Below are positions 1 to 63,910 of a stretch of 63,910 nt of DNA, one piece after another. Under the pieces are notes generated by a model. The model was given only the letters and a program-made list of their open reading frames with translations. It was not told the origin of the DNA and searched no databases. A program made the translations under genes and the position numbers. Positions within the stretch are counted from its first letter, which is position 1. Every line of letters begins with the position of its first letter. The DNA lies in the NCBI GenBank assembly GCA_017302255.1, contig JAFLDV010000025.1, positions 1-63,910 of the forward strand, written 5' to 3'. This DNA is from Gammaproteobacteria bacterium (lineage in GTDB: Bacteria; Pseudomonadota; Gammaproteobacteria; Enterobacterales; Alteromonadaceae).

Positions 1-2
1 TT

Positions 3-98
3 GCTGGTTGGTTCGAGGATTATAATAGTTTCCATCCGCACAGCGGATTGAAAATGATGTCACCGCGAGAGTATCGGGCTCTCAAAATGGCTAGTTAG
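3..98 (+). CDS. IS3-family transposase OrfB, C-terminal fragment (window edge)
   Basis: The reading frame entering from the left edge encodes a 31-residue tail with the WFEDYNSFHPHSGL pattern followed by SPREY and a stop at 96-98. This is the typical C-terminus of IS3-family OrfB (DDE integrase core), where the catalytic region lies upstream and outside the window. The following 20-25 bases (about 99-121, ending gggggca) are a plausible right terminal inverted repeat, but the left end is not visible so this cannot be confirmed. The element sits directly against the end of the cassette array and seems to have cut the last attC site. Confidence 0.8.
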   Translation, partial: AGWFEDYNSFHPHSGLKMMSPREYRALKMAS

Positions 99-153
99 TA
101 CTGTCCGTTTTAGCGGGGGCAAATACACCAGCAACGAATGCTGTCTTATCCTG

Positions 154-468
154 TTAAGTGTTTGGTTCTGCAATGACTTCAACCCCTTTACCAGCATATA
201 TCCAGCCACTAACGCCAGTTTGAGTAACCTTAATTGCCATAAAGTCTTTACCATACCGAATTCGTTGAACGGAATAACTTTGACCAACTACGGTTTCAAA
301 TACAACTTTGCAATCCAGTTGATAATGATTACCACATTCCCAATTGTCGTATGCGACAACAGACTCCGTGACTTTCACTGACATACTTCGATCCTCGGCA
401 ATATCTGATAACCATATACCCAAGGCTACTAAGAAAACTATGACTGCTACACCGATGCTTGTTTTCAT
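154..468 (-). CDS. Integron cassette ORF: membrane-anchored SH3-like small protein
   Basis: This 104-residue protein has an N-terminal hydrophobic segment (about residues 4-21) that is either a signal anchor or an uncleaved signal peptide. The remainder is presumably periplasmic, beta-rich and contains two cysteines near residues 45 and 53. Its C-terminal part, ending GWIYAGKGVEVI, resembles bacterial SH3-like domains, though this is a weak visual match. The stop codon falls in a GTTAAG core on the plus strand, as in the other cassettes, so its 3' attC began here and was interrupted by the IS3 element to the left. No function can be assigned. Confidence 0.7.
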   Translation of the reverse strand: MKTSIGVAVIVFLVALGIWLSDIAEDRSMSVKVTESVVAYDNWECGNHYQLDCKVVFETVVGQSYSVQRIRYGKDFMAIKVTQTGVSGWIYAGKGVEVIAEPNT

Positions 469-474
469 AATGAC

Positions 475-567
475 ACTTAACTACCAAATTTAGCGCGGGA
501 AAACGCGCATGCGTGTTGCCGTCGCAGCCCATGAGTAGCGTGGGCGATTAACATGCACTTGTTAGCC
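475..567 (-). repeat. attC site
   Basis: On the minus strand the site runs from a GGCTAAC core (561-567), which overlaps the stop of the 562-1005 ORF, to a GTTAAGT core (475-481). The interior shares the CAAATTTAG...CGCGGRAAA...CGTCGCAGC pattern with the sites at 1468 and 5505, so these three belong to one subfamily. Confidence 0.8.
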
Positions 568-1005
568 CTGCCAACCTGAGCATATACGCTCAATTAACAA
601 GGTATCGTTTATTACCCCCCGAATCGGGAACTCCATTTGTTCCAGAGACAGTTTTCCAATTCGCTCTTCACTTTCTCCATCCCACAGCCACCAGGTTTCG
701 ACCACGCCCGACTGGTTAGGAACGCCAGCACGAAAGACAGGAAACTTTATTAGCTCATCTTTGACTGGCAGGTTACCAACTATTCTTACTATTTCTCTAC
801 TCAACGCTGCGCTTAGTGGAAAAAATGTTGTGAATTGAAGATGCGCATTCGCAAGCTCTTTAATATCAACTACTTTGTCTCGAACTTTAAGAACGCGTAA
901 CAATGCACCGTATCGCTTGTGCTTATGCGTATATTGAGCATAACCAGTTCCACCATATGGTAACGGGATCTCAACTATGTCACCTATTTTTGGACGTTTA
1001 CTCAT
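562..1005 (-). CDS. Integron cassette ORF: Imm26-like immunity protein
   Basis: The 147-residue soluble protein starts MSKRPKIGDIVEIPLP and continues with GYAQYTHKHKRYGALLRVL. This GD-x-x-x-IPLP-x-G-x-x-GYA opening is typical of the Imm26 family of immunity proteins, which neutralise polymorphic or contact-dependent toxins. There is no signal peptide or membrane segment, so it would act in the cytoplasm. A conserved-looking WWLWDGE segment lies around residues 105-111. The stop codon overlaps the attC core. No toxin gene is present in the cassette, which fits an orphan immunity gene. The assignment rests on recalled family patterns only. Confidence 0.6.
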   Translation of the reverse strand: MSKRPKIGDIVEIPLPYGGTGYAQYTHKHKRYGALLRVLKVRDKVVDIKELANAHLQFTTFFPLSAALSREIVRIVGNLPVKDELIKFPVFRAGVPNQSGVVETWWLWDGESEERIGKLSLEQMEFPIRGVINDTLLIERICSGWQG

Positions 1006-1018
1006 AGCTACCTTGGTG

Positions 1019-1092
1019 GGCTAACGATTAAGCTAACGGGCAAATTTGGAGAGCAGCGGAAAATTTGTCCCGGAGCCTACCGTTTGTTAGCC
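1019..1092 (-). repeat. attC site
   Basis: A 74-bp site with cores GGCTAAC (1019-1025) and GTTAGCC (1086-1092) on the plus strand, which are exact reverse complements of each other. The inner CAAATTTG/AAATTTG segments form the arms. It is the 3' recombination site of the 1097-1444 cassette. Confidence 0.8.
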
Positions 1093-1096
1093 ATGT

Positions 1097-1444
1097 TTAT
1101 TTCTTAACAGCAATTACTGTTAATGTTTGCAGGTCTTTAAAGGGGTGAACATTTATTAAAATTTTCACTTCTTCGTTTACTGCAATACTGTCATCACCAG
1201 TGCCTTGTACATATAAATCTTGACCATCCATGCTCACTAAATAACCTTTGTACTTTAATCCGTTGCGGCTCATTTCTGTTACGTTTTTTACTACTGCGTA
1301 ATTTTCTTGTTTATATGAGTCCATATTCGTTTTAACGGTGTCTTGCATATAGTTGTAATACGGCAGAACCCAATAAAGTGATGCCAACAGCAATATGTGG
1401 AAAACCACAGAAGTGACTATTAAATATTTACTTAGGAATTTCAT
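1097..1444 (-). CDS. Integron cassette ORF: single-pass membrane protein
   Basis: This 115-residue protein has one strong N-terminal transmembrane segment (about residues 7-29), then a polar linker, then a beta-rich domain from about residue 50 (YAVVKNVTEMSRNGLKYKGYLVSM). The topology suggests an inner-membrane anchored protein with a small extracytoplasmic domain. The start is the ATG at 1442-1444, directly inside the upstream attC boundary, which is usual for cassettes. No family recognised. Confidence 0.65.
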   Translation of the reverse strand: MKFLSKYLIVTSVVFHILLLASLYWVLPYYNYMQDTVKTNMDSYKQENYAVVKNVTEMSRNGLKYKGYLVSMDGQDLYVQGTGDDSIAVNEEVKILINVHPFKDLQTLTVIAVKK

Positions 1445-1467
1445 CTATACATCCTTGTTTGAGGTGT

Positions 1468-1560
1468 GGCTAACTACCAAATTTAGCATGGGAAAACGCG
1501 CATGCGGTGTGCCGTCGCAGCACATGCGCAGCGTGAGCGATTAACATTTGCTTGTTAGAA
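1468..1560 (-). repeat. attC site
   Basis: Cores are GGCTAAC (1468-1474) and GTTAGAA (1554-1560) on the plus strand. The interior is nearly the same as that of the site at 475-567, so these are recent relatives. It closes the two-ORF cassette 1563-2433. Confidence 0.8.
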
Positions 1561-1562
1561 TA

Positions 1563-1967
1563 TTAGTCAACTGAGTTAGAAACAAAGTCCTGAGTCTTCC
1601 CCTTAATATGCGAGCTTAAAAACAGAACCACTCCAATAGCAAACACGTTCACGCCGAGCTGCCAAGGTTGTCCTGCCCGAAGTAGTGAAAAATTGTACAC
1701 ACTACCTAGTTGAAAATTCCCAGTAAAAGTCAAAGTTGAAAAGTTGAAAAAAGCCGTAGCATGGAAACCACTAGCAAAGAAATAGCCAACCATTGGACTC
1801 CAAAATACAGGCACTTGCATACACCAAAATTTAACTAGCTGACGCTCAAAATTTGGTTGTTTCTCAAGTACTGTGACCCCTAACCATACGCCCCAATGAG
1901 GGCTGGTAAATGCTTGGCTAAACATCAATAGCGAAGCGGAACCGAACTCAAGCTTTAGCTGTCCCAC
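1563..1967 (-). CDS. Integron cassette ORF: membrane protein, second ORF of a two-gene cassette
   Basis: This 134-residue hydrophobic protein has probable membrane segments around residues 50-75 and 103-118 and is rich in Phe and Trp. The frame begins at a GTG (1965-1967) with no obvious ribosome binding site. It lies 22 bases downstream of the stop of the 1990-2433 ORF, with no attC between them, so both travel in one cassette. It may depend on translational coupling to the upstream gene. Function unknown. Confidence 0.5.
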   Translation of the reverse strand: MGQLKLEFGSASLLMFSQAFTSPHWGVWLGVTVLEKQPNFERQLVKFWCMQVPVFWSPMVGYFFASGFHATAFFNFSTLTFTGNFQLGSVYNFSLLRAGQPWQLGVNVFAIGVVLFLSSHIKGKTQDFVSNSVD

Positions 1968-1989
1968 ACTATATTGGCTTTTTACATGC

Positions 1990-2433
1990 TCAATTCACAA
2001 CATGCGTGCCAACGTAAATTTTTGTAGGCAATTTTTTAACAGCAACAACAAGTGCGGAATGTTCAAAAACTGGTTGTTTGCTCAAACCAGAATAAACAAC
2101 CACCAAATTATTATTAGCCTCACCAATTCCAAAGCTGCCATTTCCGCCGAAGTACACACCACGAACTAAAACATAAATCATATCTTTTGGAAGAATACAA
2201 TTGGCACCAGCGTAATCATTTACCTGCACCGAGCTAAGCTGAATGAATGGCTCAATTTCTAAGTAATGATTAGCCCAACCAATTTTTGACGCGACTATTT
2301 CACATTGGTGGTTGTCATCCTTCCAAGTAATTGTATCCCAATCACTTTCAGGCATTTCATTAATGTTTAGCCAGTCGTTAGCAAAGCAAAAATCACTGAG
2401 CAGGATTAATAGCAAGAAACTTAAAGTTTTCAT
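1990..2433 (-). CDS. Integron cassette ORF: secreted protein, first ORF of a two-gene cassette
   Basis: The chosen start is the ATG at 2431-2433, which gives a clean signal peptide (MKTLSFLLLILLSDFCFA, cleavage about residue 18). A longer frame reaching 2475 would run into the attC. The mature protein of about 129 residues has two cysteines (CEIVAS... and ANCILP) that could form a disulfide in the periplasm. The stop is TGA at 1990. It shares its cassette with the 1563-1967 membrane ORF. Family not recognised. Confidence 0.65.
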   Translation of the reverse strand: MKTLSFLLLILLSDFCFANDWLNINEMPESDWDTITWKDDNHQCEIVASKIGWANHYLEIEPFIQLSSVQVNDYAGANCILPKDMIYVLVRGVYFGGNGSFGIGEANNNLVVVYSGLSKQPVFEHSALVVAVKKLPTKIYVGTHVVN

Positions 2434-2448
2434 TGGGATCCAAGAGCA

Positions 2449-2525
2449 TATAACGCCCGCCACACAGGCGAGCAACTTGTTGCGAGTCCAGCGCCGCAGG
2501 CGCGGTGTGCTTGCGTTTGTTAGCT
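2449..2525 (-). repeat. attC site
   Basis: The plus strand runs from TATAACGCCCGC to GCGTTTGTTAGCT. The arms GCCCGCCACAC and GTGTGCTTGCG can pair. It is the 3' site of the 2529-2864 cassette. Confidence 0.8.
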
Positions 2526-2528
2526 GAT

Positions 2529-2864
2529 TTATTCAATGTCTACAGATTCCGCATTACAAAACAACTCTTTAGCCCTATTAAAAACTTCAACTTTGCTTTT
2601 TGGATGAACTGTAATATCTATCGCACTTTGAGACTTGTAGAACAAGGACAGACAACCGGCTTTTTGTATTTTGACAATGTCTGTTTTTTTGACCAATTTA
2701 CCTGTTGTTTTGTAAAAACGAGCGTAAGAATTTCCTCGTACCCGCACAAAATCACCTTCGTCTGCGAAAGTTAGCTCAGGCTTATCAAAATAATTTTTTT
2801 CATTAGCCCAACCAACCAAAATCATGATTAATGTCGAACTTAATGCAGTAATCAATAATTCCAT
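2529..2864 (-). CDS. Integron cassette ORF: single-pass membrane protein
   Basis: This 111-residue protein has an N-terminal transmembrane segment (about residues 3-20), followed by a soluble basic domain. Features are an FADEGDFVRVRGNSYARFYK stretch and two cysteines in the C-terminal half. The start is ATG at 2862-2864 and the stop lies 4 bases inside the attC boundary. No known family seen. Confidence 0.65.
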   Translation of the reverse strand: MELLITALSSTLIMILVGWANEKNYFDKPELTFADEGDFVRVRGNSYARFYKTTGKLVKKTDIVKIQKAGCLSLFYKSQSAIDITVHPKSKVEVFNRAKELFCNAESVDIE

Positions 2865-2877
2865 AAGAATCCATCAC

Positions 2878-2976
2878 AGCTAACGCTTTGCTAATTGGCT
2901 GCAGCAGCGTAGCGTAGGCATTCCAGTGGAAGCCACGCTTTTTGTGGCAGGAACGAAATTAAGCAACTTGTTATAG
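2878..2976 (-). repeat. attC site
   Basis: A 99-bp site with cores AGCTAAC (2878-2884) and GTTATAG (2970-2976). The interior holds the short hairpin GAAGCCACGC..TTTTTGTGGC. It ends the 2971-3375 cassette, whose stop codon lies in the core. Confidence 0.7.
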
Positions 2977-3375
2977 CTCTCTTTTCCACGGTAAATCCTT
3001 AGCTACTTTAACACCTTGATAATTACAATTTATAAAGTATTCAAAGTCCAAGCGTTTTCCATTAATGAGTACACTTCCCACTGCCTCGTTGCAATCATTG
3101 GTAAATTGAACATACCGGAGAATATCGTGAATCTGAATCTTTGTGCCTTTCGGTAACAGAGATATTCGTTTCCCACTAGCACAGCAATCGGACTGGATTA
3201 CCAACGCGTTCTTCACAAATCTATAATTGTGCTCATCGACCTCAAACAAGGCCATATCTTCTGTTAGATAAAAGTAACCGCCCACGTATTCAGGGTAATA
3301 ATGAGACATGCTTTGAGTTTTCGCTGCACATGCCGCGACTAGTATGATGAATATAAAAGCGAGAAGATTACGCAT
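2971..3375 (-). CDS. Integron cassette ORF: lipoprotein
   Basis: The start at 3373-3375 (MRNLLAFIFIILVAAC) gives a lipoprotein signal peptide with lipobox VAAC, so the mature protein is probably lipid-anchored. An upstream in-frame start at 3462 would be encoded by the neighbouring attC and is rejected. The 134-residue product has a CC pair near residue 63 and two more cysteines near the C-terminus (TNDCNEAV and FINCNYQG), suggesting disulfides. No family recognised. Confidence 0.65.
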   Translation of the reverse strand: MRNLLAFIFIILVAACAAKTQSMSHYYPEYVGGYFYLTEDMALFEVDEHNYRFVKNALVIQSDCCASGKRISLLPKGTKIQIHDILRYVQFTNDCNEAVGSVLINGKRLDFEYFINCNYQGVKVAKDLPWKREL

Positions 3376-3390
3376 GCTAACCTTGAGAGC

Positions 3391-3449
3391 TATAACGCCG
3401 CCAGCAGAGGCGCAGCTATGCTGCGTCCTGTTGGCTGGCCTTGTTAGCC
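3391..3449 (-). repeat. attC site, short (59 bp)
   Basis: Cores are TATAACG (3391-3397) and GTTAGCC (3443-3449), with arms GCCGCCAGCAG / CTGTTGGCTGGC. It is the shortest site in the array. The 3416-4204 ORF reads through its GGCTAAC core and stops inside it. Confidence 0.8.
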
Positions 3450-4204
3450 TTCGTTTGCTCAATCATTTTGTTGCGTTTTACCCAAAATGCTATTGCGCCG
3501 ATAGGTATTGTAAAAGTAAATATTAACGGAGCGAATTCACTTGCGGCACTAGCACCAACACCTAGAAATTTTATTGTTGCGATTTTTGTTGCTATTTCGC
3601 CAGTAGTCCAATTCATTGCAACCGCACCGACACCAACAAACGATAACAAGTACCAGCGCAACTTTTTCTCTATAGGGGCTCGATAAACAAAAACGCAAGT
3701 CACGATCATGAATATTGGAGTGACGATTGTTAGAACTAATACCAAAACCTTAGGCATACTTAATTCTGCGTTACCAAATGAATTTAATACCTTTTGTGAT
3801 TCTTTAGTGCGGTAAACATTAATTCCAGTTACCAAAAGTTTTCCATCTTGCTTAGTCATGGAAACGCTTGATATTGACCAATCTACTTTGAATTTAGATT
3901 CAAACGAAAAAGTCGCCGACCAAACATCATTGAATGTGTGAACATTGGAACCCATTAATTCGGTCTTTAGAGGCTCACCTTCAGGGAAAAAGCCGGATAA
4001 TTTATCCAGTTCTTCAACTGTTACCTTGGTAAGAAGTTCTGGATGCATTTGAGCTTTTATATATTCATAATTTTTTAATCGAAGTTGATCTAAATATTCC
4101 TTGGCAAAAGATGACTCTTCTTTTGGAACTATCGATTCTTTCATATCTTCGTACGAACACCCCACCACAAATAATGCAACAATGATGGTTAATATATACT
4201 TCAT
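3416..4204 (-). CDS. Integron cassette ORF: lipoprotein with multiple membrane segments
   Basis: This is the largest cassette ORF, 262 residues. It begins MKYILTIIVALFVVGC, a lipoprotein signal peptide with lipobox VVGC. The next about 130 residues are soluble, with a DUF3887/NTF2-like feel (residues 35-65, LDQLRLKNYEYIKAQMHPEL). From about residue 148 there are three or four hydrophobic segments. A lipobox combined with later transmembrane segments is unusual; the first helix may simply be another membrane segment. The last 11 or so residues (KANKASQQDAA) are encoded by the attC itself. Function unknown. Confidence 0.65.
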   Translation of the reverse strand: MKYILTIIVALFVVGCSYEDMKESIVPKEESSFAKEYLDQLRLKNYEYIKAQMHPELLTKVTVEELDKLSGFFPEGEPLKTELMGSNVHTFNDVWSATFSFESKFKVDWSISSVSMTKQDGKLLVTGINVYRTKESQKVLNSFGNAELSMPKVLVLVLTIVTPIFMIVTCVFVYRAPIEKKLRWYLLSFVGVGAVAMNWTTGEIATKIATIKFLGVGASAASEFAPLIFTFTIPIGAIAFWVKRNKMIEQTKANKASQQDAA

Positions 4205-4226
4205 TTGGTTGGTCTCTCCATGAGAT

Positions 4227-4314
4227 GGCTAACACTGAGCGCACGCGCGGAAAACTGCATCGCAGTTTGACGTCGCTGCGGCCGCAGGCCGCAAAGTGCC
4301 GCGTATTGTTAGCC
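4227..4314 (-). repeat. attC site
   Basis: Plus-strand cores GGCTAAC (4227-4233) and GTTAGCC (4308-4314) are exact reverse complements. The interior contains AACTGCATCGCAGTTT and GCGGCCGCAGGCCGC palindromes. It closes the short non-coding cassette that follows. Confidence 0.8.
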
Positions 4315-4486
4315 ATGTTTGCCAACATGCAGCGCCAGTTGTGCGAATTAAAACTTGCGACAGCGCTATTGAAAAACCACGCTACCGCCCTTTGCGCTGG
4401 TAGTTTTACCAACACATTAAATACTTGATGTTGCCCTACATGTCGGTTTTAGCATTTAAAACCGCGGCAACCCAAACGAACTTGCG
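4315..4486. other. Integron cassette without a convincing ORF
   Basis: Between the attC at 4227-4314 and the next site (about 4487-4626) there are some 170 bases with no minus-strand ORF contained within the cassette. A minus-strand frame starting at 4415 runs straight through the attC into the next cassette, and the plus-strand frame ending at 4428 begins inside the attC. Neither has coding character. The cassette may carry a promoter or small RNA, or be decayed. Confidence 0.5.
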
Positions 4487-4626
4487 ACTTAACGGCATAA
4501 CTCTAAATGAGCATTTGTACCGATCGTCGTTTACCTGCCGACGAAAAGTTAAAAGGCGTTTTGCAGCTTGCTACAAGCGTCCAATGAAGGCCAAAAGGCC
4601 GAAACGTTCTTGAACGTATTGTTAGT
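4487..4626 (-). repeat. attC site, boundaries uncertain
   Basis: The right core GTTAGTC (4620-4626) is clear and overlaps the stop codon of the 4622-4936 ORF. The left core is less certain; CTTAACG near 4488-4494 is the best candidate, giving a long site of about 140 bp. The interior includes the imperfect arms CGATCGTCGTTTACC...CGACG and a GGCCAAAAGGCC palindrome. Confidence 0.5.
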
Positions 4627-4936
4627 CATTATCATCTCTTTCATGGTCCCAAATGCTCATTTCAACCCCACGAGGACCACCAAAGTGGACGATATAATCG
4701 AGTCGCGTCTTTTGATCGTTATATGTGAAACCATACTGTAATGGTTGATTCTCATTTTCAATGATTTCCGTTGGCCCCAGGTATTCTGGCTTAAGTTTTT
4801 TACTCATTAAATCTTTAATAACCAGATTTCGAGCATGACGCCAGTCTTCCCGCTCAAGCCAAGCTCCATATTGGAGAGCACAAACAAGTGAAATAATAAA
4901 AGCAAAAATTAAACTTAGAGATTTATATGGCCGCAT
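4622..4936 (-). CDS. Integron cassette ORF: single-pass membrane protein
   Basis: This 104-residue protein has an N-terminal transmembrane segment (about residues 7-24), then a charged soluble domain with GAWLEREDWRHARNLV and a C-terminus rich in Asp (RDDND). Start ATG at 4934-4936; the stop is in the attC core. It probably exposes its domain to the periplasm. No family recognised. Confidence 0.65.
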   Translation of the reverse strand: MRPYKSLSLIFAFIISLVCALQYGAWLEREDWRHARNLVIKDLMSKKLKPEYLGPTEIIENENQPLQYGFTYNDQKTRLDYIVHFGGPRGVEMSIWDHERDDND

Positions 4937-4941
4937 ATTAA

Positions 4942-5017
4942 GACTAACGTTTGGTTAAGGGGCGGGCTTTAGCCCGTCCCAGCGAACGAAGTGAGCGATT
5001 TGAACCACTAGTTAGAA
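4942..5017 (-). repeat. attC site
   Basis: Cores GACTAAC (4942-4948) and GTTAGAA (5011-5017) on the plus strand. The interior holds the perfect hairpin GACGGGC/GCCCGTC (in GGGCGGGCTTTAGCCCGTCCC). It is the 3' site of the 5012-5500 cassette. Confidence 0.8.
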
Positions 5018-5500
5018 GCACGATATGCCGGCCTCTATAGTCTTGGTATGCAATTCAAAGCCGTTTTCGTCAAGCGCATTGAAAATTTCCAAGCTGCCAC
5101 CGCCTGTGAAATGAATTAGTAAGCGCGTCCAAATTTCCATTTCGCTGCCGCCTACTGTCATTTCTCCTTGCGCTAATGAAACTGACTCAACGGTACGCCC
5201 AATAGCATTGTCAAGATGGATATTGCCGTTATCTATCCAGCGCACTCTGCTCCCGCAAAGTGAAAAAGGCAGAACGCGACCGACCTCTATAGCGAGTTCA
5301 TCGAATTTTTGCCATGAGATAGAAAGCTCACCTGAGTCAATGGACAAAAATACTGGAAGGTCATTCCACTCGCTCCAAACGGCGGTTTCCTCACACCATA
5401 TTTGTGCTAATTCGTACCCTAGTATTTCCTTGCCAATAAGCGCGGAAAACTGGTGGCGGATTAGGTCAGTCTTTTCTTTAAGGCTAGAGAGATATTTCAT
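5012..5500 (-). CDS. Integron cassette ORF: soluble hypothetical protein
   Basis: This 162-residue protein has no membrane segment or signal peptide. It reads as a single alpha/beta domain with Trp-rich motifs (residues 35-45, IWCEETAVWSEW) and an LLIHFTGGGSLEIFNALDENG segment near residue 128. The pattern of a ligand-poor beta domain resembles immunity-like proteins seen in cassettes, but no specific family can be named. Start ATG at 5498-5500. Confidence 0.65.
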   Translation of the reverse strand: MKYLSSLKEKTDLIRHQFSALIGKEILGYELAQIWCEETAVWSEWNDLPVFLSIDSGELSISWQKFDELAIEVGRVLPFSLCGSRVRWIDNGNIHLDNAIGRTVESVSLAQGEMTVGGSEMEIWTRLLIHFTGGGSLEIFNALDENGFELHTKTIEAGISCF

Positions 5501-5504
5501 GTGT

Positions 5505-5595
5505 TTCTAACGCCCAAATTTAGCGCGGAAAGACGCGCAGCGGGTTGACGTCGCAGCCAGCGCTTTTGGCTGGCGATAAAATTTGTTTGTTATAT
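5505..5595 (-). repeat. attC site
   Basis: Plus strand runs from TTCTAACGCCCAAATTTAG to CGATAAAATTTGTTTGTTATAT. The CAAATTTAG/TAAAATTTG arms pair well, and GCCAGCGCTTTTGGCTGGC forms an inner hairpin. It belongs to the same subfamily as the sites at 475 and 1468. Confidence 0.8.
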
Positions 5596-6207
5596 TCACG
5601 AGAAAACCGCATCCATCTCTTTCCGGTCATAATCTAATAACCAGTCGTTAAAACGCTCATAGATTGGTTTCAAAACTTCTGAAGTCGTAGATATTACATC
5701 CATACCACGATCGTCATACAAATTGAGAATCAAACCAGATGTGACATTAATGAAATAACACTCACCATTTGTCGAAGGCTGCCGAGCGAAGTCAGTATTT
5801 ACTAAAGCAAGTAATATGTTTGAATAGTTGATATCGCTGCGTTTTAGTCTTTGCACGATAACTCTTTTCCAGCATGTACATTTATACTCAGGCTCATATA
5901 TGTTACGTACATCAAAATGTTCAAATATGCCTTTTTGTGCAATCTGCTTTAGTACATAGTTAGATTTTCTAATTTTTTTCCGACCATCAGAGTATTGTTG
6001 ATAAAGAACAACAATTTCATCGTCTATAGAGAAACAAGCTTCAAAGATTGCAACCGCCCTTTTATGAGCCTCTTGAAAATACAGATCATTTAAACCTATG
6101 CCAGTGCCAATGTCTGGAGGCCCAATTTCAAAACGCAGTCCAATTGGCCAATTATAAAATAAGGGCTTTTGGATTTTTAAATTCGAAAAATCAACTTCCA
6201 AATGCAT
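5596..6207 (-). CDS. Integron cassette ORF: DUF3885-like protein
   Basis: This 203-residue soluble protein carries LRFEIGPP near residue 24, YFQEAHKRAVAIFEACFS near residue 43, and a C-terminal LYDDRGMDVIS...LKPIYERFNDWLLDYDR. This arrangement matches what is known of DUF3885 proteins, which occur as single-domain cytoplasmic proteins and may be immunity or defence related; their function is not established. Start ATG at 6205-6207, stop TGA just inside the cassette end. Confidence 0.65.
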   Translation of the reverse strand: MHLEVDFSNLKIQKPLFYNWPIGLRFEIGPPDIGTGIGLNDLYFQEAHKRAVAIFEACFSIDDEIVVLYQQYSDGRKKIRKSNYVLKQIAQKGIFEHFDVRNIYEPEYKCTCWKRVIVQRLKRSDINYSNILLALVNTDFARQPSTNGECYFINVTSGLILNLYDDRGMDVISTTSEVLKPIYERFNDWLLDYDRKEMDAVFS

Positions 6208-6230
6208 TTAGACCGAACTCTCTAAGTCAA

Positions 6231-6302
6231 TATAACGACAAAAGCAGCGGCGCGCGTTAGCGCGTCCAGCCCGCAAGGCGATGCTGCCTTTGTTTGTTAT
6301 GT
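6231..6302 (-). repeat. attC site
   Basis: Cores TATAACG (6231-6237) and GTTATGT (6296-6302). Arms AAAGCAGC / GCTGCCTTT surround inner hairpin GCGCGCGTTAGCGCG. Confidence 0.8.
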
Positions 6303-6641
6303 TTTTGAACATGCCAAGTCCTGCGCAACCGCTAACCTAATTTGACTCATTTTGGTTAGCCCTTGTAGATAAAGCTTTAGCTCAGTTCTCTGTACTATTG
6401 GCCTATTAGAAATGTCGTACTTATCAATTTCTACGTCAACTATGTAAGACCCGCCTACCAACACTGTGTAAAGATCTTCGAGCTGCTCAGGGATCCATTT
6501 CAGGACATAACAATTTTTGGAGTCATGACCTTCAGACTCTAATGCCAGTTTTAACTTGGAATCATGGGCTTGAAGTGCTTCTCTGGATCGGATCAATTCC
6601 TCACGAAAGTTACTTTCCATTTTACTTCCGATGAGTTTCAT
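6297..6641 (-). CDS. Integron cassette ORF: soluble hypothetical protein
   Basis: This 114-residue protein has an alpha-helical, charged N-terminus (residues 8-40, MESNFREELIRSREALQAHDSKLKLALE) and a beta-rich second half containing LEDLYTVLVGGSYIVDVEIDKYD. Two starts are possible, the ATG at 6639-6641 or an internal ATG at 6618-6620. No signal peptide. Family unknown. Confidence 0.6.
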   Translation of the reverse strand: MKLIGSKMESNFREELIRSREALQAHDSKLKLALESEGHDSKNCYVLKWIPEQLEDLYTVLVGGSYIVDVEIDKYDISNRPIVQRTELKLYLQGLTKMSQIRLAVAQDLACSKT

Positions 6642-6660
6642 TCACTCGGCCTCTCGAGAA

Positions 6661-6744
6661 ACATAACGCCCGCAGCACGCGCGGCTTTGTAGTGAAGGCG
6701 AAGCCGCAACGAAAAGGCCGTCGCTGTGCCTGCGATTGTTAGGC
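6661..6744 (-). repeat. attC site
   Basis: Cores ACATAAC (6661-6667) and GTTAGGC (6738-6744). CGGCTTTGTAGTGAAGGCGAAGCCG forms an inner hairpin. It is the 3' site of the 6739-7131 cassette. Confidence 0.8.
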
Positions 6745-7131
6745 AATTTTACGCCCCTTGAGTTTAATTAATATGCTTGCGGTAAAAGCCAGTAATAACG
6801 CCAACAGATTTATTGCAAATAGTACCAACGGCACAATAACAACATGCATTTGTGAAGCGGAGGTATTTGAATTTTCCGCTTGGCCATTTAGAGCATAAAA
6901 AGTTGCGGCAATTAAACTTAAAACAACAGAAAACACTGCTACCACAATGAAAGGCAGAGACGGAAGAGCTCTAGTTCGCGATATCAAATGCGAGGTTAAT
7001 ACCGTAAGTGAAGTACCAGCAATAAAACCAAAATTTGAAAACACAAAGCTATTAACGTGACCTTCTTCGAACCAGTTATACACCGACAAAGCGAAGACTA
7101 AAGTGATAATAACCCAAAGGACTTTATGCAT
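6739..7131 (-). CDS. Integron cassette ORF: four-helix membrane protein
   Basis: From the ATG at 7129-7131 the product is 130 residues with four predicted membrane segments (about residues 3-17, 29-47, 57-77 and 96-122). An upstream in-frame start at 7209 lies within the large attC palindrome and is rejected. A positively charged tail (KLKGRK) follows the last helix. Function unknown. Confidence 0.65.
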   Translation of the reverse strand: MHKVLWVIITLVFALSVYNWFEEGHVNSFVFSNFGFIAGTSLTVLTSHLISRTRALPSLPFIVVAVFSVVLSLIAATFYALNGQAENSNTSASQMHVVIVPLVLFAINLLALLLAFTASILIKLKGRKIA

Positions 7132-7137
7132 TCCGAT

Positions 7138-7269
7138 GCCTAACGCCGTGCTCAACGGCAGTTTGTAAGTTGTGGTTTTGTGGATTACTTTTGCGCAGCA
7201 AAACCACAAAGCCGCGACTTACAAACTGTCCAGCGCACGCAGTGCGCGAGTTGCAGCACTTTGTTAGGC
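7138..7269 (-). repeat. attC site, long palindromic type (132 bp)
   Basis: Cores GCCTAAC (7138-7144) and GTTAGGC (7263-7269) are exact reverse complements. The arms at 7159-7183 and 7204-7228 pair over 25 bases with three mismatches, all T/C and so wobble compatible. A second hairpin, GCGCACGCAGTGCGC, lies at 7233-7247. The size and long stem resemble Vibrio-type repeats more than the other sites here. Confidence 0.85.
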
Positions 7270-7740
7270 TTTATTTCCTTTAAGATATACTTTATGAAAT
7301 ATAGTTGCGCCAACAATTCCATGTATACCATAAGTTACCATTTCTTCAATTAGTTTAACCCAGCCCCATATGGTTCTACTTCCACTTTCAAAGGTGGACC
7401 TGTAAGTACCATAGTAGTTTTCTCCAGCAGAAAACCCTTCGTAATCAGTAATACCGAAATTTAAGAAACATAATATTAAAACTGGAATAACGAAGCCTAC
7501 AGCAACAATATTAGGAGTTGTGTTTAACATGAAGCGCTTAAGCGCAAAGTAAATTGGCAAACCGACCAATGAAATTACAATAATTGAAACCAATAATACG
7601 GATGCTATATAAAATAATATCCCGCTTGGAACACCGATAAAACCGTGCCCTAAAACCAAACCTTCGAGTGAAGCAAAAAAATACCCCAAAGGTAGTTGGA
7701 TCAAAGTTGCCAATATTATTGCACTGATGGTTGTTTTCAT
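7264..7740 (-). CDS. Integron cassette ORF (first cassette): membrane protein
   Basis: From the ATG at 7738-7740 the product is 158 residues with about three membrane segments (residues 4-24, 40-66, 80-97) and a short C-terminal region ending in a possible fourth helix (YGIHGIVGATIFHKVYL). It is the cassette nearest the attI-like core, so it would be the most recently inserted and best expressed if the integron were active. No known family identified. Confidence 0.65.
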   Translation of the reverse strand: MKTTISAIILATLIQLPLGYFFASLEGLVLGHGFIGVPSGILFYIASVLLVSIIVISLVGLPIYFALKRFMLNTTPNIVAVGFVIPVLILCFLNFGITDYEGFSAGENYYGTYRSTFESGSRTIWGWVKLIEEMVTYGIHGIVGATIFHKVYLKGNKA

Positions 7741-7743
7741 GAT

Positions 7744-7750
7744 GCCTAAC
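7744..7750 (-). other. attI-like core at the proximal end of the cassette array
   Basis: The GCCTAAC at 7744-7750 (GTTAGGC on the minus strand) is the last recombination core of the array and lies 4 bases beyond the first cassette's start codon. In a complete integron this marks the attI/cassette boundary, and the integrase gene would follow at higher coordinates. None does here. Confidence 0.5.
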
Positions 7751-7823
7751 AATACTTTTTCAACGGCACAAAACCCACGAGATGCGGCTCATTCTGCCCG
7801 TTTTCGTTAAAATTACTCGTAAT

Positions 7824-7852
7824 AAAATAACCTTGTAATTCCCTTAAATCAA
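7824..7852 (-). promoter_or_regulatory. Candidate promoter reading into the cassette array
   Basis: On the minus strand, TTGATT (7847-7852) and TATTTT (7824-7829) are separated by 17 bases, about 75 bases upstream of the attI-like core. Each hexamer matches the sigma-70 consensus at 4 of 6 positions. The location is where an integron cassette promoter (Pc) is expected. Sequence prediction only. Confidence 0.35.
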
Positions 7853-7911
7853 TCACTTCTGTTAATGAATCTTAAATTTTAAGAAAACAAAAACGACAAA
7901 AACCGCAGTTT

Positions 7912-8088
7912 ATGGGGGATAAAAAACTCAAGAGAAAGACTGTACAAATAAACATGCACTCTACAACTGGTTCTGCGAGTGTTGATATGGGCGTCGTGGA
8001 ATTTGCTGATGAAGAGAAAATTGTCGAGAAGTTGAAGAAATTTTTAGAAGAACTTGCAGGAAAATCAGCACCAAAGCATGCCTATTGA
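7912..8088 (+). CDS. Small orphan ORF between the cassette array and ung
   Basis: The frame encodes 58 residues from the ATG at 7912 or 44 residues from the in-frame ATG at 7954. It is polar with an amphipathic, Lys/Glu-rich helix (VEFADEEKIVEKLKKFLEELAG). Neither start has a good ribosome binding site. A strong rho-independent terminator follows 30 bases after the stop, on the same strand, which supports a real transcript. It occupies the position where an integrase would be. No family recognised. Confidence 0.4.
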   Translation: MGDKKLKRKTVQINMHSTTGSASVDMGVVEFADEEKIVEKLKKFLEELAGKSAPKHAY

Positions 8089-8117
8089 AGAAAAGCTAGC
8101 AATCACAGTGAACATCA

Positions 8118-8154
8118 GCAGGTATCGCAAAACTTTGCGACACCTGCTTTTTTT
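8118..8154 (+). terminator. Rho-independent terminator of the small ORF
   Basis: GCAGGT-A-TCGCAAA pairs with TTTGCGA-C-ACCTGC around a two-base loop, followed by seven T residues. It points rightward, ending transcription before the convergent ung gene. Confidence 0.85.
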
Positions 8155-8156
8155 CA

Positions 8157-8819
8157 TTAAACCTGCCAATCAATCGCAGTTTTGCCCACTTGTGTTAGCA
8201 ATTCGTTGGCTTTGGCAAAATGGCCGCAGCCTAAAAATCCGCGGTGGGCAGAAAGCGGTGATGGATGCGGCGCGGTCAGCACAAAGTGCTTGCTGCCATC
8301 AATCAACGCTTGTTTTTTGATGGCATGGCTTCCCCATAACAAAAACACCACCGGTGTTGCATGCGCGCTAATGACACTTATCACTCGGTCAGTGAATTGG
8401 TCCCAGCCTAAGTGGCGATGGGAGTTGGCTTCGTTGGCAACCACAGTCAGCACTGTGTTTAATAACAACACACCTTGGTGCGCCCAGCTTTCCAAACAAC
8501 CATGTTTTGGTTGCTGAAACTCTGGGTATTCCAAGGCTAACTCCTTGTACATATTCCGTAGCGACGGCGGAATAGCGACGCCTTCACGGACGGAAAACGA
8601 CAGCCCATGCGCTTGATTTGGCCCGTGATACGGATCTTGGCCAATAATCACCACCTTCAAATCAGCAAACGCGGTATAACGAAAAGCATTAAACACGTCC
8701 GCTTCCGGTGGATAGATCACTTGGCCACTGGCCCGCGCCGCCTGCAACTGCTGCATAATGCTTTGAAAATATGGCTGTTGTTTCTCAGGCCCAAGCACAT
8801 CTTGCCAACTATTAAACAC
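8157..8819 (-). CDS. ung: Uracil-DNA glycosylase, family 1
   Basis: This enzyme removes uracil from DNA by hydrolysing the N-glycosidic bond, starting base excision repair in the cytoplasm. The 220-residue length is normal. The water-activating loop [18 protein letters not shown] is at residues 60-77 with its catalytic Asp, and the [17 protein letters not shown] segment near residue 185 carries the catalytic His and DNA-intercalation loop. It begins at a GTG (8817-8819) three bases after the thrC stop, so it is probably the last gene of the thr operon and co-transcribed with it. Confidence 0.95.
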
Positions 8820-8822
8820 ACA

Positions 8823-10109
8823 CTACTCCAAGGCTAATAGGTATTTGCGCAATTCTACAAAATCCGCAGGCAGATCGGCAGCTAAACTTGCTTCACCAGC
8901 AACAGCAGCAAGCGCTGGTGGTAACGCAATTGGGTTGCCTAGAATATTCTCGACCTGCTCTTTGAATTTCGCCGGATGCGCTGTGCCCAAAAACAAGCCG
9001 TATTCCGTTGGGCTCAGTTCGCGCTTTAACGCCTTATAAGCGACAGCCGCATGCGGCTCACTTAAATACCCAAGTTGGGCCAGTTGTCGCATCGACAATT
9101 GCGTGTCTTCTTCATCCACCACCTGAGTCGATAACGCCTCACGGGCAATCACGCCTTGCGCCAATAAATCTTCCACCCGCGGCCAGTTATTAGGTGCGGA
9201 AACGTCCATGGCATTAGATAAAGTGGCCACAGTCGGGTTCACCTGCCACACACCGCTGCGCCAATAACGCGGCACAGTATCGTTGGCATTGGTGGCGGCA
9301 ATCATGCGCTTAATTGGCAACCCTAAAGCTTTGGCAATTAACCCTGCGGTTAAATTACCGAAGTTACCACTTGGCACCGCCACAACAAGCTCTGCCCGTT
9401 GCTCTGGGGTTAATTGCGCAACTGCTTCAAAGTAATAACAAATTTGCGCAAACAACCGGCTAATATTAATTGAGTTCGCCGAGTTAATTTGCAATTTCGC
9501 CACTAAGTCACGGTCGTTAAACACTTCTTTCACCAAGGCTTGGCATTGGTCAAAGTCACCATCAACCGCCAGCGTCTGGATGTTTTCACCCAAGGTCGTA
9601 AAGAGTTTTTCTTGTAACGGACTGATTTTTCCTTTCGGGAATAAAATCACCACTTTTACGCCAGGTTGGCGGAAAAAGGCATGAGCAACCGCAGCGCCAG
9701 TGTCCCCTGAAGTCGCAGTGACAATGGTCGTTTTGGCGATGCCTGAGCGACGTTGCGAGGCCAATAATGCCTGCGCCATAAAGCGGCCGCCAAAGTCTTT
9801 AAAAGCCAAAGTTGGGCCATGGAACAGTTCCAAACAGCCGATTTGCTCTGTCACTTTCGCCACTGGCGCGCCGAAGGCAAATGCCTGCGACACCATCGCT
9901 AACAATTCTGCTTGTGGAATTTCATCGCCAATCAGCGCACCTAAAATTGCCGCGCTGCGTTCAACAAACGGCATGGCCAATAGCGCATCCACATCGAGGC
10001 TTGGCCACTGGTCAGGGAAAAATAAACCTTGCTGCTCGCCTAGGCCAATTCGCACTGCATCTAGAAAACTGACTTGCTGCGAAGGTACTTTGATATTACG
10101 TAACAACAT
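8823..10109 (-). CDS. thrC: Threonine synthase
   Basis: This PLP enzyme converts O-phospho-L-homoserine to L-threonine, the last step of the pathway. The 428-residue length matches the enterobacterial enzyme. The PLP lysine lies in the ELFHGPTLAFKDFGGRF segment (about residue 107), and the phosphate-binding loop SGNFGN is at about residues 242-247. It starts 3 bases after the thrB stop and is translationally linked to it. Regulation would be through the shared thrL attenuator. Confidence 0.97.
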   Translation of the reverse strand: MLLRNIKVPSQQVSFLDAVRIGLGEQQGLFFPDQWPSLDVDALLAMPFVERSAAILGALIGDEIPQAELLAMVSQAFAFGAPVAKVTEQIGCLELFHGPTLAFKDFGGRFMAQALLASQRRSGIAKTTIVTATSGDTGAAVAHAFFRQPGVKVVILFPKGKISPLQEKLFTTLGENIQTLAVDGDFDQCQALVKEVFNDRDLVAKLQINSANSINISRLFAQICYYFEAVAQLTPEQRAELVVAVPSGNFGNLTAGLIAKALGLPIKRMIAATNANDTVPRYWRSGVWQVNPTVATLSNAMDVSAPNNWPRVEDLLAQGVIAREALSTQVVDEEDTQLSMRQLAQLGYLSEPHAAVAYKALKRELSPTEYGLFLGTAHPAKFKEQVENILGNPIALPPALAAVAGEASLAADLPADFVELRKYLLALE

Positions 10110-10112
10110 GAT

Positions 10113-11102
10113 TTATTCCTGAAATTTATTCAATTGATTACTGACTTCTGCGTCGTCTGAACTCGACGACAACACCCGCGCACCTTGGTGCGATAATTGG
10201 CAAATCTGCGTCATGCCGTCCGCGTTTTTTTCATAATGCGCGCGCAAATAGTTGGCGGCAAACTCTGCTTGTGCTGCAGTTGTGCAAACGGCAAACAAGG
10301 TTGGCCCAGCACCAGAGATCCCGACATGGCCAATGCCTTCCTGCATTAACGCCTGACGAATGGCCGGTAACTCGGGAATAAGCGGCGTACGTGCAGGCTC
10401 GGCAATCACATCTTGCAGCGCTAACAAGGCTTCTGCCTCATCCTTTGCATATAACGCCGAGACAAACCGAGCCAGCATTCCGGCAAAACTAATGCTGTGC
10501 TTTAAGCTAAGCTGCTGCGGCAATACTGCCCGCGCCGCTTTGGTCGAAAGTACAGTGCCAGGGTAACTTAATACCACTTGCCAATGTTCAAACCACGGCA
10601 ATTGCCGAAATAACTTGGCGCTCTCAGGCATCATCAACTGCAAACCGCCATGTAATGACGGCGCCACATTGTCATAATGCACCGAGCCACTGACCCGCCC
10701 TTCGCACTCGGCGGTCAGCTGCAGTAGTTCAGCACTTGATAACGGCGAGCCGAAATAATCATTAAAGGCATAACAGGCGACCACAATAGAACAAGCGCTT
10801 GAGCCTAAACCGCTGCCGACTGGCAAATGCTTTTTCAGATGCAGTTGCAAACGAGGTAAGGTTCTTCCTACCTTTTTCTCAAAAGCATCAAAGCATTGCA
10901 GCACTAAGTTATCGCTGCTGTCGCTTGGCAATTGATGCACATAACGACCACTCAGCGATAGGCTAAGCTCTGCTGCTTCGCCGATAATTACCAACTCATC
11001 ACCAAGCAATGGGCCGCCCGGTAAGGTTTCAAAGGCTGCCCCCAGCAAGTCAAACCCTACCGAAAAATTACCTGTCGACGCCGGCGCAAAATACGACTTC
11101 AT
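10113..11102 (-). CDS. thrB: Homoserine kinase
   Basis: This GHMP-family kinase phosphorylates L-homoserine with ATP, feeding threonine synthase. The GHMP ATP-binding motif PVGSGLGSSACS is at residues 89-100, and the C-terminal GISGAGPTLFAVC loop is present near residue 264. The start used is the ATG at 11100-11102, three bases after the thrA stop; a GTG one codon upstream is also possible. Length 329 residues, close to the usual 310-320. Confidence 0.96.
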   Translation of the reverse strand: MKSYFAPASTGNFSVGFDLLGAAFETLPGGPLLGDELVIIGEAAELSLSLSGRYVHQLPSDSSDNLVLQCFDAFEKKVGRTLPRLQLHLKKHLPVGSGLGSSACSIVVACYAFNDYFGSPLSSAELLQLTAECEGRVSGSVHYDNVAPSLHGGLQLMMPESAKLFRQLPWFEHWQVVLSYPGTVLSTKAARAVLPQQLSLKHSISFAGMLARFVSALYAKDEAEALLALQDVIAEPARTPLIPELPAIRQALMQEGIGHVGISGAGPTLFAVCTTAAQAEFAANYLRAHYEKNADGMTQICQLSHQGARVLSSSSDDAEVSNQLNKFQE

Positions 11103-11105
11103 CAC

Positions 11106-13580
11106 TTACATCTCCTGTTGCCAACCAAGTGTGCGCATCACATCGCTAAACACACCGGCAGCTGTTACTGCAGCACCCGCGCCATAACCGCGCAGCACAA
11201 ATGGGATCGGCTGATAATAGCGAGTCAAAATCGCCAAGGCGTTCTCGCCATCTTTGACTTTGGCCAGCGGATGATCCAAATCGAGAGCTTTCACCGCGAC
11301 CTTACATTGCCCTTGCGAAATTTCGCCGATAAAGCGCAGCACTTTGCCCTCTGCAGCCGCAGCCGCTACTTTCTCGCCATACCATGCGTCCAATTCCGGC
11401 AATTTCGCCATGAAGGTTGCCACATCGGCGCCCTCTGCAAATTCTGCTGGCAGCACGCCTTCAACACTAACATCTGCCAAATCCAGCTCTAAACCCGCTT
11501 CACGCGCCATAATCAATAACTTGCGCGCGACATCCATGCCGGATAAATCATCGCGTGGATCAGGTTCAGTAAAACCAAGCGCTTTTGCTTGCGCGGTCAC
11601 TGCAGAAAGCGGCTTACCGCGTTCTAATTCGCCAAACAAATACGACAGGCTGCCCGATAAAATACCTTCAAAAGCCACCAATTCGTCACCGGCATTGAGT
11701 AAGCCTTGCAGTGTGTCAATTACCGGCAAACCGGCGCCAACAGTGGTTTCATATAAAAAGCGGCGACGGTTTTTCTGCGCAACTTGGCGCAGTTCGCGGT
11801 AATAGGCCAAAGTGCCGGTATTGGCTTTTTTGTTCGGCGTGACCACGTGAAAACCTGCTGCCAAGAAATCTGCATACTGATCAGCAATCGCTTGCGCGCT
11901 GGTGCAGTCAATCAGCACTGGGTTGGTCAGATGGTTGTCTTGTGCAAACTGCGACAAGGCCGCCAGACTAAACTGGTGCTGTGCTTGTTCATTATTAGTT
12001 TCGCCGATGCTGGCTTGCCACTTCGATAAATCAATACCTTGTGGCGATAACAATAACTGGCGACTGTTGGCGATGCCGTAAACGGTCAAGCGCACATTGC
12101 GGTTTTGCAAGAACTGCTGCTGGCGCTGGAATTGTGCCAGTAACTCGCTGCCCACCACGCCACAACCGACCAAGAACACATCAATACTTGGCACATGGCT
12201 AAAGAAGTTCTCGTGACACACTTTCACTGCGTTTTGGCAGGATTTTTGTTCTACAACCGCTGAGATTGAGCGCTCGCTAGAATCCTGGGCAATCGCCACC
12301 ACGTTAACGCGGGCTTGCGACAATGAAGCAAAGAATTTCGCAGCAACACCGCGATGTTGACGCATGCCATCACCGACCAAGCTGACAATCGCCATATCCG
12401 TTTGGATAGACAATGGGCGCAACAATTTGCCTTGTAATTCAAGCTCGAACTCAGCTTCCAGCGCTTTTTTCGCCACAGTCAAATCTAACTGCGCCACGCA
12501 GAAACTGATGCTAAATTCGCTGGAGGATTGGGTGATTAAACTCACCGACACTTGCTCACGCGCCATGGTGGCAAATACCCGCGAGGCCATGCCTACTACG
12601 CCTTTTAAGCCGGGGCCTGAGACAGTGATCAGCGCCAAGTGTTCTAGGCTAGAAATCCCTTTGACCAAGCTATCGCCATTGCTATTGGCATCAATGCAAG
12701 TGCCAGGGGCTGCTGGGTTTAAAGTGTTTTTGATGTAACAAGGAATTTGAAAACGTGCCAGTGGCCCGATGGTTTTTGGATGCAGCACTTTTGCGCCGAA
12801 ATACGACAACTCCATCGCTTCGTCATAAGATAACTGGTCGATTAACTTGGCATTTTTCACCTGGCGCGGATCGGCGCTGTAGACACCATCAACGTCAGTC
12901 CAAATCTCACACACTGAAGCGCGGATACTGGCGGCGACAATAGCAGCCGAATAGTCAGAGCCGTTGCGCCCTAAGAGACATAACTCGCCTTGGCTATTAC
13001 TCGAAATGAAGCCTGCCATTACGTACACTTGGCTGTTTTTGCCGGCCAGCGCCTTGCCAAGCGCCAGCTCAGAGGCTGGAATATCAGCAACCGCATTTAA
13101 GAAATCGCCTTGGCTTTTAACGCAAACTACCGAATCCAACATCGAGGTTTTCACATTCGCCGCCAGCAATAACTCGGTCATCAGCGCGACGCTAAATTGC
13201 TCGCCAAGCCCCAAAATACGGGCTTTGATATGATCTGGGCAGTGCTGCAACAGCGAAATACCCTGTAAAAAAGCGGTCAGTTGCTCATCTTGCACACGGC
13301 GCACTGCAGCAACTTTATCAGCACTTGCAGCGCTAATACGGCCTTCGGCTTCCGTTTGCAGTTGTGCCAAACGGTCGCGCCATTTTTGCAGCAATGATTG
13401 GTAATCACCGCCTAAAAATGCCAAGTCGGTGAGTTCTACCAATAAATTGGTAACGCCATGTGGCGCAGATAACACTAAGGCTACCGGCTCATTGCCGAGT
13501 TGTTGCTGCACAATACCAGCGACTTCTAAAAATCTTGTCACCGACGCCAGTGACGAACCACCAAACTTAAGCACCCTCAT
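11106..13580 (-). CDS. thrA: Bifunctional aspartokinase / homoserine dehydrogenase I
   Basis: The 824-residue fusion catalyses the first and third steps from aspartate to threonine. The N-terminal aspartokinase domain starts with VLKFGGSS (residues 3-10), and [11 protein letters not shown] lies near residue 259. Two ACT-like regulatory segments follow (about residues 318-460), which in this family bind threonine. The homoserine dehydrogenase half starts at about residue 463 ([14 protein letters not shown], Rossmann loop) and contains [11 protein letters not shown] and [11 protein letters not shown]. The start chosen is the ATG at 13578-13580, preceded by a GGAGAG ribosome binding site; an earlier in-frame start would lie in the attenuator stem. 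It is the first structural gene of thrABC-ung. Confidence 0.97.
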
Positions 13581-13601
13581 TTTTCTCTCCTGTATAAACG
13601 C

Positions 13602-13632
13602 AAAAAGCCCGTGACTTTTGAGGTCACGGGCC
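13602..13632 (-). terminator. thr operon attenuator terminator
   Basis: On the minus strand, GCCCGTGAC and GTCACGGGC form a stem with loop CTCAAAA, followed by five T residues, ending 21 bases before the thrA start codon. It lies between the leader peptide and thrA, as expected for transcription attenuation. Confidence 0.92.
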
Positions 13633-13661
13633 TTTATTAAGGACAATACGCCGCCGACCTC

Positions 13662-13724
13662 CTACCCCGCAGGGTTGGTGGTAATAATCGTGGTGGTTGT
13701 ATTGTTTGTTTTTATATGTTTCAT
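13662..13724 (-). CDS. thrL: thr operon leader peptide
   Basis: This 20-residue ORF contains seven Thr and three Ile codons, including a TTTT-II-TT run, and ends AG before a TAG stop. The composition matches the Thr/Ile-rich thrL leader of enteric bacteria. Ribosome stalling at these codons when charged tRNA-Thr or tRNA-Ile is scarce would favour an antiterminator over the hairpin at 13602-13632. The peptide itself probably has no other function. It is not conserved in sequence, only in codon content. Confidence 0.93.
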   Translation of the reverse strand: MKHIKTNNTTTTIITTNPAG

Positions 13725-13781
13725 TGCGTCTATATGCGCAAAGTTTTAGACGTCTGTCAATCTAAATGTTTAGAATATTTT

Positions 13782-14753
13782 CTAGTTAACTTTCTTTTGG
13801 TACTCAGTTTCGCCGAACTGAAAACAACAAACTCGGTTACGGCCCGCGCGTTTCGCGCTGTAGAGCGCCATGTCAGCGCAACGAATTAAATCATCATGCA
13901 ACACATGGGCTTTAGGATGCATTTCGGCAACGCCCATACTTAAGCTAGTGCGGATCGTCTGTTGATTAAATAACATCGGATAATCAGCCACCGCTTTACA
14001 GATGCGTTCCGCGACTTCTTGGGCGCCACTTAATGGCGTGTCCGGCAGAATAATCCCAAACTCTTCGCCGCCGTAGCGTCCCAGTAAATCGGAATCTCTC
14101 AGCAAAGTGCCAATAAAAGCCGCAAGTTCAATCAACACAAAATCACCACCTAAATGGCCATATTTGTCGTTTAAGTCTTTGAATTTATCCAAATCAAACA
14201 AAATCAACGACAACGGGTGCTGATAACGCTGTGCGCGATGAATTTCTTGTTTTAGTTGCTCTTCCCAATAACGCCGGTTTAATACTTTAGTAAGACCATC
14301 TTGGCGATTGGCTTTTTCCAGCTCAACTAGAGTTCGGCTTAGATGTTGATGATAAACAAAGGCGTCCGTCGCATCTTCAATCAATATACAAATCAGCGGT
14401 TGCCCGGCAGCATCGGTCTGTAGCGGCAGCATGGTACAGTTTTGCGCCATATATTGGCTGCCACTGGTGACAGGTCGTAAATGCGGCAACTTGAAAATAT
14501 ACTGACGTTGCTCCCAGCTACTAAATGCTGGAGTTTTTAAATCGAGCACACTCATCAACTTGCGCTTTAACCATGCCTCAGGCAAATCAGCGAACACTTT
14601 GAATAACGACTGCCCCGCTACTTGCGATAGCTGCAAACTGGCGTGGCGTTCCATAAAGTTATTGAGGTAATGCACATTATATTCGTCATCGACCACCACC
14701 ACACCGCTATTGAGCTGTGCCAGGATTGGACTAATTAAACCGATATGCGACAT
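13782..14753 (-). CDS. PAS-GGDEF diguanylate cyclase
   Basis: This 323-residue protein has an N-terminal PAS-like sensor domain (residues 10-125) followed by a GGDEF domain. The active-site motif is GGEEF within RYGGEEFGIIL (about residue 227), so it should make cyclic di-GMP from two GTP. An RDSD inhibitory site sits five residues upstream, so product feedback is likely. There is no membrane segment. Its start overlaps the stop of the CheC gene (ATGA), making it the last gene of a three-gene operon, so its output may depend on the response regulator. Confidence 0.92.
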   Translation of the reverse strand: MSHIGLISPILAQLNSGVVVVDDEYNVHYLNNFMERHASLQLSQVAGQSLFKVFADLPEAWLKRKLMSVLDLKTPAFSSWEQRQYIFKLPHLRPVTSGSQYMAQNCTMLPLQTDAAGQPLICILIEDATDAFVYHQHLSRTLVELEKANRQDGLTKVLNRRYWEEQLKQEIHRAQRYQHPLSLILFDLDKFKDLNDKYGHLGGDFVLIELAAFIGTLLRDSDLLGRYGGEEFGIILPDTPLSGAQEVAERICKAVADYPMLFNQQTIRTSLSMGVAEMHPKAHVLHDDLIRCADMALYSAKRAGRNRVCCFQFGETEYQKKVN

Positions 14754-15364
14754 CAGTATTCTTCCAAAATCCGATCAAGAATGGTTTTGATATGATTAAC
14801 GGCTTCGCCAGGGATCAATAACACCATGTCGCAATTAAAGGAGTGATCAATTAATTGGTAGCTAATATCGACCTTTAGCGCGTGTTCCCAGTGGAACGAG
14901 GTATTGGTCAGCACTTCGGCAATGTCGCGATTACGCGATGACAGAATACGCGGAGCGCTGTAAGACATGCTGTTGTCTAACTGCTCGGCTAAACCGTTCA
15001 AAAAGGTGGTTGTTAAAATCGAGCTGATATCTGTCAGCATCTCAATTTCAGAAACGTCACCGGGTTCGTACCCTAGCAGGGCAGAAATCTTGTGCGCATT
15101 TTCCATTTGATAAAGCACGATGGCTTCACCGCGGAGGCCTTCGTTGCCAAAAAAGCCCTGGCTGACCATCGCCGCTTCAATATCTTGATAGCGAGTTTCA
15201 ATTTCAGCAGGCAAATGCGAGGCGCCAACTAAGGCGATAGATGGCACTTGTAGATGGACGAAAGTGTTGAGAAAACGAGCTAATTTATCGCTGGCAAGGC
15301 CCATCGCAACGTTGATGATTTCTTGTAGGCAATCGCGTTGTTCTTCGTTGAAACTGCCGTTCAT
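14753..15364 (-). CDS. CheC-like phosphatase
   Basis: This 203-residue CheC/CheX-family protein dephosphorylates CheY-like response regulators. The first helix carries a perfect CheC signature D11-x3-E15-x2-N18-x22-P41. The second, pseudo-symmetric site (about residues 110-125, SSILTTTFLNGL) has Thr where the catalytic Glu should be, so only one active site is likely. It overlaps both neighbours by 1-2 bases (ATGA junctions). By context it should act on the upstream single-domain response regulator. Confidence 0.88.
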   Translation of the reverse strand: MNGSFNEEQRDCLQEIINVAMGLASDKLARFLNTFVHLQVPSIALVGASHLPAEIETRYQDIEAAMVSQGFFGNEGLRGEAIVLYQMENAHKISALLGYEPGDVSEIEMLTDISSILTTTFLNGLAEQLDNSMSYSAPRILSSRNRDIAEVLTNTSFHWEHALKVDISYQLIDHSFNCDMVLLIPGEAVNHIKTILDRILEEY

Positions 15365-15729
15365 CAGAAAAGTCCGTATTGACGTAACACGCCGTGTAGT
15401 TTGTCTTCATTGACCGGTTTTTGGATGAATGCCAGTGCGCCTAATTCCATGACACGACGTTGCATTTCCGGTTGAATATCTGCAGAGATAACAATGACGA
15501 AGCAGTCAATTTGCTCCGCTTTGATGGCTTCAAGCACGCCAATACCGTCAAGCTCTGGCATGGTCAAATCAAGAAACACCAAACCGATTTCTTGGCTACG
15601 AAGAATAGCTAACGCTTCGAGCCCGTTTCCGGCGGTCTGGACTTCAACATCGAAGGATTCTGGAAGGCTTTTGCGCACTTGTTTACGTGCAAGGATAGAG
15701 TCGTCACAAATCAAGACTGGCAAAGCCAT
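15364..15729 (-). CDS. CheY-like single-domain response regulator
   Basis: This 121-residue receiver domain has the acidic pair D9-D10, the phospho-acceptor Asp in VFLDLTMPELDG (about residue 54), the Ser of VIVISAD (residue 82) and the Lys of FIQKPV (residue 104). It has no output domain. It is the first gene of the operon RR-CheC-GGDEF and lies divergent from the sensor kinase at 16042, its most likely phosphodonor. Confidence 0.92.
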   Translation of the reverse strand: MALPVLICDDSILARKQVRKSLPESFDVEVQTAGNGLEALAILRSQEIGLVFLDLTMPELDGIGVLEAIKAEQIDCFVIVISADIQPEMQRRVMELGALAFIQKPVNEDKLHGVLRQYGLF

Positions 15730-16041
15730 TAAAACTGCCTCAAAAAATTTTTAATAGTTATCATAATGAGTTACGGGCAAAATATAACCAGTAGCTTTAC
15801 TTAATGCAACAGATTGCCGACTTTTCGCCGCGATTTGCTTATTTTTTGTCAACAATGCAGATATTTTCGCCACCGCCGGATCTAGGCTATAGTTTCCTCG
15901 ACGACGACGAGAGTTCATCAGTGGTTTTTTTTTGCGGTTTACCGGTAAATTGTGTCGATTGTTGTTTTAATTATTGTTTTTTTTAGCTAATTTTATAGCA
16001 ACAGGTGAATTTCACCGAGGCTTCAACCCACAGGTAGTCAG
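15730..16041. promoter_or_regulatory. Divergent intergenic region between the response regulator operon and the sensor kinase
   Basis: The 312 bases are AT-rich and contain runs of T. They must hold the promoters for both divergent units. A TATAGT at 15889-15894 and TTATAG at 15993-15998 are possible -10 elements for the kinase, but the -35 elements are weak. No RNA gene or ORF is convincing. Confidence 0.4.
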
Positions 16042-17784
16042 ATGCAACAGAAAAGCCTTTCTCGAAAACTGCTGACCAAAGTGTTATCAGTGTATTTTAT
16101 TCTGACTTTTGTCGTAACCTTGGGTCAAATTGTTGCCGAGTACTTCAATACCAAAAGCCATATCAACGGTGAACTTGCCACCTTACAGCAAACCATTTCC
16201 GGCTCACTGACCCGGGCTATTTGGGAGCTGAACACACAACAAGCGCTAATTATCGCCGACGGTCTGTTAGCGATTCCATCGATTGAAGGCATTATTGTCC
16301 GAGATGACAGCGGCGCTGTCATTACGCAACTTGGCCAATACGTTGACATCAGTGAGCGCTACAGCACGCAATTGGTGAAAGAAGGAGTTCGGCTGACCGA
16401 GCAGCAATCGGGTTTATTCGGCTATACCTTCCCGCTTATTTTTGAATTTTCCGGCCGCGCCACCCAAGTTGGTGATGTGACCTTATTTTCCAGCCGCAAT
16501 ATCGTGCTTGATCGGATCAAAGTCGGTATTTACTTCTTAGTCGGTAACGCCGTACTTAAAACTACCTTCCTCATCATTTTGTTTTTGATTGCGTTTAGAA
16601 AGCAGCTGACCCTGCCACTCTCGGAATTGACGCAACAGATTGAAGATTTAGAACTCGATAATCTCGAAGGTGCCAAAGTTGAAATTCAACATGGCGATAC
16701 CAACGAGTTGGCGGTAATGGCTGATGCGTTTAACCGTCTGATTGCCCGGGTGCAAGATTACAAAGGCCAGTTGGAAAACACCCAAAAGCAACTGCTGCAA
16801 TCGAATGAAAAGCTTGATCAGCACAATCTAATCTTGGAACAAGAAGTTGCGCGCAAAACCTCGGGTTTATCTCAAGCCATGATGGATCTGCAACAGCAAA
16901 AACAAGAACTTGAAGTGAAACAACAAGCGCTGCGTGAAGAAATTGAACGGCGGCGTCACACTGAAGACGCACTTCGCAGCAAACAAACTGAATTGGAAAA
17001 ACTAGTGACTGACTTGCGTCAAGCACAAGACCGCTTGGTTCAGTCGGAGAAAATGGCAGCCTTAGGCGGTCTAGTCGCTGGTATCACTCATGAAGTGAAT
17101 ACGCCGGTTGGCATTGGTGTCACTGCAACGAGTTTCCTTGCGGAAAAACTGGCAGCTTTGGAACACGCCTATCAAGAAAAGAGTTTGTCGCCAAAAGCGT
17201 TGGAACATTTTATTGAAGAAGCCAAACAAGGCACGGAGCTGCTAAATACCAATTTGATTCGGGCATCTGAACTTATCGCAAGCTTTAAGCAAATTGCCGT
17301 CGACCAAACCAGTGAAGCGGTACGGACCATTCAGCTGCAAGATTATCTTAACGAAATCATCCGTTCCTTGCAGCCGCACTTCAAGAAAACCCGTCACCAT
17401 ATCGAAGTGAACTGTCCAGAGAACTTAGTGCTGAGCTGCCCTGCTGGCGCTATTTCGCAGATCTTCACTAACCTATTGATGAATAGCCTTATTCACGGCT
17501 TTGAAGAGATGCAAGAAGGCAATATCAACATTACCGTTATCGATGAAGGCAACGTGGTCGATATCAATTACAGCGATAATGGGAAGGGCCTAACCCCAGA
17601 ACAGTTGGAAAAATTATTCCATCCATTCTTCACCACCAAACGGGACCAAGGCGGCAGTGGCCTAGGTACTCATATCACCTATAACTTGGTAAGACAAACA
17701 CTTGGCGGCAGCATCCAAGTGAAAAGCGAGCCAGGCCACGGTTTGGCATACCACATTCGTTTTCCAAAAGCGCTGAAACGCTGA
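16042..17784 (+). CDS. Membrane sensor histidine kinase
   Basis: This 580-residue kinase has a first transmembrane helix at residues 13-34, a periplasmic domain of about 120 residues, a second helix near 160-183, HAMP-like residues 184-240, and a long coiled coil (about 240-335). The HisKA-like segment is AALGGLVAGITHEVNTPVG (phospho-His near residue 351). The HATPase has N-box NLLMNSLIHG, G1 DNGKGL and G2 GGSGLGTH. There is no receiver domain, so it needs a partner; the divergent RR is the nearest candidate. Signal unknown. Confidence 0.92.
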   Translation: MQQKSLSRKLLTKVLSVYFILTFVVTLGQIVAEYFNTKSHINGELATLQQTISGSLTRAIWELNTQQALIIADGLLAIPSIEGIIVRDDSGAVITQLGQYVDISERYSTQLVKEGVRLTEQQSGLFGYTFPLIFEFSGRATQVGDVTLFSSRNIVLDRIKVGIYFLVGNAVLKTTFLIILFLIAFRKQLTLPLSELTQQIEDLELDNLEGAKVEIQHGDTNELAVMADAFNRLIARVQDYKGQLENTQKQLLQSNEKLDQHNLILEQEVARKTSGLSQAMMDLQQQKQELEVKQQALREEIERRRHTEDALRSKQTELEKLVTDLRQAQDRLVQSEKMAALGGLVAGITHEVNTPVGIGVTATSFLAEKLAALEHAYQEKSLSPKALEHFIEEAKQGTELLNTNLIRASELIASFKQIAVDQTSEAVRTIQLQDYLNEIIRSLQPHFKKTRHHIEVNCPENLVLSCPAGAISQIFTNLLMNSLIHGFEEMQEGNINITVIDEGNVVDINYSDNGKGLTPEQLEKLFHPFFTTKRDQGGSGLGTHITYNLVRQTLGGSIQVKSEPGHGLAYHIRFPKALKR

Positions 17785-17806
17785 GTAGTCAGTGAGTTCG
17801 CACTTA

Positions 17807-17828
17807 GTCACATAGTTCACTATGTGAC
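17807..17828. repeat. Perfect palindrome after the histidine kinase
   Basis: GTCACATAGT and ACTATGTGAC pair over 10 bases with a TC loop. The core CATAGT-N2-ACTATG recurs in the adjacent repeat units and in the repeat cluster at 62.3 kb. Confidence 0.85.
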
Positions 17829-17850
17829 TCAGTAAACGGGTGACAAGGCT

Positions 17851-18175
17851 GAGCGCAGGCAACACACCGAATTTTCAATGATTAAGGGTTTACCCAAAGT
17901 CATTGGACATTCGAGAAGGCCGCAACTAAGCGAATCCCTAGGAGCATAGTTCACAGCTTGACTAAGTGTTCACTGCATGACTAAGTGAACGGGTGACTAG
18001 GGCGAGCGCAGGCAGCAGCACCCCACCCCGAATTTTCAATGATTAAGGGTTTACCCAAAGTCATTGGACATTCGGGTAGGCCGCAACTAAGCGAATCCCT
18101 AGGAGCATAGTTCACTATGTGACTAGGGTGAGCGCAGGCAGCAACACCCCCGAATTTTCAATGATTAAGGGTAAA
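17851..18175. repeat. Tandem copies of a dispersed intergenic repeat
   Basis: Units beginning GAGCGCAGGC start at 17851, 18004 and 18130. Each holds CCGAATTTTCAATGATTAAG, then CATTGGACATTCG, then AAGCGAATCCCTAGGAGCAT. The first two are complete (153 and 126 bases apart) and the third is cut off by the rdgC promoter. The CCGAAT...ATTCGG pairs are inverted within each unit, so each can fold. The same unit occurs inverted at 62.25-62.40 kb. Confidence 0.85.
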
Positions 18176-18179
18176 CGGG

Positions 18180-18207
18180 TTGTCTGCGTATTTGATCTCG
18201 GTATACT
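18180..18207 (+). promoter_or_regulatory. Candidate rdgC promoter
   Basis: TTGTCT (18180-18185) and TATACT (18202-18207) with a 16-base spacer, 31 bases upstream of the rdgC ATG. The -35 box directly abuts the truncated third repeat unit. Confidence 0.5.
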
Positions 18208-18238
18208 GCTGTTTTCTGTCTCATTGGATCCTCTTGTT

Positions 18239-19135
18239 ATGTGGTTTAAAAACCTCCGTGTCTACCAAATTACCGAACCGCTGAATCTGCAAATCGACAG
18301 CTTAGAGCGCGCCCTCATCGAACATAAATTCACGCCATGCGTTGGCCAAGAAGCAGTAAAAATGGGCTTTACCTACCCATTGCATCCGTCGATTAAGAGT
18401 TATGTGCATCAACAACAGGATCTGTTCCTGTTCGCGTTAAAACGCCAAGAGAAAGTATTGCCCGCCGCGGTGATCACCGAAGAAATGCAGCCACGTCTTG
18501 ATGCACTAGAAGCTGAGAAAGGTCGCCCACTGGGCCGTAAAGAGAAACAAGCGCTGAAAGAAGAAATCACCCAAGCGTTGTTACCGCGGGCATTTAGCAA
18601 ATCATCAGTTACTACGGCCTTATATGATGCGAAAAACCAATGGTTTATCGTCAACACTGGCTCGGCAGGTAAAGCTGAAGACCTTTTAGCCATGCTGCGT
18701 AAAGCGCTTGGCTCGCTGCCGGCATTGCCTTGGATTGACCAAAATCAGTTAAGCCAATCGATGCAACACTGGTTGTCTAATCAAGGTTTACCAACGGGTT
18801 ATCAACTGGGCAATGAAGCAGAACTGAAAGCGCCAGACGAAGAAGGTGCCAAAGTTAAATTCAGCAATCACCTACTCACAGCTGCAGAAGTGCAAAGCCA
18901 TCTTGAAGATAAGTTAGTGACTAAACTTGAATTGGCGATCCCAGAACTTCTGAACTTCCAAATCTGTGAAGATGGCAGCCTGAAGAAGCTTAAATTCCAT
19001 GAAATCATTGCCGACAAAAATGATGAACTCGGTTGGGATGATTTAGTGTTACGTCTCGATGCTGATTTGTTAGTGATGGCCAATGAGCTGGACTCATTGT
19101 TACGAGCTATTCGCCAGCAAGTGCAACCAAGCTAA
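18239..19135 (+). CDS. rdgC: Recombination-associated protein RdgC
   Basis: RdgC forms a ring-shaped dimer around double-stranded DNA and inhibits RecA filament formation. The 298-residue product starts MWFKNLRVYQIT, the usual RdgC N-terminus, which decides for the ATG at 18239-18241. A longer frame starting at 18119 passes through the repeat and promoter and is rejected. QLGNEAELKAPDEEGAKVKFSNHLL near residue 197 is typical. Its own promoter and terminator suggest a single-gene unit. Confidence 0.95.
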   Translation: MWFKNLRVYQITEPLNLQIDSLERALIEHKFTPCVGQEAVKMGFTYPLHPSIKSYVHQQQDLFLFALKRQEKVLPAAVITEEMQPRLDALEAEKGRPLGRKEKQALKEEITQALLPRAFSKSSVTTALYDAKNQWFIVNTGSAGKAEDLLAMLRKALGSLPALPWIDQNQLSQSMQHWLSNQGLPTGYQLGNEAELKAPDEEGAKVKFSNHLLTAAEVQSHLEDKLVTKLELAIPELLNFQICEDGSLKKLKFHEIIADKNDELGWDDLVLRLDADLLVMANELDSLLRAIRQQVQPS

Positions 19136-19173
19136 GCATCGCGCTCTGGTTCACTGTTGCTATGCATAACAAC

Positions 19174-19201
19174 AAAACAGGGCCTGATGGCCCTGTTTTA
19201 G
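19174..19201 (+). terminator. rdgC terminator
   Basis: AAACAGGGCC and GGCCCTGTTTT pair around TGAT and end in a T run. It also could stop minus-strand transcripts. Confidence 0.85.
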
Positions 19202-19249
19202 TTTAAGCATCGCTGGCCCTAATTGATTGGCTAGCTTGCAAAATGATGG

Positions 19250-20089
19250 TTAAAGAAACATCGTTTTTGCGTCTTGGTACCACTGGCTGATATCTGGGTC
19301 ATGCATAAAATCAATTTTCGGAATCAGACCCAATTGCAGATACTTGGCCAACAACTCATCTTGATGTAAACGATCTGGGTAATGCTGACGTGCCATTAAT
19401 CCCAACCGTACAAAGTCGGTATAACCAGGATTCTCTGCGAGCTCAGCTGTGCCCCATTGACTCACCACCGATTTGAAAATATCAGCAAAACACCAAGCGT
19501 CGATAATACCCACCCCAATTTCCGATGAGAAATCACTAATGGCATGGTTTAAAAAGCCCGGCTCGGCAAATACTCGCGGATGTTTTTCTGCTTCAGTAAG
19601 AATTGGCAACACCCCAATCCGATGCACTAAAGCTGCAAGTGTCATAGTGTCTAAATTTAGGTTGCAGTGCTTGTGCTTTTGCAGATAAAAGCGCAAACAT
19701 GCCATGGCAATGCAGGTAATTTCGATAGTGTCTTGCCACAGGTCAGCCATGGTTGCCGCAACCAAAGCGTTATTACTAACAAACAGCTGCTCCAGCGCCA
19801 TTGCAGTCGCAATATTCTTTACCTGAAATAGTCCGATGCGCGTCACTGCTTGGTTGACGGTAGCAACCTTGATAGAACGGCCGAGAAAAGCGCTATTGGC
19901 CACTTTGATCATGCGCGCAGTTAGCGCCGGATCTCGAGAAATCACTTCGGCCATAGAATGCAGATTGATATCGGGATCTTCAGCGGCCTGCCGCACTCGA
20001 ACCGCAATTTCCGGCAAGGTCGGCAGCACGAGCATATTGGTTTTTAGCTTTTCCACTAAGATGGTAACTAACGCATTTTCCGCTGACAT
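19250..20089 (-). CDS. HDOD domain protein
   Basis: This 279-residue protein contains an HDOD domain (residues 15-210), a relative of HD phosphohydrolases that usually lacks catalytic residues and acts in signalling. Recognisable parts are LPTLPEIAVRVRQAAEDPDI and ISRDPALTARMIKVANSAFLG. It is the last gene of a cluster with a HIT hydrolase and a hybrid kinase in the same direction (gap to the HIT gene 29 bases). It may relay kinase status, but nothing in the sequence shows this. Confidence 0.88.
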   Translation of the reverse strand: MSAENALVTILVEKLKTNMLVLPTLPEIAVRVRQAAEDPDINLHSMAEVISRDPALTARMIKVANSAFLGRSIKVATVNQAVTRIGLFQVKNIATAMALEQLFVSNNALVAATMADLWQDTIEITCIAMACLRFYLQKHKHCNLNLDTMTLAALVHRIGVLPILTEAEKHPRVFAEPGFLNHAISDFSSEIGVGIIDAWCFADIFKSVVSQWGTAELAENPGYTDFVRLGLMARQHYPDRLHQDELLAKYLQLGLIPKIDFMHDPDISQWYQDAKTMFL

Positions 20090-20118
20090 ATCAATTCCTT
20101 ATGGTTGTGCGTTTACTG

Positions 20119-20523
20119 CTAGGCGACAGACCATTCGTTAAGTAGCACCACTAACTGCTGTTCAGTATAAGGGATGGCTGCAACTTTGCCCCAAATCGGC
20201 GAAGGCCAAGCCGCATCTGACGAAAATCGGGCAACGTGGTGTAAGTGCAATTGTGGCACCATGTTACCAAGCGCGGCTAAATTTAATTTCTCTGGACTAA
20301 ATTTCTGCCGCAACAATCGGCTTAATTTTGCGCTTTCCTGCCAGAGCTGAGCTTGCTCTTCATCCGATAAATCAATGACATCACGAATATTTGCGCGCCG
20401 AGGCACTAAGATAAACCATGGATAATTACTATCGTTAATCAAGCGTAATTGGCATAGTGGCCAATCTGCCAGCCAAATGGAATCTTTAGCAAGCTGCGCA
20501 TGCAATTCAAAGTTTTCAGACAT
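20119..20523 (-). CDS. HIT family nucleotide-binding protein
   Basis: This 134-residue protein has the histidine triad region QLHLHHVARF (about residues 90-99), diagnostic of HIT hydrolases/transferases acting on nucleotidyl substrates; the substrate is unknown. The start used is the ATG at 20521-20523; a TTG one codon upstream is possible. It overlaps the hybrid kinase stop by 8 bases, so translation is probably coupled. Cytoplasmic. Confidence 0.85.
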   Translation of the reverse strand: MSENFELHAQLAKDSIWLADWPLCQLRLINDSNYPWFILVPRRANIRDVIDLSDEEQAQLWQESAKLSRLLRQKFSPEKLNLAALGNMVPQLHLHHVARFSSDAAWPSPIWGKVAAIPYTEQQLVVLLNEWSVA

Positions 20524-23185
20524 CAACAGACTCTTGTATTGAAATTTCCGGGTAAGCAGCCAACTGGTTAAACATTCGGCCCAAAATCAGCTGGCACGAT
20601 AAACTGTCACGGCTCTTAGCTGCGAGCTCAAGCTCGGCAGCCAATTGGGTAATTTCTGGAAAACCCATACTACCGGCGCAGCCCTTCAAACTATGCGCTT
20701 CATATTGTAAACCCGCCAAATCTTGGGTTTGTTGCAGTTGTTTCAGATTGTGCAATTGCTCTGGCAAGCGAGCGGCAAAGTCTTTCTTTAGGGCGATAAT
20801 AGCCGGATCTGAGGCTAACAGCGCGGCAATGTCGTCTTCTGAGGACGTTTGCGGTTGCGTATAGGTGCAAATCATCGTGTAGAAATCTCGTTGTACTATC
20901 GGCTTGGCTAACAGCGCTTGGCAGCCCGCCTCCAAATAACGCTGATGGTCTTCGCGCATCACGTTTGCCGTGAGAGCGATAATCGGCACATCAATGCCCG
21001 CATGCCGAATTAATCGAGTCGCTTCCTCGCCACCCATTTCTGGCATTTGCATGTCCATGAAGACTAAATCAAATTCTTCCACCAATAGCTTCTGCACCGC
21101 TTGATGACCATTCGCCACCATGGTGTAGTCTGCATCAATTTTGTTCAACAACACGCCGACTAACAGCTGGTTATCGACATTATCTTCTGCAACCAAGATA
21201 CGAAGTTTTGCCAAGCAATTTGCTTCCGGCACAACTTCTTCTTCTGGATGGTGCGGTACATAATCATCAACCAAACTCACCACTTGAGTTTCGCAATTCA
21301 TGGTAATTTCGAAGCAGCTGCCGATCCCTTTTACGCTCTCGACTTTGATATCGCCATGCATTTGTTGCATCAGTTTCTTCGAGATGACCAAGCCCAAACC
21401 GGTCCCGCCGAAATTACGCGTGACTGTAGCATCCGCTTGCACAAAGGGTTGGAACAGTTTCAAGAGTTCCTCAGCACTCATACCAATGCCGGTGTCTTTG
21501 ATTTTCAGGACCAACTGCTCGGCACCAGTTTGATAAGCTACTTGAATCACGATCTTTCCGCGCTGCGTGAACTTTAAGGCGTTACTCGTCAGGTTCAATA
21601 AAACTTGGCGAAAGCGCAACTCGTCGGCCTGTATGAATTGAGGCAACGGATAATTCAGCTCTAGCACACAGTTCAAATTTTTCGCTTTCGCTTGGTCTAA
21701 AGTCTGCTGGAAAATATCATCAACCATTGCTAAGAAGTTGAAGCTTTTCGACGACAATTCGAGTTTTTCAGCCTCGATTTTCGATAAGTCCAAGATGTCA
21801 TTAATCAGATTCAATAAGTGCGCACTCGAACGCAGCACCCGCTGCAGGTAGTCGCTCACCCTAGTTTTGTCAGTTTCAGAAATCGCATGCTCACTAAAAC
21901 CGATGATTGCTGTTAACGGCGTACGGATCTCGTGGCTCATATTGGCCAAAAACACACTCTTCAATCGGTTGGCTTGCTCGGCCGCTTCACGAGCGGTAAT
22001 CAGCTGCTGGTTGGCAGTCGCTAAATTACTATTTGCCCGCGCTAAGTCTTGGGTACGTTTTTGAACTTTATCTTCAAGTTGTTGCTTGTAAGCCCGCTCG
22101 CGTTCGCGATAGACCCGTAATTGCCGAACCATGACGTTAAAGGCCGCAAACATGTCGCCCAATTCGTCCTGTTTTTTCACCGTCAGCAAAGTGCTCAAAT
22201 CGCCACGACCGACCGCAGTTTTGGCTTCGGTCAGAATTTTGATAGGTTCGAAGATGTATTTCACCAACAGCCAATAACAAAGCAATGGCAAACCAAGCGC
22301 AAATATCACACTGCCACCGAACAACAACCAAGGCAGGTAAATTTGATCAGCATATAACTCATCTTCCGATACCGCACTGACCAGCATAAATTCGCCAGGC
22401 AAGGTCGAACCAAGCACAAGCATAGGTTTACCGAGCAATGTCACTGGTTTTAGTAATTCCGCACCAACGGCTTGTTGCACTTCGGCAAAATTAGACGGCG
22501 CTAAGGTGCTACCGACTAACATGGATTTATCAGCGTACGAAATAACCCCTGTTGGACTCACCAGTAAAGTCACATTGGACGGCAACATCCGATTTTGCAC
22601 GACTTGATCGAGCAACCCGATATTAAGCGTAACCAAGACATAACCCCATAAGCGATTGATATCAGCTACATTTTGCGCAGGTTGATACACTTTTTGCGCG
22701 ATAATCACCCGCAGTTCGCTTTGCTCAGTATCCCGGCCGATAAAAATTCCGGAGTCGTCAACCATACCTTGTAAGCTGGAAAAATAATCGGTACGAAAAC
22801 GCGCACCAGGCATTTGCCCAGCAGGATTACGCGGTTCCGTGAGGACAATTTCACCATTCAATTTCAGCAGTTTGATTTGATAAATTTCAGAGGATTGCTG
22901 TTGGAAATGGGTAATGGTTTGTCGTAGTTTAGTTTCATTCGCTTGCGGATCAGATAGATAGGCAGTAGTGACCGGGTTCTTACTTAGCTGATTTAGCGAT
23001 TGTTGCTGCGACGAGAAAAAATGCTCCAGCTTTTGCTGCTGATCCGCCAAATGACGCGCAACCTTGCCGTAAGCCTGCTGTGAATAAGCGACCGTACTAT
23101 AGTTGTAGGCGAGATACCCAAAGAATACCGTGGGTAACACCAGCAACGGAAACATATATAAGACAAGGGTTTCGCGGAGTTTCAT
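20516..23185 (-). CDS. Hybrid sensor histidine kinase with receiver and HPt domains
   Basis: This 889-residue membrane kinase has an N-terminal helix (residues 6-27), a large dCache-like periplasmic domain, a second helix at about 282-307, then HAMP, coiled coil and HisKA with [16 protein letters not shown] (phospho-His near residue 414). The HATPase has the DTGIGM and GGTGLGL boxes. The receiver domain has [11 protein letters not shown] and phospho-Asp in VFMDMQMP, and a C-terminal HPt has [11 protein letters not shown]. It resembles BarA/ArcB-type phosphorelay kinases. The ATG at 23183-23185 has an AAGGA site and is preferred over an upstream GTG at 23203. Confidence 0.93.
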
Positions 23186-23350
23186 TAGTCCTTTAACCTG
23201 CACCCAAACATGAGACTTAAATCTTTGTTACAGCATAACCAGCTGTAACGAAACCGACAACATCTTTCACTTGTTGTCACTGGCTTGAGGCATCCATTCC
23301 CCAATACCAAGGTAAAGCGGATCCTTGGACCCGCTTAATTGTGCCCAAGC

Positions 23351-24898
23351 TTAATTTTGCCCAAGATAAAAGGCGGCAAGGCTGCTAACAGGCGCTGCTG
23401 ATGGCTTGCTATGCTGCCAGTCACCACCGTCAACACCGCTGCCAGCGATATCAAGATGTAGGTATGGAACACCGGCATTATGCGCGCTGTCTTGTTTCAA
23501 ACCAGCTGCAACCACCAAAAATGCCATTGGGAACTGGTGGCCACGAGCTGTTACTGAAGAAGGTGCATTATTACAGCTAAGTACATCATCGGCAGAAGTA
23601 CGTGGGCGAATGAAGGCAAAGTCTTCACGACGGCTGGTTGATACTTCATGCGGATCTGCCCATAACTCACCAATTGCGGCAAGACGAGCGGACAATTGTT
23701 GCTTTTTCGCCGCACCGTTTTCAACGAGTGCCGTATACGGACCAACAGCACGTGCTGCATGGCCTGTTAAGGTTGCTACGGTAAATAAAGTCGGGTTGAC
23801 CGCAGTTGCCGCATCAATTCGCAAATGAGAAAGCAAATCAGCAAGCACTAAGCGGCCTTCGGCATCTGTGTTACCAATACGCACGCGCACACCGGCATGG
23901 CTAGTGATGATCTCATCAGCAACAAAGGCATCTGAGCCAATGCTGTTGCGCACAGCACCAATTTCAACCACGACTCTTAAACCTTTTGGCTGCAGCTCAG
24001 CGACGGTTTTCATAAAACCAGCAACAGCTGCTGCCCCGCCTTTATCGCGGCTCATTCCGGCCATAGCACCGTTAATTTTCAGATCAGCACCGCCGGTGTC
24101 GTACACCAAGCCTTTACCGGCAAACAATAAAGTCTCGGTAATTTCGCCTTCGCCAACATACTCCATCCGAATAACAGCAGGCTTATGCCGCTCCACCATT
24201 AACGAGCTGCGGGCAACTGCCATTAACAATGGATAATCAGCCAATAAGGTATCGACATCAGTTTCGACATCCACACGGACTTTTGAGCTGGCGAATGCCT
24301 CAACACAATAATCAGCAAAACGACGCGGTGTCATTCGCTCTGGTTCAGTACCACACAAATCTCGAGCGACCCGTCGACCCGCTTCGGTAGCTTTCACGAA
24401 TGCGGCAACGCTGTCGGCAACGCCAACCAAACCAATTGTTTGCACTGGCTCGACCGCCAATTCACCACGAGCCTCACGACCTTCAAGCGGCTGCCACAGC
24501 GCTTGCGCCATCGCTAAATACACAACTTCAACCGCATGTTGATAACGAGCGTCAGCATGAGCTTGCACCCAAACTAATGGATTCACTGCGCCTGAGGCTT
24601 TTGCTTGGGCGATAGCTTGTTTGGCAACATCAGCAAAACAACGTACGTCATCATAATCACGGTGTAATAGGCCAGTTGGTGCCAACACTAACCGCTGACC
24701 TGGGGCTTTATCATTTAACAAAGTCACAGTCTCAGCACCGATGCGGCGGTCAACCTTGGCGGCTGCGATAACAGACGCTTTGATGCCGTCATGCGGAATA
24801 GTCGAAAAATCCTGAGCGACGACAATTAATGCGTCCCATTTAGAATTCTGCAGCGCTGAGGTTAAATCCGCACAAGCGACTGGAATAGGAAAAGCCAT
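23351..24898 (-). CDS. M17 family leucyl aminopeptidase-like protein
   Basis: This 515-residue cytosolic metallopeptidase has the M17 elements GKGLVYDTGGADLK, DKGGAAAVAG and NTDAEGRLVLADLL (metal and catalytic residues, about residues 255-350). It would remove N-terminal residues from peptides. It differs from classical PepA in the second metal-binding region, where the usual SGG becomes TGG. The ATG at 24896-24898 sits 10 bases after AAGGA and is preferred over an ATG 9 bases upstream. Monocistronic by spacing. A second M17 enzyme, pepB, is at 54.4 kb. Confidence 0.88.
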   Translation of the reverse strand: MAFPIPVACADLTSALQNSKWDALIVVAQDFSTIPHDGIKASVIAAAKVDRRIGAETVTLLNDKAPGQRLVLAPTGLLHRDYDDVRCFADVAKQAIAQAKASGAVNPLVWVQAHADARYQHAVEVVYLAMAQALWQPLEGREARGELAVEPVQTIGLVGVADSVAAFVKATEAGRRVARDLCGTEPERMTPRRFADYCVEAFASSKVRVDVETDVDTLLADYPLLMAVARSSLMVERHKPAVIRMEYVGEGEITETLLFAGKGLVYDTGGADLKINGAMAGMSRDKGGAAAVAGFMKTVAELQPKGLRVVVEIGAVRNSIGSDAFVADEIITSHAGVRVRIGNTDAEGRLVLADLLSHLRIDAATAVNPTLFTVATLTGHAARAVGPYTALVENGAAKKQQLSARLAAIGELWADPHEVSTSRREDFAFIRPRTSADDVLSCNNAPSSVTARGHQFPMAFLVVAAGLKQDSAHNAGVPYLHLDIAGSGVDGGDWQHSKPSAAPVSSLAAFYLGQN

Positions 24899-24957
24899 AT
24901 TTATCATATCCTTGGGTAAGAGTAGATGGAGTATGCAACAAACGCTCTGTGGGCGCT

Positions 24958-25170
24958 TTAGATGATTTTATTTTGTTGCCATTCTTTTTCTTTGCGCATG
25001 CGTTCTTGGCGCTTTTCGCATGGATTTTCGCAGTCACACGCTTTTTCTATGCCTAATGCGTCAAGACCACCACAGCTTCCGGCAATCGTTTTACGCTGCA
25101 CCATATAGCCAATCGCCATAGCTGCTACCACAACCAACATAATGACAAATGTTAGGACAAAGACTTCCAT
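24958..25170 (-). CDS. nqrM: Na+-NQR maturation factor NqrM
   Basis: NqrM (formerly DUF539) is a small membrane protein needed for iron insertion into Na+-NQR. The 70-residue product has an N-terminal transmembrane helix (residues 3-24) and the cysteine pattern GSCGG..KACDCENPCEKRQ with four cysteines. It is usually preceded by apbE, which supplies the flavin transferase; here 340 bases without a gene separate it from nqrF. It may have its own promoter because a terminator follows nqrF. Confidence 0.9.
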   Translation of the reverse strand: MEVFVLTFVIMLVVVAAMAIGYMVQRKTIAGSCGGLDALGIEKACDCENPCEKRQERMRKEKEWQQNKII

Positions 25171-25510
25171 CGCACACCTCTGCGTTTTGACTGGGACAAC
25201 GACCCAAATAGCCGTTGTGACGTGCCTCTATTGTACCAGCCTTTCGCCAAGCTGTGCCAGCGGGACGCCACCGCGACAAAGCAAAGTCGAGAACGCTTGT
25301 TTAGTTGTAGTTACAGTGACATACCAAGACCACCAGAAATCGCTATGCCAATCGAGTTGTGCGCATCCTACCATTGCGCTTGCCTGATTTATCTCAGCAA
25401 ATTAGCGCTTAAGCACTAACATGCCATGGGTTTATCAACGTCTTTATTTTGCTACAGACATAAAAAAACCAACCCGGAGGTTGGTTTTTCTTGGAGCTGA
25501 TGTCGGGCTA
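25171..25510. other. Intergenic region between nqrM and nqrF, where apbE would be expected
   Basis: Apart from the nqrF terminator at 25462-25489, I see no coding frame, RNA gene or transposon trace. I checked the frames here for apbE signature segments and found none. It probably carries the nqrM promoter. Confidence 0.6.
25462..25489 (-). terminator. nqr operon terminator
   Basis: AACCAACC (25467-25474) pairs with GGTTGGTT (25479-25486) around CGGA, with A/T tails on both sides, so it can work in either direction. It lies about 20 bases after the nqrF stop. Confidence 0.9.
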
Positions 25511-26737
25511 TTAACCGCCGAAGTCATCCAACAGAATGTTGTCGTCTTCTACACCTAAGTCTTTCAGCATAGCGATAACAGCTTTGTTCATCATTGGAGG
25601 ACCACACATGTAGAATTCACAATCTTCTGGAGCTTTGTGATTCTTCAAGTAGTTTTCTAAAATGACGTTATGGATGAAACCAGTGTAGCCAGTCCAGTTG
25701 TCTTCCGGTTGCGGATCAGACAAGGCAACATGCCACTTAAAGTTTTCGTTCTCAGCTTGCAACATATCGAAATCTTCAACATAGAACATTTCACGTTTCG
25801 AGCGAGCACCGTACCAGAAAGTCACTTTACGTTTGGTTTTTAACCGGCGTAATTGGTCGAAAATATGTGAACGCATTGGCGCCATACCAGCACCACCGCC
25901 GATGAACACCATTTCTGCATCGGTATTCTTCGCGAAGAACTCACCGAATGGACCAGAAATCGTCACTTTATCGCCAGCTTTTAAGCTCCAAATATAAGAA
26001 GACATTTTACCGCATGGTAAGGTCAGGTTGTTTGGCGGAGGAGTCGCGATCCGCACGTTCAACATGATGATGCCTTCTTCTTCTGGATAGTTAGCCATTG
26101 AATAAGCACGAATAGTCTCTTCGTTTACTTTAGATTCTAAAGTAAAGAACTTGAAGCGTTCCCAGTCACCGCGGTATTCAGCAGGAATGTCGAAATCTGC
26201 ATACTTAATATGGTGAGCTGGCGCTTCGATCTGGATGTAACCACCAGCGCGGAACGGTACTGATTCTCCATCAGGAATCTGCAGCTTCAATTCTTTGATG
26301 AAAGTAGCTTTGTTGTCGTTAGAGATAACAGAACAAGCCCACTTTTTGATACCAAAGATTTCCGGTTCAACTTCGATGTCCATGTCAGTTTTTACACTAA
26401 CTTGACAAGCTAAACGGCAACCTTCGCGGCGTTCACCTTTGGTCAAATGACCAAATTCAACTGGCAGTACATCACCGCCACCTGAGTGCACATGCACACG
26501 ACATTGACCGCAAGAACCACCACCGCCACAAGCTGATGACAAGAAAATGCCTTTATCAGCTAACACGCCTAATAATTTACCGCCAGCATTGGCTTTAATC
26601 GCTTTGCTCGGGTCACCGTTGATGCTGATGGTTATTTCACCTGAAGATACCAGCTTCGCTTTGGCTGCCAAAATCATGACAACCAAGGCAACCACTAGCA
26701 AGGTGAACATCCCAACGCCAAGAATTATCTCTTGCAT
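25511..26737 (-). CDS. nqrF: Na+-NQR subunit F (NADH dehydrogenase)
   Basis: NqrF oxidises NADH and passes electrons via FAD and a [2Fe-2S] cluster into the complex. The 408-residue protein has an N-terminal transmembrane helix, a ferredoxin domain with Cys ligands in [13 protein letters not shown] and GCRLAC, the FAD-binding RAYSMANYP motif, and an NADH-binding [16 protein letters not shown]. Last gene of nqrABCDEF. Length and motifs are normal. Confidence 0.97.
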
Positions 26738-26762
26738 TGCTTTTTCCTTATACTACCGATGC

Positions 26763-27371
26763 TTACAGGGACACGCCTGAGAAGGACAAAAAGCCCAAAC
26801 TCATCAGACCGACCATAATAAAGCGTGAACCTAAACCACGTAATGCCACAGGAATGTCTGCATACTTCAGTTTTTCACTGACCGCCGCCATTACTGTAAT
26901 TGCCATGGTCCAACCAATACCGCTGCCCACACCGAACACAGCACTTTCTGCTAAGGTGTAATCGCGCTCAACCATAAAGGCCACCGCACCGAAAATCGCA
27001 CAGTTTACTGTGATTAACGGCAGGAAAATACCAAGTGCGTTGTACAGTGAAGGAACATATTTATCTAAAAACATTTCCAAAACTTGCACTAAACCAGCGA
27101 TTACACCGATGTACGCGATAAAGCCTAAGAAGCTCAAATCGGTATCCGGGAAACCAGCCCATGCTAAAGCACCTGGTGCCAAGAATTGTTTGAACACGAT
27201 GTTATTTAATGGTACTGACAAAGCCAGAACCACAGTCACCGCGACACCCAAACTAAACGCTGTTTTCACTTGTTTAGATATGGCAATAAAAGTACACATC
27301 CCAAGGAAGAAGGATAGTGCCATGTTCTCAACGAACACTGCACGAACGAACAAACTAATATAATGTTCCAT
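26763..27371 (-). CDS. nqrE: Na+-NQR subunit E
   Basis: This 202-residue integral membrane subunit has six predicted helices and pairs with NqrD. It holds one of the cysteines used in the membrane Fe centre ([11 protein letters not shown]) plus another in [12 protein letters not shown], both typical. It starts 10 bases after the nqrD stop. Confidence 0.96.
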
Positions 27372-27381
27372 GAAACTCTCC

Positions 27382-28011
27382 TTAGTGCTTCTCTTGTTGC
27401 TCTGGACGCCATGTACGCAGAGCCCAGATCAAACCGCCGATGATGAAGAAAGCACTTGGTGGCATTAACATCAGACCATTCGGAATATACCAACCGCCGG
27501 CACTAACCAGTGGCATTAATGGATAGCCTAATAAAGTACCTGAACCTAAGGTTTCACGAAGTACAGCAACTAAAACTAGCAATACGGTATAACCTAAGCC
27601 GTTACCGATACCGTCCAAGAAAGACATTAACGGTGGGCTCTTCATCGCATAAGCTTCTGCGCGACCCATAACGATACAGTTGGTGATAATCAGACCAACG
27701 AATACTGACAATTCTTTTGCTACGTTGTAGGCATAAGCTTTCAGTACTTGGTCAACGACGATTACCAATGAAGCGATGATGGTCATTTGCACGATAATCC
27801 GCACACTCGATGGAATGTGGTTACGAATCATCGAAATAAACATACTTGAAAACGCGGTAACCAAGGTAAGAGCAACACCCATAACTAAGGCTTTGTCTAA
27901 CTTCGTTGTTACAGCCAGCGCCGAACAAATACCAAGTACTTGTAAAGCAATTGGGTTATTGGCGAATACTGGTCCAAATACCAGTGACTTCATTTCTTTT
28001 GCACTAGCCAT
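27382..28011 (-). CDS. nqrD: Na+-NQR subunit D
   Basis: This 209-residue, six-helix membrane subunit is homologous to NqrE and shares the Fe centre ([10 protein letters not shown] and [10 protein letters not shown]). The start overlaps the end of nqrC by 8 bases, indicating translational coupling. Confidence 0.96.
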
Positions 28012-28792
28012 TGTTTAATGCTCCTTGACGAACTTTAGTCAGGAATGGCGCGAAGCCCTTAGCACCAGCCCAGAAAGTGAAAGAGTTCTGAACACCTTTA
28101 CTGGTTAAGGTTGCACCTGACAAACCATCGACATCTGATGCAGATGTTGGAATTGCATTACCAGGTTTCAAAATTTTGATCGCTGGATTGCCTGCATCAT
28201 CTAAAAGTTTTTTGCCAACAAATTGGGCAACCCAAGTTGGGTTTTGGATTTCACCACCTAAACCTGGAGTTTCACCATGTTCATAGTAATTCAAACCTTT
28301 AATAGTATTGCCATCTTTATCAAGAGCGATAAAGCCGTGCATAGTTGACCATAAGCCGTAACCATGGATTGGTAATACTACAAAACTCACTTTCTTCGAC
28401 TCAACGCCTTCTGCGTAAGCTAAATAAACTGGTGCGATATTCGCACGAGTTTTGATTTTCGCTACGTCATCTTTCTCGTCCAATTTGATTGAGCCCGTAG
28501 GATCTTTCATCATCTTCCGATAGTCATAAGTCAAAGGATCTTGGTCAACAAAATCACCGGTATCTAAGTTTACTAAACGCACTTGCACATGTTTATCAAA
28601 CTGCGCCTTGATGTCAGTGCCTTCTAACATACCGACTGCAACTAAAATGTTTTTCTGAGCATCCAGCAGTTTGTTTTCTGCTTGTTTTGGACGCAAACCT
28701 ACAGCTGATGCCGCGACGAAAATCGCACAAATCAGACACAGGCCAATAACGACAAAAAACGTTTTGCCGATACTTTCATTGTTATTAGACAT
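28004..28792 (-). CDS. nqrC: Na+-NQR subunit C (covalent FMN)
   Basis: This 262-residue subunit has one N-terminal membrane helix (residues 10-34) and a periplasmic domain with covalent FMN on the second Thr of [12 protein letters not shown] (about residue 225-230). That attachment needs ApbE. The ATG at 28790-28792 is used because [10 protein letters not shown] matches known N-termini; it overlaps the nqrB stop by 8 bases. An upstream frame start at 28852 is rejected. Confidence 0.96.
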
Positions 28793-29990
28793 TACGTGCC
28801 AGCCTCCGCTTAATATTCCCTTGAGCAACCATGTAATCGAATACCGGAGCAAACAAGTTAGAGAATAGAATCGCCAGCATCATGCCTTCTGGATAAGCCG
28901 GGTTCACTACTCGAATCATCACGACCATAAAACCAATCAATGCACCATAGGCGAACTTACCTGTATTGGTGAATGATGCAGAAACTGGGTCTGTTGCCAT
29001 AAAGAATGTACCAATGGCAAAACCGCCCAACACCATGTGCCAATACCAAGGCATTGCAAACATCGCGTTGGTTTCAGAACCGATCATATTAAACATGGTT
29101 GCGAAAAACGCCGTGCTTAACAGCACACCAGTGACAATACGCCATGATGCGATACGGAAATAAATCAGTGCTAAACCACCGACAATCAGAGCCAAGGTAG
29201 AAGTTTCACCAATTGAGCCTGGGATAAAACCGTAGAACGCATCCCACCACTGTTGGTTGATCGACCAGTCAGTCACTTCGCCGTTTGCAGCTTTCGATAA
29301 CCAAGTAGCCCCCGCATAACCATCAGCAACAGTCCAAACTTTATCGCCTGAAATTTGCGCTGGGTAAGCAAAGAACAAAAACGCACGGCCCGCTAAGGCT
29401 GGGTTTAAGAAATTACGGCCAGTTCCACCGAACACTTCTTTTGCCACAACGATACCAAAAGTGATACCTAATGCGGCTTGCCACAGCGGAATAGTTGCAG
29501 GGAGAATCAGCGCAAAGAGGATTGAAGATACGAAGAAACCTTCGTTGATTTCATGTTTGCGGACAGATGCAAACAAGACTTCCCAAAAACCACCGACTAA
29601 GAACACTGTTGCATAAATAGGCAGGAACCAACAGGCGCCGTACCACATTTTGCTGCCCCAACCAGATTCAGCAGTTAATTCACCGCCTAACATCTGGAAC
29701 AACGCAACCTGCCAAGTATCAGGCAGAGTAACAGTCGCAGACAACACTGAAGCCGCTTGATGGCCAATGTTGAACATACCAAAGAACATTGCTGGGAATA
29801 ACATTAACCATACGAAGATCATGATACGTTTCAGATCGATACTGTCACGCACATGAGTAGACGATTTGGTCACTTTACCCGGAGTGTATAAAATTGTGGC
29901 AACAGCTTCATAAAGCGCATACCACTTTTCATACTTGCCGCCCTTTTCAAAAGACGGTTCAATACTTTCTATATAATGCTTTAAACTCAT
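28785..29990 (-). CDS. nqrB: Na+-NQR subunit B (covalent FMN, Na+ translocation)
   Basis: This 401-residue, ten-helix membrane subunit carries covalent FMN at Thr in the DGYAGAT motif (about residue 225) and binds ubiquinone and riboflavin. The motif again requires ApbE. It is adjacent to nqrA with a 2-base gap and overlaps nqrC. Confidence 0.97.
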
Positions 29991-29992
29991 CG

Positions 29993-31333
29993 TCAGCCTT
30001 CCTTCTGGATGGTCGTCAGACAGTTACGTAATGCCACACCGTAGTCGTATTTACCAGGGCAGACAAAAGTACATAACGCTAAGTCTTCTTCATCCAGTTC
30101 TAAACAACCCAGAGATATTGCGCCATCGGTGTCGCCAACCAACAAATCCCGCAGCAACAATGTTGGCAGAATATCCAGTGGCATCACGCGCTCGTAGTTA
30201 CCAATTGGTACCATGGCACGGTCAGAACCGTTGGTCGTGGTTGTCATATTAAATAAACGCTTCGGACTTAAATGCGACAAGTACGCACGGGTTACTGAGA
30301 ATTTTTGAGCGCCTGGAGCTATCCAGCCTAAAAACTCTTTCTCAAAACCTTCAGTTAAAACGGCGATTTGTGAATGGAAACGGCCTAAATAAGCGTTTAC
30401 ACCAACAGCTGCTTTACCCGCTAATACTGAACCAGAGATAATACGATTATTACCTTCGTTCAGCTCATTGGCGGTTAAATCTGCCATAGCAGCGCCAAGT
30501 ACGGTTTTAATCAAACGTGGAGATTTAACTACAGGACCGGCCAAAGACACTACGCGATCTGCATAGTACTCACCTGAAGTGAATAATTTGCCGATGGCGA
30601 TAACATCTTGATAGTTGATGTGCCAAACCACCTTTTTCAAAGAGACTGGCTCTAAGAAGTGAATGTGGGTACCTGGCAAACCTGCAGGGTGTGGACCACC
30701 GAATTCTTCAACTGTGACATTGGCAGGCGCTGGCATTGCTGCACCCGGCGCTTTACACAGAATGACTTTGCTACCAGCGATGCGCGTTAACACAGTCAAA
30801 CCGTGTTCGAAAGCATCTTTCTGCGTTGCAATAACCACAGTAGGGTCAGCTGCATGCGGATTGGTATCAATCGCAGTCACGAAAATCGCGCGTGGAGTGC
30901 TATCAATCGCCGGAACTTGGCTAAATGGACGAGTGCGGAACGCAGTCCATAAACCAGAATCCAATAATTGCTGTTTAACCACTGCGTCTTCTAATGAAGC
31001 AAGTTGCGCTGCTGGGTAAGCGGCAAATTGCACACTTTCAGCAGAACCGTCAGCTTCAATAATTAACGATTGGAAAACACGTTTAGCACCGCGGTTGATG
31101 GCAGTGACAGTGCCGGCAATAGCTGCAGTAAACTTAACGCCAGGGTTCTTTTTGTCTTCAAAAAGCGCCTGACCTTTTTTTACTTTATCCCCAACCTCAA
31201 CCAGCATTGTAGGACGCATACCAACAAAGTCTTCACCCAGCACAGCGACCGATTTGACGGCTGAGCCGCCAGAGATCTCTTGTTTAGGACTGCCCAAAAG
31301 GGGAATGTCCAATCCATTTTTGATTTTAATCAT
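29993..31333 (-). CDS. nqrA: Na+-NQR subunit A
   Basis: This 446-residue soluble subunit binds ubiquinone at the cytoplasmic face. The N-terminus [16 protein letters not shown] is characteristic and fixes the ATG at 31331-31333. Length matches the Vibrio protein. First gene of the nqrABCDEF operon. Confidence 0.97.
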
Positions 31334-31462
31334 ACGTACTTGCACTACTTTAACGGGAAGAAACAGGGCCTGGTTATTTTTGGCTGCTCGCCTCGCAGCG
31401 CACCTGGCGAAAACCGGCTAATAAATAACCAGATTTCACCAGATACACGTACACAGCGGCGG

Positions 31463-31471
31463 ATTTTAGCA
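31463..31471 (-). promoter_or_regulatory. Candidate extended -10 promoter for nqrA
   Basis: On the minus strand TGCTAAAAT (an extended -10 form, TGnTAAAAT) lies about 130 bases upstream of nqrA. No good -35 box is visible, as is usual for extended -10 promoters. The rest of the 31334-31660 region shows no ORF. Confidence 0.35.
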
Positions 31472-31660
31472 CTAAACCCTCAGACCAGCTATGATAAATA
31501 ACAAAATTGTGGCGGTCAGGACATCGACTGAAGCCAAGTGTAGTCAACTTTAAATGCTTTGCGTAAAAAACCAGCAAAACTGCATAAAATTCCTCTTACA
31601 CTGCAACAAAATGTCCTATTGACCCCCACCCTCTTGTTCTGTTACCCACTTGCGCAAACA

Positions 31661-31685
31661 AAAGCCGCATCATTTGCGGCTTTAT
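31661..31685 (-). terminator. fabV terminator (bidirectional)
   Basis: AAAGCCGCA (31661-31669) pairs with TGCGGCTTT (31675-31683) around a 5-base loop. It lies 7 bases after the fabV stop. Confidence 0.85.
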
Positions 31686-31689
31686 TATC

Positions 31690-32880
31690 TTAAGCTAAAT
31701 TGGCAAGAGTGACCATCGGCGAAACATCTGCTTCATAGTCAACGTGCGCATAACCAAACCCAAATAATCTCAAGAATTCTTGGTGGTAGCCTTTATAGTC
31801 GGTCAAGTCATCGATATTGTGTGATTCAACTTGGTCCCAAAGAGCTGCGACTTTCGCTTGGATATGATCAGCAAGTTCTTTACCATCCATCCGCAAACGA
31901 CCGCCCTCATCAAGCTGACGTGCTGGGTTGTAAAGGCATTGGTTAAACAATCCATAAATTTGTTCGATACAACCTTCGTGGCTGCCTTCGGCTTTCATCA
32001 CTCGGTACAGCAATGAAATGTAAAGTGGCATGATCGGAATCGCAGAACTAGCTTGAGTCACTAACGCTTTTAATGACGCAACATAAGCATGGCCGTTTTG
32101 CGCTTTCAATTTTGTCGTAATTGCACTTGCAGCACGATCTAAATCTTCTTTGGCACGACCGATTGTCGCTTTACCATAGATTGGCCAAGTTAATTCTTTA
32201 CCAATGTAGGTATATGCAACGGTTTGACAATTGTCAGCCAGAACACCAGCTGCATGCAGTTGATCTAACCAACGCTCCCAATCTTCACCACCCATTACTT
32301 TAACAGTGTTGAAAATCTCGTCGTCATTTGCCGGTTCAACTGAAACTGATTCAATTTCACGCTTGCTCGTATTCAGGTTCTTCGCTGTATAAGCTTGACC
32401 TATAGGTTTTAATACTGAGCTATATACTTCGCCAGTCACAGGATCTTTGCGGCGCGGTGCGGCAAGGCTATAAACCACTAAATCAATTTTGCCCATTTCG
32501 CTACGGATGATATTGATCGCTTGTGATTTCAATTCATCGGTAAAGGCATCACCGTTTAAGTGCTTGTTCCACAAGCCTTCTGCTTTGGCAGCTGCTTCGA
32601 AAGCTGCAGTGTTGTACCAGCCTGCAGAGCCAGTTTTGCCTTCAGAAGCTTCTTTTTCAAAGAAAATCCCTAAGGTTTTTGCACCAGAGCCAAAAGCTGC
32701 AGTAATACGTGAAGCTAAGCCATAACCCGTTGATGCACCAATCACTAATACATTTTTCGGGCCGTTTTGCACTGCCCCTTGTTGTTTGACGTAAGTAATT
32801 TGTTCAGCAACATGTTCAGCACAACCCACAGGGTGAGCATTTGTGCAGATAAATCCACGGATCTTCGGTTGAATAACCAT
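31690..32880 (-). CDS. fabV: Trans-2-enoyl-ACP/CoA reductase FabV
   Basis: FabV reduces the enoyl double bond in fatty acid elongation and is less sensitive to triclosan than FabI. The 396-residue length is normal. The N-terminus MVIQPKIRGFICTNAHPVGC and the NAD-binding VLVIGASTGYGLASR near residue 45 are diagnostic, and the Tyr-x8-Lys active-site region is AYTYIGKELTWPIYGKATIG. The ATG at 32878-32880 is used; the frame extends 8 codons upstream without support. Confidence 0.96.
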   Translation of the reverse strand: MVIQPKIRGFICTNAHPVGCAEHVAEQITYVKQQGAVQNGPKNVLVIGASTGYGLASRITAAFGSGAKTLGIFFEKEASEGKTGSAGWYNTAAFEAAAKAEGLWNKHLNGDAFTDELKSQAINIIRSEMGKIDLVVYSLAAPRRKDPVTGEVYSSVLKPIGQAYTAKNLNTSKREIESVSVEPANDDEIFNTVKVMGGEDWERWLDQLHAAGVLADNCQTVAYTYIGKELTWPIYGKATIGRAKEDLDRAASAITTKLKAQNGHAYVASLKALVTQASSAIPIMPLYISLLYRVMKAEGSHEGCIEQIYGLFNQCLYNPARQLDEGGRLRMDGKELADHIQAKVAALWDQVESHNIDDLTDYKGYHQEFLRLFGFGYAHVDYEADVSPMVTLANLA

Positions 32881-33051
32881 AAAATTAAACCTGTAATAAG
32901 ACAAAACAGCGGTTAGTGTAAAACTTTAACAGCATAAACAGGTCTGATCAGCTAATAATTTAGCAAATTAGCTGTAGTGAACCTGTGGCGATTTTGTTGG
33001 ATTATTGGCGAAAATGAGCATCAAGCTGACGATTTCCCAAGAAAAAAGCGG

Positions 33052-33384
33052 CTATGTAGCCGCCTTCTCTCGCTTAGAACCACCAAAACACTTTGGCGAT
33101 GCCGGCGGTTTTTCCGCGTAGTATTCGTACCATTCGCTTGGCGTATATGTGTGTAACGCTAGCGCGTGAATTTTTTCAGCGAGCTCAGCGGCCACCACTG
33201 CGTTAACAGCGCGATGACGCTGCAATAGGCGCATGCCGTCAAACTGTGGTGTGACGATGACCACTTTAAAATGAGACTCCGCACCTTGCGGCACGTTGTG
33301 CATATGACTTTCATCAACCACATCAAGAAACACCGGGTCGAAGGCGCTCAACAATTTTTGCTCAATCGAGGTATGAATCAACAT
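33052..33384 (-). CDS. bolA: BolA family protein
   Basis: BolA proteins work with monothiol glutaredoxins in iron-sulfur handling and affect cell shape as regulators. The 110-residue product contains VVDESHMHNVPQGAESHFKV with the conserved His, and the C-terminal VHALALHTYT-like ALALHTYTPSEW. Single gene with a CysPro tail (SPKCFGGSKREK). Confidence 0.93.
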   Translation of the reverse strand: MLIHTSIEQKLLSAFDPVFLDVVDESHMHNVPQGAESHFKVVIVTPQFDGMRLLQRHRAVNAVVAAELAEKIHALALHTYTPSEWYEYYAEKPPASPKCFGGSKREKAAT

Positions 33385-33542
33385 TGTGCTCTGCTCCTTC
33401 TTTGCTTAATCTTCTCTACTCTAGTTAAGGCGACTGCCCTTGTCAGCAAGAATTCATCGGCAAAAAAAGATAAATTTTTTCTCTTGCCAAAATTACTGTT
33501 CGTAGGCTACTCACCAATTCAAGGCGGCTTAATCCTTAAACT

Positions 33543-34166
33543 TTAGGGAGCTATATACCTAAAAGTTAAGTTAAACCGCTGTGCTGACGCCGCCGCTTGC
33601 TTGGGCAAACGATGCTGCCAATACTGCTGACACTCGCCTGCCATCAACAGCAAAGAACCGTTCGCTAACTCCAATTGCAACTGGGTTTGTGTCTGGCGAT
33701 GGCGCAAATCAAATCGACGTTGCAGCCCCAAACTTAAAGAGGCAATTTGCGGTGCATCACCAAGTTCGGGTTCATCATCACTGTGCCAACCCATGGCTTG
33801 TGAGCCGTCACGATACCAATTTAACAACACACAATTAAATCTTTGTTGCAAAGCCTGATTAATTTGCTGAGTCAGTTGCCAGATTTCCGCATGCCATGGC
33901 TCTGGCTGAAACGTCACACCAGAATAGCGATAACTGCAATGGCTATCGCCCATCCACAGTTGTTGACGCGGAATGACAATTTTCCGACCAAACATCATTA
34001 TTTCAGGCTGCTGCCAAGGCAAGCCAGGTAGCATCGACATCAGCGCCTCAGCTGCTGGCTCCGTAAGAAATTGCGGCCAATAATACAGTTCAGCGTTTGG
34101 CAGCTGAAAATACTGGGCTGTTGGCGCTACACGACTTAAGTTGTCCTGTAGGGTCGGATCTGGCAA
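33543..34166 (-). CDS. alkB: AlkB-type alkylated DNA repair dioxygenase
   Basis: This 207-residue Fe(II)/2-oxoglutarate dioxygenase would remove methyl groups from alkylated DNA bases. The iron ligands are in WHSDDEPELG (His-x-Asp) and the later His of QYWQHRLPK. RFNLTFRYI holds the two arginines that bind 2-oxoglutarate. The layout is closer to the AlkB2/ALKBH2 subgroup. The start is a TTG at 34164-34166 after a GGGGG site, so the exact start is uncertain. Divergent from rlmG. Confidence 0.88.
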   Translation of the reverse strand: MPDPTLQDNLSRVAPTAQYFQLPNAELYYWPQFLTEPAAEALMSMLPGLPWQQPEIMMFGRKIVIPRQQLWMGDSHCSYRYSGVTFQPEPWHAEIWQLTQQINQALQQRFNCVLLNWYRDGSQAMGWHSDDEPELGDAPQIASLSLGLQRRFDLRHRQTQTQLQLELANGSLLLMAGECQQYWQHRLPKQAAASAQRFNLTFRYIAP

Positions 34167-34199
34167 AATAACCCCCTTCTTCTTTAGTGTTTAAGCATC

Positions 34200-35360
34200 A
34201 TGAGCCAACTTTTCGCAATCGGTGACCAGTCTTTGTCGCTGGACCGCTACCCACCGGACCAGAAAAACCGCAGTTTACAAGCCTGGGACGCGGCCGATGA
34301 ATTATTGATCAAGGCAGCTTTGGAACAGTATCCGACTGTTTCTGGCAGCTTATTGCTACTCAATGATCAATTTGGTGCTTTAGCATGTGCTTTGCACACA
34401 TTCTCTCCAATCCAGGTGACTGATTCGTATATCAGCCAACTGGCAACTAATCATAACTTAGCAGCGAATAACTTAACTGCAGTGTCGCAACTGAACAGTC
34501 TTGAACCGCTGCCAGCTGCAGGTCTAGTGCTATTAAAATTTCCGGCAAACCATAGCTATTTGCGCTTTCAGTTGCGAGCGCTAAAGCAGGTGCTTGCCCC
34601 TGGTACCTTGGTGCTTGCCAGCGCAAAAGCCAAAGATATACACGCAAATGTATTGGCTATCTTTCGCGAAGAGCTTGGCGAGACTAACGCGTCACTTACG
34701 GAAAAGAAATGTCGTTTGATCACTGCGCGCTGCGATACAACAACGGCGACGCCATTATTGCCTAAATTCCCGCTGCGTTGGAACGCTGAGGTTCAGTTAG
34801 CTTCTGCAGCAGCTCCGCAAGCAATTGAATTATTTAATCATGCAAACGTGTTCTCCCGCGAACAGCTGGACATAGGTGCAAGGTTCTTACTGGAGCACTT
34901 ACCAGAGCTACCAGCTGCAAGCCAAGTGATTGATTTAGGATGCGGTAACGGTGTACTGGGAGTCGCCATGTTGATGGCAAACCCTGAATTACAACTGGCG
35001 TTTTGTGACGAATCCTATATGGCCGTTGATTCCGCTAGACTCACCATTGAACAAAATTGCCCAGAACAATTGGCAAACTGCCAGTTTGTTGTCGATGACA
35101 GCCTTAGCAAACAAACTGATTTATCAATAGATTTTATAATTTGTAATCCGCCATTCCATCAACAGAATGCGGTAACTGACCACATTGCTTGGCAAATGTT
35201 TGCCGATGCTCGGCGAGTACTTAAAGTAGGCGGCCGGTTGCGCATCGTCTGCAACCGTCATCTTGGTTATCACGAAAAACTCAGCCGCCTATTTGGTGGT
35301 TGTATCCATATTGCCAGTAATGCAAAATTCACCATATTAGAAGCGATCAGAAGGAAATAA
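34200..35360 (+). CDS. rlmG: 23S rRNA m2G1835 methyltransferase RlmG
   Basis: RlmG methylates G1835 of 23S rRNA using S-adenosylmethionine. The 386-residue protein has a degenerate N-terminal methyltransferase-like domain (LLLNDQFGALACAL) and a catalytic domain with VIDLGCGNGVLGVAML (SAM loop) and the NPPF motif IICNPPFHQQNAVTDHIAW. The NHANVFSREQLDIGARFLLEHLP link matches RlmG rather than RsmC. It overlaps nothing; yajG follows 2 bases later. Confidence 0.94.
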   Translation: MSQLFAIGDQSLSLDRYPPDQKNRSLQAWDAADELLIKAALEQYPTVSGSLLLLNDQFGALACALHTFSPIQVTDSYISQLATNHNLAANNLTAVSQLNSLEPLPAAGLVLLKFPANHSYLRFQLRALKQVLAPGTLVLASAKAKDIHANVLAIFREELGETNASLTEKKCRLITARCDTTTATPLLPKFPLRWNAEVQLASAAAPQAIELFNHANVFSREQLDIGARFLLEHLPELPAASQVIDLGCGNGVLGVAMLMANPELQLAFCDESYMAVDSARLTIEQNCPEQLANCQFVVDDSLSKQTDLSIDFIICNPPFHQQNAVTDHIAWQMFADARRVLKVGGRLRIVCNRHLGYHEKLSRLFGGCIHIASNAKFTILEAIRRK

Positions 35361-35362
35361 TC

Positions 35363-35923
35363 ATGCGTCGTTTAATGTTAGTCGCTGCAATGTCACTGAC
35401 TTTAGTAGCCTGTAGTAACCCAGTACCCTCTTTCATCGTGGCGCCACAATTGATCACCAATCAATCTGGTCAATTAAGTAATGTCCGTTTATCACTGACA
35501 GTACAAGATAATCGCCCAACCAACGCTACATTAGTGATGCGTGATGGTAATGGTGTGAAATCTTACCCAACTAGTAACGATATGATTGGCGCTATTACTC
35601 AATCATTAACTGGTGCTATTGCCCAAAAAGGTGGCGTTGTTGCAGCAGGTGAAGCAACGATGGTCACTATTCAAATCAACCAGTTAGAAGCGAATGCAGA
35701 GATTAAAACTGTTGAACACGAAGTGCGTAATAACGTCGAGATCACGATATTGATCGACCGGAACGGCTCAACCTATAACAAGAGCTTCAGTGCTCGCAGC
35801 AATTTCAGCGCACCATTTAAATTAGATACCGCTGTGGCAGAACGTGAATTACGTTTATTAGTCGAGCAAGTACTCGGCCAAGTGATGGCTGATAGCAGCT
35901 GGCAAGATTTTGTTCGGGGCTAA
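35363..35923 (+). CDS. yajG: YajG family lipoprotein
   Basis: This 186-residue lipoprotein has the signal peptide MRRLMLVAAMSLTLVAC (lipobox LVAC), so it is lipid-anchored, probably to the outer membrane. YajG proteins are of unknown function; in enterobacteria yajG lies next to ampG, as it nearly does here (ampG-like gene 1.1 kb downstream). Confidence 0.88.
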   Translation: MRRLMLVAAMSLTLVACSNPVPSFIVAPQLITNQSGQLSNVRLSLTVQDNRPTNATLVMRDGNGVKSYPTSNDMIGAITQSLTGAIAQKGGVVAAGEATMVTIQINQLEANAEIKTVEHEVRNNVEITILIDRNGSTYNKSFSARSNFSAPFKLDTAVAERELRLLVEQVLGQVMADSSWQDFVRG

Positions 35924-35925
35924 TC

Positions 35926-36522
35926 ATGAATAAATGGTTTGCGGTTGTGCTTGCAGTACTCAGTTTTGGTGCCTTTGCGATACCGGGCAACGGTGAGTTC
36001 GTGCAAAAAGACAATTTGTTTCCGCGTGTTCGTCTTGAAACTTCCGAAGGCAATATTGTCATTGAACTGGATCGGATGAAGGCAGCGGTTACCGTCAATA
36101 ACTTCTTATCTTACGTGGAAAAGAAACGTTATGACGCGACCATTTTTCATCGACTGGAACCGGAATTTGTGTTGCAAGGCGGCGGTTATGATTCCAACTT
36201 TGAAGCCATCAGAACCTTTGACACTATTCCAAACGAGTCAGGCAATGGTTTGAAAAATAATCTTTACAGTGTCGCTATGGCACATCAAGAAACTGGTCCA
36301 CACACTGGTTCTAGCCAATTTTTTATTAATTTAAACGATAATCCAAGTTTAAATCCTGGTAAAACTTGGGGCTATGCGGTGTTTGGTAATGTAGTCGAAG
36401 GTTTTGAAGTTCTTGAAAAGATTAAAACTCTCGAGACAGGCCTCAATGAAAAGCTCGGCTGGGAAAATGTGCCGAAAAAAACTCTGATGTTAAATCGGGT
36501 AATTTTACTCCCCGCTAAATAA
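35926..36522 (+). CDS. Periplasmic cyclophilin-type peptidyl-prolyl isomerase
   Basis: The 198-residue protein has a signal peptide (residues 1-18, cleavage FGAFA) and a cyclophilin domain that isomerises Xaa-Pro bonds. Motifs are IFHRLEPEFVLQGGGY (catalytic Arg region) and TGPHTGSSQFFINL. It resembles PpiA but I do not assign that name with certainty. It begins 2 bases after yajG. Confidence 0.93.
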   Translation: MNKWFAVVLAVLSFGAFAIPGNGEFVQKDNLFPRVRLETSEGNIVIELDRMKAAVTVNNFLSYVEKKRYDATIFHRLEPEFVLQGGGYDSNFEAIRTFDTIPNESGNGLKNNLYSVAMAHQETGPHTGSSQFFINLNDNPSLNPGKTWGYAVFGNVVEGFEVLEKIKTLETGLNEKLGWENVPKKTLMLNRVILLPAK

Positions 36523-36545
36523 TTCCAACTATACTTGCCCAAGAA

Positions 36546-36643
36546 CCTACAGCGAGTTTGTGCTCGCTGTAGGGGCTGCAAAGCCCTGCTGTATGGGGTT
36601 TGCCGTTAACAATCCTGTTAACCAAAGCGGCCAGCGCCGCCTT
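36546..36643 (+). other. Cluster of hairpins between the isomerase and the next ORF
   Basis: Successive structures are CCTACAGCGAG/CTCGCTGTAGG (36546-36573, 11-base stem), GGCT-GCAA-AGCC (GNRA-type loop, 36574-36585), GTTAAC/GTTAAC (36605-36622) and AAAGCGGC/GCCGCCTTT (about 36624-36643). An alternative pairing GCAAAGCCC/GGGGTTTGC excludes the second stem. None has a T-tail, so they are not ordinary terminators. Confidence 0.55.
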
Positions 36644-36659
36644 TGTCGAGGCATCTGTC

Positions 36660-36980
36660 ATGGTTGAGATGTTTATTGCGCAGAAGTCACAGCAACTGGT
36701 GTACTTTGTTTCAAGGTACTTACGTGGCCAACTTCCCCACGCCGAGCTGCATCTATTTATCTGGGACACCCTTGAAGAATGGGCGCAACTGCGTGTCGGC
36801 GCACAAGTCCCCCAGAGCTTTCATGAACAAGTCTTTTGGCATGTATTGCATCAACTTGAATATTGGCCAGAGTCCAAGCTACAACATGACAAATTGTTGC
36901 GTAAGCAGCTGCAACGTTGTTTAGGATTTCTGCGCGGCAAAACAGAAGTTCCAAATGATTGTGTGGGTGTTAGACCATAA
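36660..36980 (+). CDS. Conserved-looking hypothetical protein
   Basis: This 106-residue soluble protein starts at the ATG at 36660 (MVEMFIAQKSQQLVYFVSRYLRGQ). It is helical with aromatic residues (LHLFIWDTLEEW and HEQVFWHVLHQLEYWPESKL). The frame can extend to a TTG at 36600 but that part is the hairpin region. No known domain recognised. Next gene on the same strand is the ampG-like transporter. Confidence 0.6.
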   Translation: MVEMFIAQKSQQLVYFVSRYLRGQLPHAELHLFIWDTLEEWAQLRVGAQVPQSFHEQVFWHVLHQLEYWPESKLQHDKLLRKQLQRCLGFLRGKTEVPNDCVGVRP

Positions 36981-37069
36981 TTACCAACTCAGCTGATTCT
37001 GCTTTTCAGCTGAGAGCTGGTTTGTTAAGGTGCGCACTGCGAATCCGCTCATATGGAAAGTAGATATCT

Positions 37070-38416
37070 GTGTCCTCATCAAAACCCGCTCCGTTTTTTG
37101 AAACGCTTCAACTCTATCGCGATAAACGCCTGTGGTTTGTATTTTTATTGGGCTGTTCTTCCGGATTTCCATGGGTACTCATCGGCTCGGCAATGACCGG
37201 TTGGCTTAAAGACGCAAACTTAACCCGGGCCGCCATAAGTTATTTGGGATCGGTAACAGCCATTTATGCCTTCAATTTTTTGTGGGCACCGTTAGTTGAC
37301 CGCGTGCACATTTTTGGCCGGCAACGCCTAGGACAGCGACGCAGTTGGATCTTGTGGATGCAACTCGCCATAGTGTCACTCACCATCGCAATGTCATACA
37401 GCAACCCTGCGAATAGCGTGATTTTGACATCCGCTTTGGCATTAAGTATTGGCCTTTTTGCCGCAACAATGGACGTCGCTATTGACGGTTATCGGATTGA
37501 TATTTTTGCGGGTGAAGCTAACTTTTTGCCAGCAGCGGCTGCGATGGCGGTAGCTGGCTGGTGGACCGGTTATTCCTTACCTGGTTATGTTGCTTTCCAC
37601 TATGCCGATCAAATTGGCTGGCCTGCAGCTTACCAACTACTTGCGTTTATGTTGCTGGTCTTGGTCGTAGTCACGTTACTCATCCCAGAACCGGCTAATA
37701 ATCGTGACTTGCTGCAACAAAAAGCAGCGGAGCGCTATCACAAAGCGCTTCGTCACCCGGTATCGTTATGGCTAACTATCACAGTAGTTGAACCCTTTGC
37801 TGACTTCTTCAGGCGTAATGGCTTCAAAGTAGCACTGACCCTTATCGCGTTCATTTTGGTTTTTAAGATTGGCGAGGCATTTCTCGGGCGGATGTCGATT
37901 CAATTTTACCGAGAAATCGGTTTTAGCAATGAGCAAATCGCTGATTACTCAAAACTGATTGGCTGGGGCGCGACCATTGCTTTCACATTACTCGGAAGCT
38001 TAATTAACATGCGCTTTGGTGTGATGAAGGGGCTGGTGATTGGCGGTATTACTATGGCCGGAAGTAATTTGATGTTTGCTTGGATTGCTCAAGTAGGGCC
38101 AAATGAAACTTTATTGCTCTGTACTATTTTGGTGGATAATTTCACCACAGCTTTTTCCGCCGTGGCATTTGTCGCATTTTTGACGAGCTTTACTGGGGTC
38201 GCATTTTCGGCCAGTCAATATGCTTTATTGGCATCTATTGGAAACTTTGGACGAACATCTATGGCTGCGGTGAGTGGTGAGTTCGTTGATTGGCTCAACG
38301 GCGACTGGACGTTATTCTTCATCCTCACATCATTAATGGTGGTACCTGGATTATTACTGTTATGGTCAATTGACCGCAAACTGAAAGCAAAAAAGCCATC
38401 AACCGAATCTGCTTAA
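37070..38416 (+). CDS. ampG: AmpG-like major facilitator transporter
   Basis: AmpG imports anhydromuropeptides for cell-wall recycling. The 448-residue protein has about 12 membrane segments and the opening GCSSGFPWVLIGSAMTGWLKDANL, which matches the AmpG pattern of a helix followed by a GWL motif, plus the FNFLWAPLVDR loop after helix 2. The start is a GTG at 37070-37072 with a GGAAAG site upstream. Homologues with fewer than 14 helices can have other substrates, so the substrate is an inference. Confidence 0.85.
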   Translation: MSSSKPAPFFETLQLYRDKRLWFVFLLGCSSGFPWVLIGSAMTGWLKDANLTRAAISYLGSVTAIYAFNFLWAPLVDRVHIFGRQRLGQRRSWILWMQLAIVSLTIAMSYSNPANSVILTSALALSIGLFAATMDVAIDGYRIDIFAGEANFLPAAAAMAVAGWWTGYSLPGYVAFHYADQIGWPAAYQLLAFMLLVLVVVTLLIPEPANNRDLLQQKAAERYHKALRHPVSLWLTITVVEPFADFFRRNGFKVALTLIAFILVFKIGEAFLGRMSIQFYREIGFSNEQIADYSKLIGWGATIAFTLLGSLINMRFGVMKGLVIGGITMAGSNLMFAWIAQVGPNETLLLCTILVDNFTTAFSAVAFVAFLTSFTGVAFSASQYALLASIGNFGRTSMAAVSGEFVDWLNGDWTLFFILTSLMVVPGLLLLWSIDRKLKAKKPSTESA

Positions 38417-38438
38417 TAACCGCCACCAAATCGAGACG

Positions 38439-38467
38439 AAAAAAAAGCCGCATCCCGCGGCTTTTTT
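38439..38467. terminator. Bidirectional terminator between ampG-like gene and XRE gene
   Basis: AAAAAGCCGC and GCGGCTTTTT pair around ATCCC (or close variants) with A and T tails on both sides. Confidence 0.88.
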
Positions 38468-38485
38468 CAACAATACTCGGCGGGT

Positions 38486-38731
38486 TTACACCAACTGAGT
38501 CACTTGTTTTAATCCTTCCGCTGGGTCTATTTCCAATGCTTGACAGTACCGGACAAACTCAACCACATCTAAGCGACGTTCCTGATTTTCTACTTTCCCA
38601 ATAAAAGAGTGTGGTGTACCCAGCACTTCTGACAAACTGCGCATGGTGTGGCCTTTTTCTTGACGTTGCCGTTTCAACCAAACACACAGTCTTTTGTTCT
38701 CGTCAGAAATGACGCTCTTAGTACCTTTCAT
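38486..38731 (-). CDS. XRE-type helix-turn-helix regulator
   Basis: This 81-residue protein is a single HTH domain of the Cro/CI family (residues 12-70: LKRQRQEKGHTMRSLSEVLGTPHSFIGKVENQERRL). It has no sensing domain. A perfect 8-base palindrome lies about 70 bases upstream and is a candidate site for self-regulation. Targets unknown. Confidence 0.88.
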   Translation of the reverse strand: MKGTKSVISDENKRLCVWLKRQRQEKGHTMRSLSEVLGTPHSFIGKVENQERRLDVVEFVRYCQALEIDPAEGLKQVTQLV

Positions 38732-38802
38732 AACGTTCTGTTCTCCCAGCGTTTAACGCCTTTTTTTATGTAAAACACTTCCTGCCGAATAAAAATCCAA
38801 AC

Positions 38803-38822
38803 CTTATTGGTGTCCCAATAAG
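38803..38822. promoter_or_regulatory. Palindrome upstream of the XRE gene, candidate operator
   Basis: CTTATTGG and CCAATAAG flank TGTC, giving a perfect 8-base dyad 72 bases upstream of the XRE start. Within 38732-39133 it is the clearest regulatory-looking element. The rest of that 400-base gap is AT-rich with no ORF. Confidence 0.4.
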
Positions 38823-39133
38823 CAATAAAAATCGGTTAATTAAACCATAGGATGCGACGAGCGTACAGTTTCTGCCGACAAAAAAAGATAGCAAAATGTT
38901 AGCAAAGTCTTATCTATCTGATTTAACAACACAAAAACATTTCCTCCAATCATTTTTCCGCTTAAAGAAACGATGATTGCTGCAAAGGTTTTAGGTACAA
39001 ATTAACAAAAAGTAATTTATTTGTTAGCTTATGCGCGGGATTTTAGCCTAGTTGACTAGAGGATGTCACTGCTACTCAAGAAATGAAGGAGATTATTTTG
39101 GACAGTCCGCGATGGACTGCCCAAATTTAGAGA

Positions 39134-39475
39134 TCAAACAGAAAAACTTGAACCGCATCCACAAGTTGTTGTGGCATTTGGGTTTTGTACGATGAAACGA
39201 CTGCCTTGTAACCCATCGGTATAGTCGACGATGCCGCCAACTAAATACTGTAGACTCATAGCATCAACCACCATGGTCACACCATTTTTGTCGATAGTGA
39301 AATCACCGTCATTTACTTTTTCATCGAAAGTAAAGCCATATTGAAAGCCCGAGCAACCACCACCTGTCACATAGACACGTAATTTTAAAGCGGGATTCTC
39401 TTCATCGGTCACAAGCGCTAACACTTTATTGGCCGCAGCGTCAGTAAACTGAATTGGAACCTGAATTTCAGACAT
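39134..39475 (-). CDS. erpA: Iron-sulfur cluster insertion protein ErpA
   Basis: ErpA is an A-type carrier that delivers Fe-S clusters to apo-proteins. The 113-residue product has the three cluster cysteines in [11 protein letters not shown] (residue 42) and CGCGSSF (C-terminus). The ATG at 39473-39475 after a GAGG site is preferred over a TTG two codons upstream. Confidence 0.95.
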
Positions 39476-39529
39476 GCTCAAACCTCGACAGCATTATAAC
39501 AGCGCGGAATTATCAAGTACTTGAGTCTT

Positions 39530-40240
39530 TTAGTCAAGTATTTCGCCAATCTCGCTCCACTTCAAGACTTTGTTGATTTTCGCTCGTGGCGTGGTGATTT
39601 TGAGTTCAACAGTGTCAGGCTTAAAGCCGGCTGGCAGCACAAACTCTCCTTCAAAACTCTTAAAATGCTTTAAGGTGTAACTGCGCGCCTTTGGCTTTAC
39701 CCCTGCCAGCTTCAGCAGATCCACCCGTAATTTCTTACCTTTTTTCTTGCCAACCGCGACTAATTCAATTTGACCTTTAACCGATTTTTTCTTTTTATCT
39801 TGTTCAATAACCAAAACACTGTATTTAAAGGAGCCAGCAGCAGATCCTGATGAAACACTAAAACTATCAAGAATTAAGGTCGATACCGCTTGGTCTTTTT
39901 TGACAATCTTTTCGTAAATCGCCAGCTGCTGTTTTAAATCGAAGGCTTTTTGTTGTTCACTTTTTAAATCCGCAAGCAATAATTGATTGGTGCTTTTCTC
40001 CACAGCCATTTCTGCGGCGAGGTAATCATTATTCTTGGTTGCCTCCGCAAGTTGTGCAGCTTGCATTTGTTGCTTGGCATCCAGTTGTAACACTTGCTGA
40101 GTCAGCAATTGAATGCTGTTATTGAACTGCCAATGACCAATACCATATGCGACCACAGCACTGAATATGGAAATACCGAAAGCGATGGCCAGCTGCTGGG
40201 GTTTGGTAAAATCTGGCAATTTAATTATTGGAAGTTTCAT
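39530..40240 (-). CDS. DUF6776-like membrane protein with coiled coil
   Basis: The 236-residue protein has a transmembrane helix at residues 19-37, a coiled coil (about 45-110, rich in Gln/Leu/Ala), and a beta-rich C-terminal domain with lysine runs (EQDKKKKSVKG and GKKKGKKLRV). The topology suggests a membrane-anchored periplasmic protein. I place it in DUF6776 by general appearance only. Divergent from the CLC gene, whose start is 57 bases away. Confidence 0.75.
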   Translation of the reverse strand: MKLPIIKLPDFTKPQQLAIAFGISIFSAVVAYGIGHWQFNNSIQLLTQQVLQLDAKQQMQAAQLAEATKNNDYLAAEMAVEKSTNQLLLADLKSEQQKAFDLKQQLAIYEKIVKKDQAVSTLILDSFSVSSGSAAGSFKYSVLVIEQDKKKKSVKGQIELVAVGKKKGKKLRVDLLKLAGVKPKARSYTLKHFKSFEGEFVLPAGFKPDTVELKITTPRAKINKVLKWSEIGEILD

Positions 40241-40297
40241 CAAAAGACTCAAAGTGTTATCTTAAATACTAGTTGCAATTGCTTTAGGTACTCTAAC

Positions 40298-42004
40298 ATG
40301 AAATCCTGGCGTTTATGGTTACCACCGCTGCGGCGGCGACTTGCCTTGCCAGTGACATCTTTGCAATTGTGTTTATTGGGTTTGCTAGGCGGAATAATTG
40401 CGGCGCTGCTGATTGTGCTCTTTCGCTTGGCCATTCGCTCAATTCAATCCCTTTATTTGCAACATGCTGACGATTTTGCGGCGATGCTTCCCGAGCAACG
40501 GGCATTATTACCTCTGATTTCAGCCGTATTCATTACCTTATTGGGTTTAATGATCGGCCTCAAGCATTATCGACTCGGCATCCCGTTTGTTATACATCGT
40601 ATCAAACTTAAGTACGGTATCATGCCATGGAAAAACACTGTCCATCAGTTTTTTGGTGGTATTGCGGCGTTAAGTGCTGGTTTTTCGGTTGGTCGTGAAG
40701 GGCCATCAGTGCATTTAGGTGCTTTTGGCGCTAGTAGTATCGGCAGTTATTTGCGTCTCCCGTATAACAGTATCCGTATCCTCGCAGGTTGTGGTATTGC
40801 TGCTGGCATTTCGGCCTCATTTAACACTCCATTGGCGGCGATGATTTTCGTGATGGAGGTCGTGCTCAGGGAATATCGCATCCACGTCTTTGTGCCAATT
40901 ATGTTGGCATCGACTGCCGGTTCAATTATTGCAACTGCAGTGTTTGGTAGCAATAACGATTTGCATAGCTTGCATATGGTGACATTAAGCCACTGGCACC
41001 TCCCTTATTTGATTTTGTGCGGCGTTGCGATGGGCATAGTTGCAACTTTCTTCAACAAAAGCCTGATGCGGATGATGAAAACATTCCACAATTGGCATCT
41101 GTCATTGCGATTGGGGCTAGCGGCCTTGTTGACTATCGGCATTGGATACTTGGTACCTGAGGCACTTGGTGCGGAAACAGGGGCTATTCACTACGCAGTT
41201 GCAGCGCCAGACCAAATGGGTCTGTTATTTGCAATTTTTGTTGCCAAATTCCTGTTAACTGTATTCGCCTTAGGGCTTGGTATTCCGGGTGGGATCGTCG
41301 GCCCAGTATTTGGTATTGGCATCGTTATGGGCACCATTTTGGCGTTTATGCCGTCGCTGCTGATTGGCGATTACAGCACTGTCGGAACTTACGCAGTGCT
41401 CGGCATGGCCGGTATGATGGCGGCAACTATCCACGCACCGCTTGCTGCTCTGGTCGCGGTGACCGAACTCGCAGCAAACCCGGAGCTAGTAGTTCCGGCA
41501 ATCTTGGTGATCACTGCGTCTTATGTCACGGCAGTGCAATTTTTTAATACCAAATCTATCTTCTTGCTGCAGCTGGATTTCCTACAGATGCCCTATCGTC
41601 TTTCACCTGCTGATGATGTGCTGCAAAAGGTCGGAGTACTGGCGATGCTGAAACAAGATTATCAGGTGCTCGAAAATCCAACCGACACCCAAATCATTCA
41701 GGTTTTGGATACTCTGCTACCGACTCAACAATTGCTCGTGAAGCGCAAATTCGCCGTAGACCAGCATTATGAACTTGCAAGCTACGATTTATCTCTCTCC
41801 ATGACCGGAGAAAGTATGCTGAAGTTCCAACCAGTGCATGCAGTTAGCCATCAAGCGACGATGGCAGAAGTGTTTGCCGAACTCGGTGATGTTCGAGACG
41901 GTGCTGTCTTGGTCTATGACGATGAGCATCCTGACCAGCCATTAGGAATTGTGGTTTGGGAGCAGGTGCGAACGCTGTTAATGCGGCAGAATAATTTATT
42001 GTGA
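40298..42004 (+). CDS. CLC family chloride channel/transporter with CBS-like tail
   Basis: This 568-residue protein has about 10-12 membrane helices and the CLC motifs GREGPSVHLGAFGASSIG (external gating Glu retained), GISASFNTPLAAMIFVMEVVL and GIPGGIVGPVFGIG. The selectivity region reads RLGIP rather than GSGIP. At the position of E. coli E203 there is Val (E202 is kept) and at Y445 there is Phe. A C-terminal region of about 130 residues looks like a CBS pair. The ATG at 40298-40300 is used; a longer frame from 40094 overlaps the divergent gene and is rejected. It may act as a channel rather than a proton antiporter. Confidence 0.9.
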   Translation: MKSWRLWLPPLRRRLALPVTSLQLCLLGLLGGIIAALLIVLFRLAIRSIQSLYLQHADDFAAMLPEQRALLPLISAVFITLLGLMIGLKHYRLGIPFVIHRIKLKYGIMPWKNTVHQFFGGIAALSAGFSVGREGPSVHLGAFGASSIGSYLRLPYNSIRILAGCGIAAGISASFNTPLAAMIFVMEVVLREYRIHVFVPIMLASTAGSIIATAVFGSNNDLHSLHMVTLSHWHLPYLILCGVAMGIVATFFNKSLMRMMKTFHNWHLSLRLGLAALLTIGIGYLVPEALGAETGAIHYAVAAPDQMGLLFAIFVAKFLLTVFALGLGIPGGIVGPVFGIGIVMGTILAFMPSLLIGDYSTVGTYAVLGMAGMMAATIHAPLAALVAVTELAANPELVVPAILVITASYVTAVQFFNTKSIFLLQLDFLQMPYRLSPADDVLQKVGVLAMLKQDYQVLENPTDTQIIQVLDTLLPTQQLLVKRKFAVDQHYELASYDLSLSMTGESMLKFQPVHAVSHQATMAEVFAELGDVRDGAVLVYDDEHPDQPLGIVVWEQVRTLLMRQNNLL

Positions 42005-42020
42005 TTTTAGAGACGGAATT

Positions 42021-42455
42021 ATGTACGAGTTATTGATTTACAAAGCATTGCATATCGGTTTTATGGTGTCTTGGTTTGCCGGAATTTTCTATTTGCCGCG
42101 AATTTTTGTCTATCATGCTGATAACAAGTCGGCAGATGTCGATGCAATATTCAAAGTCATGGAGCGTCGACTATTATACTTCGTCACCCCATTCGCGCTG
42201 CTGACCGCAGTATTCGGTACCTTGCTAATTGTTAGTTACGGCAGCGCTTGGTTTGCTGCAAGCCACTGGCTACATCTGAAACTACTGTTAGTTGGCCTGC
42301 TTTACGTTTATCACGCGTACTGTTTTAAGTTGCTCGCCGACTTCAAACACAACCGTAATAAGCGCAGCAGTCGCTTTTATCGGTTTTTTAATGAAGCACC
42401 TGTGCTTTTGTTATTTGCCATCATCTTGCTCGCGATCATAAAACCCGGGTTCTAA
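42021..42455 (+). CDS. hemJ: Protoporphyrinogen IX oxidase HemJ
   Basis: HemJ oxidises protoporphyrinogen IX in heme synthesis. The 144-residue, four-helix membrane protein has the characteristic KALHIGFMVSWFAGIFYLPRIFVYH start with His near residue 11, and W..LKLLLVGLLYVYH with a second His. It starts 16 bases after the CLC gene and its terminator overlaps its own stop. Its presence fits with hemL nearby. Confidence 0.92.
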   Translation: MYELLIYKALHIGFMVSWFAGIFYLPRIFVYHADNKSADVDAIFKVMERRLLYFVTPFALLTAVFGTLLIVSYGSAWFAASHWLHLKLLLVGLLYVYHAYCFKLLADFKHNRNKRSSRFYRFFNEAPVLLLFAIILLAIIKPGF

Positions 42456-42467
42456 GCCGGGTTTTTG
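42440..42467 (+). terminator. hemJ terminator overlapping the stop codon
   Basis: AAACCCGG and CCGGGTTT pair around GTTCTAAG, with a T run following. The stem contains the end of hemJ. Confidence 0.85.
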
Positions 42468-42490
42468 CCATCGTCATCCGCCATACTGTT

Positions 42491-42499
42491 TGCTATAAT
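42491..42499 (+). promoter_or_regulatory. Candidate pyrB promoter, extended -10
   Basis: TGCTATAAT has a perfect TATAAT -10 with the TGn extension, 57 bases upstream of pyrB. A TTGCCA is 23 bases away and too distant for a normal -35. Confidence 0.55.
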
Positions 42500-42556
42500 G
42501 CGCGCCAGTCCTGCGGCCGTCGTGCCGCTGTCTGTCACTTCAAGCAATAGGCACCC

Positions 42557-43570
42557 ATGATGAGCTTTAAAGGCAAACATATCCTCTCAGTAAAACAATT
42601 CGATCGCGATAGCATCCAACATATTTTTGATATTGCGCGCTCGATGGAACCTTACGCATTGCGGCAAAAGCGCACGACAGTGCTTGATGGCGCCATCCTA
42701 GGAAACTTGTTTTTTGAACCAAGCACCAGAACTCGCGTAAGTTTTGGCTGTGCCTTTAATTTATTGGGTGGCGAGGTTCGTGAAACCACAGGTATGCAAT
42801 CTTCGGCGTTATCAAAAGGCGAATCGTTATTTGATACCGCGCGTGTCATTAGCAGTTATAGCGATGTAATCGCCATGCGCCATCCACAAGCAGGTTCCGT
42901 CGCAGAATTTGCAGAAGGTAGCCGCGTGCCAGTGCTAAATGGCGGTGACGGTGCGAATGAGCACCCGACTCAAGCATTATTAGATTTGTTTACTATCGAA
43001 CGTGAACTTGCCGCCTCAGGGCAAGGAATCGACGGTATGCATATCGCAATGATTGGCGATCTGAAATTTGGTCGTACAGTCCATTCACTTTCAAAGCTCT
43101 TACGTTTGTACAAAAACATCCAGTTCACCCTGATTGCTCCAGATGAATTGGCAATGCCGGATGACATTATCAGCGCGATTGAAGATGCCGGCCACCGTGT
43201 GACTATCACCGATCAACTTGCCGGGAATATCAACGCCGATATCGTTTATCAAACTCGTATTCAAGAAGAACGTTTTCCATCTCAGGATGAAGCCAATAAA
43301 TATCGCGGCAAATTCCGCTTAAACCAAGATATCTACACACGTCACTGCAAATCAAATACTGTGATTATGCATCCGTTGCCACGTGACTCCCGTTTAGAAG
43401 CGAATGAGCTCGATAACGACTTAAACTTAAATCCAAATTTGGCCATTTTCCGTCAAGCCGACAATGGTGTTTTGGTGCGGATGGCGTTGTTTGCGCTAAC
43501 GCTTGGCGTCGAAAATCTCGTGCAAAAATATGAGCGCGACGTGCCGTGGTTCTCAGCGAAGAGCTTATAA
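42557..43570 (+). CDS. pyrB: Aspartate carbamoyltransferase catalytic subunit
   Basis: PyrB condenses carbamoyl phosphate with aspartate, the first committed pyrimidine step. The 337-residue protein has [12 protein letters not shown] (carbamoyl phosphate loop), HPTQALLD and MHPLPRD. No pyrI follows, so it may not form the classical regulated dodecamer, or pyrI is elsewhere. There is a second possible ATG at 42560. Confidence 0.95.
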
Positions 43571-43595
43571 CCACTCATTCATTCAAGGATTTACC

Positions 43596-44882
43596 ATGAC
43601 TTTATCAGAACAAATGTTTAGCCGCGCCCAACAGACCATTCCTGGCGGCGTAAACTCTCCAGTCCGCGCATTTAAAAGCGTTGGTGGCACGCCGGTATTT
43701 ATCGCCCGCGCCGACGGTGCCTACATTTACGATGTCGATGGCAAAGCTTATATCGATTACGTTGGTTCTTGGGGACCAATGCTGTTGGGACACAACCATC
43801 CAGCGATCCGTCAGGCTGTTATAAGTGCCGCCGAAAATGGCTTAAGCTTTGGTGCGCCATGTCCGGCTGAAATCGAAATGGCAGAGCTAGTGTCGAAATT
43901 AGTGCCTTCGATGGAAATGCTGCGCATGGTTAGCTCTGGTACTGAAGCAACCATGAGCGCCATTCGGCTGGCTCGTGGTTATACCGGTCGCAATACCATT
44001 GTAAAATTTGAAGGCTGCTACCATGGGCATGCAGACTCATTACTGGTTAAAGCGGGCTCTGGTGCTTTGACTTTAGGCGTACCAAATTCACCTGGCGTAC
44101 CGGCTGATTTTGCCAAATACACCCTGACCTGTGAATTTAACAACCTAACGGAACTTACCGAGATTTTTGCCCAACATGGTAACGATATTGCGTGCATCAT
44201 CGTCGAACCTGTTGCCGGCAACATGAACTGTATCCCACCGGCGCCAGGCTTTCTTGAAGGATTGCGTGCACTTTGTGATGAGCATGGTGCTGTGCTGATT
44301 TTCGATGAAGTTATGACGGGCTTTCGTGTCGCCTTAGGCGGCGCACAAAGTTATTACGGCATCAAACCTGATTTAACGACGCTGGGCAAAATTATTGGTG
44401 GCGGCATGCCGGTTGGCGCTTTTGGCGGCAAACGAGAAATCATGCAACATATTGCGCCATTAGGCCCTGTTTACCAAGCCGGTACACTATCGGGTAACCC
44501 AGTCGCGATGGCCGCAGGTTTAGCCGCGCTGACTGAAATCAGCAAAGCTGGCGTCTATGAAGCATTAACTGCGAAAACGACTGCCTTATTAGCAGGTTTA
44601 CAAGCAGCGGCCGATAAAGCCGGAGTGCCATTTACCACCAATCAAGTGGGTGGGATGTTTGGTTTGTTCTTTACTGAACAGCGCCAAGTCAACAGCTATA
44701 AGCAAGCGACCATGTGTAACATCGAGTCGTTTAAACGCTTCTTCCATCTAATGCTGGCCGAGGGCGTCTATTTGGCGCCATCAGCTTATGAAGCTGGATT
44801 CTTATCTTTAGCACATTCAGAGCAAGATTTGGCTGCTACCATCGCTGCTGCCGAACGAGCCTTTGCTGAATTGGCAAAATAA
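43596..44882 (+). CDS. hemL: Glutamate-1-semialdehyde 2,1-aminomutase
   Basis: This PLP enzyme makes 5-aminolevulinate from glutamate-1-semialdehyde, entering heme synthesis. The 428-residue product starts [26 protein letters not shown], which fixes the ATG at 43596. The PLP lysine is in [19 protein letters not shown] (about residue 265). A longer frame from 43503 overlaps pyrB and is rejected. It begins 25 bases after pyrB. Confidence 0.96.
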
Positions 44883-44921
44883 AGCAACAGTGATTCGATA
44901 ACCCACTCGGAGTATTACTTA

Positions 44922-47033
44922 CTAGTGCTCCGAGATGGGCATCGCCTGTAACCGCACCACTTCTGTTTCCTGTGATCGACGTTGCAACAGATACAGTGCC
45001 TTTGGCTCAGCCGTGACGTACAGGGCTTCTGGCTTAAGTGTACTTGGCAGTGCCTCCGACTTAGTGGTGTTGGTCAACCAATCAAATTGTTGTAAATGGT
45101 GATTGGCGTCAACCCAATAGATTGCCTGATCATTCGCTCCCCACAAATCTGCTTGAGTACTTCGCCAATCAATATCAATTGGCAGTGGTTGCACTTTTGC
45201 ATTCTCCAGAAAATAACGCTGTAATTTGCTGTTATTGTGGGATTGCAGAACTAAAGACTTGTTCGGGCCACAAACTAAATCCACCGCATCCTCAACCAGT
45301 CTGACTGCAGCGCTTTGTTTTAATTGATAAAGGCCCCAGCCACTGTCGGTTTGTTCTGTCCAAAACCATTGTCCATGGCAGTTCGCATAGCGCCGACTAG
45401 TGCCGCTAGACCAAGCAGTCAGTGATAACTCGCCAGTGCCCAAATCGACTTGCATCAATTGCTGATCGACAACTGCGAATAGATTTTGCTCCTGCCAAAT
45501 GAGTTGGTTAATGCTGACTGCTGTTTTAAATTTAGTGAGTTGTCGTAGATGGCCATCGGCATAACGCCAGATCTGAGGTAGTCCAGAGCGCGTGGACAAA
45601 AACACGCCGTCCCCGGCAAATAACCAATCATCACGATTACTGGTTAACCACTGTGGGACACTGAGTTCTGCGTGGCGTCCACCGCTATCCTGCTGAAAAG
45701 GCACCAAATCAAGCGCAGGATTTTGTTGAACAATCCCTAATAAGGTATCGCCTATTCTCCGCATATCAGCAAACAGACCCGCGTGAGTATTGAGCGCCAT
45801 TAGCCGCTGCCCGGCTAAGTTATAGAGCTGCAATTTCTCTAAACCACTGAGCAACAAAGTGTCCTTATCCCACCAACTGATGGATTGGATTTCCATAGCG
45901 AATTTGGCAGATAACCTTGGTTGATCTGCATCCTGCTTCCAAACAAATAAGTGGTAACTTTGCTGATATTCCTGCACCAGCAAATAAAGCTGATGGTTTT
46001 GTACCAATAACTGCTTGGGTTGACGAAAGACACCTGGCAGGGTCAGCAGCAATTTCTGTTGCTGTTGCGTTAGCCCCCACAGTTGAGTTTCTCCTGCAAC
46101 TTGATCAAGCCAAAATAACTCGTGATCTTTGGCAATAAGCCCTTTGCTGACGAATTGTTGGCAAGTCGCTATTTGCTTAGTCTGGTCCGGTGCGTCAGGG
46201 TCTTGCAAAAAGACTCCACAAGTTTGGGCTCGGACTGCCGTAAACACTAGCTTGTTGTCGAACCAATTGAGTTGTCCAACCTGCTCAAAACCTGCAGCTA
46301 ATTGGATCTTGCGATGACTTTGTGTTTCATGACGAATTAATCGCCATTCAGCACTACCTTCCGAGCGATACCAATAAAACCAATGTTGCCGATCAGCACT
46401 TTCCACTGGTTCAATTTCTTCACCAGGCAGCGCACTGATATTAATCTGATAGGGAAAACTAGGAATATATGCTTCGCGACCCAAGCGCCACAGCAGGAAC
46501 ACAAAAACAATACATAGAATCGCGACGGCACTGACGCTAATACACAAATATCGCAAAGTTGCAAAACGCTGGCGACTGCGGGATTCAACAATATCTACCA
46601 GCAAATTATTGACTGTTTCGGTATTGTCTTCTGCTGTAGTTGCCATTGGTTGCGGTTCAACGGTCTCTTGCGCCACCGATTCGGTAACCGTCTGTTCCGC
46701 TAAAGTCTCAACTTTGGCTATCCAGCAATATCCTTTGCGGGAATGAGTTTCGATAAACAATGGAGGCTTGCTTTGATCTTGGAGCAATTTTCGTAGGGTA
46801 GCGACCGCGCGCATCAGGGCCGCGTCAGTACCTTGATCTGTGCCCCAGACACTATTGAGGATGTGTTCTTTAGCAACAATTTGCTCAGGATTCTGCAGAA
46901 AAAAATTGAGCAGTGAATGTAGTCGTGGCTCAAGGACAATGGCATCGCCAGAGCCATCGTAACGGCACAAGGTTCCACTTTTCGGCGCATATTGCCAATG
47001 TAAGATTTTAAGCCATGGTTCGGCGTAAAGCAT
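44922..47033 (-). CDS. Membrane-bound winged-helix regulator with beta-propeller (CadC-like)
   Basis: This 703-residue protein has an N-terminal OmpR-type winged helix (residues 1-105, LLNFFLQNPEQIVAKEHILNSVWG...RKGYCWI), a flexible linker, a transmembrane helix at about 162-183, and a large periplasmic region of repeated beta blades of TolB/PD40 type. This layout is CadC-like: direct DNA binding by a membrane sensor. It is paralogous to the protein at 47422. The 47137 peptide lies between them. Confidence 0.88.
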   Translation of the reverse strand: MLYAEPWLKILHWQYAPKSGTLCRYDGSGDAIVLEPRLHSLLNFFLQNPEQIVAKEHILNSVWGTDQGTDAALMRAVATLRKLLQDQSKPPLFIETHSRKGYCWIAKVETLAEQTVTESVAQETVEPQPMATTAEDNTETVNNLLVDIVESRSRQRFATLRYLCISVSAVAILCIVFVFLLWRLGREAYIPSFPYQINISALPGEEIEPVESADRQHWFYWYRSEGSAEWRLIRHETQSHRKIQLAAGFEQVGQLNWFDNKLVFTAVRAQTCGVFLQDPDAPDQTKQIATCQQFVSKGLIAKDHELFWLDQVAGETQLWGLTQQQQKLLLTLPGVFRQPKQLLVQNHQLYLLVQEYQQSYHLFVWKQDADQPRLSAKFAMEIQSISWWDKDTLLLSGLEKLQLYNLAGQRLMALNTHAGLFADMRRIGDTLLGIVQQNPALDLVPFQQDSGGRHAELSVPQWLTSNRDDWLFAGDGVFLSTRSGLPQIWRYADGHLRQLTKFKTAVSINQLIWQEQNLFAVVDQQLMQVDLGTGELSLTAWSSGTSRRYANCHGQWFWTEQTDSGWGLYQLKQSAAVRLVEDAVDLVCGPNKSLVLQSHNNSKLQRYFLENAKVQPLPIDIDWRSTQADLWGANDQAIYWVDANHHLQQFDWLTNTTKSEALPSTLKPEALYVTAEPKALYLLQRRSQETEVVRLQAMPISEH

Positions 47034-47136
47034 ATCTGCCTCCCCGTTACAACGTGAAGGCAGTATACATGATTTTTACTTATTTGAAGACCGAACCTAA
47101 AACGGCAAAATTTAGCGCAGTTTACCGAACAAGTAC

Positions 47137-47337
47137 TTAGTTAATGACGATACAGTGTGGCCACATCCAGCACTCACCAGTGCCGTCTTCACCGTTAGTT
47201 GGCGGAGTGGTAGTAGTGGTTGTCGTTGTCGGTGCTGTAGTTTCTGGTTTAGTCGTCTCAGCTGCATTAACACCAACAGCAAATAAAGTGATAAGAGCTA
47301 AAGTAGATGCTGTGTTAATTAATTTATTGTTTTTCAT
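47137..47337 (-). CDS. Small secreted Thr-rich peptide
   Basis: This 66-residue product has a signal peptide (residues 1-25, cleavage about VNA-AE), a segment with eight consecutive Thr (TAPTTTTTTTTPP), and a short tail GTGECWMWPHCIVIN with two Cys separated by four residues. A good AAGGAAG ribosome binding site precedes the ATG at 47335-47337. Both flanking genes are CadC-like regulators on the same strand. The mature tail could be a disulfide-linked peptide signal, but no family is recognised. Confidence 0.7.
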   Translation of the reverse strand: MKNNKLINTASTLALITLFAVGVNAAETTKPETTAPTTTTTTTTPPTNGEDGTGECWMWPHCIVIN

Positions 47338-47421
47338 TTTAATGTCTTCCTTTTAGGTTAGCTACACCTCTATATGGCTACAACATTTGAATTAATACCT
47401 TATGAAAACTTGATAAAGCTA

Positions 47422-49614
47422 TTATAAAGTTTGTTTCGAAAATACTAACTCAGCGATATCAATATCACCGGTTTTGCCGTCATCCTGTAAAATAAACATT
47501 TCATCAGTACTGACCGAAAATCGACGCGCTAATTTCGGATGAATAATCCCAGTTTTGTTGATGGTTTTACTGACTAAATCATAACTATAAATTTCGTATT
47601 GTTTGGATTCGTTTGAATTTAAGAAATAAATCGCTGACTTTCGCAACACTAAAGAAGGGGAAACAAAGTCTCCTTGTGCCGGGACTGGCAGCTGTGTGAT
47701 CTCAGAGTTATCTCTAAATTTAATGCGGAGCTGTTTATCTTCAGTGTTGCGCCAAACTTGGTAGTCGCCGTCTGGGCTTTCTCGGAAATAATCCATATCA
47801 ACCGCGAAGGTTTTTTGGGTTAGCGAATCCCGGTCCATGGCAATAATTTTCCAGCGGCCTTGTTCAGATGCAGAAAAATAAATCGTTTTACTATCATAGC
47901 TCCAGCTTGGATCCCGACTATTTTGTCCATCCAGACTTAATAACACCGGCGATGTCTGCTCAGACAGCAACCACACTGAAGTGCCAACAAGCACTAGCAA
48001 AGACTTGCCATCAGGAGAAAACTCAAGCGCTTTCGGGCTAAAATCACCAGAAAAACGACTGATTTGCTTTTGCCGGCCATCTTTGAAATACAGCCATACT
48101 TGCTGCACTCCAGAGCGGTTCGACATGACTGCGGTTGGTCCATCGGCTACTGGATTTAGCTCTAGCATGCCTTCACCACGACTAGCTTGTTGCATTATTT
48201 CATCGACAGCTTGATTGTTCTTTAGCGGGTTGTTGATACGCCGAATACTGCTTTGCCATAATTTGCCAACGCTAGCGAAAATTCGTCCTTTACTACTGAT
48301 GATTACTTCACCAGCTTTATTATCGGTGTAAGCAAATACCTTCGCCTTTTTGGTATGGACATCTACTACCGACAATTCATTATTACCCGAAGAAAACAAA
48401 ATTTCGTCAATGTTGGGCATCCAAGCAACCTGACCTGGGTATATTCCTTGGGGCTGAATAAGCATTTGGATAGAGCGATCTTGAAAGTTCATCATCCATA
48501 TCTGACCTGCAGCGCCAGCAACATCTCGGATAAAGGCTAAGTAATTACCATCGTGTGAAAATGCGGCAGCAAAATCGCCGATACTGGTTTCCGGTGGCAT
48601 GGTTAACTGCTCAATCTTGCCGCCATCCATTGGATAAAGCATCAATGCAATATTGTTAGACTTATCTTGCCAGTCTGGATACACCAAATAGCGGCCATCT
48701 GGCGACCAACTCATCCGTGCGCCCATACTATTGGCGCCGCATTTTGTCAGCAGATCATCAGATTGCACCTTAAATTGAACATCAAATCTCAGCAATCTTA
48801 TTTCGCAACTCACTTTTCGCTTTAGTTGCTGATAAGCCAGTGCATTGCCATTCGGATGCCAAATTGGTCCAATTAAATTGCTATTTTCAGATGTTTTAAT
48901 GACCTGTTTTTCAAGAGTTTCCACATCTTGTACAATCAACGACGAAGAGCTGTGGATATCGATCATATGGCTGTAGGCTAAATAACGGCCGTCTGCTGAC
49001 GTTGAATGATAAAACTCCAAACCATCCATCGAAGAGACAGGATCTAGACGACCAAACGGAATTTCTTGCTCAAGCTGAGCTGTCGAGCCCCAATTCAACC
49101 AGCCAAAGTAAATAAGGCTACAACTGAAAACAGCAGCAACAGCGCTCCAAAGGACATAGGAAGTGACAGCTCGTTTTGGAACCATCGCAGGCACTTGGTC
49201 GATTGCCGACTCAGTGTCATCATCGACAGTCTCTTCAAAAACAGCAGGTTGCTCCACTGCTGGAGCGCCAACCCGAACCACTGAAGCGACAAAGCGAAAA
49301 CCACGTTTAGGGATGGTTTCAATATAAGTTGGCTCACGGCTGTCATCACCAAGCTCAACCCTAAGTACTCGGATCACCCGTGAAATTCGACCGTCAGAGA
49401 CATCACGCACGCCCCAGACATTACTGAGTAACTCATCGCGCGTAATTAAGCGCCCCGGATTTTGCATGAAGTAATTGAATGCTTTTTGACACAAATTATC
49501 GAGCTCAGCAGTCTGGACAATTTCCCCTGTTTCAGAAAGTTTGACCAGTTTGTCTTGTTGCGGCAAATACCACCAATCACCGACTTTTAGTTGTTGTTCT
49601 GGTTTGGTTGACAT
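47422..49614 (-). CDS. Membrane-bound winged-helix regulator with beta-propeller, paralogue
   Basis: This 730-residue protein has the same order as the one at 44922: winged helix (residues 1-110, LITRDELLSNVWGVRDVSDGRISRVIRVLR...PKRGFRFV), linker, transmembrane helix near 150-170, then PD40/TolB blades (repeated SPDGRYLVYPDW, SHDGNYLAFIRD, SPDGKSLLVL). The start is the ATG at 49612-49614. The two paralogues differ considerably, so the duplication is not recent. Confidence 0.9.
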   Translation of the reverse strand: MSTKPEQQLKVGDWWYLPQQDKLVKLSETGEIVQTAELDNLCQKAFNYFMQNPGRLITRDELLSNVWGVRDVSDGRISRVIRVLRVELGDDSREPTYIETIPKRGFRFVASVVRVGAPAVEQPAVFEETVDDDTESAIDQVPAMVPKRAVTSYVLWSAVAAVFSCSLIYFGWLNWGSTAQLEQEIPFGRLDPVSSMDGLEFYHSTSADGRYLAYSHMIDIHSSSSLIVQDVETLEKQVIKTSENSNLIGPIWHPNGNALAYQQLKRKVSCEIRLLRFDVQFKVQSDDLLTKCGANSMGARMSWSPDGRYLVYPDWQDKSNNIALMLYPMDGGKIEQLTMPPETSIGDFAAAFSHDGNYLAFIRDVAGAAGQIWMMNFQDRSIQMLIQPQGIYPGQVAWMPNIDEILFSSGNNELSVVDVHTKKAKVFAYTDNKAGEVIISSKGRIFASVGKLWQSSIRRINNPLKNNQAVDEIMQQASRGEGMLELNPVADGPTAVMSNRSGVQQVWLYFKDGRQKQISRFSGDFSPKALEFSPDGKSLLVLVGTSVWLLSEQTSPVLLSLDGQNSRDPSWSYDSKTIYFSASEQGRWKIIAMDRDSLTQKTFAVDMDYFRESPDGDYQVWRNTEDKQLRIKFRDNSEITQLPVPAQGDFVSPSLVLRKSAIYFLNSNESKQYEIYSYDLVSKTINKTGIIHPKLARRFSVSTDEMFILQDDGKTGDIDIAELVFSKQTL

Positions 49615-49655
49615 GGGCTGCTCGTTGCGTCTTGCTCTAATCGGTTAAATTACAA

Positions 49656-51893
49656 TCAATCACAATTTTCCTGAACAGGCATTTCACCCCAAATCACTGG
49701 CAATAACAATACGTTAACGCAAGAATCTTGCACAAAATGGCCGGAATTCGACGAAATGCTTTGACGCCTAACGTTTTCCGGAACAGCACGAAACAATGAG
49801 TTCGGACTGTTGTGCTTAAAATAATTAACAAATACTGGCAAAGCACCGCTACCGCCAGTTAAACCAATTGCTTGATTGTCATCGCGGCCAAGCCAAATTG
49901 TCAGGCCAGTTTCATGGTCAAACCCACTAAACCAGCTGTCACGATAATCACTAGAGGTACCAGTTTTACCGGCAAATCGACTGCCAGGAAACTGAGTCGA
50001 TAGTATTTGTGCAGTGCCTGTTTGGGTCGATTGCTGCATCGCGTACTGCAACAAATATGCAGCAGATACCTGGAAGCGAGGCTCCGCTTTAACCTTGCGT
50101 TGATAGATGACTCGCCCATCAGCAGCACCTATGGCTTCAATAGCCGCTAGTGGTTTGTACTGCCCTTTATTGGCGATGGTTTGATACATTTGCGCAACTT
50201 CCAGCGGACTCATTTCTACGGCACCGAGTAAAGATGAAGGTTGTAGATGGAATTCACGGCTTACACCCAACTTTTCAATACTTTGCGCTACTGCAGGCAA
50301 CCCAAGTTGCAAGCCAAGGCGGATGGTCGGAATGTTCAGTGATTGGCTCAACGCTTCGACGATAGGCACATTGCCACGGAATTTTTTATCATAGTTGTGC
50401 GGCTGCCAGTTTTTGCTGCCGCTGCGCAGGCTTAAAGGCGTATCGGCGAGTACAGAACCTAGACTATACCGCGCAGGTTGAGCCAATGCGGTCAGATAGA
50501 CCACTGGTTTGATGATACTGCCGATTTGCCGGCGAGCCGAAATTGCTCGGTTATAGCCAGCAAAACTGGTGTTGCGACCGCCAACAATAGCTTTTAAACC
50601 ACCCTGTTGATAGTCAGTCGCCACTACCGCTACTTCTATTTTTTCGTCGAGTTTGTTTAAGCGCTCAGCGACTGCTTGCTCCGCAGCAAGTTGTGCCATC
50701 GGATCTAAATAGGTGAAAACCCGCAGCCCCTCTTGCATCTGCAGCGGATCTGTCACTAACTCGCGCAGTTCTTGGCGAACCTTGTCGATATAAGCTGGGT
50801 ATTTGCCTTTTAAATGCTGCCCAATCGGGATAACGTCTAGCGGTTGCTCCAATGCGGCTTTTGTTTGCTCACCGTCAAGTAAGCCATGCTCTTCCATCAA
50901 ATGCAGAATTAAATCGCGCCGCTGAGCTGCGCGCTCAGGAAAGCGACGCGGATCGTAGTACGACGGGCCTTTGATGATGGCAATCAACAAGGCATATTCG
51001 TGTGGACGCAATTCCGCCAGCGGCTTACCGAAATACAATTTGCTGCCAAGACCCAACCCATGCACCGGATTGTCTTTGAATTGGCCGATAAAAATCTCAT
51101 TAAAATAAGCTTCGAGAATTTGGTCTTTGCTGTAACGATAATCTAAAACCAGAGCAATCAGCGCTTCATTGACTTTGCGCACCATGGTTCGCTCTTGATT
51201 GGTATACATATTTTTTGCGAGCTGCTGAGTTAATGTCGAGCCCCCCTGCACTGTTTGACCCGCTTGTAAGTTCGTGATGAGTGCCCGCAGCACCGACAAT
51301 GGCGACACACCATGGTGGCTATAAAAATCGCGGTCTTCGACTAACAATAAAGTCTCGCGAATAGTCACTGGTACTTGTTTTAACTGCACTAACTCGCGGT
51401 CTTCTTGTTCAGCAGTGACCAAGTGCTGCAACAACTGCGGTTCCATTTTGGCTTTGGCCAAAGCCTTGCCTGATTTTTGTAAGCCCTGAACAAAATCTCC
51501 AGCGAATTCTACGGTAAATAACGAAGCGGCTTGCGCACCGTCGGCAAATTCGAAAGTTCGGCGATAAACATGGACTTTTGGGCCATCGACTAAATATTGG
51601 CCAGGACCATTGAGGCGAGGATCCACTCGATACTGCAACCGTTTCAGCTCGTCGACAAATTGCGTTTGCGATAGATGGACGCCGGGCGCCAGGTGCAACA
51701 CACGCGCATACAATTGCGCTGGCACTTGCCATTTTTGCCCGGAAAATAAAGTGGTGATTTTGCTGTCTAAATAGATGAAATAAATCAGTAGGGTCAGAAA
51801 AACGACCATCGCTGATTTTAAGAAAAACCATAAAACAGAACGCTGAAATGGCGTTAGTCCGGATTTTTTTGTTGTTTTACGGCGCACGGTCAT
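49656..51893 (-). CDS. mrcB: Penicillin-binding protein 1B
   Basis: This bifunctional enzyme polymerises and cross-links peptidoglycan. The 745-residue protein has a transmembrane helix (residues 19-43), a UB2H-like region, a glycosyltransferase with EDRDFYSHHGVS and GGSTLTQQLAKN, and a transpeptidase with SxxK (GSIIK), SxN (SQSLN) and KTG (AGKTGTSSDYRDSWF). It overlaps hrpB by 4 bases (ATGA). Confidence 0.96.
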   Translation of the reverse strand: MTVRRKTTKKSGLTPFQRSVLWFFLKSAMVVFLTLLIYFIYLDSKITTLFSGQKWQVPAQLYARVLHLAPGVHLSQTQFVDELKRLQYRVDPRLNGPGQYLVDGPKVHVYRRTFEFADGAQAASLFTVEFAGDFVQGLQKSGKALAKAKMEPQLLQHLVTAEQEDRELVQLKQVPVTIRETLLLVEDRDFYSHHGVSPLSVLRALITNLQAGQTVQGGSTLTQQLAKNMYTNQERTMVRKVNEALIALVLDYRYSKDQILEAYFNEIFIGQFKDNPVHGLGLGSKLYFGKPLAELRPHEYALLIAIIKGPSYYDPRRFPERAAQRRDLILHLMEEHGLLDGEQTKAALEQPLDVIPIGQHLKGKYPAYIDKVRQELRELVTDPLQMQEGLRVFTYLDPMAQLAAEQAVAERLNKLDEKIEVAVVATDYQQGGLKAIVGGRNTSFAGYNRAISARRQIGSIIKPVVYLTALAQPARYSLGSVLADTPLSLRSGSKNWQPHNYDKKFRGNVPIVEALSQSLNIPTIRLGLQLGLPAVAQSIEKLGVSREFHLQPSSLLGAVEMSPLEVAQMYQTIANKGQYKPLAAIEAIGAADGRVIYQRKVKAEPRFQVSAAYLLQYAMQQSTQTGTAQILSTQFPGSRFAGKTGTSSDYRDSWFSGFDHETGLTIWLGRDDNQAIGLTGGSGALPVFVNYFKHNSPNSLFRAVPENVRRQSISSNSGHFVQDSCVNVLLLPVIWGEMPVQENCD

Positions 51894-54328
51894 TTTTGCA
51901 TTGCCTTCTTAGTTTTATTGGTCGGATCTGCTTGTAATGGATCATCCGGCCAGTAGTGCTTGGGGTAACGCCCGCGCATTTCCTTTTTAACATCTTGATA
52001 GGCATTTTGCCAGAAACTCACTAAGTCACGAGTCACCTGTAACGGTCGACGAGCAGGCGAAAGTAACGAAACCGTCACCGCGATCTGTCCATTGGCAACT
52101 GTTGGCGTACTTTGCTGCCCGAACATTTCACCGAGACGAATTTCCATCGAAACTTCGCCATCCGCGTTATAAGACAAAGCGACTGCCGTGCCTAATTGTG
52201 AGGTCCAAGATTCTGGTAGCAACAACGCCAACTGTTGCTGCTGCGCATAACTAAACTGATTTAACAGGATACCTTTTAAATCAATCGCTTGTAACTGTTG
52301 GATATTTTTAATATCGAGCAAAAATGGCCCAAGCCATTGTTCCAGATTTTCACACAAGGCTTCGGTTGAAAAATCCGGCCACAGCGCTGGTGATAAACGC
52401 TTGGCAAGCGCCACTCTATACTGTAATTGCAAAACAGCAGGTGACCAAGTTAATGGGTTAAGCTCACGCTGGCGCAAATAATTAAGCCAGGCTTGTTGAC
52501 GCTGCGTTGCGTCGATTGTGCTGGTAAGCGACTGTTTTTTAATAACCAATTCGCCAAGCTTTGTCTGCTGCTCGGCTTGAAATCGTCCGGTTTGCTCATC
52601 AAAGCCAACAAAGGTGTGGCGAACAAATTTCGCCTGCCAATGTTCGGTTAACGCCGCCATATCCCAAGGAACTGCCGCCGAAATGAGCGCTTGTTGCTGA
52701 TAAATCCGCAGATCAGCGACCACCAACACTGGCTGCCCACTGAGTGCATCGTCAGCTGGCAATAAGGCTCCGGTGCCATTTGCTAGCAAATACCCCTGGC
52801 CACGTGCCAAGGCGATCCTATCAGGATAAGCATGGCTCAATAGCAATGGTACTAGATGGCTTGGTAATGACGAACCGCTCTTCATTTTAAATAACTGCAT
52901 CAGCTGTCGAAACTGTTGCTGCGCATTCGCGCCGTCGAGCCTCAGTTGCCGACTCAAATCCGTGCCAGAAAAACGGCGATTTTGTTCAAGCTGTACCGCT
53001 AAAATCGCTGCAAGCTCGACAGCCCCCGTTTCACCTTGCTGCTCCAACTGCTTAGCAAAAAGCAGCATAGCGGCTAATCGCGGGGCAACTGGCAAATCTA
53101 ACATTTGCCGCCCAAGCGCAGTTAAACTGCCACGCGCATCTAAAGCACCGAGTAATTGCAGCGCTTGTTCCGACGCTTTTATTTGCGCAGGAGGCGGAGC
53201 ATCGAGCCAAAATAAATCGCAGATTTGGCAGCCCCACGCAGCAACATCAAGCCGTAATGTGAGCAGGTCGGCTTGCAGAATTTCCGGTGTGGTGAAGGCG
53301 GCACGTCTTCGCCATTTCTCTTCAGTATCAAAGCGATAGCAGATGCCTGGCATTAAACGCCCGGCCCGACCGGCACGTTGTGTAGCTGCCGCTTGGCTAA
53401 TTTGCACAGTATCCAATCGGCTAAAACCAAGCTTCGCAACATAACTTGCTTGGCGCGCTTGGCCAGAATCTATCACTAAGGTGATGCCATCAATGGTCAA
53501 ACTGGTTTCCGCAATATTGGTTGCCAGCACAATCTTACGCATACCGGCCGCCGGTGCGGCAACGGCTTGTTGTTGTTCGGCAAGACTCAACTTACCTAAT
53601 AATGGAAATACTGAAACATGAGCTGGCAACATCAGCGAGCCCAAATAATCTGCGGCTTGTTCAATTTCCCGCTGGCCCGGCAAAAATAACAGAAAATTGC
53701 CCTCATGCTGCGCCAATAGTTGCGCTGCAAGTTTTGCCACCTGCAGCCACAACGGTTCACTGCTTGGTGGCTGATAGCGGATTTCTACTGGATAACTGCG
53801 CCCCCCACTCACCAGCACTGGCGCTTGCAAAGACGTGCTTAACTTGGCGGTATCCATGGTCGCGGACATCAACAATAAACGCAGCTCACTATTGAGTTGC
53901 TGCACTTCCAGCGCCAACGCTAGCGCCAAATCTGTTTGTAACGAACGTTCATGAAACTCGTCAAAAATCAGCAAATCAATCGTGGATAATTCCGGATCAT
54001 GCTGAATTTTTCGGATAAGCACCCCCTCGGTCACTACCAACAACCGAGTGCGAGCCGAGTGCTTTTGCTCAAAACGAATTTGATAACCGACGGTTTCACC
54101 AAGCGGCTCCCCCAACTGGGTCGCGAGATAACTGGCGATACTCTTCGCAGCCAGTCGCCGTGGCTCAAGCATGATGATTTGCTTATTCGCGAATTCTGGC
54201 GCTTGCAGCAAAAAAAGTGGAAGGTAGGTCGATTTGCCTGCGCCTGGTGGCGCGGTCAAGATGACCCGGCTTTGTTGCTGTAATTCACGCAACAACGCCG
54301 GGCAAAGATCAGCGACTGGTAAAGTCAA
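51890..54328 (-). CDS. hrpB: ATP-dependent helicase HrpB
   Basis: HrpB is a DEAH-type RNA helicase of unclear physiological role. The 812-residue protein has Walker A APPGAGKSTYLPL, DEFH in LLIFDEFHERSLQT, the SAT motif LLMSATMDT and the QRAGRAGR motif (TQRAGRAGRLMPG). The start is a TTG at 54326-54328 after AGGACGG. It overlaps mrcB, an arrangement also known in enterobacteria. Confidence 0.95.
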   Translation of the reverse strand: MTLPVADLCPALLRELQQQSRVILTAPPGAGKSTYLPLFLLQAPEFANKQIIMLEPRRLAAKSIASYLATQLGEPLGETVGYQIRFEQKHSARTRLLVVTEGVLIRKIQHDPELSTIDLLIFDEFHERSLQTDLALALALEVQQLNSELRLLLMSATMDTAKLSTSLQAPVLVSGGRSYPVEIRYQPPSSEPLWLQVAKLAAQLLAQHEGNFLLFLPGQREIEQAADYLGSLMLPAHVSVFPLLGKLSLAEQQQAVAAPAAGMRKIVLATNIAETSLTIDGITLVIDSGQARQASYVAKLGFSRLDTVQISQAAATQRAGRAGRLMPGICYRFDTEEKWRRRAAFTTPEILQADLLTLRLDVAAWGCQICDLFWLDAPPPAQIKASEQALQLLGALDARGSLTALGRQMLDLPVAPRLAAMLLFAKQLEQQGETGAVELAAILAVQLEQNRRFSGTDLSRQLRLDGANAQQQFRQLMQLFKMKSGSSLPSHLVPLLLSHAYPDRIALARGQGYLLANGTGALLPADDALSGQPVLVVADLRIYQQQALISAAVPWDMAALTEHWQAKFVRHTFVGFDEQTGRFQAEQQTKLGELVIKKQSLTSTIDATQRQQAWLNYLRQRELNPLTWSPAVLQLQYRVALAKRLSPALWPDFSTEALCENLEQWLGPFLLDIKNIQQLQAIDLKGILLNQFSYAQQQQLALLLPESWTSQLGTAVALSYNADGEVSMEIRLGEMFGQQSTPTVANGQIAVTVSLLSPARRPLQVTRDLVSFWQNAYQDVKKEMRGRYPKHYWPDDPLQADPTNKTKKAMQK

Positions 54329-54350
54329 ATTGCCGTCCTAGCAGAACAAA

Positions 54351-55661
54351 TTAACGAGTTTCTTGTAATAAGGTTGCCGCGATAGTTCGAATACCAACGC
54401 CCGTTGCACCTGCGCCCCAGAAACCATTTGCGGTAGCTTGGAAAGCGGCCGCTAAATCAACATGCATCCAGCCCTGCCCATCATTACCGACAAAGCGGCT
54501 AAGGAAACCGGCAGCATTACTTGCACCACCAGCACCACCACCTTTAATTGGTCGACTATTGGCGGTGTCCGCATAGGCCGATGGACATTGCTGTTGGTGC
54601 CAACGCTCAAGTGGCAGCGCCCAAGCGCCTTCTTGCACACTTTGCGCATAACCTAAAGCACGGACTTGCAGCGCTTTGTCTAAACCAAACAAGGCGTTGT
54701 ATTCAGAACCTAACGCCATGATAGCGGCACCAGTTAATGTTGCAGCATCAATGACCAAAGGCGCGCCTGAAGCCGCAGCGATTTGCAAACCATCGGCCAG
54801 CACTAAACGACCTTCAGCATCAGTGTTCACAACTTCAACCGAGACGCCGTTTTTATAACGGATAATATCGCCAAGTTTATAAGCACGACCGTTTATTAAG
54901 TTTTCGGCGCAACATAAAATCAGTTGTACGCGTTTAGTTAAGCCTTGCATGATTGCCAGAGCTAGCGCAGCGGTTACTGTCGCAGCGCCGCCCATGTCAC
55001 ATTTCATGGTAACCATGCCTTCAGAGGCCTTAATCGAATAACCACCGCTATCAAAGGTAATGCCTTTACCAACCAGCGCCGCAGCCACTGGTGCATTGCT
55101 ATCGCCAGACGGGTTGTAATCGAGCACTAAAATGGCTGGTGCACGGTCGCTGCCGCGACCAACTGTATGAACACCGACCCAACCCGCTTGCAACAGTTCA
55201 TCGCCAGCAATCACTTGCGCTTGCACTTTATCTTTGCCGGCTACAGTTTGAATAAATTCGATGGCTTGCATGCACAAAGTTTGTGGCGACAAGTCTTCCG
55301 GTGTTTCATTGGTGATTCGTTTGGCAAAAGCAAAACACTGTTGCAGCTGCACCAAGTGTTCAACTTGGTCGTTACTACCAGTCCAGCTAACACCACCGAG
55401 TTTTTTCGCACTGCTAAAGCCTTGGTAAAAAGCCCATTGCTGATCGAGAGTCCAGTTGCTTCCTGAAAGCTGTACTTGCGCCAAACCGAGGCCATCTAAG
55501 CTGCGACCTGCTTTTTGGATCACGCGTAAAGCATCTGCGCTATTTAACGAGCTGGCGACATGAATTTGATAGCCATCAGTAGTTGGTGTCAGTGCTGGAT
55601 TGCGGCCGAACTTAGCGTCAGCTGCAGTAGAGGTCAGTGTAATTTGGAGTAATTCGGCCAT
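54351..55661 (-). CDS. pepB: Aminopeptidase B
   Basis: PepB is a cytosolic M17 metallo-aminopeptidase that removes N-terminal residues. The 436-residue length is close to the enterobacterial 427. Motifs are VGKGITFDSGGYSIK, KCDMGGAATVTAALA and NTDAEGRLVLADGL. The AELLQITLTSTAADAKFG start and HVDLAAAFQATANGFWGAGATGVGIRT end match PepB rather than PepA. Confidence 0.94.
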   Translation of the reverse strand: MAELLQITLTSTAADAKFGRNPALTPTTDGYQIHVASSLNSADALRVIQKAGRSLDGLGLAQVQLSGSNWTLDQQWAFYQGFSSAKKLGGVSWTGSNDQVEHLVQLQQCFAFAKRITNETPEDLSPQTLCMQAIEFIQTVAGKDKVQAQVIAGDELLQAGWVGVHTVGRGSDRAPAILVLDYNPSGDSNAPVAAALVGKGITFDSGGYSIKASEGMVTMKCDMGGAATVTAALALAIMQGLTKRVQLILCCAENLINGRAYKLGDIIRYKNGVSVEVVNTDAEGRLVLADGLQIAAASGAPLVIDAATLTGAAIMALGSEYNALFGLDKALQVRALGYAQSVQEGAWALPLERWHQQQCPSAYADTANSRPIKGGGAGGASNAAGFLSRFVGNDGQGWMHVDLAAAFQATANGFWGAGATGVGIRTIAATLLQETR

Positions 55662-55738
55662 GATTTACCTTTTATATAGTTCGACGGCAATGTCGCCGAG
55701 TGTATCACAATGCAGTTTTAACTAAACAGTACGCTCGT

Positions 55739-56542
55739 TTAATCTGCGCCAAGCACCGCGTGCAGCATCTTGGCGCTTAACAACATAATCAACAGGGCAA
55801 AAATCTTCTTGAGCACAGACACGGGTAAGCGATGCGCTAGCTTCACACCAAGTGGCGCAGTAAAAAAACTCACCACCGAAATGAGTGCCACAGCCGGTAG
55901 ATAGACATAACCGAGGCTCCATGGTGGTAAATCGGCAGCGTGCCAGCCGGATATGACGTAACCGATAGTGCCAGACACCGCAATAGGCAAGCCGACAGCT
56001 GCCGATGTGCCGATCGCTTGTTGGACTTTGAGGTTACACCAAGTTAGAAACGGCACGGTTAAGGAGCCGCCGCCAATCGCAACTAATGCGGAAATTCCGC
56101 CAATGGCAAAACCCACGCCCGCCAAAGGTAAATTGCCAGGCAATTGCCGGGTTGGTTTTGGTTTGATATTCAGAATTAATTGCAGTGCAACAAACGCCAT
56201 AAACAAACTAAAGAATATGGCCAAAGGTAAAGACGGTACTGACGCTGCTATAAATGAGGCGCCCAGAGTACCGAGCACAATGCCTGGACTCAGTGCTTTG
56301 ACCGCTGGCCACACAATCGCTTGATGTTTTTGGTGACTGCGAGCACTGGCAAAAGCGGTGACAATGATTGCAGCCATCGATGTCCCAAGCGCCATATGCA
56401 CTTGCTGGCTTTGGACAAAATCCAAACTAATAAATAACGAGGTTAAGATTGGAACCATGATGCCACCACCACCGACGCCAAGTAATCCAGCAAAAAATCC
56501 GACCGCTGCGCCGAGCAGTAAAAATGCCCACCAAAGTTCCAT
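55739..56542 (-). CDS. TSUP (TauE/SafE) family permease
   Basis: This 267-residue protein has eight membrane segments in two related halves, with GFFAGLLGVGGGGIMVPIL and GGISALVAIGGGSLTVPFL repeats. Such proteins export sulfite, sulfoacetate or related anions; the substrate cannot be told from sequence. Lone gene. Confidence 0.9.
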   Translation of the reverse strand: MELWWAFLLLGAAVGFFAGLLGVGGGGIMVPILTSLFISLDFVQSQQVHMALGTSMAAIIVTAFASARSHQKHQAIVWPAVKALSPGIVLGTLGASFIAASVPSLPLAIFFSLFMAFVALQLILNIKPKPTRQLPGNLPLAGVGFAIGGISALVAIGGGSLTVPFLTWCNLKVQQAIGTSAAVGLPIAVSGTIGYVISGWHAADLPPWSLGYVYLPAVALISVVSFFTAPLGVKLAHRLPVSVLKKIFALLIMLLSAKMLHAVLGAD

Positions 56543-56709
56543 GAAGACTCCTGTAAATTAACGAACAACAACCTGCGACAGACCGACAATTGTTCGGTTG
56601 CTGATTGCGCTGACAGCCATGTCATAAAAATTTTATTCACAAGGCTTGAAAACTGGTCTAGATTGTTTGTCTATTTTGCGTCAGTGCACAAGTTTACTGC
56701 AATTACTTA

Positions 56710-56738
56710 CTGACGAAAGCCAAGACTGTCTGTATACT
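56710..56738 (+). promoter_or_regulatory. Candidate dksA promoter
   Basis: CTGACG (56710-56715) and TATACT (56733-56738) are 17 bases apart, about 95 bases upstream of dksA. The 56543-56833 gap contains no ORF. Confidence 0.45.
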
Positions 56739-56833
56739 TCCGCGGCTTTTTTCATAGTAATTGCGATGGTGTTGATATTCTGCTATCAATAGCCGCCATC
56801 TTTTTGCTTGGCACTGTTTTACAGGAGATTACC

Positions 56834-57283
56834 ATGCCAGAAGGCAAAACAAATAAGACTCTGGGTCTGTTGGCTTTAGCCGGCGTTTCCCCTTATCAGG
56901 AAGCATCGGGCGAAGAGTACATGAACCCGAAGCAATTAGAGCATTTTCGCAAAATTCTCGATGCATGGCGTCAGCAACTGCGTGAAGAAGTCGACCGCAC
57001 CAAAAACCATATGGCAGATGAAGCGGCGAATTTCCCAGATCCAGTCGATCGTGCAGCGCAAGAAGAAGAATTCAGCTTAGAATTACGTGCCCGTGATCGC
57101 GAGCGCAAACTGCTGAAGAAAATCGAAAAAACTCTGCAAAAAATCGAAGACGAAGATTTTGGCTACTGTGATACCTGTGGCATTGAAATTGGTATCAAAC
57201 GTTTAGAAGCACGCCCGACTGCCGATATGTGCATCGACTGCAAAACGTTAGCAGAAATCAAGGAAAAGCAACTCGGCGGTTAA
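56834..57283 (+). CDS. dksA: RNA polymerase-binding transcription factor DksA
   Basis: DksA binds in the RNA polymerase secondary channel and works with ppGpp on rRNA and amino acid promoters. The 149-residue protein has the coiled-coil tip [17 protein letters not shown] and zinc finger CDTCG...CIDC. The ATG at 56834 follows an AGGAG site; an earlier frame start at 56804 lacks one. gluQ follows 3 bases after. Confidence 0.96.
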
Positions 57284-57286
57284 GTC

Positions 57287-58192
57287 ATGACCGTTGCAGT
57301 TTCCCGCACTCGGGGCCGGTTTGCACCTTCGCCATCCGGCCCTTTGCATTTCGGCTCCTTAGTCGCTGCTGTCGGCAGTTACTTACAAGCCAAATCCGGT
57401 GATGCCAATAGCCAGTGGCTGGTGCGCATCGAAGACATAGATACACCAAGAACAGTCCCTGGTGCCGCTAGCGAAATTTTGCGGACCTTAGAGCAATTTG
57501 GTCTGTATTGGGATGAAACTGAAGTCTATCAAAGCCAACGACTGGATTTTTATCAACACCATTTCCAGCAACTACAAGCGAATCAACAGATCTACCCTTG
57601 CCAATGTTCCCGGGCGAGAATTGCCGAATTAGGCGGGGTTTATGATGGGTTTTGCCGGCAACATCCGCTAATTGATCCAACACAGCCCTTGGCCTGGCGC
57701 ATGAAAAGCCAACAAGTACACAATTATTTTGATGATGCCGTGTTTGGCCGAGTACAGATTGACGCCGCCACAGCGCAAGAAGATTACATTATAAAACGCC
57801 GTGACGGCCTGTTTGCTTACCAGTTGGTGGTGGTGTTGGATGATGTTGACCAACAGATCACAGAAGTAGTGCGCGGTGCCGACTTATTGACGATGACACC
57901 ACGCCAACAAGCATTGTTCCAACTATATGTACCACAAGTACCTAAGTACGCCCACTTGCCGCTGGCGGTGAGCGCGCCAGGTCAAAAATTGAGTAAACAA
58001 AACCACGCCACTGATATTCGGGCTTGGCCACTTTCTGTTAGTTTAGCTGCCGCACTTCGCCTACTCGGGCATCCACCGCCAGCTGAATTGGTTGAAGAGT
58101 CCTGTGAAGTTATCTTGCAATGGGCTCGCCAACACTGGCAACTGAGTGCTGTGCCCGCGGTAATGGAAGTCCAAGTTGATGCTTTTCGCTGA
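57287..58192 (+). CDS. gluQ: Glutamyl-Q tRNA(Asp) synthetase
   Basis: This enzyme glutamylates queuosine in tRNA-Asp. The 301-residue protein is a truncated glutamyl-tRNA synthetase without the anticodon-binding domain. It has RFAPSPSGPLHFGSL (HIGH-type) and KLSKQNHA (KMSKS-type), and a zinc site in YPCQCSRARIAELGGVYDGFC. The dksA-gluQ pair is common in gammaproteobacteria, so co-transcription is expected. Confidence 0.94.
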   Translation: MTVAVSRTRGRFAPSPSGPLHFGSLVAAVGSYLQAKSGDANSQWLVRIEDIDTPRTVPGAASEILRTLEQFGLYWDETEVYQSQRLDFYQHHFQQLQANQQIYPCQCSRARIAELGGVYDGFCRQHPLIDPTQPLAWRMKSQQVHNYFDDAVFGRVQIDAATAQEDYIIKRRDGLFAYQLVVVLDDVDQQITEVVRGADLLTMTPRQQALFQLYVPQVPKYAHLPLAVSAPGQKLSKQNHATDIRAWPLSVSLAAALRLLGHPPPAELVEESCEVILQWARQHWQLSAVPAVMEVQVDAFR

Positions 58193-58219
58193 TATGGCGG
58201 AAAAGCGCTGGGGTTTCCT

Positions 58220-58248
58220 TTCATTTTTTCACCACTGTGCGGTATTAT
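58220..58248 (+). promoter_or_regulatory. Candidate pcnB promoter
   Basis: TTCATT (58220-58225) and TATTAT (58243-58248) are 17 bases apart, about 90 bases upstream of the predicted pcnB start. Confidence 0.4.
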
Positions 58249-58340
58249 AGCGGCGTTTTTTTAAGCCTCTTGGGCACCATGATTAGATTTTTCATGTGCA
58301 TTCCTGCCCAACTACCCGAGTACCAAGGAGAAAGACCATA

Positions 58341-59993
58341 ATTTCCCGAGTGTTAGATTTTTGCCGTCGTAAATTAAGCGGCAAAACCAAAACTGCTGCG
58401 ACTGCGCAACTTGAAGAGCAACTGGAGCAAACCGTCGAGCCGACAGTGACTCGTACTGCTCCATTTGCCGAACAGCCAGGGCCAAGACCCGGCCGACCTG
58501 CGCGTCGAAACGAACAATATGAACGCAATTCACGGCACTCACGCCAAGAGCATTCTCGTCATGAGCAGCCTCGCGGTGAACGCCGTCCTGTGCGCAATAA
58601 CGATGGCGCCAGCAAAAGCGGCCCTAAATTAAATCCTGATCATCAAAGTACAGTACTGCCGGGATTAAAAGTGATTACCCGCGATCAACACGGCGTATCG
58701 CGTAAAGACATCAGCCCTAATGCACTAAAAGTGCTCTACCGCTTAAAAGATGCTGGTTTTGAAGCCTATTTAGTTGGCGGCTGTATTCGAGATTTGTTAC
58801 TCGGATTAAAACCAAAAGATTTTGACGTCGTCACCAATGCCCATCCAGATGAAGTGCGCGGTGTCTTTAAAAATTGCCGCTTGATTGGCCGCCGATTCCG
58901 CTTGGCACACGTGGTGTTCGGTCGCGAAATTATCGAAGTTGCCACCTTCCGTGGTCACCACAGTGGCGGCGAAGATGAAGAAAATATCCCGGATGGCGTA
59001 AGAAGCGACCACGGTCAAATCTTGCGTGACAACGTGTATGGCACTATCGAAGAAGATGCAGAACGCCGCGATTTCACCATTAACGCCCTGTACTACTCAG
59101 TTAGCGACTTTGCCATCTACGACTTCGCCAACGGAGTTGAAGCCATTAAGGCGCGCCGCATTGAGTTAATCGGTGATCCTGAAACTCGTTATCGTGAAGA
59201 CCCGGTGCGGATCCTGCGCGCTATTCGCTTCGCCACTAAGTTGAATATGGATATTGCGCCGGAAACTGCGGCACCAATTAACGAATTGGCGGTATTGCTA
59301 CGCAATATTCCTGCACCGCGCTTATTCGATGAATCATTAAAACTACTGATGGCTGGCAAAGCATTCGATAATTTCATGATGATGCATGACTTCGGTGTTA
59401 TTAAGCAGTTATTGCCGCAATTACATAAATTCATCAAGCAAGACAGTGATGGCAAGGCTTTTGCCCTTATCACCAATGCCTTACAAGATACCGACCAACG
59501 TGTTGCCGAAGATAAGCCAGTAACGCCAGCCTTTATTTATGCAGCCCTGCTGTGGTACCCGGTAGAACTGCGGATGCAAACGCTGTTGGTTGAAAGTGGC
59601 CTTAATGAAATTGATGCACTGAATATCGCCATGACGGAAGTGCTTGACGATGTGCAGCGCACCATCGCTATTCCAAAACGCTTCAGCATGAGCATTCGAG
59701 ATATTTGGGCACTACAAGGACGATTGACCAAACGTGCGGGTCGTCGCGCCTTTAAATTACTGGAGCTGCCAAAATTCCGCGGAGCCTTTGATTTCCTGCA
59801 ATTGCGTGCGCAAGCGGAAGGTGGCTCATTAGTTGAACTTGCTGATTGGTGGCAGAGTTTTGCTAATTCTGACGAAGCCGAACGTGAGTACTTAGTGACC
59901 AACTTGGGTAAGGAAGGCATTGAACGCGCCAAACCAAAGCGCAAACGTCGTCCAGTGCGTCGTCGCACTAATGATAGTCAAGGCGCGGAATAA
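58341..59993 (+). CDS. pcnB: Poly(A) polymerase I, probable AUU start
   Basis: PcnB adds 3' poly(A) tails that promote RNA decay. The 550-residue protein has the nucleotidyltransferase motif LVGGCIRDLLLG and DFDVVTNAHP, plus RRFRLAHVVFG and RRDFTINALYYS. The start RVLDFCRRKLS matches E. coli (RVANFCRKVLS), whose gene is known to begin with AUU. Here the AAGGAG at 58325-58330 is 10 bases from an ATT (58341-58343) or 7 from an ATA (58338-58340), while the nearest usable GTG (58296) has no binding site. A disordered Arg-rich insertion (residues about 15-105) precedes the head domain. folK follows 3 bases later. Confidence 0.9.
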   Translation: MSRVLDFCRRKLSGKTKTAATAQLEEQLEQTVEPTVTRTAPFAEQPGPRPGRPARRNEQYERNSRHSRQEHSRHEQPRGERRPVRNNDGASKSGPKLNPDHQSTVLPGLKVITRDQHGVSRKDISPNALKVLYRLKDAGFEAYLVGGCIRDLLLGLKPKDFDVVTNAHPDEVRGVFKNCRLIGRRFRLAHVVFGREIIEVATFRGHHSGGEDEENIPDGVRSDHGQILRDNVYGTIEEDAERRDFTINALYYSVSDFAIYDFANGVEAIKARRIELIGDPETRYREDPVRILRAIRFATKLNMDIAPETAAPINELAVLLRNIPAPRLFDESLKLLMAGKAFDNFMMMHDFGVIKQLLPQLHKFIKQDSDGKAFALITNALQDTDQRVAEDKPVTPAFIYAALLWYPVELRMQTLLVESGLNEIDALNIAMTEVLDDVQRTIAIPKRFSMSIRDIWALQGRLTKRAGRRAFKLLELPKFRGAFDFLQLRAQAEGGSLVELADWWQSFANSDEAEREYLVTNLGKEGIERAKPKRKRRPVRRRTNDSQGAE

Positions 59994-59996
59994 CCC

Positions 59997-60485
59997 ATGA
60001 TTTGTGCCTACATCGGGCTTGGCGCGAATCTTAATGCACCGCTGCAACAACTCGCTGCAGCGGTCGCCGCCTTAGCCGAAATCCCTAATACCACAGTGCA
60101 CCGCGTTTCTGGTTTTTATGGTTCCAAACCTATGGGCCCACAAGACCAACCCGATTATGTCAACGCGGTAGCCGCCTTACATACCAAGCTTAGTGCCGAG
60201 CAATTACTTGATCAGCTTCAACAAATTGAGCTGAGCCACGGCCGTGTTCGCAAAGCCGAGCGCTGGGGACCGCGTACCCTAGATTTAGACATTTTGTTAT
60301 TTGGCGATATGTTAATTGAGACACCGCGCTTAACAGTGCCGCATTACGGCATGGCGGTGCGCGAGTTTGTGTTATATCCACTCGCAGAGATTGCGCCGGA
60401 TTTACAGATCCCAAAACTTGGCTCGTTAGCGGCTTTGCTCGCGCAAGTGCCCATCAATGGCCTAAGCTTATTGCAAAGCCCCTGA
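59997..60485 (+). CDS. folK: 2-amino-4-hydroxy-6-hydroxymethyldihydropteridine pyrophosphokinase
   Basis: FolK activates 6-hydroxymethyldihydropterin with ATP in folate synthesis. The 162-residue protein has GLGANL at its start, YVNAVAAL, and RWGPRTLDLDILLFGD (active-site Asp pair). Its start is 3 bases after pcnB, the usual pcnB-folK-panB-panC order. Confidence 0.96.
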   Translation: MICAYIGLGANLNAPLQQLAAAVAALAEIPNTTVHRVSGFYGSKPMGPQDQPDYVNAVAALHTKLSAEQLLDQLQQIELSHGRVRKAERWGPRTLDLDILLFGDMLIETPRLTVPHYGMAVREFVLYPLAEIAPDLQIPKLGSLAALLAQVPINGLSLLQSP

Positions 60486-60554
60486 AACTGTTGCAGCAAA
60501 CGGCAACTTATGCCATCTTGCGCGCGTTAATTCAAATGGTCGGATGAGAACGTC

Positions 60555-61346
60555 ATGGCAAAAATTACTACTGCAACTTTGTTGAAGATGAAACAGCAAG
60601 GCGAAAAAATCACCATGCTGACGGCGTATGATGCCAGTTTCGGCAAATTGTTTGCCGACAACGGCGTAGAAACAATTTTAGTCGGCGACTCCTTAGGAAT
60701 GGTGCTGCAAGGCCATCCGGACACTCTGCCGGTCACTATCGAGCAAATTGCCTATCACACTCGCTGTGTGCGTGCTGGTGCCTCACAAGCCTTTGTGATT
60801 GCGGACATGCCGTTTATGAGTTACGCCACCATTGAACAGACTTTTCAAAGTGTGATCCCGCTGATGCAAGCCGGAGCCAACATGGTCAAAATGGAAGGCG
60901 GTGAATTTCTGCTACCCACCATCAAAGCACTGACCGAACGTGGTGTACCGGTATGCGGTCATTTAGGGTTAACGCCACAATCAGTGAATGTATTTGGTGG
61001 CTTTAAAGTGCAAGGTCGCGATGCCGACGCTGCTGACCATATCCTGCAACAAGCTTTGGCCATTCAAGAAGCTGGTGCACAATTATTGGTGGTGGAATGT
61101 ATTCCAACTCACCTTGCCGAACGTATTACCAAGGCACTGCATATTCCAGTAATTGGTATTGGCGCTGGCGCCGTAACCGATGGTCAGGTATTAGTGATGC
61201 ACGATTTGCTCGGTATCAGTAGCGGTTATATTCCGAAGTTTTCGAAAAACTTTTTGCAAGAAACCGGCGACATCAAAAAAGCTATCGCCAAGTTTGTTGC
61301 TGATGTAAAGCAGGGACATTTCCCTGCCGCTGAGCATAGCTTTTAA
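60555..61346 (+). CDS. panB: 3-methyl-2-oxobutanoate hydroxymethyltransferase
   Basis: PanB makes ketopantoate using methylenetetrahydrofolate. The 263-residue protein has [19 protein letters not shown] (Mg2+ Asp) and [14 protein letters not shown], both typical. A GAGAACGTC sits before the ATG. First of the panBC pair. Confidence 0.97.
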
Positions 61347-61394
61347 GCTAACTGTATTTATTTACTCACTTTAATTTATTGGCCGAGATAACTT

Positions 61395-62240
61395 ATGCTG
61401 GTGATTTCTGATATCAAAGTTCTGCGAGCAACAGTCAAAGCGTGGCGACAAGAAGGCCATTCCATTGCCTTTGTGCCAACGATGGGCAACTTGCATCAAG
61501 GCCATTTGAAGTTAGTTGATGAAGCGCGCCAGCGTGCCGATAAAGTCATTGTCAGCATCTTTGTCAATCCAATGCAATTTGGTGCGAATGAAGATTTGGC
61601 CAAGTATCCGCGCACTTTAGCCGAAGACTGTGCCGGTCTTACTGATCATCAAGCCGACGCGGTGTTTACGCCAACCCCAGAACTGATCTACCCGAAAGGC
61701 CTAGAAGTCCAAACTGCAGTTGATGTGCCTTTTATCGGCGATAACCACTGTGGAGCTAGTCGTCCCGGCCATTTTCGTGGGGTTTCTACCATCGTCACTA
61801 AGCTTTTTAATTTAGTGCAGCCAGACATCGCCTTATTCGGCAAAAAAGACTATCAACAATTGGCGGTGATCCGAGCGCTAACTATCGATTTGTCGTTTCC
61901 GATTGAAATCATCGGCATCGACACCGAACGCGCGGCTGACGGTTTAGCCTTAAGCTCGAGAAATGGTTATTTGTCGGCTGAACAACGCGCCACAGCGCCG
62001 CTGATTTATCAACAATTGCAATGGCTGGCTCAGCAAATTCGCGATCAGGCTGCGAGTGATTTTCGCGCACTGGAACAGCAAGTACGTGAGACCTTAAGCC
62101 AAGCAGGCTTCCGCCCAGACTACGTCAATATTTGTCAGCGCCATAACTTAGAGCTAGCCAATGATATGAGTTCGCCACTGGTGATTTTGTTGGCGGCGTA
62201 CTTAGGGACTACTCGACTCATCGACAATCTCGAAGTCTAA
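61395..62240 (+). CDS. panC: Pantothenate synthetase
   Basis: PanC joins pantoate and beta-alanine with ATP. The 281-residue protein has PTMGNLHQGHLKLV (HIGH-type), NPMQFGANEDLAKYPRT, GKKDYQQL and LSSRNGYLS. No panD follows; a repeat cluster begins directly after the stop. Confidence 0.97.
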   Translation: MLVISDIKVLRATVKAWRQEGHSIAFVPTMGNLHQGHLKLVDEARQRADKVIVSIFVNPMQFGANEDLAKYPRTLAEDCAGLTDHQADAVFTPTPELIYPKGLEVQTAVDVPFIGDNHCGASRPGHFRGVSTIVTKLFNLVQPDIALFGKKDYQQLAVIRALTIDLSFPIEIIGIDTERAADGLALSSRNGYLSAEQRATAPLIYQQLQWLAQQIRDQAASDFRALEQQVRETLSQAGFRPDYVNICQRHNLELANDMSSPLVILLAAYLGTTRLIDNLEV

Positions 62241-62250
62241 ACCCCTGCAT

Positions 62251-62420
62251 GCTTGAACATTCGGGGGTGTTGGCTTCGTGCGTTCGCCGCAGTCACATAG
62301 TTAACTATGCTCCTGCGGTCTCACTCACTTGCCGCCTACCCGAATATCCAATCATTTTGGGGTTCCCCCTGCAGCTTGAACAATCGGGGGGTTGGCTTCG
62401 TGCTTTCGCCCCGGCCAGCG
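62251..62420 (+). repeat. Dispersed intergenic repeat, inverted relative to the copies at 18 kb
   Basis: Two direct starts of CTTGAACATTCGGGGG type lie at 62252 and 62375 (123 bases apart). Between them are AGTCACATAGTTAACTATGC (perfect palindrome core) and GCCGCCTACCCGAATATCCA. The CATTCGGGGG and CCCGAAT segments form inverted arms around about 90 bases. The reverse complement of the repeats at 17851-18175 aligns well here. Confidence 0.85.
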
Positions 62421-62441
62421 ATAAAACCACATAGTTATGGT

Positions 62442-62515
62442 GCTCGAAGCTGGACAGCCACTTTTCAGTTTGAACTATGCTCGAAGCTGGACAGCCACTT
62501 TTCAGTTTGAACTAC
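62442..62515 (+). repeat. Two tandem 37-bp repeats
   Basis: Copies starting GCTCGAAGCTGGACAGCCAC at 62442 and 62479 are almost identical (last base differs) with no spacer. They lie between the intergenic repeat and the RAYT-like gene. Confidence 0.92.
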
Positions 62516-62580
62516 ACCTTGACTATTAACATTTTCGCAACCAAAGTTGTAACTCATGGAAATTTTGTCAGGATGACATC

Positions 62581-63564
62581 ATGCCAAGGCATCGTAACAA
62601 ACAAATCGCGCTTAGCGAAACGCCGTTTTATCACTTAACTTACCGCTGTGTGCGGCGCTCATTTTTGTGCGGAGAACTTGATGGTGTTAACTTCGAACAT
62701 CGGCGGGAATGGATTGTCGAGCGTTTGCGGTTGCTGACGACCATGTTTGCGATTGATGTCGCCTCTTACGCCATCATGATGAATCACTATCATGTTTTGG
62801 TCAGAGTGAATGTTGAAAAAGCGGCGGCTTGGTCTGCTTCTGAAATCTTTGAGCTTTGGGGCATCCTATTCCAAGTGCCTGATTTGATGAAACTCTACCT
62901 CGCTGGTCACTTGATTGAAGATGACGACATTCAAGCCGCTGAAAACATGATAGAAATTTATCGTGAACGTTTAACCAGCATCAGTTGGTTTATGCGCTGT
63001 TTGAACGAACATATCGCGAGACTCGCCAATTTTGAAGACAAATGCAGTGGCAGATTTTGGGAAGGTCGCTTTAAATCGCAAGCGATTTTGGATGAAGCTG
63101 CACTTATTAACACCATGGTTTATATCGATTTAAACCCAATCCGCGCCCAAATTGCTGAAACACCGGAAAGCTCGGCATACACCAGTATTGCTGAGCGGCT
63201 AGCACCAAGAAACCTAGCAAGTGACGTAACATGTGCTTTTCATGGCAAGTTAATGCCTTTTATCGACGCTAAAGGGCTTGTAAGTGAACCTTGCATCCCA
63301 ATGCATCTAACTGATTATATTGAGCTCGTCGATTGGACTGGCCGGCAAATTCGTCCAGATAAACGCGGTGCAATCAGAGACGCCGCACCGCCAATTCTGG
63401 CAAGACTTGGCATCGAACAAGGCAACTGGCTACAAAATTGTCAGAAACTTGAAGAAGATTTTCGGCATGTCATCGGCCCTGTCGCTGCCATAGACAAATT
63501 TTGCCAAGCCATTGGTCAAAAGTGGCTGCAAGGTATTCATCACTGTCGACGAAGTTTTGGATAG
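62581..63564 (+). CDS. RAYT-like HUH transposase
   Basis: This 327-residue protein belongs to the IS200-like Y1 (HUH) superfamily. The metal-binding pair is in MMNHYHVLVRV (H69-x-H71), FWEGRFKSQAILDEAALINTMVYIDLNPIRA is typical of the family, and a candidate catalytic Tyr is in SSAYTSI (residue 204). RAYT proteins (REP-associated tyrosine transposases) process palindromic repeats, and repeats directly precede this gene. It is intact and has no terminal inverted repeats of its own visible. Confidence 0.85.
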   Translation: MPRHRNKQIALSETPFYHLTYRCVRRSFLCGELDGVNFEHRREWIVERLRLLTTMFAIDVASYAIMMNHYHVLVRVNVEKAAAWSASEIFELWGILFQVPDLMKLYLAGHLIEDDDIQAAENMIEIYRERLTSISWFMRCLNEHIARLANFEDKCSGRFWEGRFKSQAILDEAALINTMVYIDLNPIRAQIAETPESSAYTSIAERLAPRNLASDVTCAFHGKLMPFIDAKGLVSEPCIPMHLTDYIELVDWTGRQIRPDKRGAIRDAAPPILARLGIEQGNWLQNCQKLEEDFRHVIGPVAAIDKFCQAIGQKWLQGIHHCRRSFG

Positions 63565-63797
63565 TAAATTCATCCCCCAGATCCCACCCTCGCAAATTCC
63601 TATAAATTCACGCTGATCGCAAATCTGGCGTGAGAGCTTATTGTCCTATCACGCAAAAATCCCTAAATCAGAAAAATTCAAATCCAATTATTAATATAAA
63701 AATACCCATGCATCGCTGAAATTACATAGCAGAGCAACACTGTTGTTTCTTTTTTCCAACCGAGGCCAGCCATTTTTTAAATGGTGGCTGATGAGAT

Positions 63798-63865
63798 GGA
63801 CGCTCCCGATACGGCGTCAATGCGCCAAACTGATGTTGATACCATTCAGTTACACAGGAGCGTCC
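63798..63865. repeat. Inverted repeat upstream of the IS110-family transposase
   Basis: GGACGCTCC (63798-63806) and GGAGCGTCC (63857-63865) flank 50 bases; a separate hairpin AGCCATTT/AATGGTGGCT is at 63768-63789. Such structured DNA next to the start codon is typical of IS110-type left ends, which encode bridge RNA in some members. Confidence 0.6.
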
Positions 63866-63868
63866 GAT

Positions 63869-63910
63869 ATGAAAATTAGCACTATCTCTATTGATTTGGC
63901 AAAGAATGTT
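63869..63910 (+). CDS. IS110-family transposase, N-terminal start (window edge)
   Basis: The first 14 codons read MKISTISIDLAKNV, matching the N-terminus of IS110-family (DEDD) transposases, where the Asp of IDLAKNV is part of the RuvC-like active site. The rest is beyond the window. Confidence 0.85.
   Translation, partial: MKISTISIDLAKNV

What the first reader, a model, noticed from the sequence alone, without database searches (positions are those of the whole stretch)
44922..49614. Regulator-peptide-regulator locus
Two paralogous proteins with DNA-binding heads and periplasmic beta-propellers flank a 66-residue secreted peptide with poly-Thr linker and a C-x4-C tail. A secreted peptide sensed by periplasmic propellers would be a new type of membrane signalling. 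This is only inference from position and architecture.
Basis: inference. Interest (0 to 1): 0.75.

Follow-up and report, generated by a model that had tools for sequence, protein, structure and literature searches.

The report
Peptide paired with membrane gene regulator
A short exported peptide with a small cysteine loop sits between two membrane-anchored gene regulators in a group of water bacteria, and its changes track the outer part of one regulator, which suggests a hormone-and-receptor pair.

Summary
The locus is real and behaves as a unit. mrcB-reg1-peptide-reg2-(hemL) occurs in Rheinheimera, Arsukibacterium and Alkalimonas. The peptide is in 52 of 52 genomes with any part of the block; 7 relatives lack all three genes (two losses). 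The peptide has an export-type start and a very variable sequence apart from a core, C-x5-C in 45 of 51 (not C-x4-C). In nine genomes the core is doubled, and both copies agree in protein (22 silent, 0 replacing codon differences). An element repeated every 11 bp, as PhoB-type heads bind, precedes the peptide gene in 50 of 51. The peptide tracks reg1's periplasmic propellers rather than reg2, flanking genes or reg1's own DNA-binding head: where nearest neighbours by reg1 and reg2 propellers differ, the reg1 neighbour has the closer peptide 17 times against 2. Matched pheromone-receptor cassettes of Gram-positives behave like this. Best reading: reg1 is a membrane transcription factor that senses this peptide and controls its gene. 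Binding, release, direction and outputs are untested; a purely periplasmic role is the main rival, and some co-variation tests were weak.

The parts
47422..49614 (-). reg1: transmembrane transcription factor; winged-helix head (about residues 1-114), disordered linker 117-149, TM helix 150-178, propellers about 186-726; proposed peptide receptor
   Evidence: ORF; PF00486 and PD40; AlphaFold2 model pLDDT 86.1; propellers co-vary with the peptide
47137..47337 (-). 66-aa exported peptide, core CWMWPHC; proposed ligand precursor
   Evidence: ORF with GGAAG 8 bases before the ATG; present in 52 of 52 genomes with the block; shuffle test; dN/dS
47390..47417 (-). putative operator TTTATC-N5-TTCATA-N5-TTAATT, hexamers repeated every 11 bp, between the reg1 stop and the peptide start
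   Evidence: element in 50 of 51 loci against 2.9% of shuffles; self-similarity at 11 and 22 bp in 22 chosen representatives, z 6.5 and 5.2
44922..47033 (-). reg2: second transmembrane transcription factor with winged-helix head, TM helix and propellers; role unknown
   Evidence: ORF; PF00486; AlphaFold2 model pLDDT 86.2; found in all 52 block-carrying genomes, not always adjacent
47036..47067 (-). promoter-like box of reg2 (TATACT, 47067-47062) overlapping a short hairpin (47063-47058 with 47041-47036) beside the start codon
   Evidence: layout seen by eye in most of 49 aligned peptide-reg2 gaps; not tested
49656..51893 (-). mrcB (penicillin-binding protein 1b), conserved upstream neighbour; not part of the proposed circuit
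   Evidence: tblastn synteny; name recalled from the sequence family
43593..44882 (+). hemL, conserved convergent neighbour; not part of the proposed circuit
   Evidence: tblastn synteny; name recalled from the sequence family

Best explanation
The three genes are a peptide-sensing switch. The small gene makes a precursor exported by Sec. Its Cys-x5-Cys core closes into a disulfide loop in the periplasm and is freed, fully or partly, from the precursor. The loop is the matched ligand of the periplasmic propellers of reg1, a ToxR/CadC-like membrane-bound transcription factor. Binding changes the state of reg1, whose winged-helix heads sit on 11-bp direct repeats just upstream of the peptide gene, so the peptide controls its own production. 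Lineages carry different ligand/receptor alleles that move together, as pherotypes do. Reg2 is a conserved partner regulator that does not set peptide specificity. Shown: gene unit, conservation, co-loss, operator-like element, co-variation with reg1's propellers. Inferred: disulfide, processing, binding, which head binds the element, direction of regulation, release to neighbours.
For: Peptide in 52 of 52 block-carrying genomes. Seven genomes without reg1 have mrcB beside hemL, no peptide between and no reg2; two losses on the tree. Only Met1 and two Cys invariant, Pro above 90%. Nine doubled cores identical in protein with 22 silent and 0 replacing differences, though cores differ between genomes. 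In 18 non-overlapping pairs, median third-position divergence is 0.41 in reg1 propellers and 0.46 in the peptide against 0.23-0.28 in mrcB, both heads, reg2 propellers and hemL; reg1 propellers exceed reg2's in 14 of 18 (p 0.0005); peptide excess follows reg1-propeller excess (rho 0.57, p 0.014), not reg2's (rho -0.20) (first done on 16 pairs). Nearest-neighbour test in 45 genomes: 17:2 over reg2 propellers, 19:2 over flanks, 25:1 over reg1's own head; reciprocal pairs counted once 11:2, p 0.011. Residue after the core changes 4 times (the minimum) on the reg1-propeller tree, 8 on reg2's, 7 on reg1's head. Operator-like repeats.
Against: No binding, secretion or expression data. Partial Mantel signal for reg1 propellers (r 0.41, p 0.0004; r 0.19, p 0.016) weakens when reg2's head is added (r 0.22, p 0.03; r 0.13, p 0.07), and reg2's head itself correlates in one clade (r 0.39, p 0.0016). 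In 17 greedy pairs core differences did not predict the reg1/reg2 divergence ratio (Mann-Whitney p 0.099, Spearman -0.03). Core CGWFPLC occurs on two unrelated reg1 alleles. The variable linker/TM parts of both regulators are also fast (0.44 and 0.36). No further operator target stood out in 31 genomes of the second group; the window's own genus was not scanned. No exporter or maturation enzyme is in the block. The neighbour test was devised after seeing the neighbour table, so its p-values are descriptive.
Confidence: 0.55

Rival explanations
1. The peptide is a private periplasmic partner of reg1, not a signal between cells: a small modulator or redox/envelope sensor that docks on the propellers, in the manner of ToxS or small connector proteins.
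For: No outer-membrane exporter is seen in the block; the two-Cys core could be set by periplasmic redox (inference); the same co-variation with reg1's propellers would arise. mrcB next door hints at the envelope.
Against: Lineage-specific alleles that look exchanged as a cassette and identical tandem cores fit between-cell specificity better. Nearly everything outside the core is free to change.
Confidence: 0.25
2. Hitch-hiking: reg1's propellers diverge fast for their own reason, and the peptide, being next door, is carried along on the same exchanged DNA without touching reg1.
For: Peptide and reg1 are adjacent; part of the Mantel signal is shared with reg2's head in one clade.
Against: The far half of reg1's propellers (about 0.9-1.7 kb away) tracks the peptide better than reg2's propellers at similar distance (18:4; reciprocal pairs once 13:4, p 0.025) or reg2's head about 0.1-0.4 kb away (22:5), and as well as the near half (near 6, far 5); reg2's head is slow-evolving, so a weak comparison. 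Does not explain identical doubled cores or co-loss.
Confidence: 0.09
3. The peptide is an antibacterial or competition peptide, and the regulators sense rivals or damage.
For: Small exported Cys peptide, faster evolving than reg1 in 13 of 15 pairs.
Against: No immunity gene or exporter in the block; regulators and peptide are kept and lost together. Pfam gives no toxin match (best E 0.046, below that family's cut-off).
Confidence: 0.07
4. The ORF is a regulatory leader or arrest peptide (SecM/VemP-like) that controls translation of reg2 downstream.
For: Exported ORF ends 51-122 nt upstream of reg2, depending on the reg2 start chosen.
Against: The last core lies 3 to 37 residues before the stop and is doubled in nine genomes; reg2 seems to have its own promoter (by eye); core identity tracks reg1, not reg2.
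Confidence: 0.03

Closest known systems
Gram-positive peptide pheromone cassettes (agr AIP/AgrC, ComX/ComP)
   Same: Short exported precursor, variable core, receptor's outer domain and peptide hypervariable together while neighbours are conserved, lineage-specific alleles
   Different: Receptor here is a one-protein membrane transcription factor with propellers, not a histidine kinase; no AgrB- or ComQ-like enzyme in the block; Gram-negative host (comparison partly recalled)
ToxR/CadC-like transmembrane transcription factors
   Same: N-terminal OmpR-type winged helix, one TM helix, periplasmic sensor; CadC head is the best solved sequence relative of reg1 (5ju7, E 3.3e-10)
   Different: Sensor is made of propellers; a co-varying exported peptide is encoded beside it
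Co-component pairs ToxR/ToxS, TcpP/TcpH, VtrA/VtrC
   Same: Membrane regulator with a small partner acting in the periplasm (recalled, and abstracts)
   Different: Partner here is a 58-97 aa precursor with a Cys loop, diversifying with the receptor; no partner-family match in Pfam
Double-propeller proteins in the PDB, among them LRP5/6 and the Bacteroides BT4673 outer domain
   Same: Tandem propellers rank among the best fold matches; some LRP6 entries hold disulfide-constrained peptides; BT4673 only for reg2
   Different: Fold analogy only: TM-score about 0.25 over the whole chain, about 8-14% identity, and most other top matches are unrelated WD40 proteins

Membership tests
ToxR/CadC-like transmembrane one-component regulators | OmpR-type winged-helix DNA-binding head (PF00486) | tested here: met
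   E 1.6e-12 (reg1) and 1e-14 (reg2), above the curated cut-off
ToxR/CadC-like transmembrane one-component regulators | single TM helix followed by a periplasmic domain | tested here: met
   one long hydrophobic helix, 150-178 in reg1 and 148-188 in reg2, then propellers, in AlphaFold2 models; topology itself not measured
ToxR/CadC-like transmembrane one-component regulators | binds promoter DNA from the membrane | not testable with these tools
   only an operator-like element was found
CadC equivalog (NF007540) | whole-protein score of 400 bits | tested here: not met
   56.9 (reg2) and 46.8 bits (reg1), N-terminal part only
agr / ComQXPA-type peptide quorum sensing | membrane histidine-kinase receptor and response regulator | tested here: not met
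   no kinase or receiver match for reg1 or reg2 in Pfam at E up to 1
agr / ComQXPA-type peptide quorum sensing | dedicated processing enzyme beside the peptide gene | tested here: not met
   no room between mrcB, reg1, peptide, reg2 and hemL in the window or in the compared loci, G219's insertion apart; genes elsewhere in the genome not examined
agr / ComQXPA-type peptide quorum sensing | peptide and receptor outer domain diverge together as allelic groups | tested here: met
   tests were devised on the way, and searches give weaker or negative results
agr / ComQXPA-type peptide quorum sensing | released peptide acts on other cells | not testable with these tools
   needs culture and mass spectrometry
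ToxS/TcpH/VtrC-type partner proteins | partner with a folded periplasmic domain of that family | tested here: not met
   58-97 aa precursors with mean column identity 21%; no such match for the window peptide in Pfam
WGxxGxxG family (NF041742) | score of 35 bits or more | tested here: not met
   20.8 bits, E 4.3e-4

The most novel reading that the evidence does not exclude
A new class of peptide pheromone system in Gram-negative bacteria: a Sec-exported, disulfide-looped Cys-x2-aromatic-Pro-x-Cys hormone is read directly by a propeller-bearing membrane transcription factor, without kinase or importer, with allelic groups (pherotypes) that split close relatives into separate communication groups.
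Probability: 0.45. Interest if true: 0.92.

Novelty: new variant of a known kind. Interest (0 to 1): 0.82.

Why it matters
Polymorphic peptide-receptor cassettes are a hallmark of Gram-positive communication. The same genetic signature in a Gram-negative group, built from a membrane-bound transcription factor instead of a kinase, would give a one-protein route from an outside peptide to a promoter, a natural series of ligand/receptor pairs for testing specificity, and a possible ligand type for orphan propeller-bearing ToxR-like regulators.

Tried and rejected
Searching with the window peptide alone placed only two relatives at the locus, at E 0.0022 and 0.26; synteny was needed. The profile of 51 peptides found nothing off-locus below E 0.0025 in 22 genomes of the window's genus, and missed the locus of G018. 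Viral contigs: nothing. Operator targets: off-locus hits of a pattern fitted to the second group (15) about equal the reversed-pattern control (14) in 31 genomes, while 19 of 24 block-carrying genomes were hit at the locus; no regulon was found and the window's genus was not scanned. Distant propeller regulators: 0 of 24 examined (of 31 distant loci listed; the others were not tested) have a small exported two-Cys ORF within 700 bp downstream. The listing holds the best 80 of 518 matches, so rarer cases further out are not excluded. Algicola has mrcB plus a 26% reg1 relative with no peptide or reg2 beside it; a weak reg2 relative (22%) lies elsewhere in its genome. Leader/arrest peptide: see rivals. 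Lipoprotein: lipobox-like Ile/Leu-x-Ala-Cys stands at the core in some lineages but far from the export helix, and not in the window (by eye). Pair ratios and Mantel tests gave mixed results. The peptide was not searched for elsewhere in the 7 genomes that lack the block; one search looked only between mrcB and hemL and saw one 42-aa frame with a C-x5-7-C but no Met. The first operator expression matched nothing, corrected. The third-position test first left out two pairs of the greedy list and added one; repeated with all 18, same outcome. One search used single-base shuffles; repeated with dinucleotide shuffles. Literature: listings show no paper on this locus; most subscription papers are not held. 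Passages only were seen of PMC5430869 and PMC7794433. Facts on ToxS, TcpH, VtrC, SecM, VemP, AgrB and PhoB sites are recalled unless a call is named.
Full report
What is there. The minus strand of the window carries mrcB, reg1 (730 aa), a 66-aa ORF and reg2 (703 aa), followed by convergent hemL. Reg1 and reg2 have OmpR-type winged-helix heads, one hydrophobic helix and a long propeller part in AlphaFold2 models built from 49 and 47 orthologues (mean pLDDT 86.1 and 86.2). I read that part as two tandem propellers from the strand pattern and from fold matches to double-propeller proteins. The 66-aa ORF has GGAAG 8 bases before its ATG, a hydrophobic export-type N-terminus and ends in CWMWPHC-IVIN.

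Conservation. Reg1 is in 22 of 22 genomes of the window's genus, 24 of 31 of a second genus-level group and 5 of 6 of a third. All 51 loci have an export-type ORF of 58-97 aa starting 79-125 nt after the reg1 stop codon (start codons chosen by me). The sixth genome of the third group, whose contig starts at the peptide, has it too, with reg2, giving 52 of 52. Reg2 follows the peptide in all but two: in G219 it lies 5 kb on, behind an inserted cassette, and in G012 it is on another contig; in one genome it is cut by a contig end (L112). In the 7 second-group genomes without reg1, the mrcB and hemL matches are 63-753 bp apart, no peptide was seen between them and no reg2 in the genome at E up to 1e-15. 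A tree of the two flanking proteins needs two losses.

The peptide. Over 51 peptides only Met1 and two Cys are invariant and Pro is above 90%. C-x5-C holds in 45 of 51 (the others have 6 or 7 between), C-x(3,5)-P-x-C in 49 of 51, C-x-x-[WFYH]-P-x-C in 43 of 51; 51 of 51 pass a crude export-signal test. Such an ORF occurs in 51 of 51 gaps, 7 of 3060 shuffled gaps and 1 of 51 on the other strand. dN/dS is 0.08-0.74, median 0.22, in 15 of 16 pairs (one saturated), higher than reg1's in 13 of 15. Nine genomes carry two cores; in 9 of 9 the two are the same in protein although cores differ between genomes, with 22 silent and no replacing differences among 63 core codons. That both copies keep step suggests that both are read by the same partner.

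Operator-like element. After the reg1 stop codon, 50 of 51 loci have TTT[AG]T-N7-[TC][CT][AG]T at 7-19 nt (the miss is L067), against 2.9% of shuffles; the expression was fitted to these sequences. In 22 representatives that I chose, the stretch shows self-similarity at 11 bp (z 6.5) and 22 bp (z 5.2) with dinucleotide shuffles, and no other tested period above z 2 (single-base shuffles 6.8 and 5.3). Direct repeats about 11 bp apart are what PhoB-type heads bind (recalled). CadC's head resembles PhoB, but its sites are described as TTAxxxxT in head-to-head order (passages of PMC5430869), so direct repeats here would be PhoB-like. A search for the element elsewhere in 31 second-group genomes gave no more than its control.

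Peptide and reg1 propellers vary together. Of ten close pairs, several whose cores differ (L061/L063, L053/L054, L111/L113, L059/L064, L056/L062) show dips of identity in reg1's propellers and the peptide while mrcB, reg1's head, reg2 and hemL stay higher; L051/L052 dips mainly in the peptide, L098/L100 (cores differ) shows no clear reg1 dip, and three same-core pairs show none. In 18 non-overlapping pairs the medians of third-position difference are 0.41 (reg1 propellers) and 0.46 (peptide) against mrcB 0.28, reg1 head 0.23, reg2 head 0.26, reg2 propellers 0.26, hemL 0.27 (one pair without hemL); the linker/TM parts are also high (0.44 in reg1, 0.36 in reg2). Reg1 propellers exceed reg2 propellers in 14 of 18 (Wilcoxon p 0.0005), and the peptide's excess follows that of reg1's propellers (rho 0.57, p 0.014), not reg2's (rho -0.20) (16 pairs: rho 0.56 and -0.06).

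Over 45 of the 52 genomes (those with all three genes complete and hemL on the stretch), where the nearest relative by reg1 propellers differs from that by another region, the reg1-propeller neighbour has the more similar core plus next four residues: 17 closer, 2 farther, 3 ties against reg2 propellers; 19, 2, 2 against flanks; 25, 1, 5 against reg1's own head; 21, 1, 4 against reg2's head; with the core alone 15 against 3 for reg2 propellers. Counting reciprocal pairs once gives 11 against 2 for reg2 propellers (p 0.011), and the far half of reg1's propellers alone beats reg2 propellers 13 to 4 (p 0.025). On trees of 23 second-group genomes the residue after the core changes 4 times on the reg1-propeller tree (the minimum; 5 for its far half), 8 on reg2's, 7 on reg1's head. 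L092 and L095 share CPWWPAC-KDPE and close reg1 propellers, although L092 is sister to L093 (CSFWPTC-RDPD) by reg2 and flanks; L086 and L090 are sisters with 13% different reg2 propellers but 45% different reg1 propellers and different peptides.

Against. Mantel results weaken with reg2's head as covariate, pair ratios do not scale with core differences, one core type (CGWFPLC) sits on two reg1 alleles, full-core groups alone separate the trees little (3 changes on reg1 propellers, 4 on reg2), and the neighbour test was devised.

Mechanism. The simplest account is that the peptide loop is the ligand of reg1's propellers and reg1 controls the peptide gene. Not shown are disulfide formation, cleavage, binding, which head sits on the element, sign of regulation and release. 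Reg2 was found in all 52 but does not track the peptide; it may be a partner head or an output regulator. The small nonpolar C-termini of many precursors (KLA, KAV and the like) could mark them for a tail-specific protease, which is speculation.

Compared with what is known. The regulators are ToxR/CadC-like by head and layout but far below the CadC cut-off. The system works like Gram-positive pheromone cassettes in its co-variation but lacks their kinase and, in the block, a processing enzyme. Ten literature searches listed no report of this locus; one search was a rejected query. Of 31 more distant loci listed, 24 were examined and none had such a peptide downstream.

Noticed in passing
L109:3694-6666: In G219 several ORFs, the first toxin-like and the second propeller-like by eye, are inserted between the peptide and reg2.
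   Followed up: partly
window 47036-47067, and the same place in other loci: Reg2 has a conserved TATAAT/TATACT box directly followed by a GC-rich hairpin ending near the start codon, with little room for a usual ribosome site (by eye).
   Followed up: no
peptide C-termini, for example in L086-L109: Many precursors end in small nonpolar residues (KLA, QLA, KAV, KAA), a possible tail-protease mark.
   Followed up: no
reg1 residues 256-305 and 581-705: The most variable propeller stretches in six close pairs; the first spans the Cys pair 270/292, invariant in 49 of 49. Reg2 has four Cys (272, 291, 552, 588) invariant in 47 of 47.
   Followed up: partly
L115: Algicola sagamiensis has mrcB followed by a 26% reg1 relative without peptide or reg2 beside it: possible ancestral state.
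   Followed up: partly
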